Of a stretch of DNA of 25,170 nt, positions 1-25,170 are shown one piece after another; positions within the stretch are counted from its first letter, which is position 1; each line of letters opens with the position of its first letter. This DNA is from a virus. The notes below the pieces were generated by a model that saw nothing but the letters and a program-made list of their open reading frames with translations, had not been told where the DNA came from and did not search any database. The DNA lies in the IMG/VR virus record IMGVR_UViG_3300033388_001206, positions 1 to 25,170 of that record. One strand, written 5' to 3'. A program made the translations under genes and the position numbers.

Positions 1-74
1 TACTTATTGTTTTCAACCGTAGGCTTTATGACGCCATCGAAATCAATTGCAACTATTTTATATCTTCTTTTCAT
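1..74 (-). CDS. HAD-superfamily hydrolase, N-terminal fragment (runs off the left edge)
   Basis: Only the first 24 codons are inside the window. They read MKRRYKIVAIDFDGVIKPT and so on, and contain the HAD motif I, hydrophobic strand followed by DFDGV, in which the first Asp is the phosphorylated nucleophile and the second the general acid. HAD proteins are Mg-dependent phosphatases or related phosphotransferases; the substrate cannot be told from so short a piece. The ATG at 72-74 lies inside the 3' end of csf3, overlapping it by 17 nt, so the gene is very likely translated as part of the csf operon. Small HAD proteins are also common as phage accessory genes, so a link to the CRISPR genes is not shown. 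Confidence 0.7.
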   Translation of the reverse strand, partial: MKRRYKIVAIDFDGVIKPTVENNK

Positions 75-747
75 ACTTTACCTCCGGTATAAAACATAAG
101 CGTTGATGGTCGCTCCACCAGTACGGCGGCCTTATCCCCCACTGCCGAATCGTAACACCCACACGCGCCTGGCCATCGAAGGGAATAGCACGCATCAACC
201 TGCCATTCGGGCCGTACACGCTCCAATCTTCGGACCAGGGTGTAACTTCCCACCAATCTACGGCACCTAGTCCCTGGGAGGATTTTTTACCTATATGTGT
301 TACGCCTAAGCACAGATCCCGCACAGCCTCTATATCACCTACCGCATACCATACTAACTGGTCAAACAACTGCACCACCAACGGCATGCGGTAGGCTTTG
401 TACCTACTACTCTTTACATTTATCTTTCCACGCTTGCCACCGAAGTTGATATACTTCTCCAGGTGGTCGTCGAATCGCTTGTGCCAGTGCATGACGTATT
501 CGCCCAGGGGTGGCTCCATATTAAACGAGCAGGCCCAGTACCAGTTATCGCCATCCCCCCGGCGCTCGAAAGGAAGTTCCGGGGTAATGAGGTCATTGGT
601 CAGCATATGGCTGCTGGCATTATAATAAGCCTCCGGGTGGTTACGCCGCATCCATTCGGCGGCAAGGATTCCGTCAAGCGGAAACCAAGGGTCAGTTCCC
701 GCTATGCGTCCATCCTGCAAGCGTGCAGTAATGCGTATCGGCTGCAT
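58..747 (-). CDS. csf3: Type IV CRISPR-Cas protein Csf3 (Cas5-like)
   Basis: A 229-aa protein with RAMP character: a beta-strand-like N-terminus (MQPIRITARLQDGRIAG) and a glycine-rich loop, IGKKSSQGLGAV, at residues 152-163, typical of Cas5/RAMP proteins. In type IV systems the Cas5-like subunit Csf3 caps the 5' end of the crRNA in the effector complex. Length fits Csf3. The start ATG overlaps the csf2 stop codon by one base (TAATG), so translation is coupled, and the next gene downstream begins inside its 3' end. Seen: the loop, length and position. Inferred: the subtype and Cas5 role, from order after csf1, the small subunit and csf2. A different RAMP family (type I or III Cas5) is less likely because of the neighbours. 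Confidence 0.8.
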   Translation of the reverse strand: MQPIRITARLQDGRIAGTDPWFPLDGILAAEWMRRNHPEAYYNASSHMLTNDLITPELPFERRGDGDNWYWACSFNMEPPLGEYVMHWHKRFDDHLEKYINFGGKRGKINVKSSRYKAYRMPLVVQLFDQLVWYAVGDIEAVRDLCLGVTHIGKKSSQGLGAVDWWEVTPWSEDWSVYGPNGRLMRAIPFDGQARVGVTIRQWGIRPPYWWSDHQRLCFIPEVKYEKKI

Positions 748-1769
748 TACTTACCACCGCCAGCTGCAAGCAGTTTCTTTAGTTCATCCGCCTTGTTTTC
801 GAGATACTGGTTATAAAGCTGCACCAAGAAGTCATCATATTGGTTTTTCGCCTCTTCCGCGGGTTTGGACAACCATAAGCAATCTGCCGACACCGACAGA
901 AATTTTCCCGTAGTTTCTTTTGCCCCTGCTGGCCGCCAGGTGTATTCAATGTCGCATAACCCACAGCCTATGTTTGATTTTCCCCCAATATATGGATGTT
1001 TTGAAAACTCCACCAGCGCCGACACGAAGGCGCCCAGTTCCAGGTCGGTCATGTCGCATAAATCAATCCGCTGATACAAAACAGCACCCGCCGCCAGCAT
1101 TTCCACCGTGTACCTCATCTGCTGCGGCAGGTCCTCTTTCTTCTTTTTCTTTTCCTCCTGTACCGGTTCGCTTCCATCTGTTATCGCCAGGGTAGGCTGC
1201 CCTTCCGATAAGGCCAGGCGATTTTCCGCTGGATCATGTAGGTATTTGCGTAGGTTTTCGTTTTTAGCGTCGTCCATCCGCGTAAAACTTTTCTCAAACG
1301 TCCACTGCCGCCAGGACGGAGCGTTTGGATCGCGCAGGTGTTCCGGCAATATCCGCTGGCACTCGGCAACAAGCGGGTACATCGCGCCGATTTTGACTTT
1401 TCCCGTGAGGATCTGATTGCCTACGCTGCCGCCGAAAACGGAAAGCATGGGTACATTACGGCGGTAAAGGCGAGCCTGATCAATGTCAACGGATTGTTCC
1501 CCGCCCAGGGAGCCACCGGAGAAAAGCAGGTAGAACACCGCCGGATTATATTGCAGACCACCTAACTTTTCGGTCATGTAGATGGCAGCGAGGTCGCGCA
1601 GTATACCGCGGAACGAATTTCCACTGTAAATCGTACATTCTGTAGGTTTTCCGTCTGAATCAATAATGATATCGGTGGACAAATAGGAGTCAACGCCAAG
1701 CGACTCACCTATGTGTGAAAGCGGGCTTAATAATGTGATTTTTCCATCTAAACGAATGTTATGTGTCAT
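747..1769 (-). CDS. csf2: Type IV CRISPR-Cas protein Csf2 (Cas7-like backbone)
   Basis: A 340-aa protein that begins with a RAMP-type strand and the segment ITLLSPLSHIGES (residues 11-23), followed by SGNSFRGILRDL at 49-60. This 'isGnslRG.lR' signature is typical of Cas7-family backbone proteins, including Csf2. Csf2 polymerises along the crRNA guide to form the body of the type IV effector. Length matches the family. Residues about 205-220 are a Lys/Glu-rich, probably disordered linker (EEKKKKKEDLP). The start codon overlaps the stop of the cas11-like gene (TAATG) and its stop overlaps the csf3 start in the same way, a strictly coupled operon. Cas7 assignment is strong; the type IV label depends also on the adjacent csf1. 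Confidence 0.86.
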   Translation of the reverse strand: MTHNIRLDGKITLLSPLSHIGESLGVDSYLSTDIIIDSDGKPTECTIYSGNSFRGILRDLAAIYMTEKLGGLQYNPAVFYLLFSGGSLGGEQSVDIDQARLYRRNVPMLSVFGGSVGNQILTGKVKIGAMYPLVAECQRILPEHLRDPNAPSWRQWTFEKSFTRMDDAKNENLRKYLHDPAENRLALSEGQPTLAITDGSEPVQEEKKKKKEDLPQQMRYTVEMLAAGAVLYQRIDLCDMTDLELGAFVSALVEFSKHPYIGGKSNIGCGLCDIEYTWRPAGAKETTGKFLSVSADCLWLSKPAEEAKNQYDDFLVQLYNQYLENKADELKKLLAAGGGK

Positions 1770-2242
1770 TATTCAACTACCTCCCCTGTTTCTGTATCTA
1801 CGAATTTTGCTTCAATCGGCTTTTCTCTTTCAAGCCTATCTCTAACCAGCAAAATGACCAGCGAAGCTTTTTGATAAAGCACGTCCAGTACTTCCCGGTG
1901 ATCCACCATTTGCAACACGTCCGTTAAAAACTGCCTACGGCCCTTGTCCTGCACCTGGATAACAGACCCATCTTCCATCATCTTCATACTTATTATTCCG
2001 TCCGGCAGGGTCTTCGCCCAACGCGGGTGAATCGTTGAGCAATAAAGTTTTGGCTTTAGTTTTTCGATAAACTCTCCCAAATCAGTCGCTCGTTTAGCAA
2101 CGCTTTTCACGGCCCGTTCAGTCTGCCCCCATAGATCTGGCGTTACCTTGAAGCGTTTGACGTCCCGGCTCCGGTAAATTGCGTAAACTAAAAGGGCAGC
2201 TGTAGCTGCCCGCTCGTCGTCTGTATCAAAGTTGTAGAACAT
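1769..2242 (-). CDS. Putative Cas11-like small subunit of the type IV effector
   Basis: A 157-aa, mostly helical, charged protein with no motif I can name. It lies between csf1 and csf2, the position of the small subunit (Cas11) in type IV-B loci, and has a suitable length. The ATG at 2242 is preceded by an excellent ribosome binding site (AAAGGAGGAG, 5 nt before the start). This start is 55 nt inside the csf1 3' end, so the two genes overlap unusually far. The stop codon overlaps the csf2 ATG by one base. Cas11 proteins lie along the belly of the complex and stabilise crRNA or target strand binding. The Cas11 label is an inference from position, size and helical make-up; sequence alone does not prove it. 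Confidence 0.6.
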   Translation of the reverse strand: MFYNFDTDDERAATAALLVYAIYRSRDVKRFKVTPDLWGQTERAVKSVAKRATDLGEFIEKLKPKLYCSTIHPRWAKTLPDGIISMKMMEDGSVIQVQDKGRRQFLTDVLQMVDHREVLDVLYQKASLVILLVRDRLEREKPIEAKFVDTETGEVVE

Positions 2243-2958
2243 GGCTTCTCCTCCTTTTTCTTTTCTTCCAGCTTCTGCGCTACAAATATGGCCAGGTCGA
2301 AAAGCCTGGTTCCCCGGTGCGGCGCGATCTTTTCTTCCATTGCTTGAAACTCTGCTAATCCAAACTGCTTAATCCGGTTCTGGTTATACCGTCCCGTTCT
2401 GATTTCTTCCTTTGAAAATACGGCATATAACTGCTCAATTACACTCAGCCAGTCAGTTAGCGGTTTCCTCCAGACGCAGACCATCGTATCCTCGAACTGC
2501 ACCGGAAAGCCGTCTCTGTCGTAAGCCACCTGCGCCCGGAAATGCAGCCAACGCTGGCCGCTAATAGCTATACAGAACACAAACGGCGGTTCCGGCGGTT
2601 CAAGCAGGAAATTCCGGATCTCCGGCCTGGAAGGGTGTCTTAGCCCTGCTTCCGTAGCCAGTATGCTGTAATTTCTCAGCGACATAAACGATAGACAAAA
2701 GGCGCACCCTGGACACACTGATTTACTCCCCGGCCACCTGGCCTTGTCCCGGTCGGTAAATGTGTCTTTGATCGTCTTTTTTACCGGTTGGCCCCTGCCC
2801 CCGGTCAATCCGCCGCAAAGCCAGCAACGGGTGTCCGGTACGTCTGCCAGCGGCACATCGGTGTATTCCACCACTTTACCCATCGCTACGGGTACATGTG
2901 GCGTTTTCAGCGCGGCCTGCCTGATAAACTGCGTAGGCGTTAGCATCACCATCGCCAT
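2188..2958 (-). CDS. csf1: Type IV CRISPR-Cas protein Csf1 (large-subunit-like, zinc finger)
   Basis: A 256-aa protein with a four-cysteine zinc-binding pattern, CWLCGG at residues 45-50 and CPGC at 82-85 (another Cys at 88), separated by a basic stretch. A short protein of this size with paired CxxC motifs at the head of a csf2/csf3 operon is the hallmark of Csf1, the Cas8-like signature subunit of type IV systems. The rest has W-rich and basic segments and a Lys/Glu-rich tail. Start is uncertain: ATGs at 2958, 2952 and 2946 are in frame, and the AAGGAAGG site is best spaced for the one at 2952. It overlaps the upstream 104-aa gene and runs 55 nt into the cas11-like gene. No nuclease or helicase motif is visible. 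Confidence 0.8.
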   Translation of the reverse strand: MAMVMLTPTQFIRQAALKTPHVPVAMGKVVEYTDVPLADVPDTRCWLCGGLTGGRGQPVKKTIKDTFTDRDKARWPGSKSVCPGCAFCLSFMSLRNYSILATEAGLRHPSRPEIRNFLLEPPEPPFVFCIAISGQRWLHFRAQVAYDRDGFPVQFEDTMVCVWRKPLTDWLSVIEQLYAVFSKEEIRTGRYNQNRIKQFGLAEFQAMEEKIAPHRGTRLFDLAIFVAQKLEEKKKEEKPCSTTLIQTTSGQLQLPF

Positions 2959-3260
2959 CCCTTCCTTTCGTAAAGTTTGTTTGTCTCCATTCCCGGCAGT
3001 AACACTGTCGGCACTACCGGCCAGGCATTAACCTTATCTTCCGGGTAAATCACCGGGATCAGGTATTCAATGTCCTGGTATTTGGCCCGGTAAACGGGGC
3101 ATAAGCGGCGGTTATATACCTGAACGTCTACTTGCTGTCGGTTGTCCTGGAGTGCAGTCTGAATTATCGTGCGGATGGTTCTGGTCGGTAGATTTGCTAC
3201 GCGCTGGCGAAATCTCTCTACGGCGTGCGGCGAAACGTAAAATGGTTGCTTAAACATCAT
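2946..3260 (-). CDS. Small protein with an HAVERFRQR motif (DUF4258/RelE-like fold possible)
   Basis: A 104-aa protein starting FYVSPHAVERFRQRV (from residue 7). An N-terminal His-Ala-x-x-Arg-(Phe)-x-x-Arg motif followed by a helix and a strand-rich C-terminal half is the look of DUF4258-type, RelE-like small proteins often found in phages and mobile DNA. Here it could be an RNA-binding protein or a toxin-like ribonuclease, but no catalytic set can be confirmed. The start at 3260 lies 11 nt inside the upstream HTH-protein gene and its stop overlaps the start region of csf1, so it is co-translated with the csf genes. The family assignment is tentative. Confidence 0.5.
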   Translation of the reverse strand: MMFKQPFYVSPHAVERFRQRVANLPTRTIRTIIQTALQDNRQQVDVQVYNRRLCPVYRAKYQDIEYLIPVIYPEDKVNAWPVVPTVLLPGMETNKLYERKGWRW

Positions 3261-3741
3261 CGGTAGCCACTTCCCGCAATATGTCTGCTTTTCGTAGTGC
3301 TCGCAAAGCCACTCCGATCATGTGCAGAACGTACTGCTTCTTCTGATCCGCCCGCACTGCTTTTCTGTACCTGCACATGGCTATTTTTACGGCGGCAGGA
3401 CTTCTTCTCTTGAGTTTTTCCGCTATTTTCTTCACCGGCCAACCTTCAGCGTAACCGTCCACCATAATCTGGTTCTCTTCGTCCACCCAACGGGGCTTCG
3501 CTGGATAACCCAGAGAGAGGTACTTATAAACAGTCGTGTGCCCCAGTTTCAAAAGCCGCGCTACTTCATGTCCGTTTCGCTTTTCGGCGTAGAGTTGTCT
3601 GATCTGCTCTGGCTCCGCTTTTCTCTTGCCTCGTCGATCAGCCGGCGGATGACTTCGCCGATGCTGATTCCCCTGGTAAAACTCTCCGCCCTCAGCCAGG
3701 TGTACTGCACTTTGTTCACCAGTACATGCAGCTTGTGCCAC
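3250..3741 (-). CDS. HTH plus Myb/SANT-like DNA-binding protein (5' end overlaps the RHH gene; probably frame-disrupted)
   Basis: From codon 46 onward the frame reads as a DNA-binding protein. It has a resolvase-type helix-turn-helix (EQIRQLYAEKRNGHEVARLL then HTTVYKYLSLGY), a segment opening PRWVDEENQIM with Myb/SANT-like W and basic spacing, and a basic helical C-terminus. Such proteins act as phage transcription regulators or small-terminase-like DNA binders. The upstream part of the frame, overlapping the RHH gene, looks non-coding (VAQAACTGEQSAVH). The only usable start is the GTG at 3741, which shares one ribosome site with the TTG start of the RHH frame at 3743. The simplest reading is one ancestral 164-aa RHH-HTH protein broken by loss of one base in the A-run at 3619-3622. 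Confidence 0.6.
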   Translation of the reverse strand: MAQAACTGEQSAVHLAEGGEFYQGNQHRRSHPPADRRGKRKAEPEQIRQLYAEKRNGHEVARLLKLGHTTVYKYLSLGYPAKPRWVDEENQIMVDGYAEGWPVKKIAEKLKRRSPAAVKIAMCRYRKAVRADQKKQYVLHMIGVALRALRKADILREVATDDV

Positions 3742-3743
3742 AA
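3561..3743 (-). CDS. Ribbon-helix-helix (CopG/MetJ-type) protein
   Basis: A 60-aa protein from a TTG start at 3743, with GGGAGG eight bases upstream. Residues 4-42 read as a ribbon-helix-helix unit: a strand (LHVLVNKVQYTWLRAESF), the turn RGISIGEV and the helix IRRLIDEAREKR. RHH proteins bind operators as dimers, often autoregulating phage or toxin-antitoxin operons. After residue 43 the frame turns into Ser-rich sequence with no fold (SQSRSDNSTPKSE), while the overlapping frame becomes an HTH protein at the same point. That argues for a frameshift between the two. An open frame extends upstream to 3821 but crosses a hairpin and looks non-coding. The palindrome at 3779-3797 just upstream is a candidate operator. 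Confidence 0.55.
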   Translation of the reverse strand: MWHKLHVLVNKVQYTWLRAESFTRGISIGEVIRRLIDEAREKRSQSRSDNSTPKSETDMK

Positions 3744-3778
3744 CGATAACACCTCCCTTGTGGTATTGTGGAAGCAAT

Positions 3779-3811
3779 GGGCAAAAAATTTTTGCCCCGC
3801 TGAAGCAGGGC
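3779..3811 (-). terminator. Intrinsic terminator-like hairpin and palindrome upstream of the RHH gene
   Basis: On the minus strand GCCCTGC-TTCA-GCGGGGC (3811-3794, one G-U pair) forms a tetraloop hairpin, followed by AAAAATTTTTTG, as in a rho-independent terminator. The following bases also form a 9-bp palindrome, GGGCAAAAA / TTTTTGCCC (3779-3797). It lies between the 61-aa gene and the RHH gene. It may end transcription of the small-gene cluster, or serve as an operator for the RHH protein. Confidence 0.55.
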
Positions 3812-3817
3812 TACTCA

Positions 3818-4003
3818 TCATTCCTCTGCTTTAAACAGCCACCCGTCCCGGGCAAAGGCAACGGGGATCATGCTACCATCGTCGGTAAAAGACATCAGCT
3901 TAAATAAATCCTCTTTGCTCAGGCCGCTTACTGTCTTGTTTCTGTGGTCTATCTCGTATTTATCAACACCCGCTTCTTCTAAGAATTTGATTGCGTCAAA
4001 CAC
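3818..4003 (-). CDS. Hypothetical 61-aa phage protein
   Basis: A small protein beginning MFDAIKFLEEAGVDKYEID. It starts with GTG at 4003, nine bases after GGGAGG, and overlaps the upstream Cys-rich gene by 8 nt. The composition (acidic and amphipathic helix at the N-terminus, then a short strand-rich part ending DGWLFKAEE) looks like a folded small domain. I do not recognise the family. The good ribosome site and the chained overlaps support that it is real. A terminator-like hairpin follows its stop codon. Confidence 0.6.
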   Translation of the reverse strand: MFDAIKFLEEAGVDKYEIDHRNKTVSGLSKEDLFKLMSFTDDGSMIPVAFARDGWLFKAEE

Positions 4004-4199
4004 CTGAATCTACCTCCCAGTAATTGCACCGGAGTTTAATTCTCGCTCCGTTATTGAACTTTTCGTCCAGCAAAAGTTCAATAAGCCTACACTTGCCGAA
4101 TCCTTCCCAAATGTAATGCTTGCACGTTCCGCAGTTTATCTTTTCCGTGCCTTCTTCTTTTGCTTCCCACAGGAGACACCCTCTAGAATTGACCATCAA
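3996..4199 (-). CDS. Cys-rich small protein (probable zinc-binding)
   Basis: A 67-aa frame with CGTCKHY at residues 23-29, a Cys at 37 and a late RCNYWE (57-62), a pattern seen in small phage and bacterial proteins of unknown role that may bind zinc or an iron-sulfur cluster. Start is uncertain: the frame opens at TTG 4199 with an ATG at 4196, both inside the 3' end of the upstream gene, and a shorter protein starting nearer the Cys motif is possible. It sits in a run of overlapping small genes. No function can be assigned. Confidence 0.55.
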   Translation of the reverse strand: MMVNSRGCLLWEAKEEGTEKINCGTCKHYIWEGFGKCRLIELLLDEKFNNGARIKLRCNYWEVDSGV

Positions 4200-4524
4200 G
4201 AATCCCCCACCTGTCCTTCCAGCTTAGATCGTTACAGGGTTGCCGGTCGGCCAGTTCCGCCTTTTTGGCTGCGTTCCATGCGTCTACGGGGGCCAGGTAG
4301 CCGGTTATCCGGCGGATTCTTTTAATCGGGGAGCGCGGGTAAGATTTGATTTCCACCTCATTGCCGTCTGCCGCCATTTCAATCTTTGCCAACGGATATT
4401 GCTTACCTTCCCACCTTTGGCGCTCTTCCGCTATAATTTCTTCCACCTGTTTTTCGTGTATTTCGCCGCGAACAATCACAGTAATGTCGTCTACTATGAA
4501 GCGCTTTTCGTCAGGCATCGCCAT
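4183..4524 (-). CDS. Small protein with an NrdD C-terminus-like segment
   Basis: A 113-aa protein. Residues 70-95 (IRRITGYLAPVDAWNAAKKA, then ELADR) closely resemble the C-terminal end of class III anaerobic ribonucleotide reductase (the RxxGYLxxxxxWNxxKxAExxDR pattern). The cysteines and the glycyl-radical site of a complete NrdD are absent, and the N-terminal 65 residues form a separate, charged helical region (VEEIIAEERQRWEG). It cannot be a reductase itself. Such NrdD-tail proteins occur as small stand-alone genes in some phages and Clostridia; their role is unknown. It begins inside the 3' end of the zinc-ribbon gene, overlapping by 14 nt, and is co-translated with it. Confidence 0.6.
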   Translation of the reverse strand: MAMPDEKRFIVDDITVIVRGEIHEKQVEEIIAEERQRWEGKQYPLAKIEMAADGNEVEIKSYPRSPIKRIRRITGYLAPVDAWNAAKKAELADRQPCNDLSWKDRWGILDGQF

Positions 4525-4687
4525 CGATCATCCCTTCGTAAGCAAAGGAAACGATTGCTTCTTCTTCAACCCAGCGTCCGCAGGAGAGGCATTTCAGCTT
4601 GCTGGCGAAGGGCGTTAGGCGGTTTGCCTCGGTAATTGTCTTGCAGTATGGGCATTTAACCTTGTAAATTTCGCCCTGGAGAACCAT
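4511..4687 (-). CDS. 58-aa zinc-ribbon protein
   Basis: A short gene opening with ATG at 4687, eight bases after a perfect AGGAGG. The product has two CxxC knuckles, KCPYCK at residues 11-16 and KCLSCG at 32-37, 17 residues apart, the layout of a rubredoxin-like zinc ribbon. The tail is acidic. Small zinc ribbons of this kind include Com-like translational activators and other phage regulators, but no specific function can be named. It heads a chain of overlapping small genes and lies just downstream of the dyad element at 4710-4743, which may hold its promoter. Confidence 0.75.
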   Translation of the reverse strand: MVLQGEIYKVKCPYCKTITEANRLTPFASKLKCLSCGRWVEEEAIVSFAYEGMIDGDA

Positions 4688-4709
4688 GCGAAAAACCTCC
4701 TAATTGAAC

Positions 4710-4743
4710 AAAAGTATAACAAACCTCTTGTTATTGTACTTTT
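4710..4743 (-). promoter_or_regulatory. Dyad element: AT-rich hairpin overlapping a TATACT promoter-like box
   Basis: Arms ATAACAA / TTGTTAT around GAGGT extend, with a 3-nt bulge, to AAAAGTA / TACTTTT, about 13 paired bases. On the minus strand the right arm contains TATACT (a -10-like box), though no good -35 box is seen. It lies between the papain-like protease stop and the AGGAGG of the zinc-ribbon gene. It could be an operator-promoter for the small-gene/csf cluster, or a weak AT-rich terminator of the lysis operon. Confidence 0.45.
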
Positions 4744-4756
4744 TGCCTCCGAAAGT

Positions 4757-5818
4757 TTAATTTGGCCTGGTCAGTATGATCTCGCGTGTGTCTGCCCGAT
4801 ATTCAACGATATAGCCCATGTTTCCAGCCACAAATCGCAAAGGTATCATGGTTCGGGCCTTGTCGGTAATAAAAGGTTCCTGATCCATAAGCACCTGCAA
4901 GCCGTCTACCACAGCTATCTTGTTGCCAATGGTGAGTTCGATCTTTTTTGCGGCCTGGGGAGCGGCCAGATCCAACGCCGTCCACGCTTCATAAAAAGCC
5001 CACCCCATGTCGGTTTTGTATGTAACCCAGGGGTAAGGCAACCAAGCGTAGCCGTTATCACCCCAAGACGTTCCCCAGGAATTACGCAGGAGGAAAGCCT
5101 GCCTCTCGTCGCTGTACCCCACCAGCGCTACGGCATGGCCGCCGAGTATTCTGCCACCTGGAAGTGGAATGGCGTAATCCGGCGGCTTTACGTTGAGGAA
5201 GTTGCTACACACCAGCACGGCAGCCAGAACGACGCCTTCCTGATAGATTGCCCTTTTGAGTTCTTCTACCTTACCCGTACGGTTTTTGTCGGTAAAGTTA
5301 CAAACCGAGGCATAAGTTTGGATTTTGTATTTTGCGGCGGAAGTATTCAGGTTAGACGGCAGAGCAGGCACGTTCTTATCGCTGGTTAGCCAGGAATACG
5401 GTAGTTGCTCCTCTGTACACACACCGAAATCACGAAGAACTTTGAGAGCTACCCTTGGGTAAGTTCCGGTCTGGTCAGGTATCCCGTCCATCTGCTTGCA
5501 TTTAGCGTAGAGGTATGCTACGGATAAACCGCTGGCTGGGAAGTCTCCCTGTACGGTCTCCTGAAAAGCCTTCAGACCCCAGCAGGAGGCCGCCGCAACA
5601 CAGGTTCCGTAAGAACCCTGGTTCCATACCGGCGGCAGGTTCGAGCGGTAGTCTACTTCAAACGGTATCTGTTCTGCCGTAAGTTGCGGTACAAGGTTAG
5701 CGTACCTATAATCCCGATAATCCGGCGAGGACGGATATGCTCCGGTAACGTAGTCACCTGCGCCGCCTAAAGCCGTGGTCAGTTCGTTCATGGCTTTACG
5801 CCAAAGATTCCACGCCAT
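4757..5818 (-). CDS. Papain-family (C1A) cysteine protease with C-terminal copper-amine-oxidase-N-like stalk domain
   Basis: A 353-aa protein. The protease part spans about residues 45-285 with the oxyanion Gln67 and catalytic Cys73 in WNQGSYGTC, His228 in GGHAVALVGY and Asn246 in LLRNSWGTSWGDNGYAW, a complete C1A active site. Residues 292-352 (KIELTIGNKIAVVDG, later ARTMIPLRFVAGNMG) form a stalk or copper-amine-oxidase-N1-type beta domain, common on cell-surface proteins of Clostridia. No signal peptide is evident. It follows the amidase in the lysis region, behind a terminator-like hairpin. Possible roles are cleavage of peptide cross-links or surface proteins during lysis, or an accessory gene changing the host surface. 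The start at 5818 is uncertain; ATG 5791 is an alternative. Confidence 0.85.
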   Translation of the reverse strand: MAWNLWRKAMNELTTALGGAGDYVTGAYPSSPDYRDYRYANLVPQLTAEQIPFEVDYRSNLPPVWNQGSYGTCVAAASCWGLKAFQETVQGDFPASGLSVAYLYAKCKQMDGIPDQTGTYPRVALKVLRDFGVCTEEQLPYSWLTSDKNVPALPSNLNTSAAKYKIQTYASVCNFTDKNRTGKVEELKRAIYQEGVVLAAVLVCSNFLNVKPPDYAIPLPGGRILGGHAVALVGYSDERQAFLLRNSWGTSWGDNGYAWLPYPWVTYKTDMGWAFYEAWTALDLAAPQAAKKIELTIGNKIAVVDGLQVLMDQEPFITDKARTMIPLRFVAGNMGYIVEYRADTREIILTRPN

Positions 5819-5865
5819 TATTTCGTACCCCCCATTTTAAAGCCCATTTTCGGGCAGAAAAGGAA

Positions 5866-5891
5866 GCGGGGATACTTCTATATATCCCCGC
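5866..5891 (-). terminator. Intrinsic terminator-like hairpin between amidase and protease genes
   Basis: A perfect 9-bp stem, GCGGGGATA / TATCCCCGC, with an 8-nt loop, followed on the minus strand by TTCCTTTTCT. It lies in the 106-nt gap between the amidase stop and the protease start. Confidence 0.7.
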
Positions 5892-5924
5892 CCCGTTTAA
5901 CGCAAATTTTGGCCGTATTTGGCG

Positions 5925-6695
5925 TTAGGTAAGATTCTTAAAGGCCGTGTACAGCTTCACAAGCAAAGCATCGAGATTCTTAATGTATCTTAGAGCACCT
6001 CTCCAATAATCCGGGTTACTAATGATACCTCTGCTCACCAGCCAATCAATTACTTGCTCCGGATTAACTTTATCTACGAAATTCACTCCCAGGTATTGGC
6101 ATATTGCTTTTGCTATCACCTTACCTACAAGTTCTTGATTCCCCGCGTTGGTCAGCCAAGCCTCTTCTATAGGGTTGGAAAGAAAAGCCACTTCCACCAG
6201 GGCAGCGGGCATAGCGGTATGGCGTAGCACATAGAAATGTGCTTCCTTCACTCCTCTGTTTTGTAACTCGGTAGCCTCTCCCGCCGTGACGGGAATATCT
6301 GCTTCCTTCACGGCAATAATTTTGCCAGACGGCGTATTGGTGGCAAGGAATAGTTGCATGTTCAGTAGGTTCGCCAGTCGCAGGCCCTCCTTGCTCCCCT
6401 CGTAGTAGTAGACTTCCAGACCGTTGGCCTCCGGGTTCTCGCTTGCGTTAGCGTGGATCGAGACAAAGCACGAGGCACCAGACTTATTTGCTATGTCACA
6501 TCGTTGCTGAAGGCTTACGTCTACATCATTCTTGCGGGTCATTACAACTTCAACGCCTTGCTTACTCAGCCACCCGCTTGCACAGAAAGCAATACTGAGG
6601 TTAACGTGCTTTTCGGTAACGCCCATGGATCCTAAGGCTCCCGGGTCTCGTCAGCGGCCCCCGTGGCCAGGATCAACGCACGCAATCAGGGGCAT
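5925..6695 (-). CDS. N-acetylmuramoyl-L-alanine amidase (Amidase_3) endolysin, interrupted by an in-frame TGA at codon 15
   Basis: The frame from ATG 6695 has a textbook ribosome site (AGGAGG, 8 nt upstream) and encodes MPLIACVDPGHGGR, then TGA at 6651-6653, then RDPGALGSMGVTEKHVNLSI and a full Amidase_3 domain. Zinc ligands would be His11 (DPGHGG), Glu28 (TEKH) and His81 (SIHAN), with catalytic Glu168 (LVEVAFLSN). The C-terminal 60 residues are a small helical region. Amidase_3 enzymes cut the MurNAc-L-Ala bond of peptidoglycan. Translation from ATG 6626 gives a 233-aa protein lacking His11, which should be inactive. Between GHGG and DPGA one residue is usual; here there are three codons, CGC TGA CGA, so a 6-nt insertion is possible. 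TGA followed by C is a leaky context. Confidence 0.85.
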
Positions 6696-6718
6696 TTAGA
6701 CCACCTCCTTTTTTCTTT

Positions 6719-6853
6719 TTAGCACCCTTCTGGTTCAGTTGTGTCGCTTGTCCAGTCGAAAACTATTCCCTCCACGTCAGGATCAGCAAAATCCAGATCA
6801 GCGTCAGGGGCATCGCAAAGAGGGCAAACAGGGAAATTACTTCGGTATAACAT
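6719..6853 (-). CDS. 44-aa acidic protein with a CPLC motif
   Basis: A short frame from ATG 6853 to TAA 6719, starting inside the 3' end of the holin gene (17-nt overlap) and ending just before the AGGAGG of the amidase gene. The product has CPLC at residues 10-13 and a very acidic middle (DAPDADLDFADPDVEG). Coupling between holin and endolysin and the biased, non-random composition argue that it is translated. The family is unknown to me; a lysis accessory role would be a guess. Confidence 0.5.
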   Translation of the reverse strand: MLYRSNFPVCPLCDAPDADLDFADPDVEGIVFDWTSDTTEPEGC

Positions 6854-7259
6854 TTTCTTTCGTCCCCTCACTTTTTTTCTTGATCTGATCAAGGGCATCT
6901 TTAATCACGCCCGGGATAGGTATATCCATCCTGCTTAAATTTTCCAGTATGGATAAACCCTCATTTGCAATGTAGAAGAATATCGCCAGGTTGCGCAGGA
7001 TTTCCGCGCCAAGCAGAATATCCAGCCAGTACCCAATCGCCACGGGTACAAACAACAGAATCTTCTTCGCAATGCCCCGCAGCCCTACATTTGAATCCAA
7101 CTTCTTTTCGTACCATGCAGCGGTCAAGCCGGCGATATAATCCATTACCACGAATATAACGAGGATTTTTAGCGCCACGTCCCAACCTCCCAGCAAACCG
7201 ACCAGAAGGCCGCCGACAATTGCAACAGCCGCTTTGATTGAAGGTATTAAGTTGTCCAT
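6837..7259 (-). CDS. Phage holin (toxin secretion/phage lysis holin family)
   Basis: A 140-aa membrane protein starting at ATG 7259 (MDNLIPSIKAAVAIV). It has hydrophobic segments at about residues 9-24, 27-44, 63-78 and 83-97, then an amphipathic, charged C-terminal tail (DALDQIKKKSEGTKENV). The motif DYIAGLTAAW followed by a 'GLRGIAKK' segment is typical of the Firmicutes phage holin family (Holin_4, TcdE/UtxA-like). It forms membrane lesions that release the endolysin or collapse the membrane potential at the end of infection. An open frame extends 30 codons further upstream, but that stretch contains a terminator hairpin and is not likely coding. The amidase gene follows downstream, forming a lysis cassette. 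Confidence 0.88.
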   Translation of the reverse strand: MDNLIPSIKAAVAIVGGLLVGLLGGWDVALKILVIFVVMDYIAGLTAAWYEKKLDSNVGLRGIAKKILLFVPVAIGYWLDILLGAEILRNLAIFFYIANEGLSILENLSRMDIPIPGVIKDALDQIKKKSEGTKENVIPK

Positions 7260-7278
7260 GTAACCACGCCCCTTTCCG

Positions 7279-7307
7279 CAAAAATTAAAGCCGCCTATTT
7301 CGGCGGC
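7279..7307 (-). terminator. Intrinsic terminator upstream of the holin gene
   Basis: On the minus strand GCCGCC-GAAATA-GGCGGC is followed by TTTAATTTTTG, a classic GC stem and U-tract, 20 nt before the holin start. It would separate the tail transcript from the lysis cassette unless transcription is antiterminated. Confidence 0.75.
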
Positions 7308-7432
7308 AGTCATCTCTTTTGTTGTGTTATCTCGCTGAATGTTCTTCATTACTTGTTACATGATTGTCGAATCTTTCCGCAAACCTATGGACCTGTTCCT
7401 CATGTCTGGTAACTCGGATCTCAAGGAGACAT

Positions 7433-7639
7433 TCAAATTCCCATCTCCTTGATTAAATTAAGCTCGTTAAGTTGTTGTATTAAGTCATCCTTGCGTTTTT
7501 GCAAATGTGCTATATTGCGTTCGATGTTCTCCAGCTCGCACTTTTTCCGCTTAATGATTTGCTCAACTTCCGCTTCGTGAATTTCTCTTTCTTGAATAAT
7601 GACTATTTTTTCTCCACGCTTCTCAAAATTCAACGTCAA
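7433..7639 (-). CDS. Small coiled-coil protein downstream of the tail-tip gene
   Basis: A 68-aa protein made almost wholly of heptad-like charged helix (EIHEAEVEQIIKRKKCELEN, then HLQKRKDDLIQQLNELN), so a coiled coil is expected. The TTG at 7639, or the TTG two codons on, starts inside the 3' end of the tail-tip gene (17-nt overlap), with GGAGG just upstream. Small coiled-coil proteins at this position are common in Firmicutes siphophages, but I cannot name its function. Confidence 0.65.
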   Translation of the reverse strand: MTLNFEKRGEKIVIIQEREIHEAEVEQIIKRKKCELENIERNIAHLQKRKDDLIQQLNELNLIKEMGI

Positions 7640-10600
7640 ACACCTCCGGTATCCTCAAGCCAGAATATCCTTTTCTAACAGCAGATAATAACCAGACAAA
7701 GACTGTATTGCTTGTTCCGACATTTCTTTCTTTTACCATAAACCAAGAATCACCTATCTCTGCAACATAAAGACCGACATCGGCGTAGGGAGTAATATGG
7801 ATAAGCCAGGGGGTCAAGTCTGAATTAGGTTCAATACACTCCAGAAAAATGGGATCAAGTTCGACCACACATTCCCCGTTTACTAATTGTGCCTTACCTT
7901 CGTCAATAAACCTAACTTCAGGAGACTCTCGCACACTGAGTAGTCTCACGCCAAAGTTCTCGGTCTTTTGGGCACAATTCTTAGTTCCAGAAGCAACCGT
8001 TAAGCCACCATAAAAGGTGTTTGTTCCCGAACCTGCATCAAAGCGATTGCCTCGTTTGTCTTCTACCCCCCCATAGGGTCCCATTGTGATAGACTCGTCG
8101 GTATCAGAATCGAGAGATATTCCCGAACCATTCTTGCCCCAGAGCCACAATTCACGTGTTGAAGCCCCATTAAGAAGAATCCGTGCTCTCTCAGTTCCTG
8201 CATCGTAAAGACTTATAGATCCCTGATCACCATCAGTAGAAATTTCGATTACTGTTCCGGTTAAACCTACACCACGTAGAATACCACCTGGATCTATTTG
8301 AATGTATTGTTTTGTTGCTTCGGGTGTGCCGGACTTTATTGAAGTTGCATATATCTCCCCATTAGTGACCTTCAACCCATACTTCCCCGCCGCATACTGC
8401 CCCATATGCGTCCGCAGGTTGCCTTGGTCGTCATATATCCTGATCCCGCCTTCGACGGGAGGAGCAACAAGGGTTACTTCGCCGTTCTTGCTCCACAGCC
8501 CAAACCGCCGCACCGTAGGCTTCAGGTGGCCGTCGCAGCTCATGAGGTAGGTGGTGTATTCATCGACCACCAGCGGTAACCCGCTATTATACTCCGCCTG
8601 GTGCTCGGAGAGGATCTGCGCTTTGCTCATCACAGCGAAGTCGGAAATGATGCCGTTGGCTTGCTTTGCTCCTGCCCAACCACTTTGAGCACAACCGACA
8701 CGCATTGTTGCAGGTAAAGTGCCTACAGGCTCGACGTATGACAAATCAGAACCAAGTTGAGATCCGTTACAACAAAGTCGCAAAACGGAACCATTGCTAG
8801 AAAAGGATATTAGATACGAATTGCCCTGTTGTAACGCAGAGCCCGTTTCAATTTTATACTCGTTGCCATTTGATTTGACAAGTCCAATAACCGCGCCACC
8901 CCAACCCAGCCCAAGAAGATAGAAGTTGTTTGCGTCAATATAGCACTCCCAAAGCGTTTTAACGAAATTGTTCACGTTGGTAGGTATTTGAGGCGTATAC
9001 CTCAGCTTCACCGTCCAGTTACCCTTCTGGAACACCCCCGCCGTGGGGGCGGTGAGGACTTCAGCGGCTCTGGAGCCGTCCATTATGCTTGTCGCAAATG
9101 CCTTCTGCTCAAGCTGGACGAACTCAACCTCGATGGGGCGGGTGGAGAAGGTGAATATTCGCAAGTCTACCGAAGAAGGAACGGATTGGCTGTCGAAACC
9201 GTCCTTTTTGAAATTCTGGAAAGCGGTGGTTAGCTGGCTGGAGGAAATATCTAATTCCTGCTCGGCGTTGTCATAATCAGAAGCATGTAGGTCTAAAACT
9301 AGCGTGTCTGCCGTCCCGCTTGCATCTTTATACCTCGCCCTTATCAAGAAGCTATGTTTCGTGTTCTGCGCCAGATTGGTCAGGGTGCATTGACACCCAC
9401 TCACGGTCGTTCCATCAGGGCTTTGTAGAGTTAAAACGCCATCGGCTATTGAAGCACCGGAACCGAAAAACGCCCACCCCGTTGAGCTGTTGAAAAGCGG
9501 GTCGGCCCCAGCGTTGGTCTTGACAAGGTTGGCGTTGGCCTCTTCGCTCATCACGCCCTGCTGGACGTAGTAAACGGTGAAGTCCAGCGCACGAAAAGCT
9601 GTAGCAGAGTGGTTCCGTAACCCCACGCCGCCGCCAGCGAATGTGGTGTCGGTGACGGAAATCACTTTGTCATCTCGCAACGCCAGCAGGTAGTAATTGT
9701 TATTATCCTGATACCTCGCCACAATCCCGCCGTCGTCAGCCTGGTCGCTGTTCACCACAATCTCGCAGTCCTGCAAAAGCAGGTCGTTTTTGATCAAGGT
9801 CGCCTGCGTCCCGCCAGTCCCCGTCAGCACCCCGTCGGAAACCGCCCACGTCGCCGGGGAATCCCCGCCGCTGGTGTACTGCGAGAGTTGGTCGGTGTCG
9901 AACAGGTCTTGCCACACGGGAGCAGGAAGAGGGGCGTATTCGTAGCGCGGCTGGTTAGTGGATACCTGGGAGCCATCCTGCTTGTAGGCTATGCTGTCTC
10001 TTGTGAAATTAGCTGTCTGCTCGCCCAGGGTTTCGTACCAGCCCAAATGTCCCATGAGATCGCCGGAGGCATTGTAAACTTTTACGCCGTCTTCTCGGTA
10101 TTTCGCATAGCCGGTTTCGCTGTCTCCGTAGATGTTTAGCCCGTCAAACGTCAGAGCCGTCCGCCAGGTTTGACCGCCGTCTTTAGTGAAGCGGATGCCT
10201 TCTTTGGAGAGCCGGATCTGCTCGTTGCCGTCGGCGGGATTGACGATATACAGATAATCCCCAGCCCAATAAAAGTTGGTATTTCCGCGGATGGTTATCA
10301 AGTTGGTGAGGATTGATCCCACTTTGAGGAAATCTGCATTTATTGCCCCGTCCATAGTCATCGCTACAGTATATTCCCGCAAGGGGTTATCCAACCCTGT
10401 GCAGTTATCGCTGTATCCCAATCCCCCCATATTCCAACGCCAGATCTTCACTGCCTGCTCAGGGTCGGGGTTGTCCATAATAAGAATCTCGTTTGTCTCG
10501 TTGGGTGCCTTGCGGATGAGAACGTACCCCTCTATAGCGTCCTTAATCAACTGTGTGGACTGGTTGGCGGCCTGGGCGACCTCTTGCGCGTCCCTGGCGA

Positions 10601-11759
10601 TCGCTATGACTGAAGCAACGGTTTTGGCTTGCTGAGGCTGAACCCCACGGAGCAGGCTGCCCTTGCCTGCCGCCCGGATGATGTGCCCGCCCCGGTAGCG
10701 CCAGGTAGAGTGGGTGATGAGGCTCACCACGTCGCCGCCGCTGATCACGCCCGTATCAGGCAGGGTGATCCAGTCCCCCGCCTGCAGGGCCGGATCGCCA
10801 GCGAAGAAGACGTTATAGGGGGTATATTCGGCTTGGGTGATTTGGCTGAGCAAATTACTCAGGATAGTGTTTATTTCAGACGCTTCTTTGCCGGACAGCA
10901 GCGGGTTCTCCTCCAGGGTCATGGTCATGCCGTCCGTACCCTGGGCATAGTCAGTCTCTCCCACCCTCATGGTAACCTTAGTGATCTTTACTGCAAAATC
11001 GGAAACGTCGGTGCTGAACCGCCCAGCCTTGGCAACCGTCTTTACGCTTGTACCCAAGGTGACTGGTACAATTTCGAGTTGTCCCAACCGGTTCATCCTG
11101 GCGAATGCGCCCAATGCCTGGCAGATCCACATCATGAGATCACGGCAGGTGCTGACTTTGCTCGCCGCCGGCAGGGTCAACTCTACTGTACCATTAGCCA
11201 TGCTTTCTATGTCTTCTTGACTAGCAGCGAGTGTTACGCCTACTTTGGTGCAACAGGAACTGATGATCGCGTGGGGGGTTCCTGATGTGAGCACGTCGGT
11301 TAGGTCAACGTCGAAGAGGATCATCCCGTCCAGGGCCTTGAGTCCAATGCTATTGGTCTTCCTATTTATCTCAGTTACATAGTAGTACCCTAGCGGTACG
11401 TATTCATATTGTCCCTCGCCTACATCTATGCCAAATTGGGGAGCAATTCGTGCTCCGTTAAGGGAGTAAGGACTCTCAAGGACTTCAGCTAGCACCTGTG
11501 TTGCGGATAGGTAAGCGAAGTCCGTCCAAATCTCCGTTGGTGCTGTTAGCGTTAGCCCCATTTCGGAAGCATAAACATTGCCAACTTCAATATCTTCTCC
11601 GGACACGCACTGTTCCGTGAAGTACAGGCTTCCTTGTGCTATGACAGCATCGGTCACTTCAATGACGGAGTCGTCTGCGAGCGTAATTGTCCCAGCTATT
11701 CGCACGTTGCGTGTCTCTTGTGCAATTGCAGCCTTGTATGCTTCACTTACAGGATACAT
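7623..11759 (-). CDS. Tail-tip / tail-associated protein with lectin-like domains and receptor-binding C-terminus
   Basis: A 1378-aa structural protein (numbered from ATG 11759, chosen because GGAGG lies 8 nt upstream; the frame opens 5 codons earlier). The N-terminal 300 residues resemble Tal/gp27-like baseplate-hub proteins (PVSEAYKAAIAQETRNVRIA). The middle holds a fibre region with two concanavalin-A/LamG-like sandwiches, roughly 630-760 (LLQDCEIVV, IVARYQDNNNYYLLALRDD) and 935-1080 (WECYIDANNFYLLGLGWGG). The C-terminal 120 residues (SPEVRFIDEGKAQLVNGECV onward) match the 'E-V-F-D-x-G-x-x-x-L-V-N-G' ending of many Firmicutes phage tail proteins, probably for receptor binding. It should sit at the distal tail end and bind cell-surface glycans. 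It follows the tape-measure region, as expected. Confidence 0.85.
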   Translation of the reverse strand: MYPVSEAYKAAIAQETRNVRIAGTITLADDSVIEVTDAVIAQGSLYFTEQCVSGEDIEVGNVYASEMGLTLTAPTEIWTDFAYLSATQVLAEVLESPYSLNGARIAPQFGIDVGEGQYEYVPLGYYYVTEINRKTNSIGLKALDGMILFDVDLTDVLTSGTPHAIISSCCTKVGVTLAASQEDIESMANGTVELTLPAASKVSTCRDLMMWICQALGAFARMNRLGQLEIVPVTLGTSVKTVAKAGRFSTDVSDFAVKITKVTMRVGETDYAQGTDGMTMTLEENPLLSGKEASEINTILSNLLSQITQAEYTPYNVFFAGDPALQAGDWITLPDTGVISGGDVVSLITHSTWRYRGGHIIRAAGKGSLLRGVQPQQAKTVASVIAIARDAQEVAQAANQSTQLIKDAIEGYVLIRKAPNETNEILIMDNPDPEQAVKIWRWNMGGLGYSDNCTGLDNPLREYTVAMTMDGAINADFLKVGSILTNLITIRGNTNFYWAGDYLYIVNPADGNEQIRLSKEGIRFTKDGGQTWRTALTFDGLNIYGDSETGYAKYREDGVKVYNASGDLMGHLGWYETLGEQTANFTRDSIAYKQDGSQVSTNQPRYEYAPLPAPVWQDLFDTDQLSQYTSGGDSPATWAVSDGVLTGTGGTQATLIKNDLLLQDCEIVVNSDQADDGGIVARYQDNNNYYLLALRDDKVISVTDTTFAGGGVGLRNHSATAFRALDFTVYYVQQGVMSEEANANLVKTNAGADPLFNSSTGWAFFGSGASIADGVLTLQSPDGTTVSGCQCTLTNLAQNTKHSFLIRARYKDASGTADTLVLDLHASDYDNAEQELDISSSQLTTAFQNFKKDGFDSQSVPSSVDLRIFTFSTRPIEVEFVQLEQKAFATSIMDGSRAAEVLTAPTAGVFQKGNWTVKLRYTPQIPTNVNNFVKTLWECYIDANNFYLLGLGWGGAVIGLVKSNGNEYKIETGSALQQGNSYLISFSSNGSVLRLCCNGSQLGSDLSYVEPVGTLPATMRVGCAQSGWAGAKQANGIISDFAVMSKAQILSEHQAEYNSGLPLVVDEYTTYLMSCDGHLKPTVRRFGLWSKNGEVTLVAPPVEGGIRIYDDQGNLRTHMGQYAAGKYGLKVTNGEIYATSIKSGTPEATKQYIQIDPGGILRGVGLTGTVIEISTDGDQGSISLYDAGTERARILLNGASTRELWLWGKNGSGISLDSDTDESITMGPYGGVEDKRGNRFDAGSGTNTFYGGLTVASGTKNCAQKTENFGVRLLSVRESPEVRFIDEGKAQLVNGECVVELDPIFLECIEPNSDLTPWLIHITPYADVGLYVAEIGDSWFMVKERNVGTSNTVFVWLLSAVRKGYSGLRIPEVFDVEF

Positions 11760-11788
11760 TGACTTCGCCTCCACTATTGCCGTTCCCG

Positions 11789-11983
11789 TTAGTTGAGAAA
11801 TGGTTCTAAATCCTTGTACGAAAACGAATTGTATTCGACACCATTTTCATTAAAATACTCACGCACTTTATCAACTAGTTCTTGGTTTATTTGCTTTGTT
11901 ATTTGCATCTTACGACCAAATTCATCTATATAAGTTTGACTCAAAGCCCACTTAACGGCATCTTTTGTTTCAACTGGCATCAT
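11789..11983 (-). CDS. Hypothetical 64-aa tail-region protein
   Basis: A small hydrophilic protein (MMPVETKDAVKWALSQTYID at the start) with a predicted helical character and no recognised motif. The ATG at 11983 follows the 197-aa gene without a gap, and the tail-tip gene begins 29 nt after its stop, so it is transcribed within the tail operon. It may be a small baseplate or assembly protein. Function unknown. Confidence 0.55.
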   Translation of the reverse strand: MMPVETKDAVKWALSQTYIDEFGRKMQITKQINQELVDKVREYFNENGVEYNSFSYKDLEPFLN

Positions 11984-12576
11984 TAATTAGGCACCCCCAT
12001 CAGGAAAACTGTGCAACTTCCACTTGTTGGAGCAACAGAAGCTCGCAGAAGAATCTGAATATCAACTAAAGGTAATTCTTTCAACCACTCCATTTCGGAA
12101 GTAACAAGGTATGGTGCTGTCATGTCCGCAGGCAAAATAATCCTTCTTTCACTATCACTCCACGCAGTACCGTCCCATACAAAAAAACCTGAACCTTCGA
12201 GTGTCACAATCAATTCCACATCTTGATCGTGCGTATTTTTTGCCCACAACGATATGCGTTTATAACTTGATATATCAAAAACAGTCGAAAAATGTATGTC
12301 TGTATCGGTTATAGCTAGGGCGTCAAAAATCATTACTTTTGTAACATTTCTGCCCGTTAGCTTAGTAGGCACTGCCTCAGCGTCCGGGTTAACCACCTTC
12401 ACATTGCCGGGATTAACCGCCGTCAGCAGAGGGTTGCCGTTTGCATCGTAAAGGAGAACCCGGCTTGCCCCGTTGCGGCCCTCCAGCGGCTCATAAGAAT
12501 CCGAAGACGGATTATAATATTGCGGTATGGGCTTCTGGTTTACGTCTTTTTTAATCGCCACAGTATTGTATGCCAT
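11983..12576 (-). CDS. Hypothetical 197-aa tail/baseplate-region protein
   Basis: A 197-aa protein rich in beta-strand-like sequence with no motif I can name. The first 60 residues contain YYNPSSDSYEPLEGRNGASR, a phage-structural style Asn/Gly/Pro-rich stretch, and the C-terminal part resembles a jelly-roll-like structural domain (KRISLWAKNTHDQDVELIV). It lies between the DUF6711-like gene and the tail-tip gene, where distal-tail or baseplate proteins are encoded, which makes a virion role likely. An enzymatic role is not supported. Confidence 0.6.
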   Translation of the reverse strand: MAYNTVAIKKDVNQKPIPQYYNPSSDSYEPLEGRNGASRVLLYDANGNPLLTAVNPGNVKVVNPDAEAVPTKLTGRNVTKVMIFDALAITDTDIHFSTVFDISSYKRISLWAKNTHDQDVELIVTLEGSGFFVWDGTAWSDSERRIILPADMTAPYLVTSEMEWLKELPLVDIQILLRASVAPTSGSCTVFLMGVPN

Positions 12577-12591
12577 GCTGCAATCCCCTTC

Positions 12592-12933
12592 CTAGAATTC
12601 AATCAACGCCGCCGACAACTCCCAGAGACTGTTGTCCGGGTCAACGCTGTCATATTTGATCAGCTGGGCATCCCGATTACCGGAATACATATCTCGTGTA
12701 GGTGTGGTGGAGGTAGTGAACTGGGCGGGTGCAATAGCATCCGTTATCGTCTTCAGTTGCGTTTTCGTAACCTTCCATTTCACCTGGATTTTGTATACCC
12801 CAGCCCGGACGCGATCCCGCACCAGAACGCCGGTTTCGGTGCGCCTGGTGTTCTCGCTATCGATGTCCTGAAGGCTGACTCCATATTCGCTCGGTGCTGG
12901 CATATCTACGCCGCCAATACTGATCAGTGCCAT
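12592..12933 (-). CDS. DUF6711-like phage tail protein
   Basis: A 113-aa protein (MALISIGGVDMPAPSEYGVS at the start) that fits the DUF6711 family of Firmicutes siphophages: a short beta-rich protein with 'G..mP.P..y.v...did...', an RTETGVLVRDRVRAG segment and a K-x-x-W core (KIQVKWKVT). These genes lie directly after the tape measure gene and probably encode a distal-tail or baseplate component. The position here agrees. The stop lies 15 nt before the 197-aa gene. Confidence 0.7.
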   Translation of the reverse strand: MALISIGGVDMPAPSEYGVSLQDIDSENTRRTETGVLVRDRVRAGVYKIQVKWKVTKTQLKTITDAIAPAQFTTSTTPTRDMYSGNRDAQLIKYDSVDPDNSLWELSAALIEF

Positions 12934-12938
12934 AGCTA

Positions 12939-13595
12939 CTACCTCCCGTTGCTCCGCAGATTACGGCGTTCCTGCGCCCGGTAAATGTACGCCTCAACCT
13001 GCTCATTGCCGATGTAAACGTAGATGTCGCCCGTGCCCGCCAATTGAGTAGTGCGAAAGGCCGCCGCTATGCGCTCGGCCAGCTTGTCCATCCAGCTGGT
13101 GTCAGACAGGGGCAACAACGCTTCGGGGCCGCGCTCGCCCACGCCGATAACGGCGGGCCGGGTAATTATGCCGCCCTCGCCGTACCAGCGCACGTCTATG
13201 TCGGGCACAGGAAGAGATATCCCTGCTATAGACTTGGAACCGATACTGAAACTGAAATGCGGAGTAGGGATACGCAAGGACTTAATTCCGTCAATTAACC
13301 TGTCAATAATATCCCGCCCCCACCAGTACGCCCGGCTCGGGATGGACTTGATATAACCCCAGGCTTCGTTTAGCCGGCTTTTGATTGTGGACGCTACATT
13401 AGAGCCGTATCTGCTTGCGCTGCTAACTATATTGCCCCATACCTTGTCGATCCTTGCTTTCATGTTGTCCCAGACGTTCAGAATGGAGTTTTTGATCGAA
13501 CCCCATTTGTTACCGGCAGTTACCCGGAAGTTATCCCAGGACGATCTGAGGTAGCTACTTATATTGCTCCATTTTGTAGCTATGTTCTGCCGCAT
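12939..13595 (-). CDS. Tape measure protein, C-terminal part (out of frame with the N-terminal part)
   Basis: A 218-residue frame that continues the Trp-rich helical repeats of the tape measure (WSNISSYLRSSWDNF, VWDNMKARIDKVWGNI) and ends in the usual C-terminal region: GEGGIITRPAVIGVGERGPE, followed by ALLPLS. The 'GGI...p..igvGErGpEai.Pl' motif is found at the end of many Firmicutes phage tail tape measure proteins. The frame overlaps the N-terminal part by 41 nt. It is not expected to be a separate gene: the overlap is exactly where a 22-bp tandem duplication changes the frame (13586-13629). A Met codon exists at 13595, but no good ribosome site is apparent. Confidence 0.85.
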   Translation of the reverse strand: MRQNIATKWSNISSYLRSSWDNFRVTAGNKWGSIKNSILNVWDNMKARIDKVWGNIVSSASRYGSNVASTIKSRLNEAWGYIKSIPSRAYWWGRDIIDRLIDGIKSLRIPTPHFSFSIGSKSIAGISLPVPDIDVRWYGEGGIITRPAVIGVGERGPEALLPLSDTSWMDKLAERIAAAFRTTQLAGTGDIYVYIGNEQVEAYIYRAQERRNLRSNGR

Positions 13596-15813
13596 GTTGT
13601 CCCACCATCTGCCGCATGTTGTCCCACCAAGTTGATATGGTCATAACAATAGATTGCCACTTAGTACCGGCTACCCTTTTGAAATTATCCCACCAGCTGG
13701 AGATGGAGTTACTTATATTTTTCCAACAGTTGGATATGCCTTGCTTTAGTTCGTCCCAGTTGTCGAGTACAGTATTTACTATTTTTTCCCACCCGACGCT
13801 CGTCTTCTTTTTTATTCCACCCCAAAGGCCGGACACCCAGTCAGCAAAGTTACCCCACTTGATTTTTACCCCTTCCCATATATTGCCAGCCCAAGCTAGA
13901 AAGCCGTCCCACTTTTGTTGTATGCTGTCCCAGAGGGGGCCTGCCCAACCGACAACCCAATTGGTGAAGCTACTCCATCTCTCCTTTACACCTTCCCATA
14001 GCCCGGCTGCCCAGTCTTTAATTTTGCCCCAGTTTTTATATATAAGAACACCTATGGCGCCAACTGGCCCTGTAAGCGTAGCTAGAATTTCCCACCATTT
14101 TAATCCCGTTTTTTCCTTAATCCAGTCCCAGGCATTAACAAACCCTTGCTTTACCCAATCCCAAAATCCACTCAATGTCGGCTTCGCTTGATCCAGAACA
14201 CTCATATCCAGACCGGGTAAAGTAGCAGCCTCAGGAGCCTCCAGTGCAGGCATAGCTATCTGATCCAACCCGACGGTTATATCTTCGGCGGCCCCGGCGG
14301 TATCGGCCATGAGGCGGTTGATTTCATCAAACGGTTGCAGGTTATCTTTTGCCGCCTTACCCGCCTTTTCCGTTCCATCAGCTTGTTCTTCCATCCCTTC
14401 CGCAGCCTGCTGGCTGGTATCGGCCATTTCCGTTTCCTGTCCGCTCATTGCTGCCAGCGTCTTCTCCAGGTTGGCCCGCTCCACGCTTGCGGCATACTTG
14501 CTCCAGAGCATGATTCCCCCGGTTACGGCGGCAGATACGCCCATTATCGCCCAGCCTAAAGGCCCCATGGCAGCCCATACTGAATACAGGGCTGTGCGAA
14601 GGACTTGCAATATTCCTACGTGGGCAATGCCGGCCATGGACGCCAAATGTAGCTGCAAACGGTATATTTGCACCGCCCGGGCCACGAAGTTTAGAATACC
14701 GGAAGTTACTACGGCCTCCCCCCTCATGACGGCAGTAGCAAGGGTAAAACTCACTATAGCGTTCCGCGCTAAGGTTAATACCCAAGTAACAGTCTTAAAA
14801 ACTAAGAAAGCTGTTACGGCCCCTAGCACCACTGGTTTGATTATGGCCCAGTGCCTTGCTATCGCTTTCACTATAGTTTTCGTGGTATTCCAGAACCCCT
14901 GTAATATAGCCGTCATTGTATTGATAGCAGCGGCAAAATCTGCTCCGAATGCCTTAGTCAGTGCCACACTAAGCCCGAGCCTTCGAAAGGTGTCGTAAAA
15001 ATCAGTTGCCCAATCCCGCACTCTCTGTAACCAGGAAGTTAAGCTTTTGAATAACCCCGATGTCAATGCCCCCATCGTCATGCGCCAGACATCTCGAATA
15101 GTAGAAGTGACACCTTTCCAAGTATTTTCCATGTTCTCCATCATGTTAGGAAAGCGTTTCTCCATGCCTTCGATGAGTATCTGAATGGCTTTATTTGCCG
15201 GGATTAAGCCTTTTTCGGAAAGTTTCATTACTTCCGCAGTAGATTTGCCCATCGCCTCAGCCAGCATCTCCCACGCCGGTATTCCTGCTTCTGTGAGCTG
15301 GCGCATTTCTTCCCCGGAGATTTTAGCCTTAGCACGCATCTGCCCTAAAGCAAGAATTATACGGTTTATGCCTTCTCGTCCTAAACCTAACCCGGCTGTG
15401 GCATCGCCTACGGCTTTCATCGTTGGCAAAACTTCTTCGGCCGCAAAACCCATTGCCATCATGCGCCTTGAAGCTTCGAGCAAATCGGGATACTCAAACG
15501 GCGTTCTGGCAGCAAAGTCGGCCATCTCATCCAAAAACGCCTGGGCCTTCTCTGCGCTGCCCAGCATGGTAGTAAAACCTATCCGGGCCTGCTCCATCAT
15601 GGCATTGAAGTTTACAGCTTCGCCTACTACGGACTGAAAGCCGCGCCGAATGGCCTCAAAGAAGCCGATGCCGATGGCTACAGAGAAGGCATTCTTAAGC
15701 ATATCACCGAGCCTGGTGCTTGTTGCCTGAGTCTGCTTTTCCATTCGGGCCAAACCCTGCTCGTACGCTTTTGTATCTATTCCAAGTTTGAATAAGAGTT
15801 CGCCTACGGTCAT
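13555..15813 (-). CDS. Tape measure protein, N-terminal part (truncated by a frameshift)
   Basis: A 752-aa frame from ATG 15813 (GGTGGTGGAAAA upstream). It starts with the tape measure signature (LFKLGIDTKAYEQGLARMEK) and a domain rich in 'GF..M.GSAEKAQAFLDEMA' and 'TPFEYPDLLEASRRM', then has hydrophobic segments at about 305-430, and after residue 540 a series of Trp-rich repeats (WDWIKEKTG, WEGVKERW, WDSIQQKWDGF). The tape measure fixes tail length and helps DNA entry. The normal protein continues into the other frame; removing one copy of the 22-bp repeat gives a single 950-aa protein. Here it ends after 20 wrong-frame residues (QHAAEHSYKMEQYK). Confidence 0.9.
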   Translation of the reverse strand: MTVGELLFKLGIDTKAYEQGLARMEKQTQATSTRLGDMLKNAFSVAIGIGFFEAIRRGFQSVVGEAVNFNAMMEQARIGFTTMLGSAEKAQAFLDEMADFAARTPFEYPDLLEASRRMMAMGFAAEEVLPTMKAVGDATAGLGLGREGINRIILALGQMRAKAKISGEEMRQLTEAGIPAWEMLAEAMGKSTAEVMKLSEKGLIPANKAIQILIEGMEKRFPNMMENMENTWKGVTSTIRDVWRMTMGALTSGLFKSLTSWLQRVRDWATDFYDTFRRLGLSVALTKAFGADFAAAINTMTAILQGFWNTTKTIVKAIARHWAIIKPVVLGAVTAFLVFKTVTWVLTLARNAIVSFTLATAVMRGEAVVTSGILNFVARAVQIYRLQLHLASMAGIAHVGILQVLRTALYSVWAAMGPLGWAIMGVSAAVTGGIMLWSKYAASVERANLEKTLAAMSGQETEMADTSQQAAEGMEEQADGTEKAGKAAKDNLQPFDEINRLMADTAGAAEDITVGLDQIAMPALEAPEAATLPGLDMSVLDQAKPTLSGFWDWVKQGFVNAWDWIKEKTGLKWWEILATLTGPVGAIGVLIYKNWGKIKDWAAGLWEGVKERWSSFTNWVVGWAGPLWDSIQQKWDGFLAWAGNIWEGVKIKWGNFADWVSGLWGGIKKKTSVGWEKIVNTVLDNWDELKQGISNCWKNISNSISSWWDNFKRVAGTKWQSIVMTISTWWDNMRQMVGQHAAEHSYKMEQYK
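13586..13629. repeat. Perfect 22-bp tandem duplication inside the tape measure gene
   Basis: Two identical 22-bp copies, 13586-13607 and 13608-13629 (each starts TCTGCCGCATG and ends TCCCACCA). As 22 is not divisible by three, the second copy shifts the frame between the two tape-measure parts. Confidence 0.97.
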
Positions 15814-15828
15814 TTTTCCACCACCAAT

Positions 15829-15858
15829 AAAAAATGAGGCAGGAGATTACCTCATTTT
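15829..15858 (-). terminator. Terminator-like hairpin between the moron and the tape measure gene
   Basis: AAAATGAGG / CCTCATTTT (9 bp, 10-nt loop), with the minus strand continuing into TTATT, so a U-rich run follows the stem for transcripts moving toward the tape measure gene. On the plus strand it lies upstream of the lipoprotein gene and may be part of its control region. An operator is an alternative. Confidence 0.55.
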
Positions 15859-15903
15859 GTAGAATATTACCACCACTATAACTACCCAAAGGAGGATACT
15901 GAA

Positions 15904-16356
15904 ATGGTTAGAATATTTATCTACTTTTGCCTGGTGATAGCACTTTTCTTATCTGCTGGGTGCTCTGCATCAGAACAAGATTCGAAAGTTCAACCGATCC
16001 AAGAAAAAGCCCAAGAAAAAGTAACTGTCCCTGAAAAACAGGCCCGAGAACAAGAAGCGGCCAAGGCTTTAGCAACTTACCTCTATGAGAACTTTGGGGG
16101 TGCTGGCGATCCTAAGTACGCTACATCTTGGTATAGCTCAATAAAGAGCATTCGTGTCGAATTGGAATCAGACGGTCAGGCTAATGTATTAGTGAATACG
16201 GATTATATAGCTGGCAAGAAAGATAAGTTAGCTGAAAAGATAGCCTCAACTATTGCAACCGCCATCGCAGGAAGCAGTGTGGTTGACGTTAAGTCTGTAA
16301 CAGTATTTGGCCAAAACGGTATTGTAGGCTCATGGTCTTTTTTCCGAGACAACTAA
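15904..16356 (+). CDS. Predicted lipoprotein (moron gene; possible superinfection-exclusion factor)
   Basis: The only clear plus-strand gene. A 150-aa protein with a lipoprotein signal peptide: basic start MVR, hydrophobic IFIYFCLVIALFL and lipobox LSAGC with Cys20. A Lys/Glu/Gln-rich linker (about 24-55) leads to a compact C-terminal domain (KALATYLYENFGGAGDPKYA, ending VGSWSFFRDN). It should be anchored outside the membrane. AAAGGAGG lies 9 nt before the ATG. A possible -10 box TATAAC is at 15877-15882, but the -35 is weak. It interrupts the minus-strand tail operon between GT and the tape measure and ends 3 nt from the GT stop. Lipoproteins that block DNA entry are known from phages such as Streptococcus TP-J34; that function here is only an inference. 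Confidence 0.8.
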   Translation: MVRIFIYFCLVIALFLSAGCSASEQDSKVQPIQEKAQEKVTVPEKQAREQEAAKALATYLYENFGGAGDPKYATSWYSSIKSIRVELESDGQANVLVNTDYIAGKKDKLAEKIASTIATAIAGSSVVDVKSVTVFGQNGIVGSWSFFRDN

Positions 16357-16359
16357 ACA

Positions 16360-16773
16360 TTACCACGGCCCCTTTAACCCCTTAGCCTTCGCCTCCCGAA
16401 CAAGCCCGACCCAGCGGTCTTCTTCCTGCTGGGCCTTCTTTGTCAACTTCTCCACCATTTTCTTCATCTCTTTGCTGATAAACGCATCCGGTTCTACCTG
16501 CTTCGGCTTCTTCTTGCCAAACATGCTGGCTACAGCACTTGCCCCATTGGTGATTACCGCTGCCAGGAAAGCCCAGCGGTTGCGCATTTCGTGGTATTCC
16601 TGCATAAACTTTTGCCTTTCAAGCTCCTTTAAGATGGCGACAAATTCGCTGGGTCTGAGTTGTCTCATTTCGTCCAGCGTCCAGCCGAATTCCCGGGCCA
16701 GTAAAACCGCTACTTCTGCGGTAAGCCACTCTGAGCTAAGGCCAGCATCGGCTTCAGCAATTTCTTTAGCCCT
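16360..16773 (-). CDS. Tail assembly chaperone GT extension (made by -1 frameshift from gpG)
   Basis: The T-part of the G/GT tail assembly chaperone. In the -1 frame after the slippery site the sequence continues RAKEIAEADAGLSSEW, then AREFGWTLDEMRQLRPSEFV, and ends with a Lys-rich helical tail (EMKKMVEKLTKKAQQEED). 'ggWtldevr.L...e' is typical of chaperone C-terminal parts. An ATG at 16668 opens part of the frame, but no start is needed. The predicted GT product is about 229 aa, 92 from gpG plus 137 here. Its small amounts recruit the tape measure protein and tail tube subunits during assembly. The plus-strand lipoprotein gene separates it from the tape measure gene, which usually follows directly. 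Confidence 0.85.
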   Translation of the reverse strand, partial: RAKEIAEADAGLSSEWLTAEVAVLLAREFGWTLDEMRQLRPSEFVAILKELERQKFMQEYHEMRNRWAFLAAVITNGASAVASMFGKKKPKQVEPDAFISKEMKKMVEKLTKKAQQEEDRWVGLVREAKAKGLKGPW

Positions 16774-17048
16774 AAAAAATTTACGTCAACAAATGCCTCC
16801 AGAAGTGCCTCAATCTCGCTCATGTAAGCGTTCTTAATATCATCTTTAGTAAGTTCAGGGAGAACAACAGGGAGCTTTTTGTAGAGAATGTCGAAGTCCA
16901 TGCTCCCCATCTCTTTTGCCAGGTCTATGTTGGCTATCTTCCCTTTGCTGGACGGGAAAAGTTCAACTATCAGTTTCTCAAGATCGCCGATTTTCTTTTC
17001 CTCAACCCGGATTTCTTTACCGGCAAACGAGATAACTTTATTTCGCAT
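16710..17048 (-). CDS. Tail assembly chaperone gpG
   Basis: A 112-aa protein (MRNKVISFAGKEIRVEEKKI at the start) located between tail tube and tape measure, the invariable place of tail assembly chaperone G. Residues 12-90 are helical and charged (VEEKKIGDLEKLIVEL, later EIEALLEAFVDVN). Normal termination gives gpG; a -1 shift at codons 90-92 gives GT. The first gene after the tail-tube pair, it starts 12 nt after the larger tube protein ends. Role by family knowledge: coating the tape measure protein while tube subunits assemble around it. Confidence 0.82.
   Translation of the reverse strand: MRNKVISFAGKEIRVEEKKIGDLEKLIVELFPSSKGKIANIDLAKEMGSMDFDILYKKLPVVLPELTKDDIKNAYMSEIEALLEAFVDVNFLGLKKLLKPMLALAQSGLPQK
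16773..16779 (-). promoter_or_regulatory. Programmed -1 ribosomal frameshift site (T TTT TTA)
   Basis: Codons 90-92 of gpG read AAT TTT TTA, giving the heptamer T TTT TTA in the correct X XXY YYZ phase, identical to the HIV-1 gag-pol slippery sequence. The overlapping A AAT TTT also fits the rule. A -1 shift here joins the GT extension frame exactly. Confidence 0.85.
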
Positions 17049-17060
17049 GTTTTAAGCCTC

Positions 17061-17675
17061 CTAGAGCCTTGGATAAAGCGGGCCTACGCCCTGAAAATCA
17101 ATAGTCTCCTGCACCAAGCTATCTATGGCGGCTTCTATACCCTCTGAATTGATAAGCACAAATCCTTCCAGGCACTTTTGCGAAGCTCCGCTGTCTACGT
17201 AGAGTTTAACCACAATAATTTCCCCCAGAGATTTGAAAAACCTATCGTCGCCCCAGTATGCCTCTGCACTACCGCTCCAACCCTTCAGTACTTGCTGAAA
17301 TTCTTTCCAGCCTCCACTTGCAAATGTAGTTGCTTCAGGCACTTCTGCATCAGTATCTACGCTCCAGTTGAAGAAGCCGCCGCACTGAACCAATGTAAGT
17401 GCCTCTCCAGAAACAGTTACAACATCTTCTGCGTTCAATGCTGAATCAAATACTACATAGCCACCAGCTCTTTCGAGAGTAAAGCCACTTGTAACTGGAG
17501 TGGCATTTACTTCAACCGTAATATCAGCGTCTAGCGGCCAGTAACGGTATGCCTCGTTGGTTATCTGATAGCGAGTATAAGTCGCATCTGCTGTGGTAGC
17601 TTCGTCCGTAAAAGATACAGGGGCCGTATCTATATCAGAGACATATATGGCCCCGATTTTCCCGGCAATTGCCAT
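17061..17675 (-). CDS. Tail tube-like protein, longer paralogue
   Basis: A 204-aa protein that starts MAIAGKIGAIYVSD and shares its frame of motifs with the 128-aa tail protein beside it: TTFASGGWKEFQQVLKGWSG (here) against TTSFDSAGWKEYLAGLKEWS. Compared with the shorter copy it has an inserted N-terminal beta domain of about 80 residues (TRYQITNEAYRYWPLDADIT, 'VTSGFTLERAGGYVVFD'). Both belong to the siphophage major tail protein group. It may be a minor tube subunit, a tube-end protein or a surface-decorated tube subunit. Which of the two forms most of the tube is not visible. Confidence 0.75.
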   Translation of the reverse strand: MAIAGKIGAIYVSDIDTAPVSFTDEATTADATYTRYQITNEAYRYWPLDADITVEVNATPVTSGFTLERAGGYVVFDSALNAEDVVTVSGEALTLVQCGGFFNWSVDTDAEVPEATTFASGGWKEFQQVLKGWSGSAEAYWGDDRFFKSLGEIIVVKLYVDSGASQKCLEGFVLINSEGIEAAIDSLVQETIDFQGVGPLYPRL

Positions 17676-17693
17676 ATTATCACCTTCATCTCG

Positions 17694-18080
17694 TTAGGTT
17701 AGGGTTACCGTCAGTTGCCCGGTCCCCTGAAAATCGCAAGAGAACCCGCCTTTGTCATCCACCGGCATCTCAATGGACGGCTTGACAAACGCGCTTCCTG
17801 AGAATTTTTTGGTTGCGTCGATTTTCAGGTCCAGGGTTACGGAGGTGCCATTTACCCAAGCGTTTATCAAGGCTACTTGCCCGGTGGTGTCGGTAGGCTC
17901 AAAGTTCCCCTCGAACGACCCAGACCATTCCTTCAGCCCGGCTAGGTATTCCTTCCAGCCAGCACTGTCAAAAGAAGTAGTTTCGATGTCGTCCGCGCCT
18001 AGATCAAGAGACCAGCTTTTTATTTCAGCTACTTTATTTGTGTCAAGATAAACACTTCCGCCCATTCCTGCAATTGCCAT
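17694..18080 (-). CDS. Major tail (tube) protein
   Basis: A 128-aa protein with the classic tail tube pattern: MAIAGMGGSVYLDTNKVAEI, SWSLDLGADDIETTSFDSAG, WKEYLAGLKEWSGSFEG and the C-terminal FSCDFQGTGQLTVTLT. The family (Phage_tail_2-like, TP901-1/lambda gpV-type fold) forms the hexameric rings of the tail tube. It follows the tail terminator-like gene by 3 nt and is followed at once by its longer paralogue and the chaperone genes, the standard order in a siphovirus. Confidence 0.88.
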   Translation of the reverse strand: MAIAGMGGSVYLDTNKVAEIKSWSLDLGADDIETTSFDSAGWKEYLAGLKEWSGSFEGNFEPTDTTGQVALINAWVNGTSVTLDLKIDATKKFSGSAFVKPSIEMPVDDKGGFSCDFQGTGQLTVTLT

Positions 18081-18083
18081 TGT

Positions 18084-18461
18084 TTATTCAACCTCCTTAA
18101 TCACTCTAAAGTTGCACACGAAAACAGCCCTGTTGTTCTCGTCCCGCTCCAGAAAAAACGGGCTTTGATTTGCCCGGATAAGCAAATAACGGTGGTTGTT
18201 TACCACCGTTTCCGCCACGCCGTGCAGAACATTTTTTACTTGCTCTATCTTCTGCCGTCCGGCTTCGTAACTCTTGTTCCGCACTTGCACCTGCAGGCCG
18301 GGATACTCTCCGGGCCAGTGCAAGTCCGGCGGTTCGCCAGCATACTCGAATATTGCTACTGCATTGTTCGGGCCAACTGGCCAACTTCCCAAAAAAATAT
18401 CGACACCGACCGTGCCGACACCGTTTGTCTGGAGGTAACTTGCAATGTCATCAAGCAACAC
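18084..18461 (-). CDS. Tail terminator / minor capsid-type protein
   Basis: A 125-aa protein (MLLDDIASYLQTNGVGTVGV at the start, GTG start abutting the stop of the gp10-like gene). The layout, an N-terminal helix, 'P..Y.GLQVQVRNKSYEAGR' and a C-terminal strand (NRAVFVCNFRVIKEVE), matches the phage minor capsid/tail terminator group (gp11-like) that caps the tail tube before head joining. Its place between HK97 gp10 and tail tube genes agrees. Confidence 0.75.
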   Translation of the reverse strand: MLLDDIASYLQTNGVGTVGVDIFLGSWPVGPNNAVAIFEYAGEPPDLHWPGEYPGLQVQVRNKSYEAGRQKIEQVKNVLHGVAETVVNNHRYLLIRANQSPFFLERDENNRAVFVCNFRVIKEVE

Positions 18462-18890
18462 TTACTCGATCACCCGCCTCAGTCGCCTGGCCAATCGTGA
18501 AGGCAGTTTCGGTGTGGCGGCCTTTACAGGGTCTTCAAGATATTTCCATTTACCTGTTTTCGCCCAAGTTTTGTAACGCTGGCCACTCGGGCTAACACCG
18601 CCAGTTTTCCCAGCGCGGGGGTTCTCATGGACCGCTACGGCATATGGTGCTGCTGGGCCGCCATATACCATTTCTACTACTGTTCGGGGAGCCTCCGCTC
18701 TCGATATTCTTACATAGCCGGTACTCCTCAGCGTCCCCGTGTCCACCGGGCATTGCTTCTTGCTCTCGGTCATGATCAGTTCCGCCTCGGCGTACAGGGC
18801 CTTCTCTAACTCGGCCTGCGCTCGCTCACCCAGCTTTTCCAAGGTGCGCTGCAATTCTTTCGTGCCTTCGACCTTAACTGTTACCTCCAT
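18462..18890 (-). CDS. HK97 gp10-family tail completion protein
   Basis: A 142-aa protein starting MEVTVKVEGTKELQRTLEKL at ATG 18890 (AGGTGG six bases upstream; a TTG at 18893 is possible). It shows the HK97 gp10 signature: an N-terminal helix, CPVDTGTLRSTG ('PVdTG.LR.S'), and YAVAVHENPRAG ('YA..vE.G'), then a WKYLEDPVKAA helix with a basic C-terminus. gp10-like proteins act in tail completion or head-tail joining. It overlaps nothing and ends one base before the next start. Confidence 0.85.
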   Translation of the reverse strand: MEVTVKVEGTKELQRTLEKLGERAQAELEKALYAEAELIMTESKKQCPVDTGTLRSTGYVRISRAEAPRTVVEMVYGGPAAPYAVAVHENPRAGKTGGVSPSGQRYKTWAKTGKWKYLEDPVKAATPKLPSRLARRLRRVIE

Positions 18891-18907
18891 CAAATGCCAC
18901 CTAACTT

Positions 18908-19441
18908 TTAGCTTTCTATAATTGAGAACCGTAATAATATTGTACTGCTTGCGGCGCCATCGTTGGTGATTGATATAACGTAGTCTTCGTTTGTCTTGAG
19001 CACCAGTGGTTTCTGTCCTGAAAGTATGTCGCCCCCAACTGCCTTAAATCCCACAGACCCGCCAACGTAGAACTCATCAATCTGAGTACCGCCGGAAACT
19101 CCAGCTGGGTCAGAGTAAGCGCTTACAGAAGAAGTGTTCGAGCTAGCACGGTTGCGGTTGATTAGTGCAATAGCAGAAGAACCGTCCGTTATAGTGGGGT
19201 TTTCGTACATCTTCAGCGTCATTTTATCCCCGTCGGTCACAACGGAATCAACTATAAAACATACAGCATCGCTATCTGTTTTTATCTGTAGATAGGCGGT
19301 TGCCTCGGCATCAATCGTATATTTCACATATCCGTGGTACGCATAGCCATCAAAACAGCGTTTACACAAGAAATCCAAGAACACAAATGCATTTTGCGTT
19401 TTGTCGTAGCCGTTTGCAGTCTTTATGGTTGCTGTGCTCAT
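18908..19441 (-). CDS. Hypothetical 177-aa structural-type protein
   Basis: A 177-aa beta-rich protein (MSTATIKTANGYDKTQNAFV at the start) with no catalytic motif. It has a Cys pair at 27 and 30 (LCKRCF), a long Ser/Gly-rich stretch (NRASSNTSSVSAYSD) and a C-terminal strand region VISITNDGAASSTILLRFS, common to phage capsid-decoration or joining proteins. It lies between the head closure-like gene and gp10. It overlaps the 106-aa gene by 4 nt (ATGA), so it belongs to the virion operon. Role uncertain. Confidence 0.6.
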   Translation of the reverse strand: MSTATIKTANGYDKTQNAFVFLDFLCKRCFDGYAYHGYVKYTIDAEATAYLQIKTDSDAVCFIVDSVVTDGDKMTLKMYENPTITDGSSAIALINRNRASSNTSSVSAYSDPAGVSGGTQIDEFYVGGSVGFKAVGGDILSGQKPLVLKTNEDYVISITNDGAASSTILLRFSIIES

Positions 19442-19758
19442 GTGTTCACCACCTTGTGATGCGTGCTCCCAGTTTCGTCGGGGAGCGCCTCTATGGATAG
19501 AATCACCGGTTGGCTTCCATCCGGTAAGGTGATCTTGTCCTGAACGCCGACACTCACCGAGCCGTCTAGGTACACCTGCGCAGTGCTGACAACTTCCTGT
19601 CCCATTCTGTCCCGCACTAATTTCGTCTTGCGTTGCACAAAAGCAGAATACTGAACTGAATCGCCATATTGCGGTTCGCCATAAGCATTGACGCTGGTAA
19701 ACGGTTCTATTGTAACTGTCTGGTTAAACCATTCTAGAAAGTCCTGCTCCAGTGCCAT
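19438..19758 (-). CDS. Head-tail joining (head closure-like) protein
   Basis: A 106-aa protein (MALEQDFLEWFNQTVTIEPF) with the pattern of head closure or stopper proteins: NAYGEPQYGD, V.RKTKLVRDRMGQEVVST, VQDKITLPDGSQPVILSIE, VVNT at the end. It lies between the connector-adaptor-like gene and tail genes, as expected for a gp16/FII-type joining protein. Its start overlaps the upstream stop by one base. Confidence 0.75.
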   Translation of the reverse strand: MALEQDFLEWFNQTVTIEPFTSVNAYGEPQYGDSVQYSAFVQRKTKLVRDRMGQEVVSTAQVYLDGSVSVGVQDKITLPDGSQPVILSIEALPDETGSTHHKVVNT

Positions 19759-20144
19759 CAGTCATCATCCTCATCGGCTAAAACAGAATCGTTTTCCATC
19801 ATGCCGAGCTCAAACCGCGCGTCCTCTTCCGGTTTCTGCCATGTCGGGCATGCCGATGAAGTCAGGGCGCGCTTCTCAAGGTCGGCAGCTAGGGACATAT
19901 AAGCCTGCGCTTTTTGGCTGAGGCTGATGCGCAGGTCTCCGACAGCTTTGTCTGCCTGCCGGGAAAATCTTGCCGCTATTGCCTTTGCTGCGCGGCTTGC
20001 GGCCAGCAGGACGTTTGTAGTTTCGCCCAGCAGGTAGCTGATCTCCTCGTCTTGCAGAAGTTGATCCGACTGGTCCGTGTCGCCGATGTGGAAGCGCACT
20101 TTGTCCTTGTCGGTCGGCAAAGTGCTATCGTAGCTCCAAGTCAT
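19758..20144 (-). CDS. Head-tail connector (adaptor-like) protein
   Basis: A 128-aa protein starting MTWSYDSTLPTDKDKVRFHI. 'D.DKVRF.IGDTD..D.LLQDEEI...L' followed by a long Ala-rich helical part is the pattern of Firmicutes siphophage head-tail connector/adaptor proteins. These bind beneath the portal and link it to the stopper. The tail is acidic (ENDSVLADEDDD). Located just upstream of the head closure gene with a one-base overlap. Confidence 0.75.
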   Translation of the reverse strand: MTWSYDSTLPTDKDKVRFHIGDTDQSDQLLQDEEISYLLGETTNVLLAASRAAKAIAARFSRQADKAVGDLRISLSQKAQAYMSLAADLEKRALTSSACPTWQKPEEDARFELGMMENDSVLADEDDD

Positions 20145-20164
20145 CTAACCCACCGCCTAAAAAA

Positions 20165-20335
20165 CTACTCAGTAATCTCTGGGCCATTGGGCATTCCTTC
20201 GTCTTCCTCTGTTAACTTCAGCCAGTATTCGCAGTCCTGTATCGCGCCATTATAAGCGTTGAGGTTGGCGATAAGCTGTTCACGCTCGGCCTTCAGCTTC
20301 GCCAACCTCTGTTCAATCATCTCTCTCGTTAACAC
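20165..20335 (-). CDS. Small coiled-coil phage protein (56 aa)
   Basis: A short gene from GTG 20335 (AGGTGG 7 nt upstream) or ATG 20320 to TAG at 20165. The product MLTREMIEQRLAKLKAERE... continues with a helix and the segment NLNAYNGAIQDCEYWL and an acidic tail. The Q-L-x-A-N-L-x-A-Y-x-G-A-I-Q-x-C pattern is familiar from small proteins of Clostridia phages next to head-tail genes. Function unknown; it may help assembly. Confidence 0.65.
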   Translation of the reverse strand: MLTREMIEQRLAKLKAEREQLIANLNAYNGAIQDCEYWLKLTEEDEGMPNGPEITE

Positions 20336-20346
20336 TCCTTCACCAC

Positions 20347-20754
20347 CTAGCTAGCTGAGTAAAGTGGAATAGCATAGTCTGCGCCGTCTAGGTTGACCTT
20401 CAGCCATTTTTTTGTCGTGCCAGCATATTCACTGTCCGTGAGCATATCCCTAGCAGACCCGGGTATGGTCAAAAACACGTCCGGCAGCGCGATCCCCTGG
20501 AAGTGCAGGGCTGACTTCGCAACTCCCGAACCCTGGAGCGACATAAGGACGAATGCATCTACAGAACTGCCTTTGGCCGTAGTCTCTCTTTGTAGCCACA
20601 AGTTGGACTGATAATCAGTCGCTCCTACTTCAGTAAGGTGAACGTTCCAGCCTGTAACAGTTTGTGCAGACAAATCCGGAGTTCCGTTTTTGCCGATGTA
20701 AATATAACCGCCGTTGACGTTTGCGGTTTCTCCTACCGTCAGATCGGCGGCCAA
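20347..20754 (-). CDS. C-terminal part of a frameshifted structural-region protein
   Basis: A frame that reads as a normal protein from about 20805, upstream of its first start codon (TTG at 20754): ATGAKTGGSAVSQWNGLAAD, then LTVGETANVNGGYIYIGKNG and a beta-rich end (LKVNLDGADYAIPLYSAS). The upstream residues are not preceded by a start, so it looks like the continuation of the gene at 20992. The full protein would be about 214 aa. Function unknown; position beside capsid and connector genes suggests a head decoration or joining protein. Confidence 0.6.
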   Translation of the reverse strand: MAADLTVGETANVNGGYIYIGKNGTPDLSAQTVTGWNVHLTEVGATDYQSNLWLQRETTAKGSSVDAFVLMSLQGSGVAKSALHFQGIALPDVFLTIPGSARDMLTDSEYAGTTKKWLKVNLDGADYAIPLYSAS

Positions 20755-20992
20755 GCCGTTCCACTGAGAAACAGCAGAGCCTCCTGTCTTTGCTCCAGTA
20801 GCCGCTAGAAAACGTCGAACTATCTGTAACTGTTAGAGAAAACGCATCGTCCGCAGCTTCGCTGGCAATCGTGCCAAGTGCTACGTCCACCGCTCCGGCT
20901 GCACTGTTAGTAATAGTGGAACCTTTGTTCAAAGTAATTTTTCCTGTAACCAAAGCACCGACTATCGCTTTACCTTTCGTCAGCAAATTCAC
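20630..20992 (-). CDS. N-terminal part of the same frameshifted protein
   Basis: Starts with GTG 20992 (MNLLTKGKAIVGALVTGKIT). Residues 1-63 read normally: KGSTITNSAAGAVDVALGTI, then EAADDAFSLTVTDSSTF. After that the frame becomes Arg/Cys-rich and random (RRLCCFSVERLGRRSD). A +1 step within 20803-20812 rejoins the good frame AATGAKTGG. The 646-nt span is one base more than a whole number of codons. The residues after 63 are not likely to be real protein. Confidence 0.65.
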   Translation of the reverse strand: MNLLTKGKAIVGALVTGKITLNKGSTITNSAAGAVDVALGTIASEAADDAFSLTVTDSSTFSSGYWSKDRRLCCFSVERLGRRSDGRRNRKRQRRLYLHRQKRNSGFVCTNCYRLERSPY

Positions 20993-21002
20993 CTATCATC
21001 CC

Positions 21003-21332
21003 TCACTTTCCCTTTGCCTTGTCAAGATTGAGCGGAGCAAGTTTCTCCATCAGTCGCTCTTCTCGCTCCGCCATCCTGTCTTCTTCCTCCGGCGTCAGCA
21101 CTTTGCCGGAATGCCGCTTGTCACCATGATGCTCACGCTCTGCGAGGCCGATAAACTCAGCCCCGCAGATGCCGCATCTATAGATTTCAGCCTTTCTTTC
21201 AACCGGAGCAAAATACTCGAGGCGCACGAGTTTCTCATCATTTCGTGCGCCTACGAGTTCAGTAATCTGTCCGCGATCTAATTCTTGGCCAGCGTAGGCG
21301 AATGGCCTCCTGGCCCAGTACTTTTTAGCCAT
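21003..21332 (-). CDS. Small protein with a C2H2-type zinc finger, in the head operon
   Basis: A 109-aa protein (MAKKYWARRPFAYAGQELDR at the start). Residues 53-74, beginning CGICGAEF and ending EHHGDKRH, form a C-x2-C plus two-His zinc finger pattern (Cys53, Cys56, His68 or 69, His74). The C-terminus is a charged helix (EEDRMAEREERLMEKLAPLN). Its stop is just before the frameshifted gene and its start overlaps the capsid gene stop. Such small zinc-finger proteins occur beside major capsid genes in some Clostridia phages; their role is unknown. Confidence 0.65.
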   Translation of the reverse strand: MAKKYWARRPFAYAGQELDRGQITELVGARNDEKLVRLEYFAPVERKAEIYRCGICGAEFIGLAEREHHGDKRHSGKVLTPEEEDRMAEREERLMEKLAPLNLDKAKGK

Positions 21333-22288
21333 TACGCCACCGCCCCCGACATGAAGAGACCGGCATTTGTTCCGACGGCCTTCTGGTCGTAGTAGGTGTT
21401 TGCTTCGAAGATGTCCACTTCACGTTCCTCGTCCCTCATGCGCTTGATATACTGGAGTGCGTTCGGCACCACTTGCCATACGAAGGTGTAACCAGCAGCA
21501 GGCGTTAAGAGCGAAGGCCGCGCCGGTACGTAGATCATCAGGGCGTTCTTACCCCAAATCCGGGAATAGCTTACAGATGCTTCAGCGGTTCCTTCAGCAG
21601 AAGTAGTGTAAATCGCCCGGCCAATTAAAACTTTGTCGAACTCGGCCAGGGAAGCGAATAGGTCTTTAGTCAGCTGACCTTTCTGCGTATACTTGATCGT
21701 GTCAATAAGGTCGGGGTGCCACTTCAGCTTTAACCAGACCTGTTTGCCCATAACCAGAACATTCGGCTCTCGGCCAATTGCAGCTTCCACTGTGTCCTTG
21801 TAGTCGTCGAGGTCAGTCAGTGGGCTAGAGTTGGCATAGTCGCTCCAGACGGTGAAATCGCTACCACCGGTCTTGTCCGTACCCCACACTGAAGTGGTGA
21901 AAAAGTCAGTTGCAAACGCGACCTCGCGCCGCATCTGGATCTTGTCCGTCACCCATTCGGTGGCGTCCCGGTCAAGGTTGAACGGAGCATCCGCGTTCTT
22001 CCTGGTGTCGTCGTCGATTTCCTTACGAATAGAGTAACGGTCGCAGAAGTATTTGGCAGTAGTTGTTACCTTCCATCCGCCGCCGGCAGACTTCGTGCCG
22101 GGCGCACGAAGCTTAGCCTCATCCCGGAACCAGTGGGACTGGTCGTACTGCGGGATGATGTCGGACTGCTTCTGCACCGGTACAATTGGGAATATCTGGT
22201 CGGCGATGTACTCGGGGTTTTTATATGCAATAGAAATATTGGTAAGAAGTTGATCAATATGGAGACTTGAAGCCGCAGGACTAGGCAT
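21332..22288 (-). CDS. Major capsid protein
   Basis: A 318-aa protein beginning MPSPAASSLHIDQLLTNISI, with YIADQIFPIVPVQKQSD, IIPQYDQSHWFRDEA and later KVTTTAKYFCDRYSIRKEID. This is the N-terminal pattern of a common family of phage major capsid proteins (HK97-fold, 'Phage major capsid protein E/P22-like' type): a strand-rich N-arm, an 'IPvY.....F.d' motif and 'RKeIDDDtR'. Late in the protein are GKNALMIYVPARP and QYIKRMRDEEREVDIFEAN. Its place after the scaffold and cement genes fits. Encodes the coat subunit. Confidence 0.88.
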   Translation of the reverse strand: MPSPAASSLHIDQLLTNISIAYKNPEYIADQIFPIVPVQKQSDIIPQYDQSHWFRDEAKLRAPGTKSAGGGWKVTTTAKYFCDRYSIRKEIDDDTRKNADAPFNLDRDATEWVTDKIQMRREVAFATDFFTTSVWGTDKTGGSDFTVWSDYANSSPLTDLDDYKDTVEAAIGREPNVLVMGKQVWLKLKWHPDLIDTIKYTQKGQLTKDLFASLAEFDKVLIGRAIYTTSAEGTAEASVSYSRIWGKNALMIYVPARPSLLTPAAGYTFVWQVVPNALQYIKRMRDEEREVDIFEANTYYDQKAVGTNAGLFMSGAVA

Positions 22289-22321
22289 TACTAATCACTC
22301 TCCTTAAATCAATTTACCAAA

Positions 22322-22711
22322 CTAAGATGTGCTCAGCGTGAACGGCCCAGTCAGCAGGACACGAATAATCGTGCCATCTGCAGACGACGCGTCAAGCGCA
22401 ATACCGGCAATAAAATCCTTGTCCGTTGACTTCTTAACCGCTTTGCCGCTCGCGTCTGTCCCGACGTAATCGCCAACGGCGATCGCCGTACTGGAACCGT
22501 CGGACACGACTTTGCTGATGCCGAGCACCCTCACCTGAGCCGCGTGGTACTGGGTCGGTTTGTTCTGCAGTACACCAATCGCTTTATCGGTAGCACCGTC
22601 GCAGACATCCACCTGGTCGGCGGCGCTAAGCTCAACAAAGTAGTACTGGTACGAACTCAGATCGTTCTCGGCCTTTGCGCTGATGTCGAATACGGCCATT
22701 TCGGTTGCCAT
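22322..22711 (-). CDS. Capsid cement-like protein (DUF2190 type)
   Basis: A 129-aa protein (ATG 22711, AGGAGG 10 nt upstream), Ala/Asp/Ser-rich with short beta strands: QYYFVELSAADQVDVCDGAT, AIGVLQNKPTQYHAAQVRVL and AIAVGDYVGTDASGKAVK. This matches DUF2190-type head decoration or cement proteins. These bind on the outer capsid and stabilise it. It lies between the scaffold and the major capsid gene, the usual place. Confidence 0.8.
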   Translation of the reverse strand: MATEMAVFDISAKAENDLSSYQYYFVELSAADQVDVCDGATDKAIGVLQNKPTQYHAAQVRVLGISKVVSDGSSTAIAVGDYVGTDASGKAVKKSTDKDFIAGIALDASSADGTIIRVLLTGPFTLSTS

Positions 22712-22728
22712 TAGTCATCTACCTCCTC

Positions 22729-23610
22729 TTAAATTCTTACCGCGGTTTCTTTGCGGTACTGTTCATAAAGCTGCGGGTTTTCGGCCAGCACCTTTGCCAG
22801 CGCATCCATCCTGCTCAGATTGGCGTCTTTCTGCACCAGTCCGGCTGCCATAGCCTCGACCTTGGCGACAGCAGAATCGCCAGCAGGAGTTCCACCACGC
22901 CCAATCTCGGCGTAAAGCGCACCTTTCTCAATGGCTTCATTAGCTGCCTTCAGCACGCCCTCAAGCTTGGTGTATTCTTCCGGCGCCTTCTCGGCCAGGC
23001 CTTTGAGCACCAACCCGAATTCCTCCGGCTTAGTTGGCAGGTTGGCAAACTCATCAGCAGCCTTTTGAATGAACTCTTTACGTAGCTGCTTGTCGCGCTC
23101 TTCTTTGAGAATCTTCTCAAGCTCTTCGGCTTTCTTGACGGCTTCCTGCTGCTCTTTCCAGAGAGCTTCTACGGCTGGGCGGACTTCCTCAGGAATGCCG
23201 GAGAAATCATAGCTGCCGTCCTCTTTTTTGGTCGGTGCCGGATAGCCATATTTCTTCTTCTTGTCCTCTTCGTCTTCGTCTTTTTTGTCTTTCTGCTTTT
23301 CAGTCGGCGCAGGGTAGCCATAACCGGCAAGACCAGCCAGGGTCTTCATGATGTCTTTCGGAAGCTCGTCCTTATATGCATTGAGCAGCCGTAAAGCTCC
23401 TTTTACAGCGTTCTGTGCCTTACCGGACAGCTTAGCTGCCTTCAGGACTTCTTCGACCTTCTGTTCGTCTTCAAGTTCGGTTTCCAAAACAGCCTTGAGA
23501 ATTTCTTCCATAGCTGTATCATCCTCCTTGAAAATTAGGAACTTTTTACGATTGGCCCCGCGCGGGACAAGACTTACTTCCACAGCGTCTAAGTCTTTTA
23601 GTCTGTTCAC
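22729..23610 (-). CDS. Phage scaffold-like protein, carrying a protease C-terminal-type motif at its N-terminus
   Basis: A 293-aa, very charged helical protein typical of scaffolds. The first 28 residues (NRLKDLDAVEVSLVPRGANR, then KKFLIFKE) resemble the segment that normally ends XkdF-type proteases. Next come Glu/Lys-rich helices, a linker with two YGYPAPT repeats around a Lys/Asp/Glu-rich stretch (about 93-129), a DFSGIPEEVRPAVEALWKEQ helix and a coiled-coil tail. The gene starts with GTG 23610, two codons after the protease stop and in the same frame; AGGAGG lies in the last codons of the protease gene. Its job would be to shape the procapsid. Readthrough of the TAA would make a protease-scaffold fusion. 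Confidence 0.8.
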   Translation of the reverse strand: MNRLKDLDAVEVSLVPRGANRKKFLIFKEDDTAMEEILKAVLETELEDEQKVEEVLKAAKLSGKAQNAVKGALRLLNAYKDELPKDIMKTLAGLAGYGYPAPTEKQKDKKDEDEEDKKKKYGYPAPTKKEDGSYDFSGIPEEVRPAVEALWKEQQEAVKKAEELEKILKEERDKQLRKEFIQKAADEFANLPTKPEEFGLVLKGLAEKAPEEYTKLEGVLKAANEAIEKGALYAEIGRGGTPAGDSAVAKVEAMAAGLVQKDANLSRMDALAKVLAENPQLYEQYRKETAVRI

Positions 23611-23613
23611 ACC

Positions 23614-25170
23614 TTACGCCACCTCCTCACGAATTCCAAAGCCCCCGACACTAAAGCCGGTATACTCGCCCTTTTTAACTGCTTGCCAGAGTCTGCCATC
23701 GGAGATGTGCACTCCCAGTATCCAGCTTCCTTTTTTCACCTTTTGCCCGCCCCATTCAAAGTCCATCGGGGCAATGTAACTCTCTACAACCTCGGCTTTA
23801 GCTCTTTTGCTATGCCTATCGCCTACTACCCGAGACTTCACCAAAAAACGATGAGCCGCCGCTTCGATTTCATCAGCGGAGATGGTATCACCCTGGGTAT
23901 CCACGGTGTCGGGTTCCAAAACCACACCGTAAACAAGCCTTTGTTCCTCATCCGCCTTAATTATCGCGGCGTGGTACTCCTTTACTACTCTGCCTGTTTG
24001 CACGTTTATTTTTCTGGGCTTCTCACCCGGCTCATCAGCCCAGATAACCCACTTTTGCCCCTTTGCTTTTAGTTCGCTTATAACATCAGCGAGGTCATGG
24101 GCTTTGGTATACGGTTCTTGCGACTCAGGTCGGTTCACGAGCCACACCCTGCGCCCCTGTCCCATCGGGGCATACTGAATGAGCAGCCGGCCTTTGAGGT
24201 ATTTACCATCCAAAAACAACTCTCGACCGTGTTCTCTGGCGAATGAAAACCGGTATTGCCCTCCATCGAGCTTGAAAAATTTACTGAAAGTCTTGCTCGT
24301 GGACCCAGGTCCGCCAGGTTCGGAGATATAGGGCCCTTTGTCTGTGATGGTAATCCACTCAACTGGCTGGAATAACTTGAACTGGCCTTGTAGACTGTCA
24401 TCAGGCGGCAGTTCAAGCAGACGGCTGCCGTGTTCCGTTTTGCGGATGTCTTCGGTATCACCCTCAAAGACCGAAAAGCCCCAGGCTATCTCGTCGTCTA
24501 TCTGGAAGCGCAGGTCGCCGTGAACACTATGATTGGTTTTCAATAGCTCCTCGTGACTGAGCTTGGTTTCTTCCTCTGTTAACCCGCGCCAGTGCATCTG
24601 GTAGGTGAAACGCCCCCTACCAGATTTCGGATACATGTTGTGCCATTCTTCTTTGTATAACTTCTCAGCCAATTCAGCCCTAGTGTCGCCCTCTTCGCCT
24701 ATATCGTTGGCCTTTTTAAGCACATCCGTTTTCAGCCAGTTTGTCAAAGCTCGGTCCCATGCCTCATCGCTCCATCCCATCTCTTTAACCTCTTTTTTGC
24801 CGATAAGTTTATCAAGCGGTGGTTCACAATGGAATGCATGAACGTCCGGCATCTTCACTGCAATTGGCCGGGCTTTGCCGCCTTCTACAAGGTAATACCG
24901 TTCACCCCACCCATCGTTAACCCGCCAGATAGAACGACCGCTCTCCGAAGCTACTTCTCTTGCACTGTGACGCTCAACAGGCTCGCCAAACTTCTTCATA
25001 CTTTTGGCGTAAGCTTCCTCAACCAAAGCCTTCGGATCAGCCTTGTTGACCTGCTCCAAAGCTCGCTTAATCTGCTTTATCTTGCGCGCCACTTCCCCGC
25101 TGTCCCCAAACCGCCTTATAGCCGCCGGGTGGGGTAAAACAAAATCCGCCCTATCACCCAGAGCGGATTT
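23614..25170 (-). CDS. XkdF-type prohead protease with a LigD-phosphoesterase-like region (5' end outside the window)
   Basis: A GTG at 25092 gives 492 aa, but the frame stays open to the window edge and encodes plausible protein (GDRADFVLPHPAAIRRFGDS, then GEV), so the gene probably starts beyond 25170. Residues 375-492 (numbered from the GTG) form the XkdF/Peptidase_S78_2 protease: His427 in GDRHSK, Ser438 in VVESYIAP and a GFSVGGFG end. Residues about 160-325 look like a LigD 3'-phosphoesterase domain: RFTYQMHW, HSVHGDLRFQIDDEIAWGFS, LDGKYLKGRLLI, RRVWLVNRP. The protease would mature the procapsid. The function of the LigD-like part in a phage protein is unknown; the similarity is read by eye. 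Confidence 0.8.
   Translation of the reverse strand, partial: KSALGDRADFVLPHPAAIRRFGDSGEVARKIKQIKRALEQVNKADPKALVEEAYAKSMKKFGEPVERHSAREVASESGRSIWRVNDGWGERYYLVEGGKARPIAVKMPDVHAFHCEPPLDKLIGKKEVKEMGWSDEAWDRALTNWLKTDVLKKANDIGEEGDTRAELAEKLYKEEWHNMYPKSGRGRFTYQMHWRGLTEEETKLSHEELLKTNHSVHGDLRFQIDDEIAWGFSVFEGDTEDIRKTEHGSRLLELPPDDSLQGQFKLFQPVEWITITDKGPYISEPGGPGSTSKTFSKFFKLDGGQYRFSFAREHGRELFLDGKYLKGRLLIQYAPMGQGRRVWLVNRPESQEPYTKAHDLADVISELKAKGQKWVIWADEPGEKPRKINVQTGRVVKEYHAAIIKADEEQRLVYGVVLEPDTVDTQGDTISADEIEAAAHRFLVKSRVVGDRHSKRAKAEVVESYIAPMDFEWGGQKVKKGSWILGVHISDGRLWQAVKKGEYTGFSVGGFGIREEVA

What the first reader, a model, noticed from the sequence alone, without database searches (positions are those of the whole stretch)
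58..2958. Type IV (IV-B-like) CRISPR effector operon inside a phage late/accessory region
Four minus-strand genes in the order csf1, cas11-like, csf2, csf3 are chained by overlaps (55 nt, then two TAATG one-base overlaps) and preceded without a break by small phage genes. Csf1 has paired CxxC motifs, Csf2 an RAMP SGNSFRG motif and Csf3 a glycine-rich loop. Type IV systems are known mostly from plasmids and some prophages; IV-B has this gene order and usually a cysH-like gene and no array. Here no cysH, dinG, cas6/csf5, adaptation gene or array is in view. A phage-borne Csf complex with no own guide source could use host crRNAs or act on other elements, a possible inter-phage or phage-plasmid competition system.
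Basis: partly seen in the sequence, partly recalled or inferred. Interest (0 to 1): 0.92.

Follow-up and report, generated by a model that had tools for sequence, protein, structure and literature searches.

The report
Phage-borne type IV-B CRISPR operon
A bacterial virus carries, just after its cell-lysis genes, the genes for a rare CRISPR-like RNA-protein complex (type IV-B) together with a small protein of a toxin-RNase-like fold that recurs beside this complex in other phages, which gives a handle on a CRISPR subtype whose job is still unknown.

Summary
Window 58-2958(-) holds csf1, cas11, csf2, csf3; PADLOC type IV profiles match at E 6e-35 to 2e-65 and the nearest solved Csf2 is IV-B (7jhy). 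The rest of the 25-kb virus record is a siphophage late module. 26 other viral contigs carry csf genes. A CysH-like gene lies near csf in 22 of 26 distinct loci, cas6 in 3; lysis genes often precede csf. Main new point: the 104-aa ORF overlapping csf1 has a predicted RelE-like fold and recurs in IV-B operons: 10 of 12 viral contigs found by searching for it have csf beside it, all 3 csf2-positive genomes of 398 have it, and in three loci it is fused to an HTH domain. Probable hosts: spore-forming Bacillota. New variant of a known kind; function is inferred.

The parts
2188..2958 (-). csf1 (type IV Cas8-like large subunit, 256 aa, two CxxC motifs)
   Evidence: PADLOC typeIV_Cas8 E 5.8e-35; NCBIfam TIGR03114 9.4e-21, below cut-off
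1769..2242 (-). cas11 (type IV small subunit, 157 aa)
   Evidence: PADLOC typeIV_Cas11 E 5.7e-43
747..1769 (-). csf2 (type IV Cas7-like backbone, 340 aa)
   Evidence: PADLOC typeIV_Cas7 E 1.7e-65; best solved structure 7jhy IV-B Csf2 E 1.3e-19
58..747 (-). csf3 (type IV Cas5-like, 229 aa)
   Evidence: PADLOC typeIV_Cas5 E 6.1e-50; Csf3 structures 5.6e-10
2946..3260 (-). small RelE/BECR-like-fold protein (104 aa), overlaps csf1 by 13 nt; recurrent IV-B operon gene
   Evidence: AF2 model pLDDT 75.7, aligns with RelE/ParE/HigB/CdiA-type chains at Z up to 7.4; linkage
3250..3777 (-). HTH protein (listed start is a TTG; true start uncertain), overlaps the RelE-like ORF by 11 nt
   Evidence: Pfam HTH_7 1.3e-6, HTH_23 3.4e-6; PHROG D5-like regulator 4.7e-8; relatives in L004, L009, L041, L046, L064, L065, L068, L073, L081, L082
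3561..3821 (-). 86-aa ORF, ribbon-helix-helix-like by eye only, overlaps the listed HTH ORF
   Evidence: no Pfam support; similar ORF in L004 by eye
3818..4687 (-). four small overlapping ORFs (61, 67, 113, 58 aa) that join the csf run to the lysis side with no gap between them
   Evidence: the 113-aa ORF has a short NrdD C-terminal match 2.5e-7
1..74 (-). start of a further gene cut by the contig end (24 aa; DFDG motif recalled from HAD hydrolases; family not testable)
   Evidence: no relatives found
4757..5818 (-). papain-like (C1) peptidase gene of the phage, neighbour; homologues near csf in L002 and L041
   Evidence: PHROG peptidase 1.6e-14
5925..6626 (-). endolysin (lysis cassette, neighbour)
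   Evidence: PHROG endolysin 1.4e-41
6837..7349 (-). holin (lysis cassette, neighbour)
   Evidence: PHROG holin 4.1e-28

Best explanation
This is a phage-borne type IV-B CRISPR effector operon placed at the end of the phage's lysis/late transcription unit. Shown: the four Csf genes, their overlap chain, purifying selection, phage context, recurrence in other phages, and a linked RelE-like-fold ORF. Inferred by homology with the solved IV-B complex: Csf2 and Cas11 form a helical filament on an RNA of fixed length, with Csf3 and Csf1 at its ends. Inferred: the complex is made late or in a lysogen, is loaded with RNAs that do not come from an own array, and acts on other mobile elements or on the host's RNA-guided defences, probably with the CysH-like partner that relatives encode near csf3. 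Inferred and least sure: the small RelE-like protein is an RNase working with the complex, either trimming the loaded RNA where cas6 is absent or acting as its effector.
For: Identity. Phage context. Selection. Recurrence in 26 other viral contigs. CysH-like gene near csf in 22 of 26 distinct loci. Endolysin on the csf1 side in 7 of 8 close loci with that side in view. RelE-like gene: fold; linkage; also in a Rhodovastum plasmid IV-B locus that was reached through csf2. IV-B RNP assembling on non-CRISPR RNA of about 55-60 nt: PMC7937560 (passages).
Against: No cysH, array or guide is visible in the window itself, and the contig is cut. Csf2 tree forks near the window are mostly unresolved, and the plasmid IV-B clade is separate. 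The RelE fold match is moderate: the five models ranged from pLDDT 75.7 down to 43.6, Foldseek E at best 0.25, Z at most 7.4, a level the tool calls common; no catalysis is shown. Weak relatives of the protein exist without csf in view (G114, G206, G429, L069). 14 of the 26 loci lack it. Its fusion to an HTH in three loci fits a regulator or toxin-antitoxin role at least as well as RNA trimming.
Confidence: 0.55

Rival explanations
1. RNA sponge: the complex soaks up host crRNAs or other small guide RNAs and so protects the phage from RNA-guided defence, without targeting anything itself.
For: IV-B complexes bind heterogeneous RNA, and a sponge function was proposed (PMC7937560, PMC8175902; passages); a phage Cas9 thought to capture host guides is described (PMC10910872, passage). 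No recognised effector nuclease among the ten ORFs scanned.
Against: [quoted passage not shown] A late, lysis-linked position is odd for a counter-defence gene needed on entry, unless lysogenic. Host Cas6 found in 1 of 5 genomes only. Does not explain CysH.
Confidence: 0.3
2. Guided interference against competing plasmids or phages with crRNAs made by the host or by phage mini-arrays elsewhere.
For: Relatives L004-L008 carry a Cas6 with a conserved His36 and glycine-rich loop (roles recalled). One of these phages also has a Cas12m-like protein with a degenerate repeat cluster. IV-A works by guided transcription block (PMC11656645, passages); an archaeal virus IV-B locus has a mini-array (PMC10848311, passages).
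Against: No array in the window or beside the csf genes of the relatives scanned; no cas6 in view in the window.
Confidence: 0.3
3. The RelE-like gene and the HTH are a toxin-antitoxin pair or an autoregulator of the operon, not part of the RNP.
For: Most of the 50 listed fold neighbours are toxins of TA pairs or CDI toxins. A related HTH is present in 9 of 15 loci with the RelE-like gene and is fused to it in one frame in L068, L081 and L082. Weak relatives occur without csf in view.
Against: It keeps company with csf over wide divergence and in changing positions (before csf1, between csf1 and cas11, between cas11 and csf2, between csf3 and cysH). No HTH relative was found in 6 of the 15 loci (L002, L048, L053, L066, L080, L089/L090).
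Confidence: 0.35
4. Chromosomal or plasmid DNA wrongly joined to a phage.
For: The contig end lies at the operon; metagenome assembly.
Against: Unbroken run of overlapping ORFs from the lysis side; same cassette beside lysis genes in other phage contigs and in a prophage-like region of a genome.
Confidence: 0.02

Closest known systems
Type IV-B CRISPR-Cas of actinobacterial megaplasmids (Mycobacterium sp. JS623, PDB 7jhy; Rhodococcus, Xylanimonas)
   Same: csf1-cas11-csf2-csf3 set; PAPS-reductase-like gene annotated nearby in 3 of 4 plasmid loci fetched; Csf2 best PDB match
   Different: On a phage; Csf2 25-33% identical to the 20 plasmid hits listed, separate branch, with RelE-like and HTH genes in the operon
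Skermania phage SPI1 (KR011061), isolated phage
   Same: SPI1_40-43 match type IV Cas8, Cas11, Cas7, Cas5, SPI1_44 matches our CysH profile (3.1e-23); unannotated in the record; annotated lysin and holin lie 2-3 kb beyond
   Different: 31% identical Csf2; groups with plasmid IV-B; no RelE-like gene found; the only one of 50,697 phage records matched by Csf2
Fuxiviridae (Bathyarchaeia virus) atypical IV-B
   Same: virus-borne effector module with CysH next to csf3 (PMC10848311, passages)
   Different: archaeal virus, has a mini-array; sequence not compared here
Gloeobacter morelensis plasmid pGMOR1 type IV locus
   Same: Csf2, Csf3, Cas11-like and Csf1-like genes and a PAPS-reductase gene
   Different: cas6 annotated between csf2 and csf3; different gene order; Csf2 28.5% identical
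RelE/ParE/HigB toxins, CdiA-CT toxins, Cami1
   Same: predicted fold of the 104-aa protein
   Different: no sequence match; invariant H12 and T85 not tied to any tested activity

Membership tests
Type IV CRISPR-Cas | Csf2 (Cas7), Csf3 (Cas5) and Csf1 of type IV families | tested here: met
Subtype IV-B | Cas11-like small subunit encoded in the operon | tested here: met
   typeIV_Cas11 E 5.7e-43
Subtype IV-B | CysH-like ancillary gene | not testable with these tools
   window contig ends 57 nt past csf3; present near csf in 22 of 26 distinct relatives
Subtype IV-B | no CRISPR array | tested here: inconclusive
   none in the 25,170 bases, but the record is a fragment
Subtype IV-B | no dinG, no Cas10-like HD subunit | tested here: inconclusive
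   none among the ten nearest ORFs scanned; contig cut
Subtype IV-B | Csf2 groups with IV-B in a tree | tested here: inconclusive
   11 of 22 inner branches unresolved; plasmid IV-B plus Skermania phage form their own starred clade
Subtype IV-A | no Cas11 gene; dinG, cas6 and array | tested here: not met
   Cas11 present; no dinG among the ten ORFs scanned
Subtype IV-C | Cas10-like large subunit with HD domain in place of Csf1 | tested here: not met
   256-aa Csf1 matches typeIV_Cas8
RelE/BECR RNase (104-aa ORF) | fold of the superfamily | tested here: inconclusive
   model pLDDT 75.7; Z up to 7.4; Foldseek best E 0.25
RelE/BECR RNase (104-aa ORF) | RNase activity | not tested
   needs bench work

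The most novel reading that the evidence does not exclude
Phage IV-B systems include a previously unrecognised component, a small RelE-fold RNase that makes or trims the RNA loaded into the Csf filament where cas6 is missing (or is its effector), so that IV-B is an array-free, RNase-fed RNP deployed late in phage infection.
Probability: 0.18. Interest if true: 0.88.

Novelty: new variant of a known kind. Interest (0 to 1): 0.64.

Why it matters
The function of type IV-B is an open question: usually no array, no recognised nuclease, heterogeneous bound RNA (PMC7937560, PMC8175902; passages). A compact phage-borne lineage with a recurrent genomic address (after the endolysin), a linked RelE-fold gene, an optional cas6 and a CysH-like partner turns this into testable questions: when the complex is made, which RNA it holds, and whether the RelE-like protein changes that RNA or controls the operon.

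Tried and rejected
Wrong join to a phage: rejected. CRISPR array beside csf: none found in the stretches scanned. A 28-nt repeat pair in G007 lies in an exact 407-nt inverted repeat far from csf and stays unexplained; the repeat cluster after Cas12m in L006 was looked at; the other pairs listed were not followed. Rfam at gathering score on 7 sources: only a Twister-sister in L008. Identity of the cut ORF 1-74: no relatives. Membrane protein model: pLDDT 36, unusable, dropped. Exclusion of cas6 and the RelE-like gene: never together, but p = 0.19 on the 22 loci entered by hand, not significant. Shared capsid with relatives: 0 of 8 records, and the tool warns that an empty answer shows nothing. 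Fusion of RelE-like protein and Csf1 in L089/L090: one open frame of 347 aa, but with a ribosome-site-like stretch and ATG at the csf1 start, and the two contigs are identical over the 3,300 nt compared, so at most one case. RelE-like match in L033 rests on the motif by eye (HMM E 0.17).

In one search one HTH query (from L041) was cut out of frame; its two hits (L041 9513-10019, L009 711-1322) are the RelE-like ORF itself and were discarded.

In one search (IV-B, CRISPR, RelE: 19 papers) the last term also catches 'released'; of those 19, passages of PMC12669027, PMC11437467, PMC9071438 and PMC10848311 were read. Pinilla-Redondo 2020, Moya-Beltran 2021 and Al-Shayeb 2022 are not held, so earlier mention of this small gene there cannot be excluded.
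Full report
WHAT IS THERE. The window is an IMG/VR virus record of 25,170 bases. Positions 58-2958 on the minus strand hold csf1, cas11, csf2 and csf3 with overlaps of 55, 1 and 1 nt. PADLOC type IV profiles match all four (Csf1 5.8e-35, Cas11 5.7e-43, Csf2 1.7e-65, Csf3 6.1e-50); NCBIfam Csf1-3 match below their cut-offs, Pfam gives only a weak RAMP hit for Csf2 (0.012). Profile searches of solved structures put the IV-B Csf2 7jhy first for Csf2 (1.3e-19, then an entry named Cas7c at 4.2e-19, then Csf2 of entries such as 8rc2 and 7xfz), and find Csf3 and Csf1 chains of such entries for those subunits; the Cas11 profile found one designed protein only. PHROGs give major capsid, tape measure, tail, head-tail, protease, holin and endolysin matches in the rest. 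PHROGs also holds two families of unknown function that match this Csf3 and Csf2 (phrog_34599, phrog_22746).

THE CONTIG END. A further ORF starts at 74 with a ribosome-site-like GGAGG before it, overlaps csf3 by 17 nt and runs off the record (24 residues). Its DFDG motif recalls HAD hydrolases (from memory; two searches found no relative). So the absence of cysH, cas6 or an array downstream of csf3 cannot be judged from this window.

RELATIVES. Searches with Csf2, Csf3, Csf1 and the small ORF brought 26 other viral contigs with csf genes, some of them near-duplicates (L002/L003, L005/L006, L007/L008, L089/L090). The one scan of genome contigs with Csf2 found a single locus, L009 (Csf2 about 80% identical). 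In the phage collection Csf2 matched 1 of 50,697 records, Skermania phage SPI1; in plasmids 124 of 72,556 at E 1e-5, all under 60% identity. The 22 distinct viral loci and four genome loci (L009, L073, L081, L082) were scanned with profiles built from our own alignments (some also by Pfam and PADLOC). A CysH-like (PAPS-reductase) gene lies near csf in 22 of 26; the misses are L004 and L064 (contig ends), L036 and L051. In L002 and L068 it is more than about 1 kb away, in L050 it lies between csf1 and cas11. None of 12 CysH-like proteins checked has the ECGLH-type motif (recalled) of true PAPS reductases, but the L009 copy is cut at its end. cas6 is present in 3 of 26 (L004; L005/L006; L007/L008), Pfam PF10040 at 6.9e-14 to 1e-11. 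L004 also has a second csf1 and csf3.

GENOMIC ADDRESS. By PHROGs an endolysin precedes csf1 in the window (2,966 nt), L004 (about 2.2 kb), L005 (51 nt), L007 (about 0.3 kb) and L041 (about 0.8 kb); these endolysins fall into three PHROG families by best match. Lysin relatives also precede the operon in L073 (about 0.5 kb, in a 147-kb contig of genome G090) and L089 (about 3.8 kb), and a holin relative in L064. In L002 the corresponding 318-aa ORF had no match. That makes 7 of 8 for lysins. With these queries no lysin was found near csf in L033-L036, L043-L048, L050, L051, L066, L068, L081 and L082; the one weak match in L065 (7.9e-5) is not counted. The queries miss unlike lysins: SPI1 has an annotated lysin and holin 2-3 kb beyond its csf genes. 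DNA similarity between the window and the 67-kb relatives G004 and G007 is confined to 221-2946, i.e. the csf genes. The cassette thus moves between different phages but in the close group tends to sit after the lysis genes.

THE SMALL OVERLAPPING GENE. The ORF at 2946-3260 overlaps csf1 by 13 nt. Members found before csf1 in five loci were aligned. The best AlphaFold2 model (pLDDT 75.7, pTM 0.69; the five ranged down to 43.6) is helix-helix-three strands; most of the 50 chains listed by the second-look aligner are RelE, ParE, HigB, YoeB, YafQ, MqsR, CdiA-type or Cami1 (Z up to 7.4). Foldseek's best E is 0.25 in the PDB and 0.12 among viral models. No sequence family matches. Eleven members keep H12, F17, P69, P81 and T85.

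LINKAGE. Two scans of viral contigs with its alignments give 12 contigs in all: 10 have csf genes beside it, L060/L086 ends right after it, L069/L094 is a weak match without csf. Four of the ten are self-hits or near-copies of loci in the first alignment, and L060 carries the same protein start as L041. Of the seven others six are csf-linked, two of which (L089, L090) are identical. In 398 genomes of the phylum of G008, 5 match and 4 of these have csf1 next to it (G008 itself is a self-hit). With the wider alignment on 398 genomes of the phylum of G090, a sample that overlaps the first, 7 match: the four strong ones (E 4.7e-27 or better) all sit by csf1, the three weak ones (G114, G206, G429; 9.5e-10 to 7.6e-7) do not as far as fetched, on short contigs in two cases. 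In the other direction, 3 of 398 genomes have Csf2 at 1e-10 and all 3 have the small gene; so does G090. It was also found in the Rhodovastum plasmid locus, fetched for its Csf2, between csf3 and cysH. Its place varies: before csf1, between csf1 and cas11, between cas11 and csf2, between csf3 and cysH. It is present in 12 of the 26 loci (some of which were fetched by it) and absent from all three with cas6; that exclusion is not significant (p = 0.19). L046 keeps a truncated copy, and L080 (G229) a shortened operon with csf1 cut to 148 aa and a cysH fragment.

THE HTH. A protein related to the window's HTH is found in 9 of 15 loci that have the RelE-like gene (window, L009, L041, L064, L065, L068, L073, L081, L082) and also in L004 and L046; in L068, L081 and L082 it is in one frame with the RelE-like part. 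So the two may form one regulatory or toxin-antitoxin-like unit tied to csf operons. This weighs against a pure RNA-trimming role.

HOST. Five genomes that hold the operon or part of it (G008, G090, G108, G229, G306) all have Spo0A; of 14 control genomes only Bacillus subtilis does. The hosts of this group are thus probably spore-forming Bacillota, although the record of L009 is titled Deltaproteobacteria. The window's own host is inferred from this and not shown. Cas6 was found in 1 of these 5 genomes.

TREE. A Csf2 tree of 25 rows puts the window with L009, L002, L005 and L007 (94/96). Plasmid IV-B from four actinobacteria and Skermania phage form a separate starred clade; 11 of 22 inner branches are unresolved and several end branches are long, so a single origin of the phage group is neither shown nor excluded.

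HOW IT MAY WORK. From the solved IV-B complex (PMC7937560, passages), Csf2 and Cas11 should form a filament on RNA of even length. Guide source, target and role of CysH are unknown there too (PMC8175902, passages). I think a late or lysogenic RNP that takes up RNA without an own array and acts against other elements or RNA-guided defence is the likeliest; whether it works as guided complex or sponge is open. The RelE-like protein is the best new lead: it might make or trim the RNA, or control the operon. Either step is inference from a moderate fold match plus strong linkage.

NOVELTY. Type IV in phages and prophages, and IV-B in an archaeal virus, are known (PMC11656645, PMC10848311; passages). 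A RelE-like IV-B gene was not met in the passages read; the searches were made, and key surveys of type IV are not held. Hence: new variant of a known kind.

Noticed in passing
L006 17155-18867 (+) and 18943-19353: A relative phage contig that carries csf, cas6 and cysH also encodes a Cas12u1/Cas12m-like protein (PADLOC 5.9e-141) followed by up to six degenerate 38-nt repeat-like units at uneven spacing, most ending in GAAC or GAAAC; the outer ones are weak.
   Followed up: partly
L073 2521-3840 (-): Cas12u3/TnpB-like protein (4.4e-82) about 6 kb from the prophage-like type IV-B operon of genome G090.
   Followed up: no
L005 13250-14188, L007 13055-13984, L046 13317-14219: A conserved ~300-aa multi-helix membrane protein sits next to cysH in three loci (30% identity L005-L046, E 3e-27); no Pfam match for the L005 copy, a weak PHROG of unknown function (2.8e-6).
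   Followed up: partly
G007: L021 8768-9174 and L023 3508-3914: Exact 407-nt inverted repeat holding two 28-nt direct repeats 37 nt apart, like a one-spacer mini-array; unexplained.
   Followed up: partly
L068 4959-6104, L081 7598-8341, L082 1107-1913: RelE-like part and HTH part in one reading frame beside csf genes.
   Followed up: partly
L089 6001-7044, L090 84-1127: RelE-like protein and Csf1 lie in one uninterrupted frame of 347 aa, with an internal ATG and ribosome-site-like stretch at csf1.
   Followed up: partly
L080 7555-8515 (-): Decayed operon in a genome: RelE-like gene, csf1 cut to 148 aa, cysH fragment.
   Followed up: no
L004 10503-11976: Second, divergent csf1 and csf3 pair downstream of the first csf set.
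   Followed up: no
L009 (JAGUVT010000042.1): Record titled Deltaproteobacteria, but its genome (G008) has Spo0A, which points to Bacillota.
   Followed up: partly
L052 6846-10479 (Skermania phage SPI1, SPI1_40-44): Type IV effector genes unannotated in an isolated phage; SPI1_44 matches our CysH profile (3.1e-23) but only weakly PADLOC DndC/BrxP models (0.01-0.04).
   Followed up: partly
L008 14707-14777 (+): Twister-sister ribozyme match over the gathering score in a relative phage.
   Followed up: no

Follow-up and report, generated by a model that had tools for sequence, protein, structure and literature searches.

Here we present an endolysin gene, carried by a 25,170-base phage record from IMG/VR (the whole stretch analysed, hereafter the window), which is interrupted by an in-frame TGA at codon 15 and may carry a recoding site at which a +6 stop hop would restore a canonical amidase. 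We give this reading a probability of about 0.45. The same arrangement of a stop and flanking codons recurs in other phage and prophage amidases, and an equivalent stop is conserved in a related clade in which the gene is under purifying selection. The features of the lysis region of the window are as follows.

5925..6695, minus strand: Amidase_3 endolysin gene (PF01520; PHROG 435 and 2742, endolysin)
6704..6709, minus strand: Shine-Dalgarno AGGAGG for the ATG at 6695, by direct reading
6654..6656, minus strand: CGC (Arg14), proposed take-off codon, by direct reading
6651..6653, minus strand: in-frame TGA, codon 15, by sequence reading
6648..6650, minus strand: CGA, codon 16, proposed landing codon, by sequence reading, with the tRNA assigned by standard decoding rules
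6648..6653, minus strand: TGACGA, the 6-nt excess relative to intact homologues (L126 and homologues with GHGG-x-D)
5925..6626, minus strand: 233-aa open reading frame from the internal ATG at 6626, without the first zinc-ligand His
6837..7349, minus strand: holin (Phage_holin_4_1; PF05105, E 3e-38), upstream of the lysin

The lysin gene has 255 sense codons in addition to the internal TGA and the stop codon that ends it. From its start ATG (6695-6693), downstream of AGGAGG (6709-6704), the frame reads MPLIACVDPGHGGR, then TGA, then RDPGA..., the TGA being followed by CGA, by GAC CCG GGA (DPG) and by the rest of the amidase down to 5925. With the stop scored as X, the product matches PF01520 with an E value of 8e-50 over profile positions 2-173 of 174. 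An earlier note on this DNA had described a TGA at codon 15, behind a strong AGGAGG and ahead of the rest of a full amidase; its coordinates and codon number proved exact on direct reading, the ribosome-binding sequence is in place, and nearly the whole profile is matched. The stop splits the zinc-ligand motif, with the first His before it and the remainder after it, and the His-Glu-His ligands and the catalytic Glu of the Amidase_3 family come together in a single frame only if the stop is passed. Elsewhere the frame is intact, including the Glu and His residues. The 233-aa product from ATG 6626 does lack DPGHGG, and with it the motif's first His, as the earlier note had said of the next available start; judged from its sequence, this form is probably not the active product.

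Comparison with homologues also bore out the suggestion that the three-codon spacing between GHGG and DPGA reflects a 6-nt insertion. In L126, the amidase of a related phage, CACGGGGGCCGC is joined to GACCCAGG with nothing between (CGC-GAC direct), and other homologues have the GHGG-x-D spacing. Searches for the window lysin itself found no close homologue in viral contigs, no DNA match in cultured phages and no other record with the same insert. A scan of viral contigs for the same insert type after GHGG gave three matches, all of them out-of-frame chance matches, and a scan for inserts after GHGG in 398 genomes returned only natural long loops without stops.

The stop in the window lies between two Arg codons, CGC-TGA-CGA, both of which are read by one tRNA-Arg(ICG) under standard decoding rules. 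According to the stop-hop proposal, most ribosomes would terminate at the UGA after 14 residues and yield no enzyme, while a minority would retain the peptidyl-tRNA-Arg, which would leave CGC, pass over the UGA and re-pair with CGA six nucleotides on, so that decoding would continue in the same frame. The product would be the canonical DPGHGGRDPGA amidase, and the lysin yield would be low. For the window by itself, once a 6-nt insert that contains a stop and keeps the frame is assumed, the chance of a cognate Arg codon is ~3/64.

In IMG/VR we searched for amidase starts in which 4-21 additional nucleotides separate DPG from HGG; a stop was not part of the pattern. The patterns demanded CAY (His) before GGNGG, so that a His landing codon is partly a matter of construction; the stop, its position and the +5, +8 and +11 cases were not imposed. 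The GACCC form of the scan recovered L136 and L137/L140, and the GATCC form L172, L173/L175, L174, L177 and L178, each plus non-lysins. The inserts are CAC-TAG-CAC (+6) in L137/L140, CAT-TAG-CAC (+6) in L174 and L177, CAC-TAG-CAT (+6) in L178, GGT-TGAAG-GGC (+8) in L173/L175 and CAT-TAGCTATT-CAT (+11) in L172. L136, on the record with the holin closest to that of the window (L046/L136), has the same AAGGAGGTGGT leader as the window lysin and reads GACCCAGGT-TA-GGTCACGGGGG, a 5-nt insert (GGT-TA-GGT, +5) in which TAG stands directly behind one GGT and a second GGT precedes CAC. Its other genes look whole. Six pattern matches (L138, L139, L141, L176, L179 and L203) were set aside as not being lysins, and L180 is intact. 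Each of the phage records that were re-checked held only one Amidase_3.

In every true lysin with an insert among these scan hits, the stop directly follows a codon, and another codon read by the tRNA of that codon stands just before coding resumes, 5-11 nt on. Where the two codons differ in the phage cases, the difference is confined to the wobble base and a single tRNA serves for both. The computed chance of such a form in a random insert of those lengths is ~0.0015-0.002. A peptidyl-tRNA hop would restore canonical DPGHGGxDPGA in each of the phage and prophage cases listed. What recurs is a stop that directly follows one codon and is itself followed, 5-11 nt from that codon, by a cognate one; this arrangement favours hopping over plain readthrough. 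The stop directly behind the take-off codon is common to the window, every case outside the conserved clade described below and all nine interrupted members of that clade; a cognate landing codon is present in the window as in every phage case, and absent in 4 of the 9 clade members.

Several observations were made along with these cases. The bodies of L173 and L174 are 95% identical and their inserts are different; L173 and L175, from two metagenomes, are 99.6% identical over 4.6 kb. Upstream of the first Asp (D1) of its motif, L174 retains the remnant of a first lysin start (MVERRAVCLDPCH...), and another module with its own Shine-Dalgarno and ATG comes after it; from this double module the zinc-ligand motif looks like an insertion hot spot. 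The interrupted lysin cassettes of L137 and L140 are nearly identical, and the genes that flank them are ~74% identical, a pattern suggesting that the interrupted gene was transferred between phages. The amidase of Thermoanaerobacter wiegelii (L006) has a plain frameshift near its start, as in an ordinary broken copy. Alignment A1 was too diverse to serve as a search query.

Applied to the 398 genomes of Caldanaerobacter's phylum, the same patterns found L181, L182, L188, L201 and L202, all of the His-stop-His type, while a reversed-pattern control in these genomes gave zero matches. L181 is located in a tail-lysin-holin run; the surroundings of L201 and L202 hold no recognisable phage structural genes, as judged by eye from gene names. 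The class of G086 comprises 17 genomes, nine of which hold an orthologue of the lysin. In 9 of its 10 orthologous loci, from nine species, one stop stands at the same codon (TAG in eight, TAA in one, L188), and L187 is the sole intact locus. The residues CLDPGH ahead of the stop and GG behind it do not change, while their codons vary synonymously, and dN/dS for the body of the gene is 0.12-0.36 in the pairs giving a value, synonymous sites being saturated in several more distant pairs. Behind the stop, five of the nine have a His codon, two Arg (CGC), one Tyr and one Pro, a variation confirmed with a pattern lacking the His requirement. Cognate landing is therefore not strictly kept in this clade, and the genes are still under selection; with G-U pairing, tRNA-His could accept CGC and TAC as landing codons, but not CCC. 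Because the gene is under purifying selection and the stop has persisted through this much divergence, the sequences indicate that it is not a lesion and that the interrupted genes of the clade are not pseudogenes; some form of recoding very probably keeps them alive. L187 nests within the interrupted clade and is without exactly the two extra codons, consistent with an intact state reached by loss of the interruption. In the interrupted orthologue L201/L215 (G242:C82), ACG stands in place of the ATG start of its relatives, which would reduce expression further or mark decay. On a tree of 46 lysins, the interrupted state needs eight label changes, and well-supported branches force at least three of these, which makes several origins likely; the nearest rows to the window lysin are intact.

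Two other genes in the window are damaged. The frame of the tape-measure gene is shifted by a perfect 22-bp tandem repeat (13586-13629), giving 752 aa + 218 aa in place of the one 987-aa frame of L026, and the gene at 20350-20992 is broken by a 32-nt deletion near 20798, although it is whole (225 aa) in L018/L019. The window phage may be defective and its lysin copy decaying, and because of these two breaks the window lysin may be a pseudogene, as the earlier note had suggested, unlike the genes of the related clade, which are under purifying selection. Taken to its full extent, decay would mean a defective prophage or mutant genome, with the TGA insert as one lesion among several and no lysin made from this copy. 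The absence of the insert from any other record found and the existence of the intact forms L126 and L187 would fit such an account. Against it, the insert form is common to seven other phage lysin lineages, the equivalent stop is conserved in a clade with low dN/dS, the remaining frame of the window lysin is undamaged at its Glu and His codons, and the genes of L136 other than its amidase look whole; we hold decay of the window copy to be somewhat unlikely. An assembly or sequencing error, also proposed earlier, would draw on the fact that the window is a single metagenomic record, and is very improbable, given same-form inserts in independent datasets (L173 and L175, L137 and L140, and the nine genomes).

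Under in-frame readthrough, the stop would be decoded by a near-cognate tRNA and the product would contain two extra residues (GHGGR-X-RDPGA in the window, DPGH-X-X-GG in the clade). The frame is the same on both sides of the stop in the window and in the conserved clade. For the clade it is an equal rival to the hop, because the codon after the stop varies there (CAC, CAT, CGC, TAC, CCC). Longer natural loops between GHGG and D.GA exist (L183-L185), so a readthrough product of the window gene could fold, and conserved internal stops with dN/dS below 1 have been reported in bacteria (PMC7918605). But the frame is not the same on both sides in L136 (+5), L173 and L175 (+8) or L172 (+11), and because these inserts shift the frame, readthrough cannot join the two parts there, whereas a hop can. 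Nor does readthrough predict matching residues before and after the stop. L188 uses UAA, generally the least leaky stop, and no pyrrolysyl-tRNA synthetase scored over the cut-off in nine genomes. For the window, we consider readthrough improbable, and return to the +6 stop hop as the preferred reading.

Other routes around the stop were considered. A change of genetic code was rejected, since TGA, TAG and TAA all terminate genes in the window (TGA in 8 of 34), as was decoding by pyrrolysine, with UGA in the window, UAA in L188 and the synthetase result just given. At the TGA site of the window no Rfam family was found and no unusual folding, the downstream fold, where selenocysteine decoding would call for a SECIS hairpin, being no better than shuffles (z 0.2). 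Structure-driven recoding found no support in the consensus fold of seven clade members, with a covariation term of +0.27. DNA-level switching by short repeats was also set aside: about half of the pairs are imperfect, differing at the wobble base only, and codons fit better.

Two further features of the window are of note. A papain-like cysteine protease with a Cu_amine_oxidN1 domain (4757-5818) adjoins the lysin, and in L133 a similar protein (1855-2865, judged by eye) adjoins holin and lysin. At 58-2958 on the minus strand, matches to type IV CRISPR effectors follow one another next to structural genes of the phage, which would seem to carry a type IV system:

2188-2958, minus strand: Csf1 match
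1769-2242, minus strand: Cas11 match
747-1769, minus strand: Csf2 match
58-747, minus strand: Csf3 match

Among the closest known systems is the bypass in T4 gene 60, a phage gene joined in translation, as is proposed for the amidases; its take-off codon is directly followed by UAG and is matched by the landing codon (PMC5009743, PMC11194080). Its gap is 50 nt, however, with nascent-peptide and stem-loop signals and identical codons, whereas the amidase inserts span 5-11 nt without conserved structure, stand early (codons 10-15) and have codons that are partly only cognate. Synthetic stop hops in E. coli, in which matched codons flank a stop and 9 nt yield one amino acid (PMC5009743), have the same geometry as CAC-TAG-CAC and CGC-TGA-CGA, but are known from artificial constructs only. 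The byp elements of Magnusiomyces capitatus mitochondria are coding inserts skipped in translation, sometimes with an imperfect landing match (PMC5009743); these are organellar and occupy 81 sites in most genes, in contrast to inserts in one gene family of bacteria and phages. Bacterial genes whose conserved in-frame stops have been ascribed to readthrough (PMC7918605) resemble the clade in having the stop at orthologous positions with dN/dS below 1, but the finding is a genome-wide statistic without this amidase gene or the matched-codon geometry, and the main text of that paper does not contain the words amidase, lysin, hopping or bypass.

A 2016 review of recoding stated that natural in-frame stop hopping was not known, and that a bypass serving regulation would attract wide interest (PMC5009743). 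The open-access literature searched, most subscription papers and preprints lying outside it, held no report of a stop hop in lysins. Translational recoding itself is known; what is new here are natural candidates for stop hopping, with a putative mechanism. With a confidence like that given to the window site itself, we suggest that phage and prophage amidases, many of them of Bacillota, contain natural stop hops acquired several times and selected as a limiter of lysin dose, of which the window would be an Arg-type example, its copy perhaps still working and its low yield useful. The earlier note had proposed dose control through a leaky UGA-C. Dose control in general is supported, since an early stop of this kind is conserved in nine bacterial species whose genes are under purifying selection and recurs in unrelated phage amidases, but the putatively leaky UGA-C context is not a common feature, the stops being UAG, UAA and UGA.

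For decades T4 gene 60 has been almost the only natural bypass, and the amidase set offers short, cheaply testable candidates within a single enzyme family for which assays are well established. By any mechanism, gene callers give such lysins a wrong start or drop them, since the zinc ligand is missing from the frame downstream of the stop.

Follow-up and report, generated by a model that had tools for sequence, protein, structure and literature searches.

Tape measure gene split by a 22-bp tandem duplication in a probably decaying temperate phage

Tape Measure Gene and the 22-bp Duplication

The analyzed stretch of DNA (hereafter, the window) is a whole metagenome-derived IMG/VR record of 25,170 bases. 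Its tape measure gene is split by an exact 22-bp tandem duplication, which is probably an ordinary loss-of-function lesion in a decaying temperate phage. Since at least two further phage genes of the window are broken, the duplication points to a dying prophage or to an assembly fault, and not to an on/off switch. The coordinates of the features are given in Table 1.

Table 1. Features of the window that bear on the state of the phage.
Feature	Position	Strand	Remarks
Tape measure gene, N-terminal part	13555..15813	-	752 aa, of which the last 17 are out of frame; TMP_3 and PHROGs matches
Tape measure gene, C-terminal part	12939..13595	-	218 aa, GERGPE ... GNEQVEAYIYRAQERRNLRSNGR; PHROGs matches
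22-bp unit, copy 1	13586..13607	.	TCTGCCGCATGTTGTCCCACCA
22-bp unit, copy 2	13608..13629	.	Identical to copy 1, head to tail with it
In-frame TGA in the endolysin gene (Amidase_3)	6651..6653	-	14 codons past ATG 6695, between GHGGR and RDPGA
Remaining endolysin frame	5925..6626	-	No HGG zinc-binding segment; match to Pfam Amidase_3 from profile position 19
Head-module gene following the major capsid gene, with a break at about 20800	20347..20992	-	32-bp deletion relative to L012/L013
Major capsid protein gene, intact	21332..22288	-	Query for finding relatives

According to the analysis in the TRF program, the array at positions 13586–13629 has a period of 22 and 2.0 copies with a 100% match, which confirms the perfect duplication reported there by the first-pass annotation. 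The window contains the unit exactly twice, against zero occurrences expected from 100 shuffles, and no further copy with up to three mismatches was found elsewhere in the 25,170 bases. A search for the unit in viral contigs gave 0 hits. The array comprises exactly 2.00 copies, with no microhomology in its flanks. The exactness of the copies had also been taken as a sign of a recent or reversible event; the step to recency is weak, since 22 identical bases bound the pairwise divergence of the copies only to about 13% at the 95% level. A hairpin-driven duplication was considered and rejected, as folding at the repeat is ordinary (z -0.6).

The repeat is located on the minus strand at the handover from the 752-aa ORF to the 218-aa ORF, and it shifts the frame because 22 bp correspond to seven codons and one base (22 = 7 x 3 + 1). 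The 752-aa ORF matches the Pfam family TMP_3 (PF20155) with 107 bits (cut-off 41, E 1.3e-30), and tape-measure PHROGs, e.g., 1535, 58 and 167, match both ORFs; PHROGs 12798 and 1686 were also matched. Thus, in place of a single long frame leading from the N-terminal domain through the repeats to the C-terminal domain, the window contains two pieces of 752 and 218 aa. In nine independent relatives among the viral contigs (L002, L004, L006, L008, L009, L020, L041, L042 and L044) the tape measure protein is encoded by one uninterrupted ORF of 815–1054 aa, and no comparable duplication is present in their tape measure genes. Because its frame is split in comparison with these continuous ORFs, the window gene was classified as a broken, non-working tape measure gene.

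A tape measure profile of 882 positions was built from the whole proteins of five relatives; the 752-aa piece covers its positions 3–670 and the 218-aa piece positions 656–882. In addition, the 752-aa piece contains a ladder of tryptophan residues with 11-residue spacing (W675, 686, 697, 708, 719 and 730). In the frame of the 218-aa piece, copy 2 encodes its own WWDNMRQ, and the ladder continues with W9, 20, 31, 42 and 53, keeping exact register across the repeat. Since both the ladder and the profile join across the repeat, the one-copy state is ancestral and the duplication derived. These results bear out the earlier claim that the duplication breaks the gene. The claim that removal of one copy restores a 950-aa frame is arithmetically right: (2875-22)/3 gives 951 codons including the stop. 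The contig closest to the window at the end of the tape measure gene is L011 (85% over the last 27 residues); its junction is not comparable, since this contig begins (L011:1) inside the gene.

In a siphophage-like temperate element, the duplication would have arisen among the Trp repeats of the tape measure gene. Owing to the frame shift, translation stops 17 residues past the WWDNMRQ of the first copy, and the truncated protein lacks the entire C-terminal domain, by which tail assembly is started. The two-copy phage would consequently have lost its tails. In the lactococcal phage TP901-1, deletion of the last 30 residues of the tape measure protein leaves heads only, and infectivity requires about 60 residues at the C-terminus (PMC5099701). 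The tape measure protein of this phage contains aromatic repeats of 11 and 18 residues (PMC5099701). The window thus resembles TP901-1 in the 11-residue Trp ladder of a long tape measure protein, and in TP901-1 the start of the tail requires the C-terminal domain; the window gene differs in the frameshift that splits it within the ladder and in its family match, TMP_3 (PF20155).

It is very improbable that the split gene still functions, with the C-terminal part being produced through re-initiation at ATG 13595 or ribosomal frameshifting and both parts cooperating. The ATG of the 218-aa ORF is preceded by a GGTGGGA stretch from the second copy, and programmed frameshifts are used by the neighboring chaperone genes in such tail regions (PMC4493119). 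However, the stop codon of the first ORF follows this ATG only after about 40 nt, no slippery site was noticed, the gene is fused in all relatives (nine independent cases) and further genes are broken in the same record.

Lesions in Other Phage Genes

The frame of the endolysin gene starts with ATG, encodes MPLIACVDPGHGGR, reaches a TGA codon and then continues with RDPGALGS. The motif GHGG-x-D is uninterrupted in five related endolysins, and the stop codon of the window falls within the HGG catalytic motif. Recoding of TGA was considered and rejected: eight ORFs of the window end in TGA, and the codon in the endolysin gene was therefore read as a stop.

The head-module gene that follows the major capsid gene is a single ORF of 225 aa in the contigs L012 and L013 (about 86% identical); relative to it, 32 bp are missing in the window, which shifts the frame. 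Since L024 and L025, 53% identical to the L012 protein, retain the 32-bp segment, the deletion took place in the line of the window. A further apparent frame break at 20.2 kb proved spurious, as it corresponds to an upstream small ORF and the gene begins at MTWSYD. The remaining capsid, tail, holin and csf genes appear intact.

A defective prophage was expected to show at least two inactivated phage genes, and the tape measure gene, the endolysin gene and the gene next to the capsid gene are inactivated in the window. This suggests a prophage in decay, one that would make no infectious particles. The likeness to defective (cryptic) prophages lies in several phage genes being inactivated in one element with others intact; the differences are that the lesions of the window are only mid-size indels and that no host flank was noticed on the record. 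Each of the three lesions is, or may be, a 6–32-bp indel, and a 1-bp frameshift is absent. This spectrum is odd for neutral decay and counts against the decaying-prophage reading. An improbable variant is domestication, in which virion and lysis genes were lost by mid-size indels with the csf genes kept as cargo useful to the host, the tape measure break being one step of this process.

The first-pass annotation had left two outcomes for the duplication, a dead prophage or a reversible slip that switches virion production on and off among the lysogens. The stop codon in the endolysin gene and the 32-bp deletion favor the former, and the latter is the least probable of the readings considered here. 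Exact tandem duplications are able to revert via slippage, and capsule phase variation in Streptococcus pneumoniae is reportedly controlled by sequence duplications (Waite 2001, 2003, as cited in PMC4022640). As in the pneumococcal genes cap3A, cap8E and tts, an exact non-triplet tandem duplication inactivates the window gene in a way that is reversible in principle; unlike in the capsule switch, other genes of the element stay broken after reversion. Even after one copy was lost, the endolysin would stay dead and the 32-bp deletion would persist, so that reversion would not restore function. Moreover, the tape measure gene of the relatives is uninterrupted and has no such repeat, repeated gain of a copy would be unaided by microhomology or a hairpin, and a literature search found no paper on a prophage whose tape measure gene is switched in this way. 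If true, a two-copy allele acting as a switch would be a new way of gating prophage output. As it stands, the duplication looks either like a routine mutation that inactivates one gene of an otherwise already broken phage or like an assembly fault. The case advises inspecting neighboring genes for lesions before an exact repeat is called reversible.

Tandem Arrays and Indels in Related Contigs

The main rival to the decaying-phage reading is an assembly artifact, in which a 22-bp overlap was left unmerged when two contig ends or strain variants were joined; the natural tape measure gene would then be intact. This was judged unlikely, yet far less so than a switch or a functional split. The record is a metagenome-derived IMG/VR contig, and an array of 2.00 copies without microhomology is what a missed overlap gives. 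Three related contigs (L005, L010 and L011) end within the tape measure gene. On the other hand, the 44 bp of the array are short enough for one short read, and the other lesions of the window differ in type (a deletion and an in-frame stop).

A survey of exact tandem arrays with units of 15–199 bp covered 106 records of related contigs, the window included, with a total of 1.34 Mb. Among the 23 arrays found, the unit is divisible by three, which keeps the frame, in 19, and of the four with non-triplet units only that of the window interrupts a long gene; around it, 739 codons are open upstream and, in the shifted frame, 214 downstream. The 23 arrays in the 1.34 Mb do not pile up at 22 bp or any k-mer-like length, which argues against an assembly origin; the specific proposal of a k-mer artifact (22 = k-1, k = 23) was rejected, there being no excess of 22-bp units.

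An all-against-all survey of frame breaks was noisy at gene boundaries, and two cases besides the window were taken from it by inspection. In L018 (position 7142), a gene is broken by an exact 11-bp tandem duplication, a unit below the range of the array survey. In L026, the same gene carries a deletion of about 50 bp at about position 7361. These cases indicate that genes are broken by mid-size indels elsewhere in the close group, too, through either decay or assembly, and they can be counted in favor of an artifact. However, the L026 deletion is flanked, by eye, by CGAT repeats, as biological slippage would give.

Temperate Nature and Prophage Status

A tyrosine integrase or serine recombinase is encoded in seven of twelve related records, which indicates that the phage group is temperate. 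On the 25-kb record of the window neither enzyme was found and no host flank was noticed; its prophage status is therefore taken from the relatives. No near-identical intact record was found in searches that may omit near-identical records. The search with the fiber protein gave 0 hits and no near-identical copy, and comparison of the capsid protein with host genomes matched one MAG at 66% identity, again with no near-identical copy.

Type IV CRISPR Operon and Other Accessory Genes

Of greater interest than the duplication is the operon of type IV CRISPR genes carried by the phage group. According to PADLOC, csf3, csf2, cas11 and csf1 form an intact type IV CRISPR effector operon (positions 58–2958, minus strand), which adjoins the phage lysis genes. 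No CRISPR array, DinG or CysH was noticed on the 25-kb record. The csf2 gene was also found in three related phage contigs (L011, L012 and L017), of which L012 contains csf1, cas11, csf2 and csf3 together, and in L065–L067 at 66–72% identity. Since type IV systems are known from some phages and prophages (PMC11656645), the operon represents a recurrence in one phage group and not a new kind of system.

A lone ORF of 150 aa on the opposite strand (15904–16356, plus) separates the tail chaperone genes from the tape measure gene. Its product is lipoprotein-like by eye; it has no Pfam match and no homolog in the eleven related loci compared, and it is possibly a prophage cargo (moron) gene. In the lysis region, the window encodes a protease of the papain family (Peptidase_C1; 4757–5818, minus strand), which has a copper-amine-oxidase-like N domain; a homolog (51%) is located near the endolysin gene in L017.
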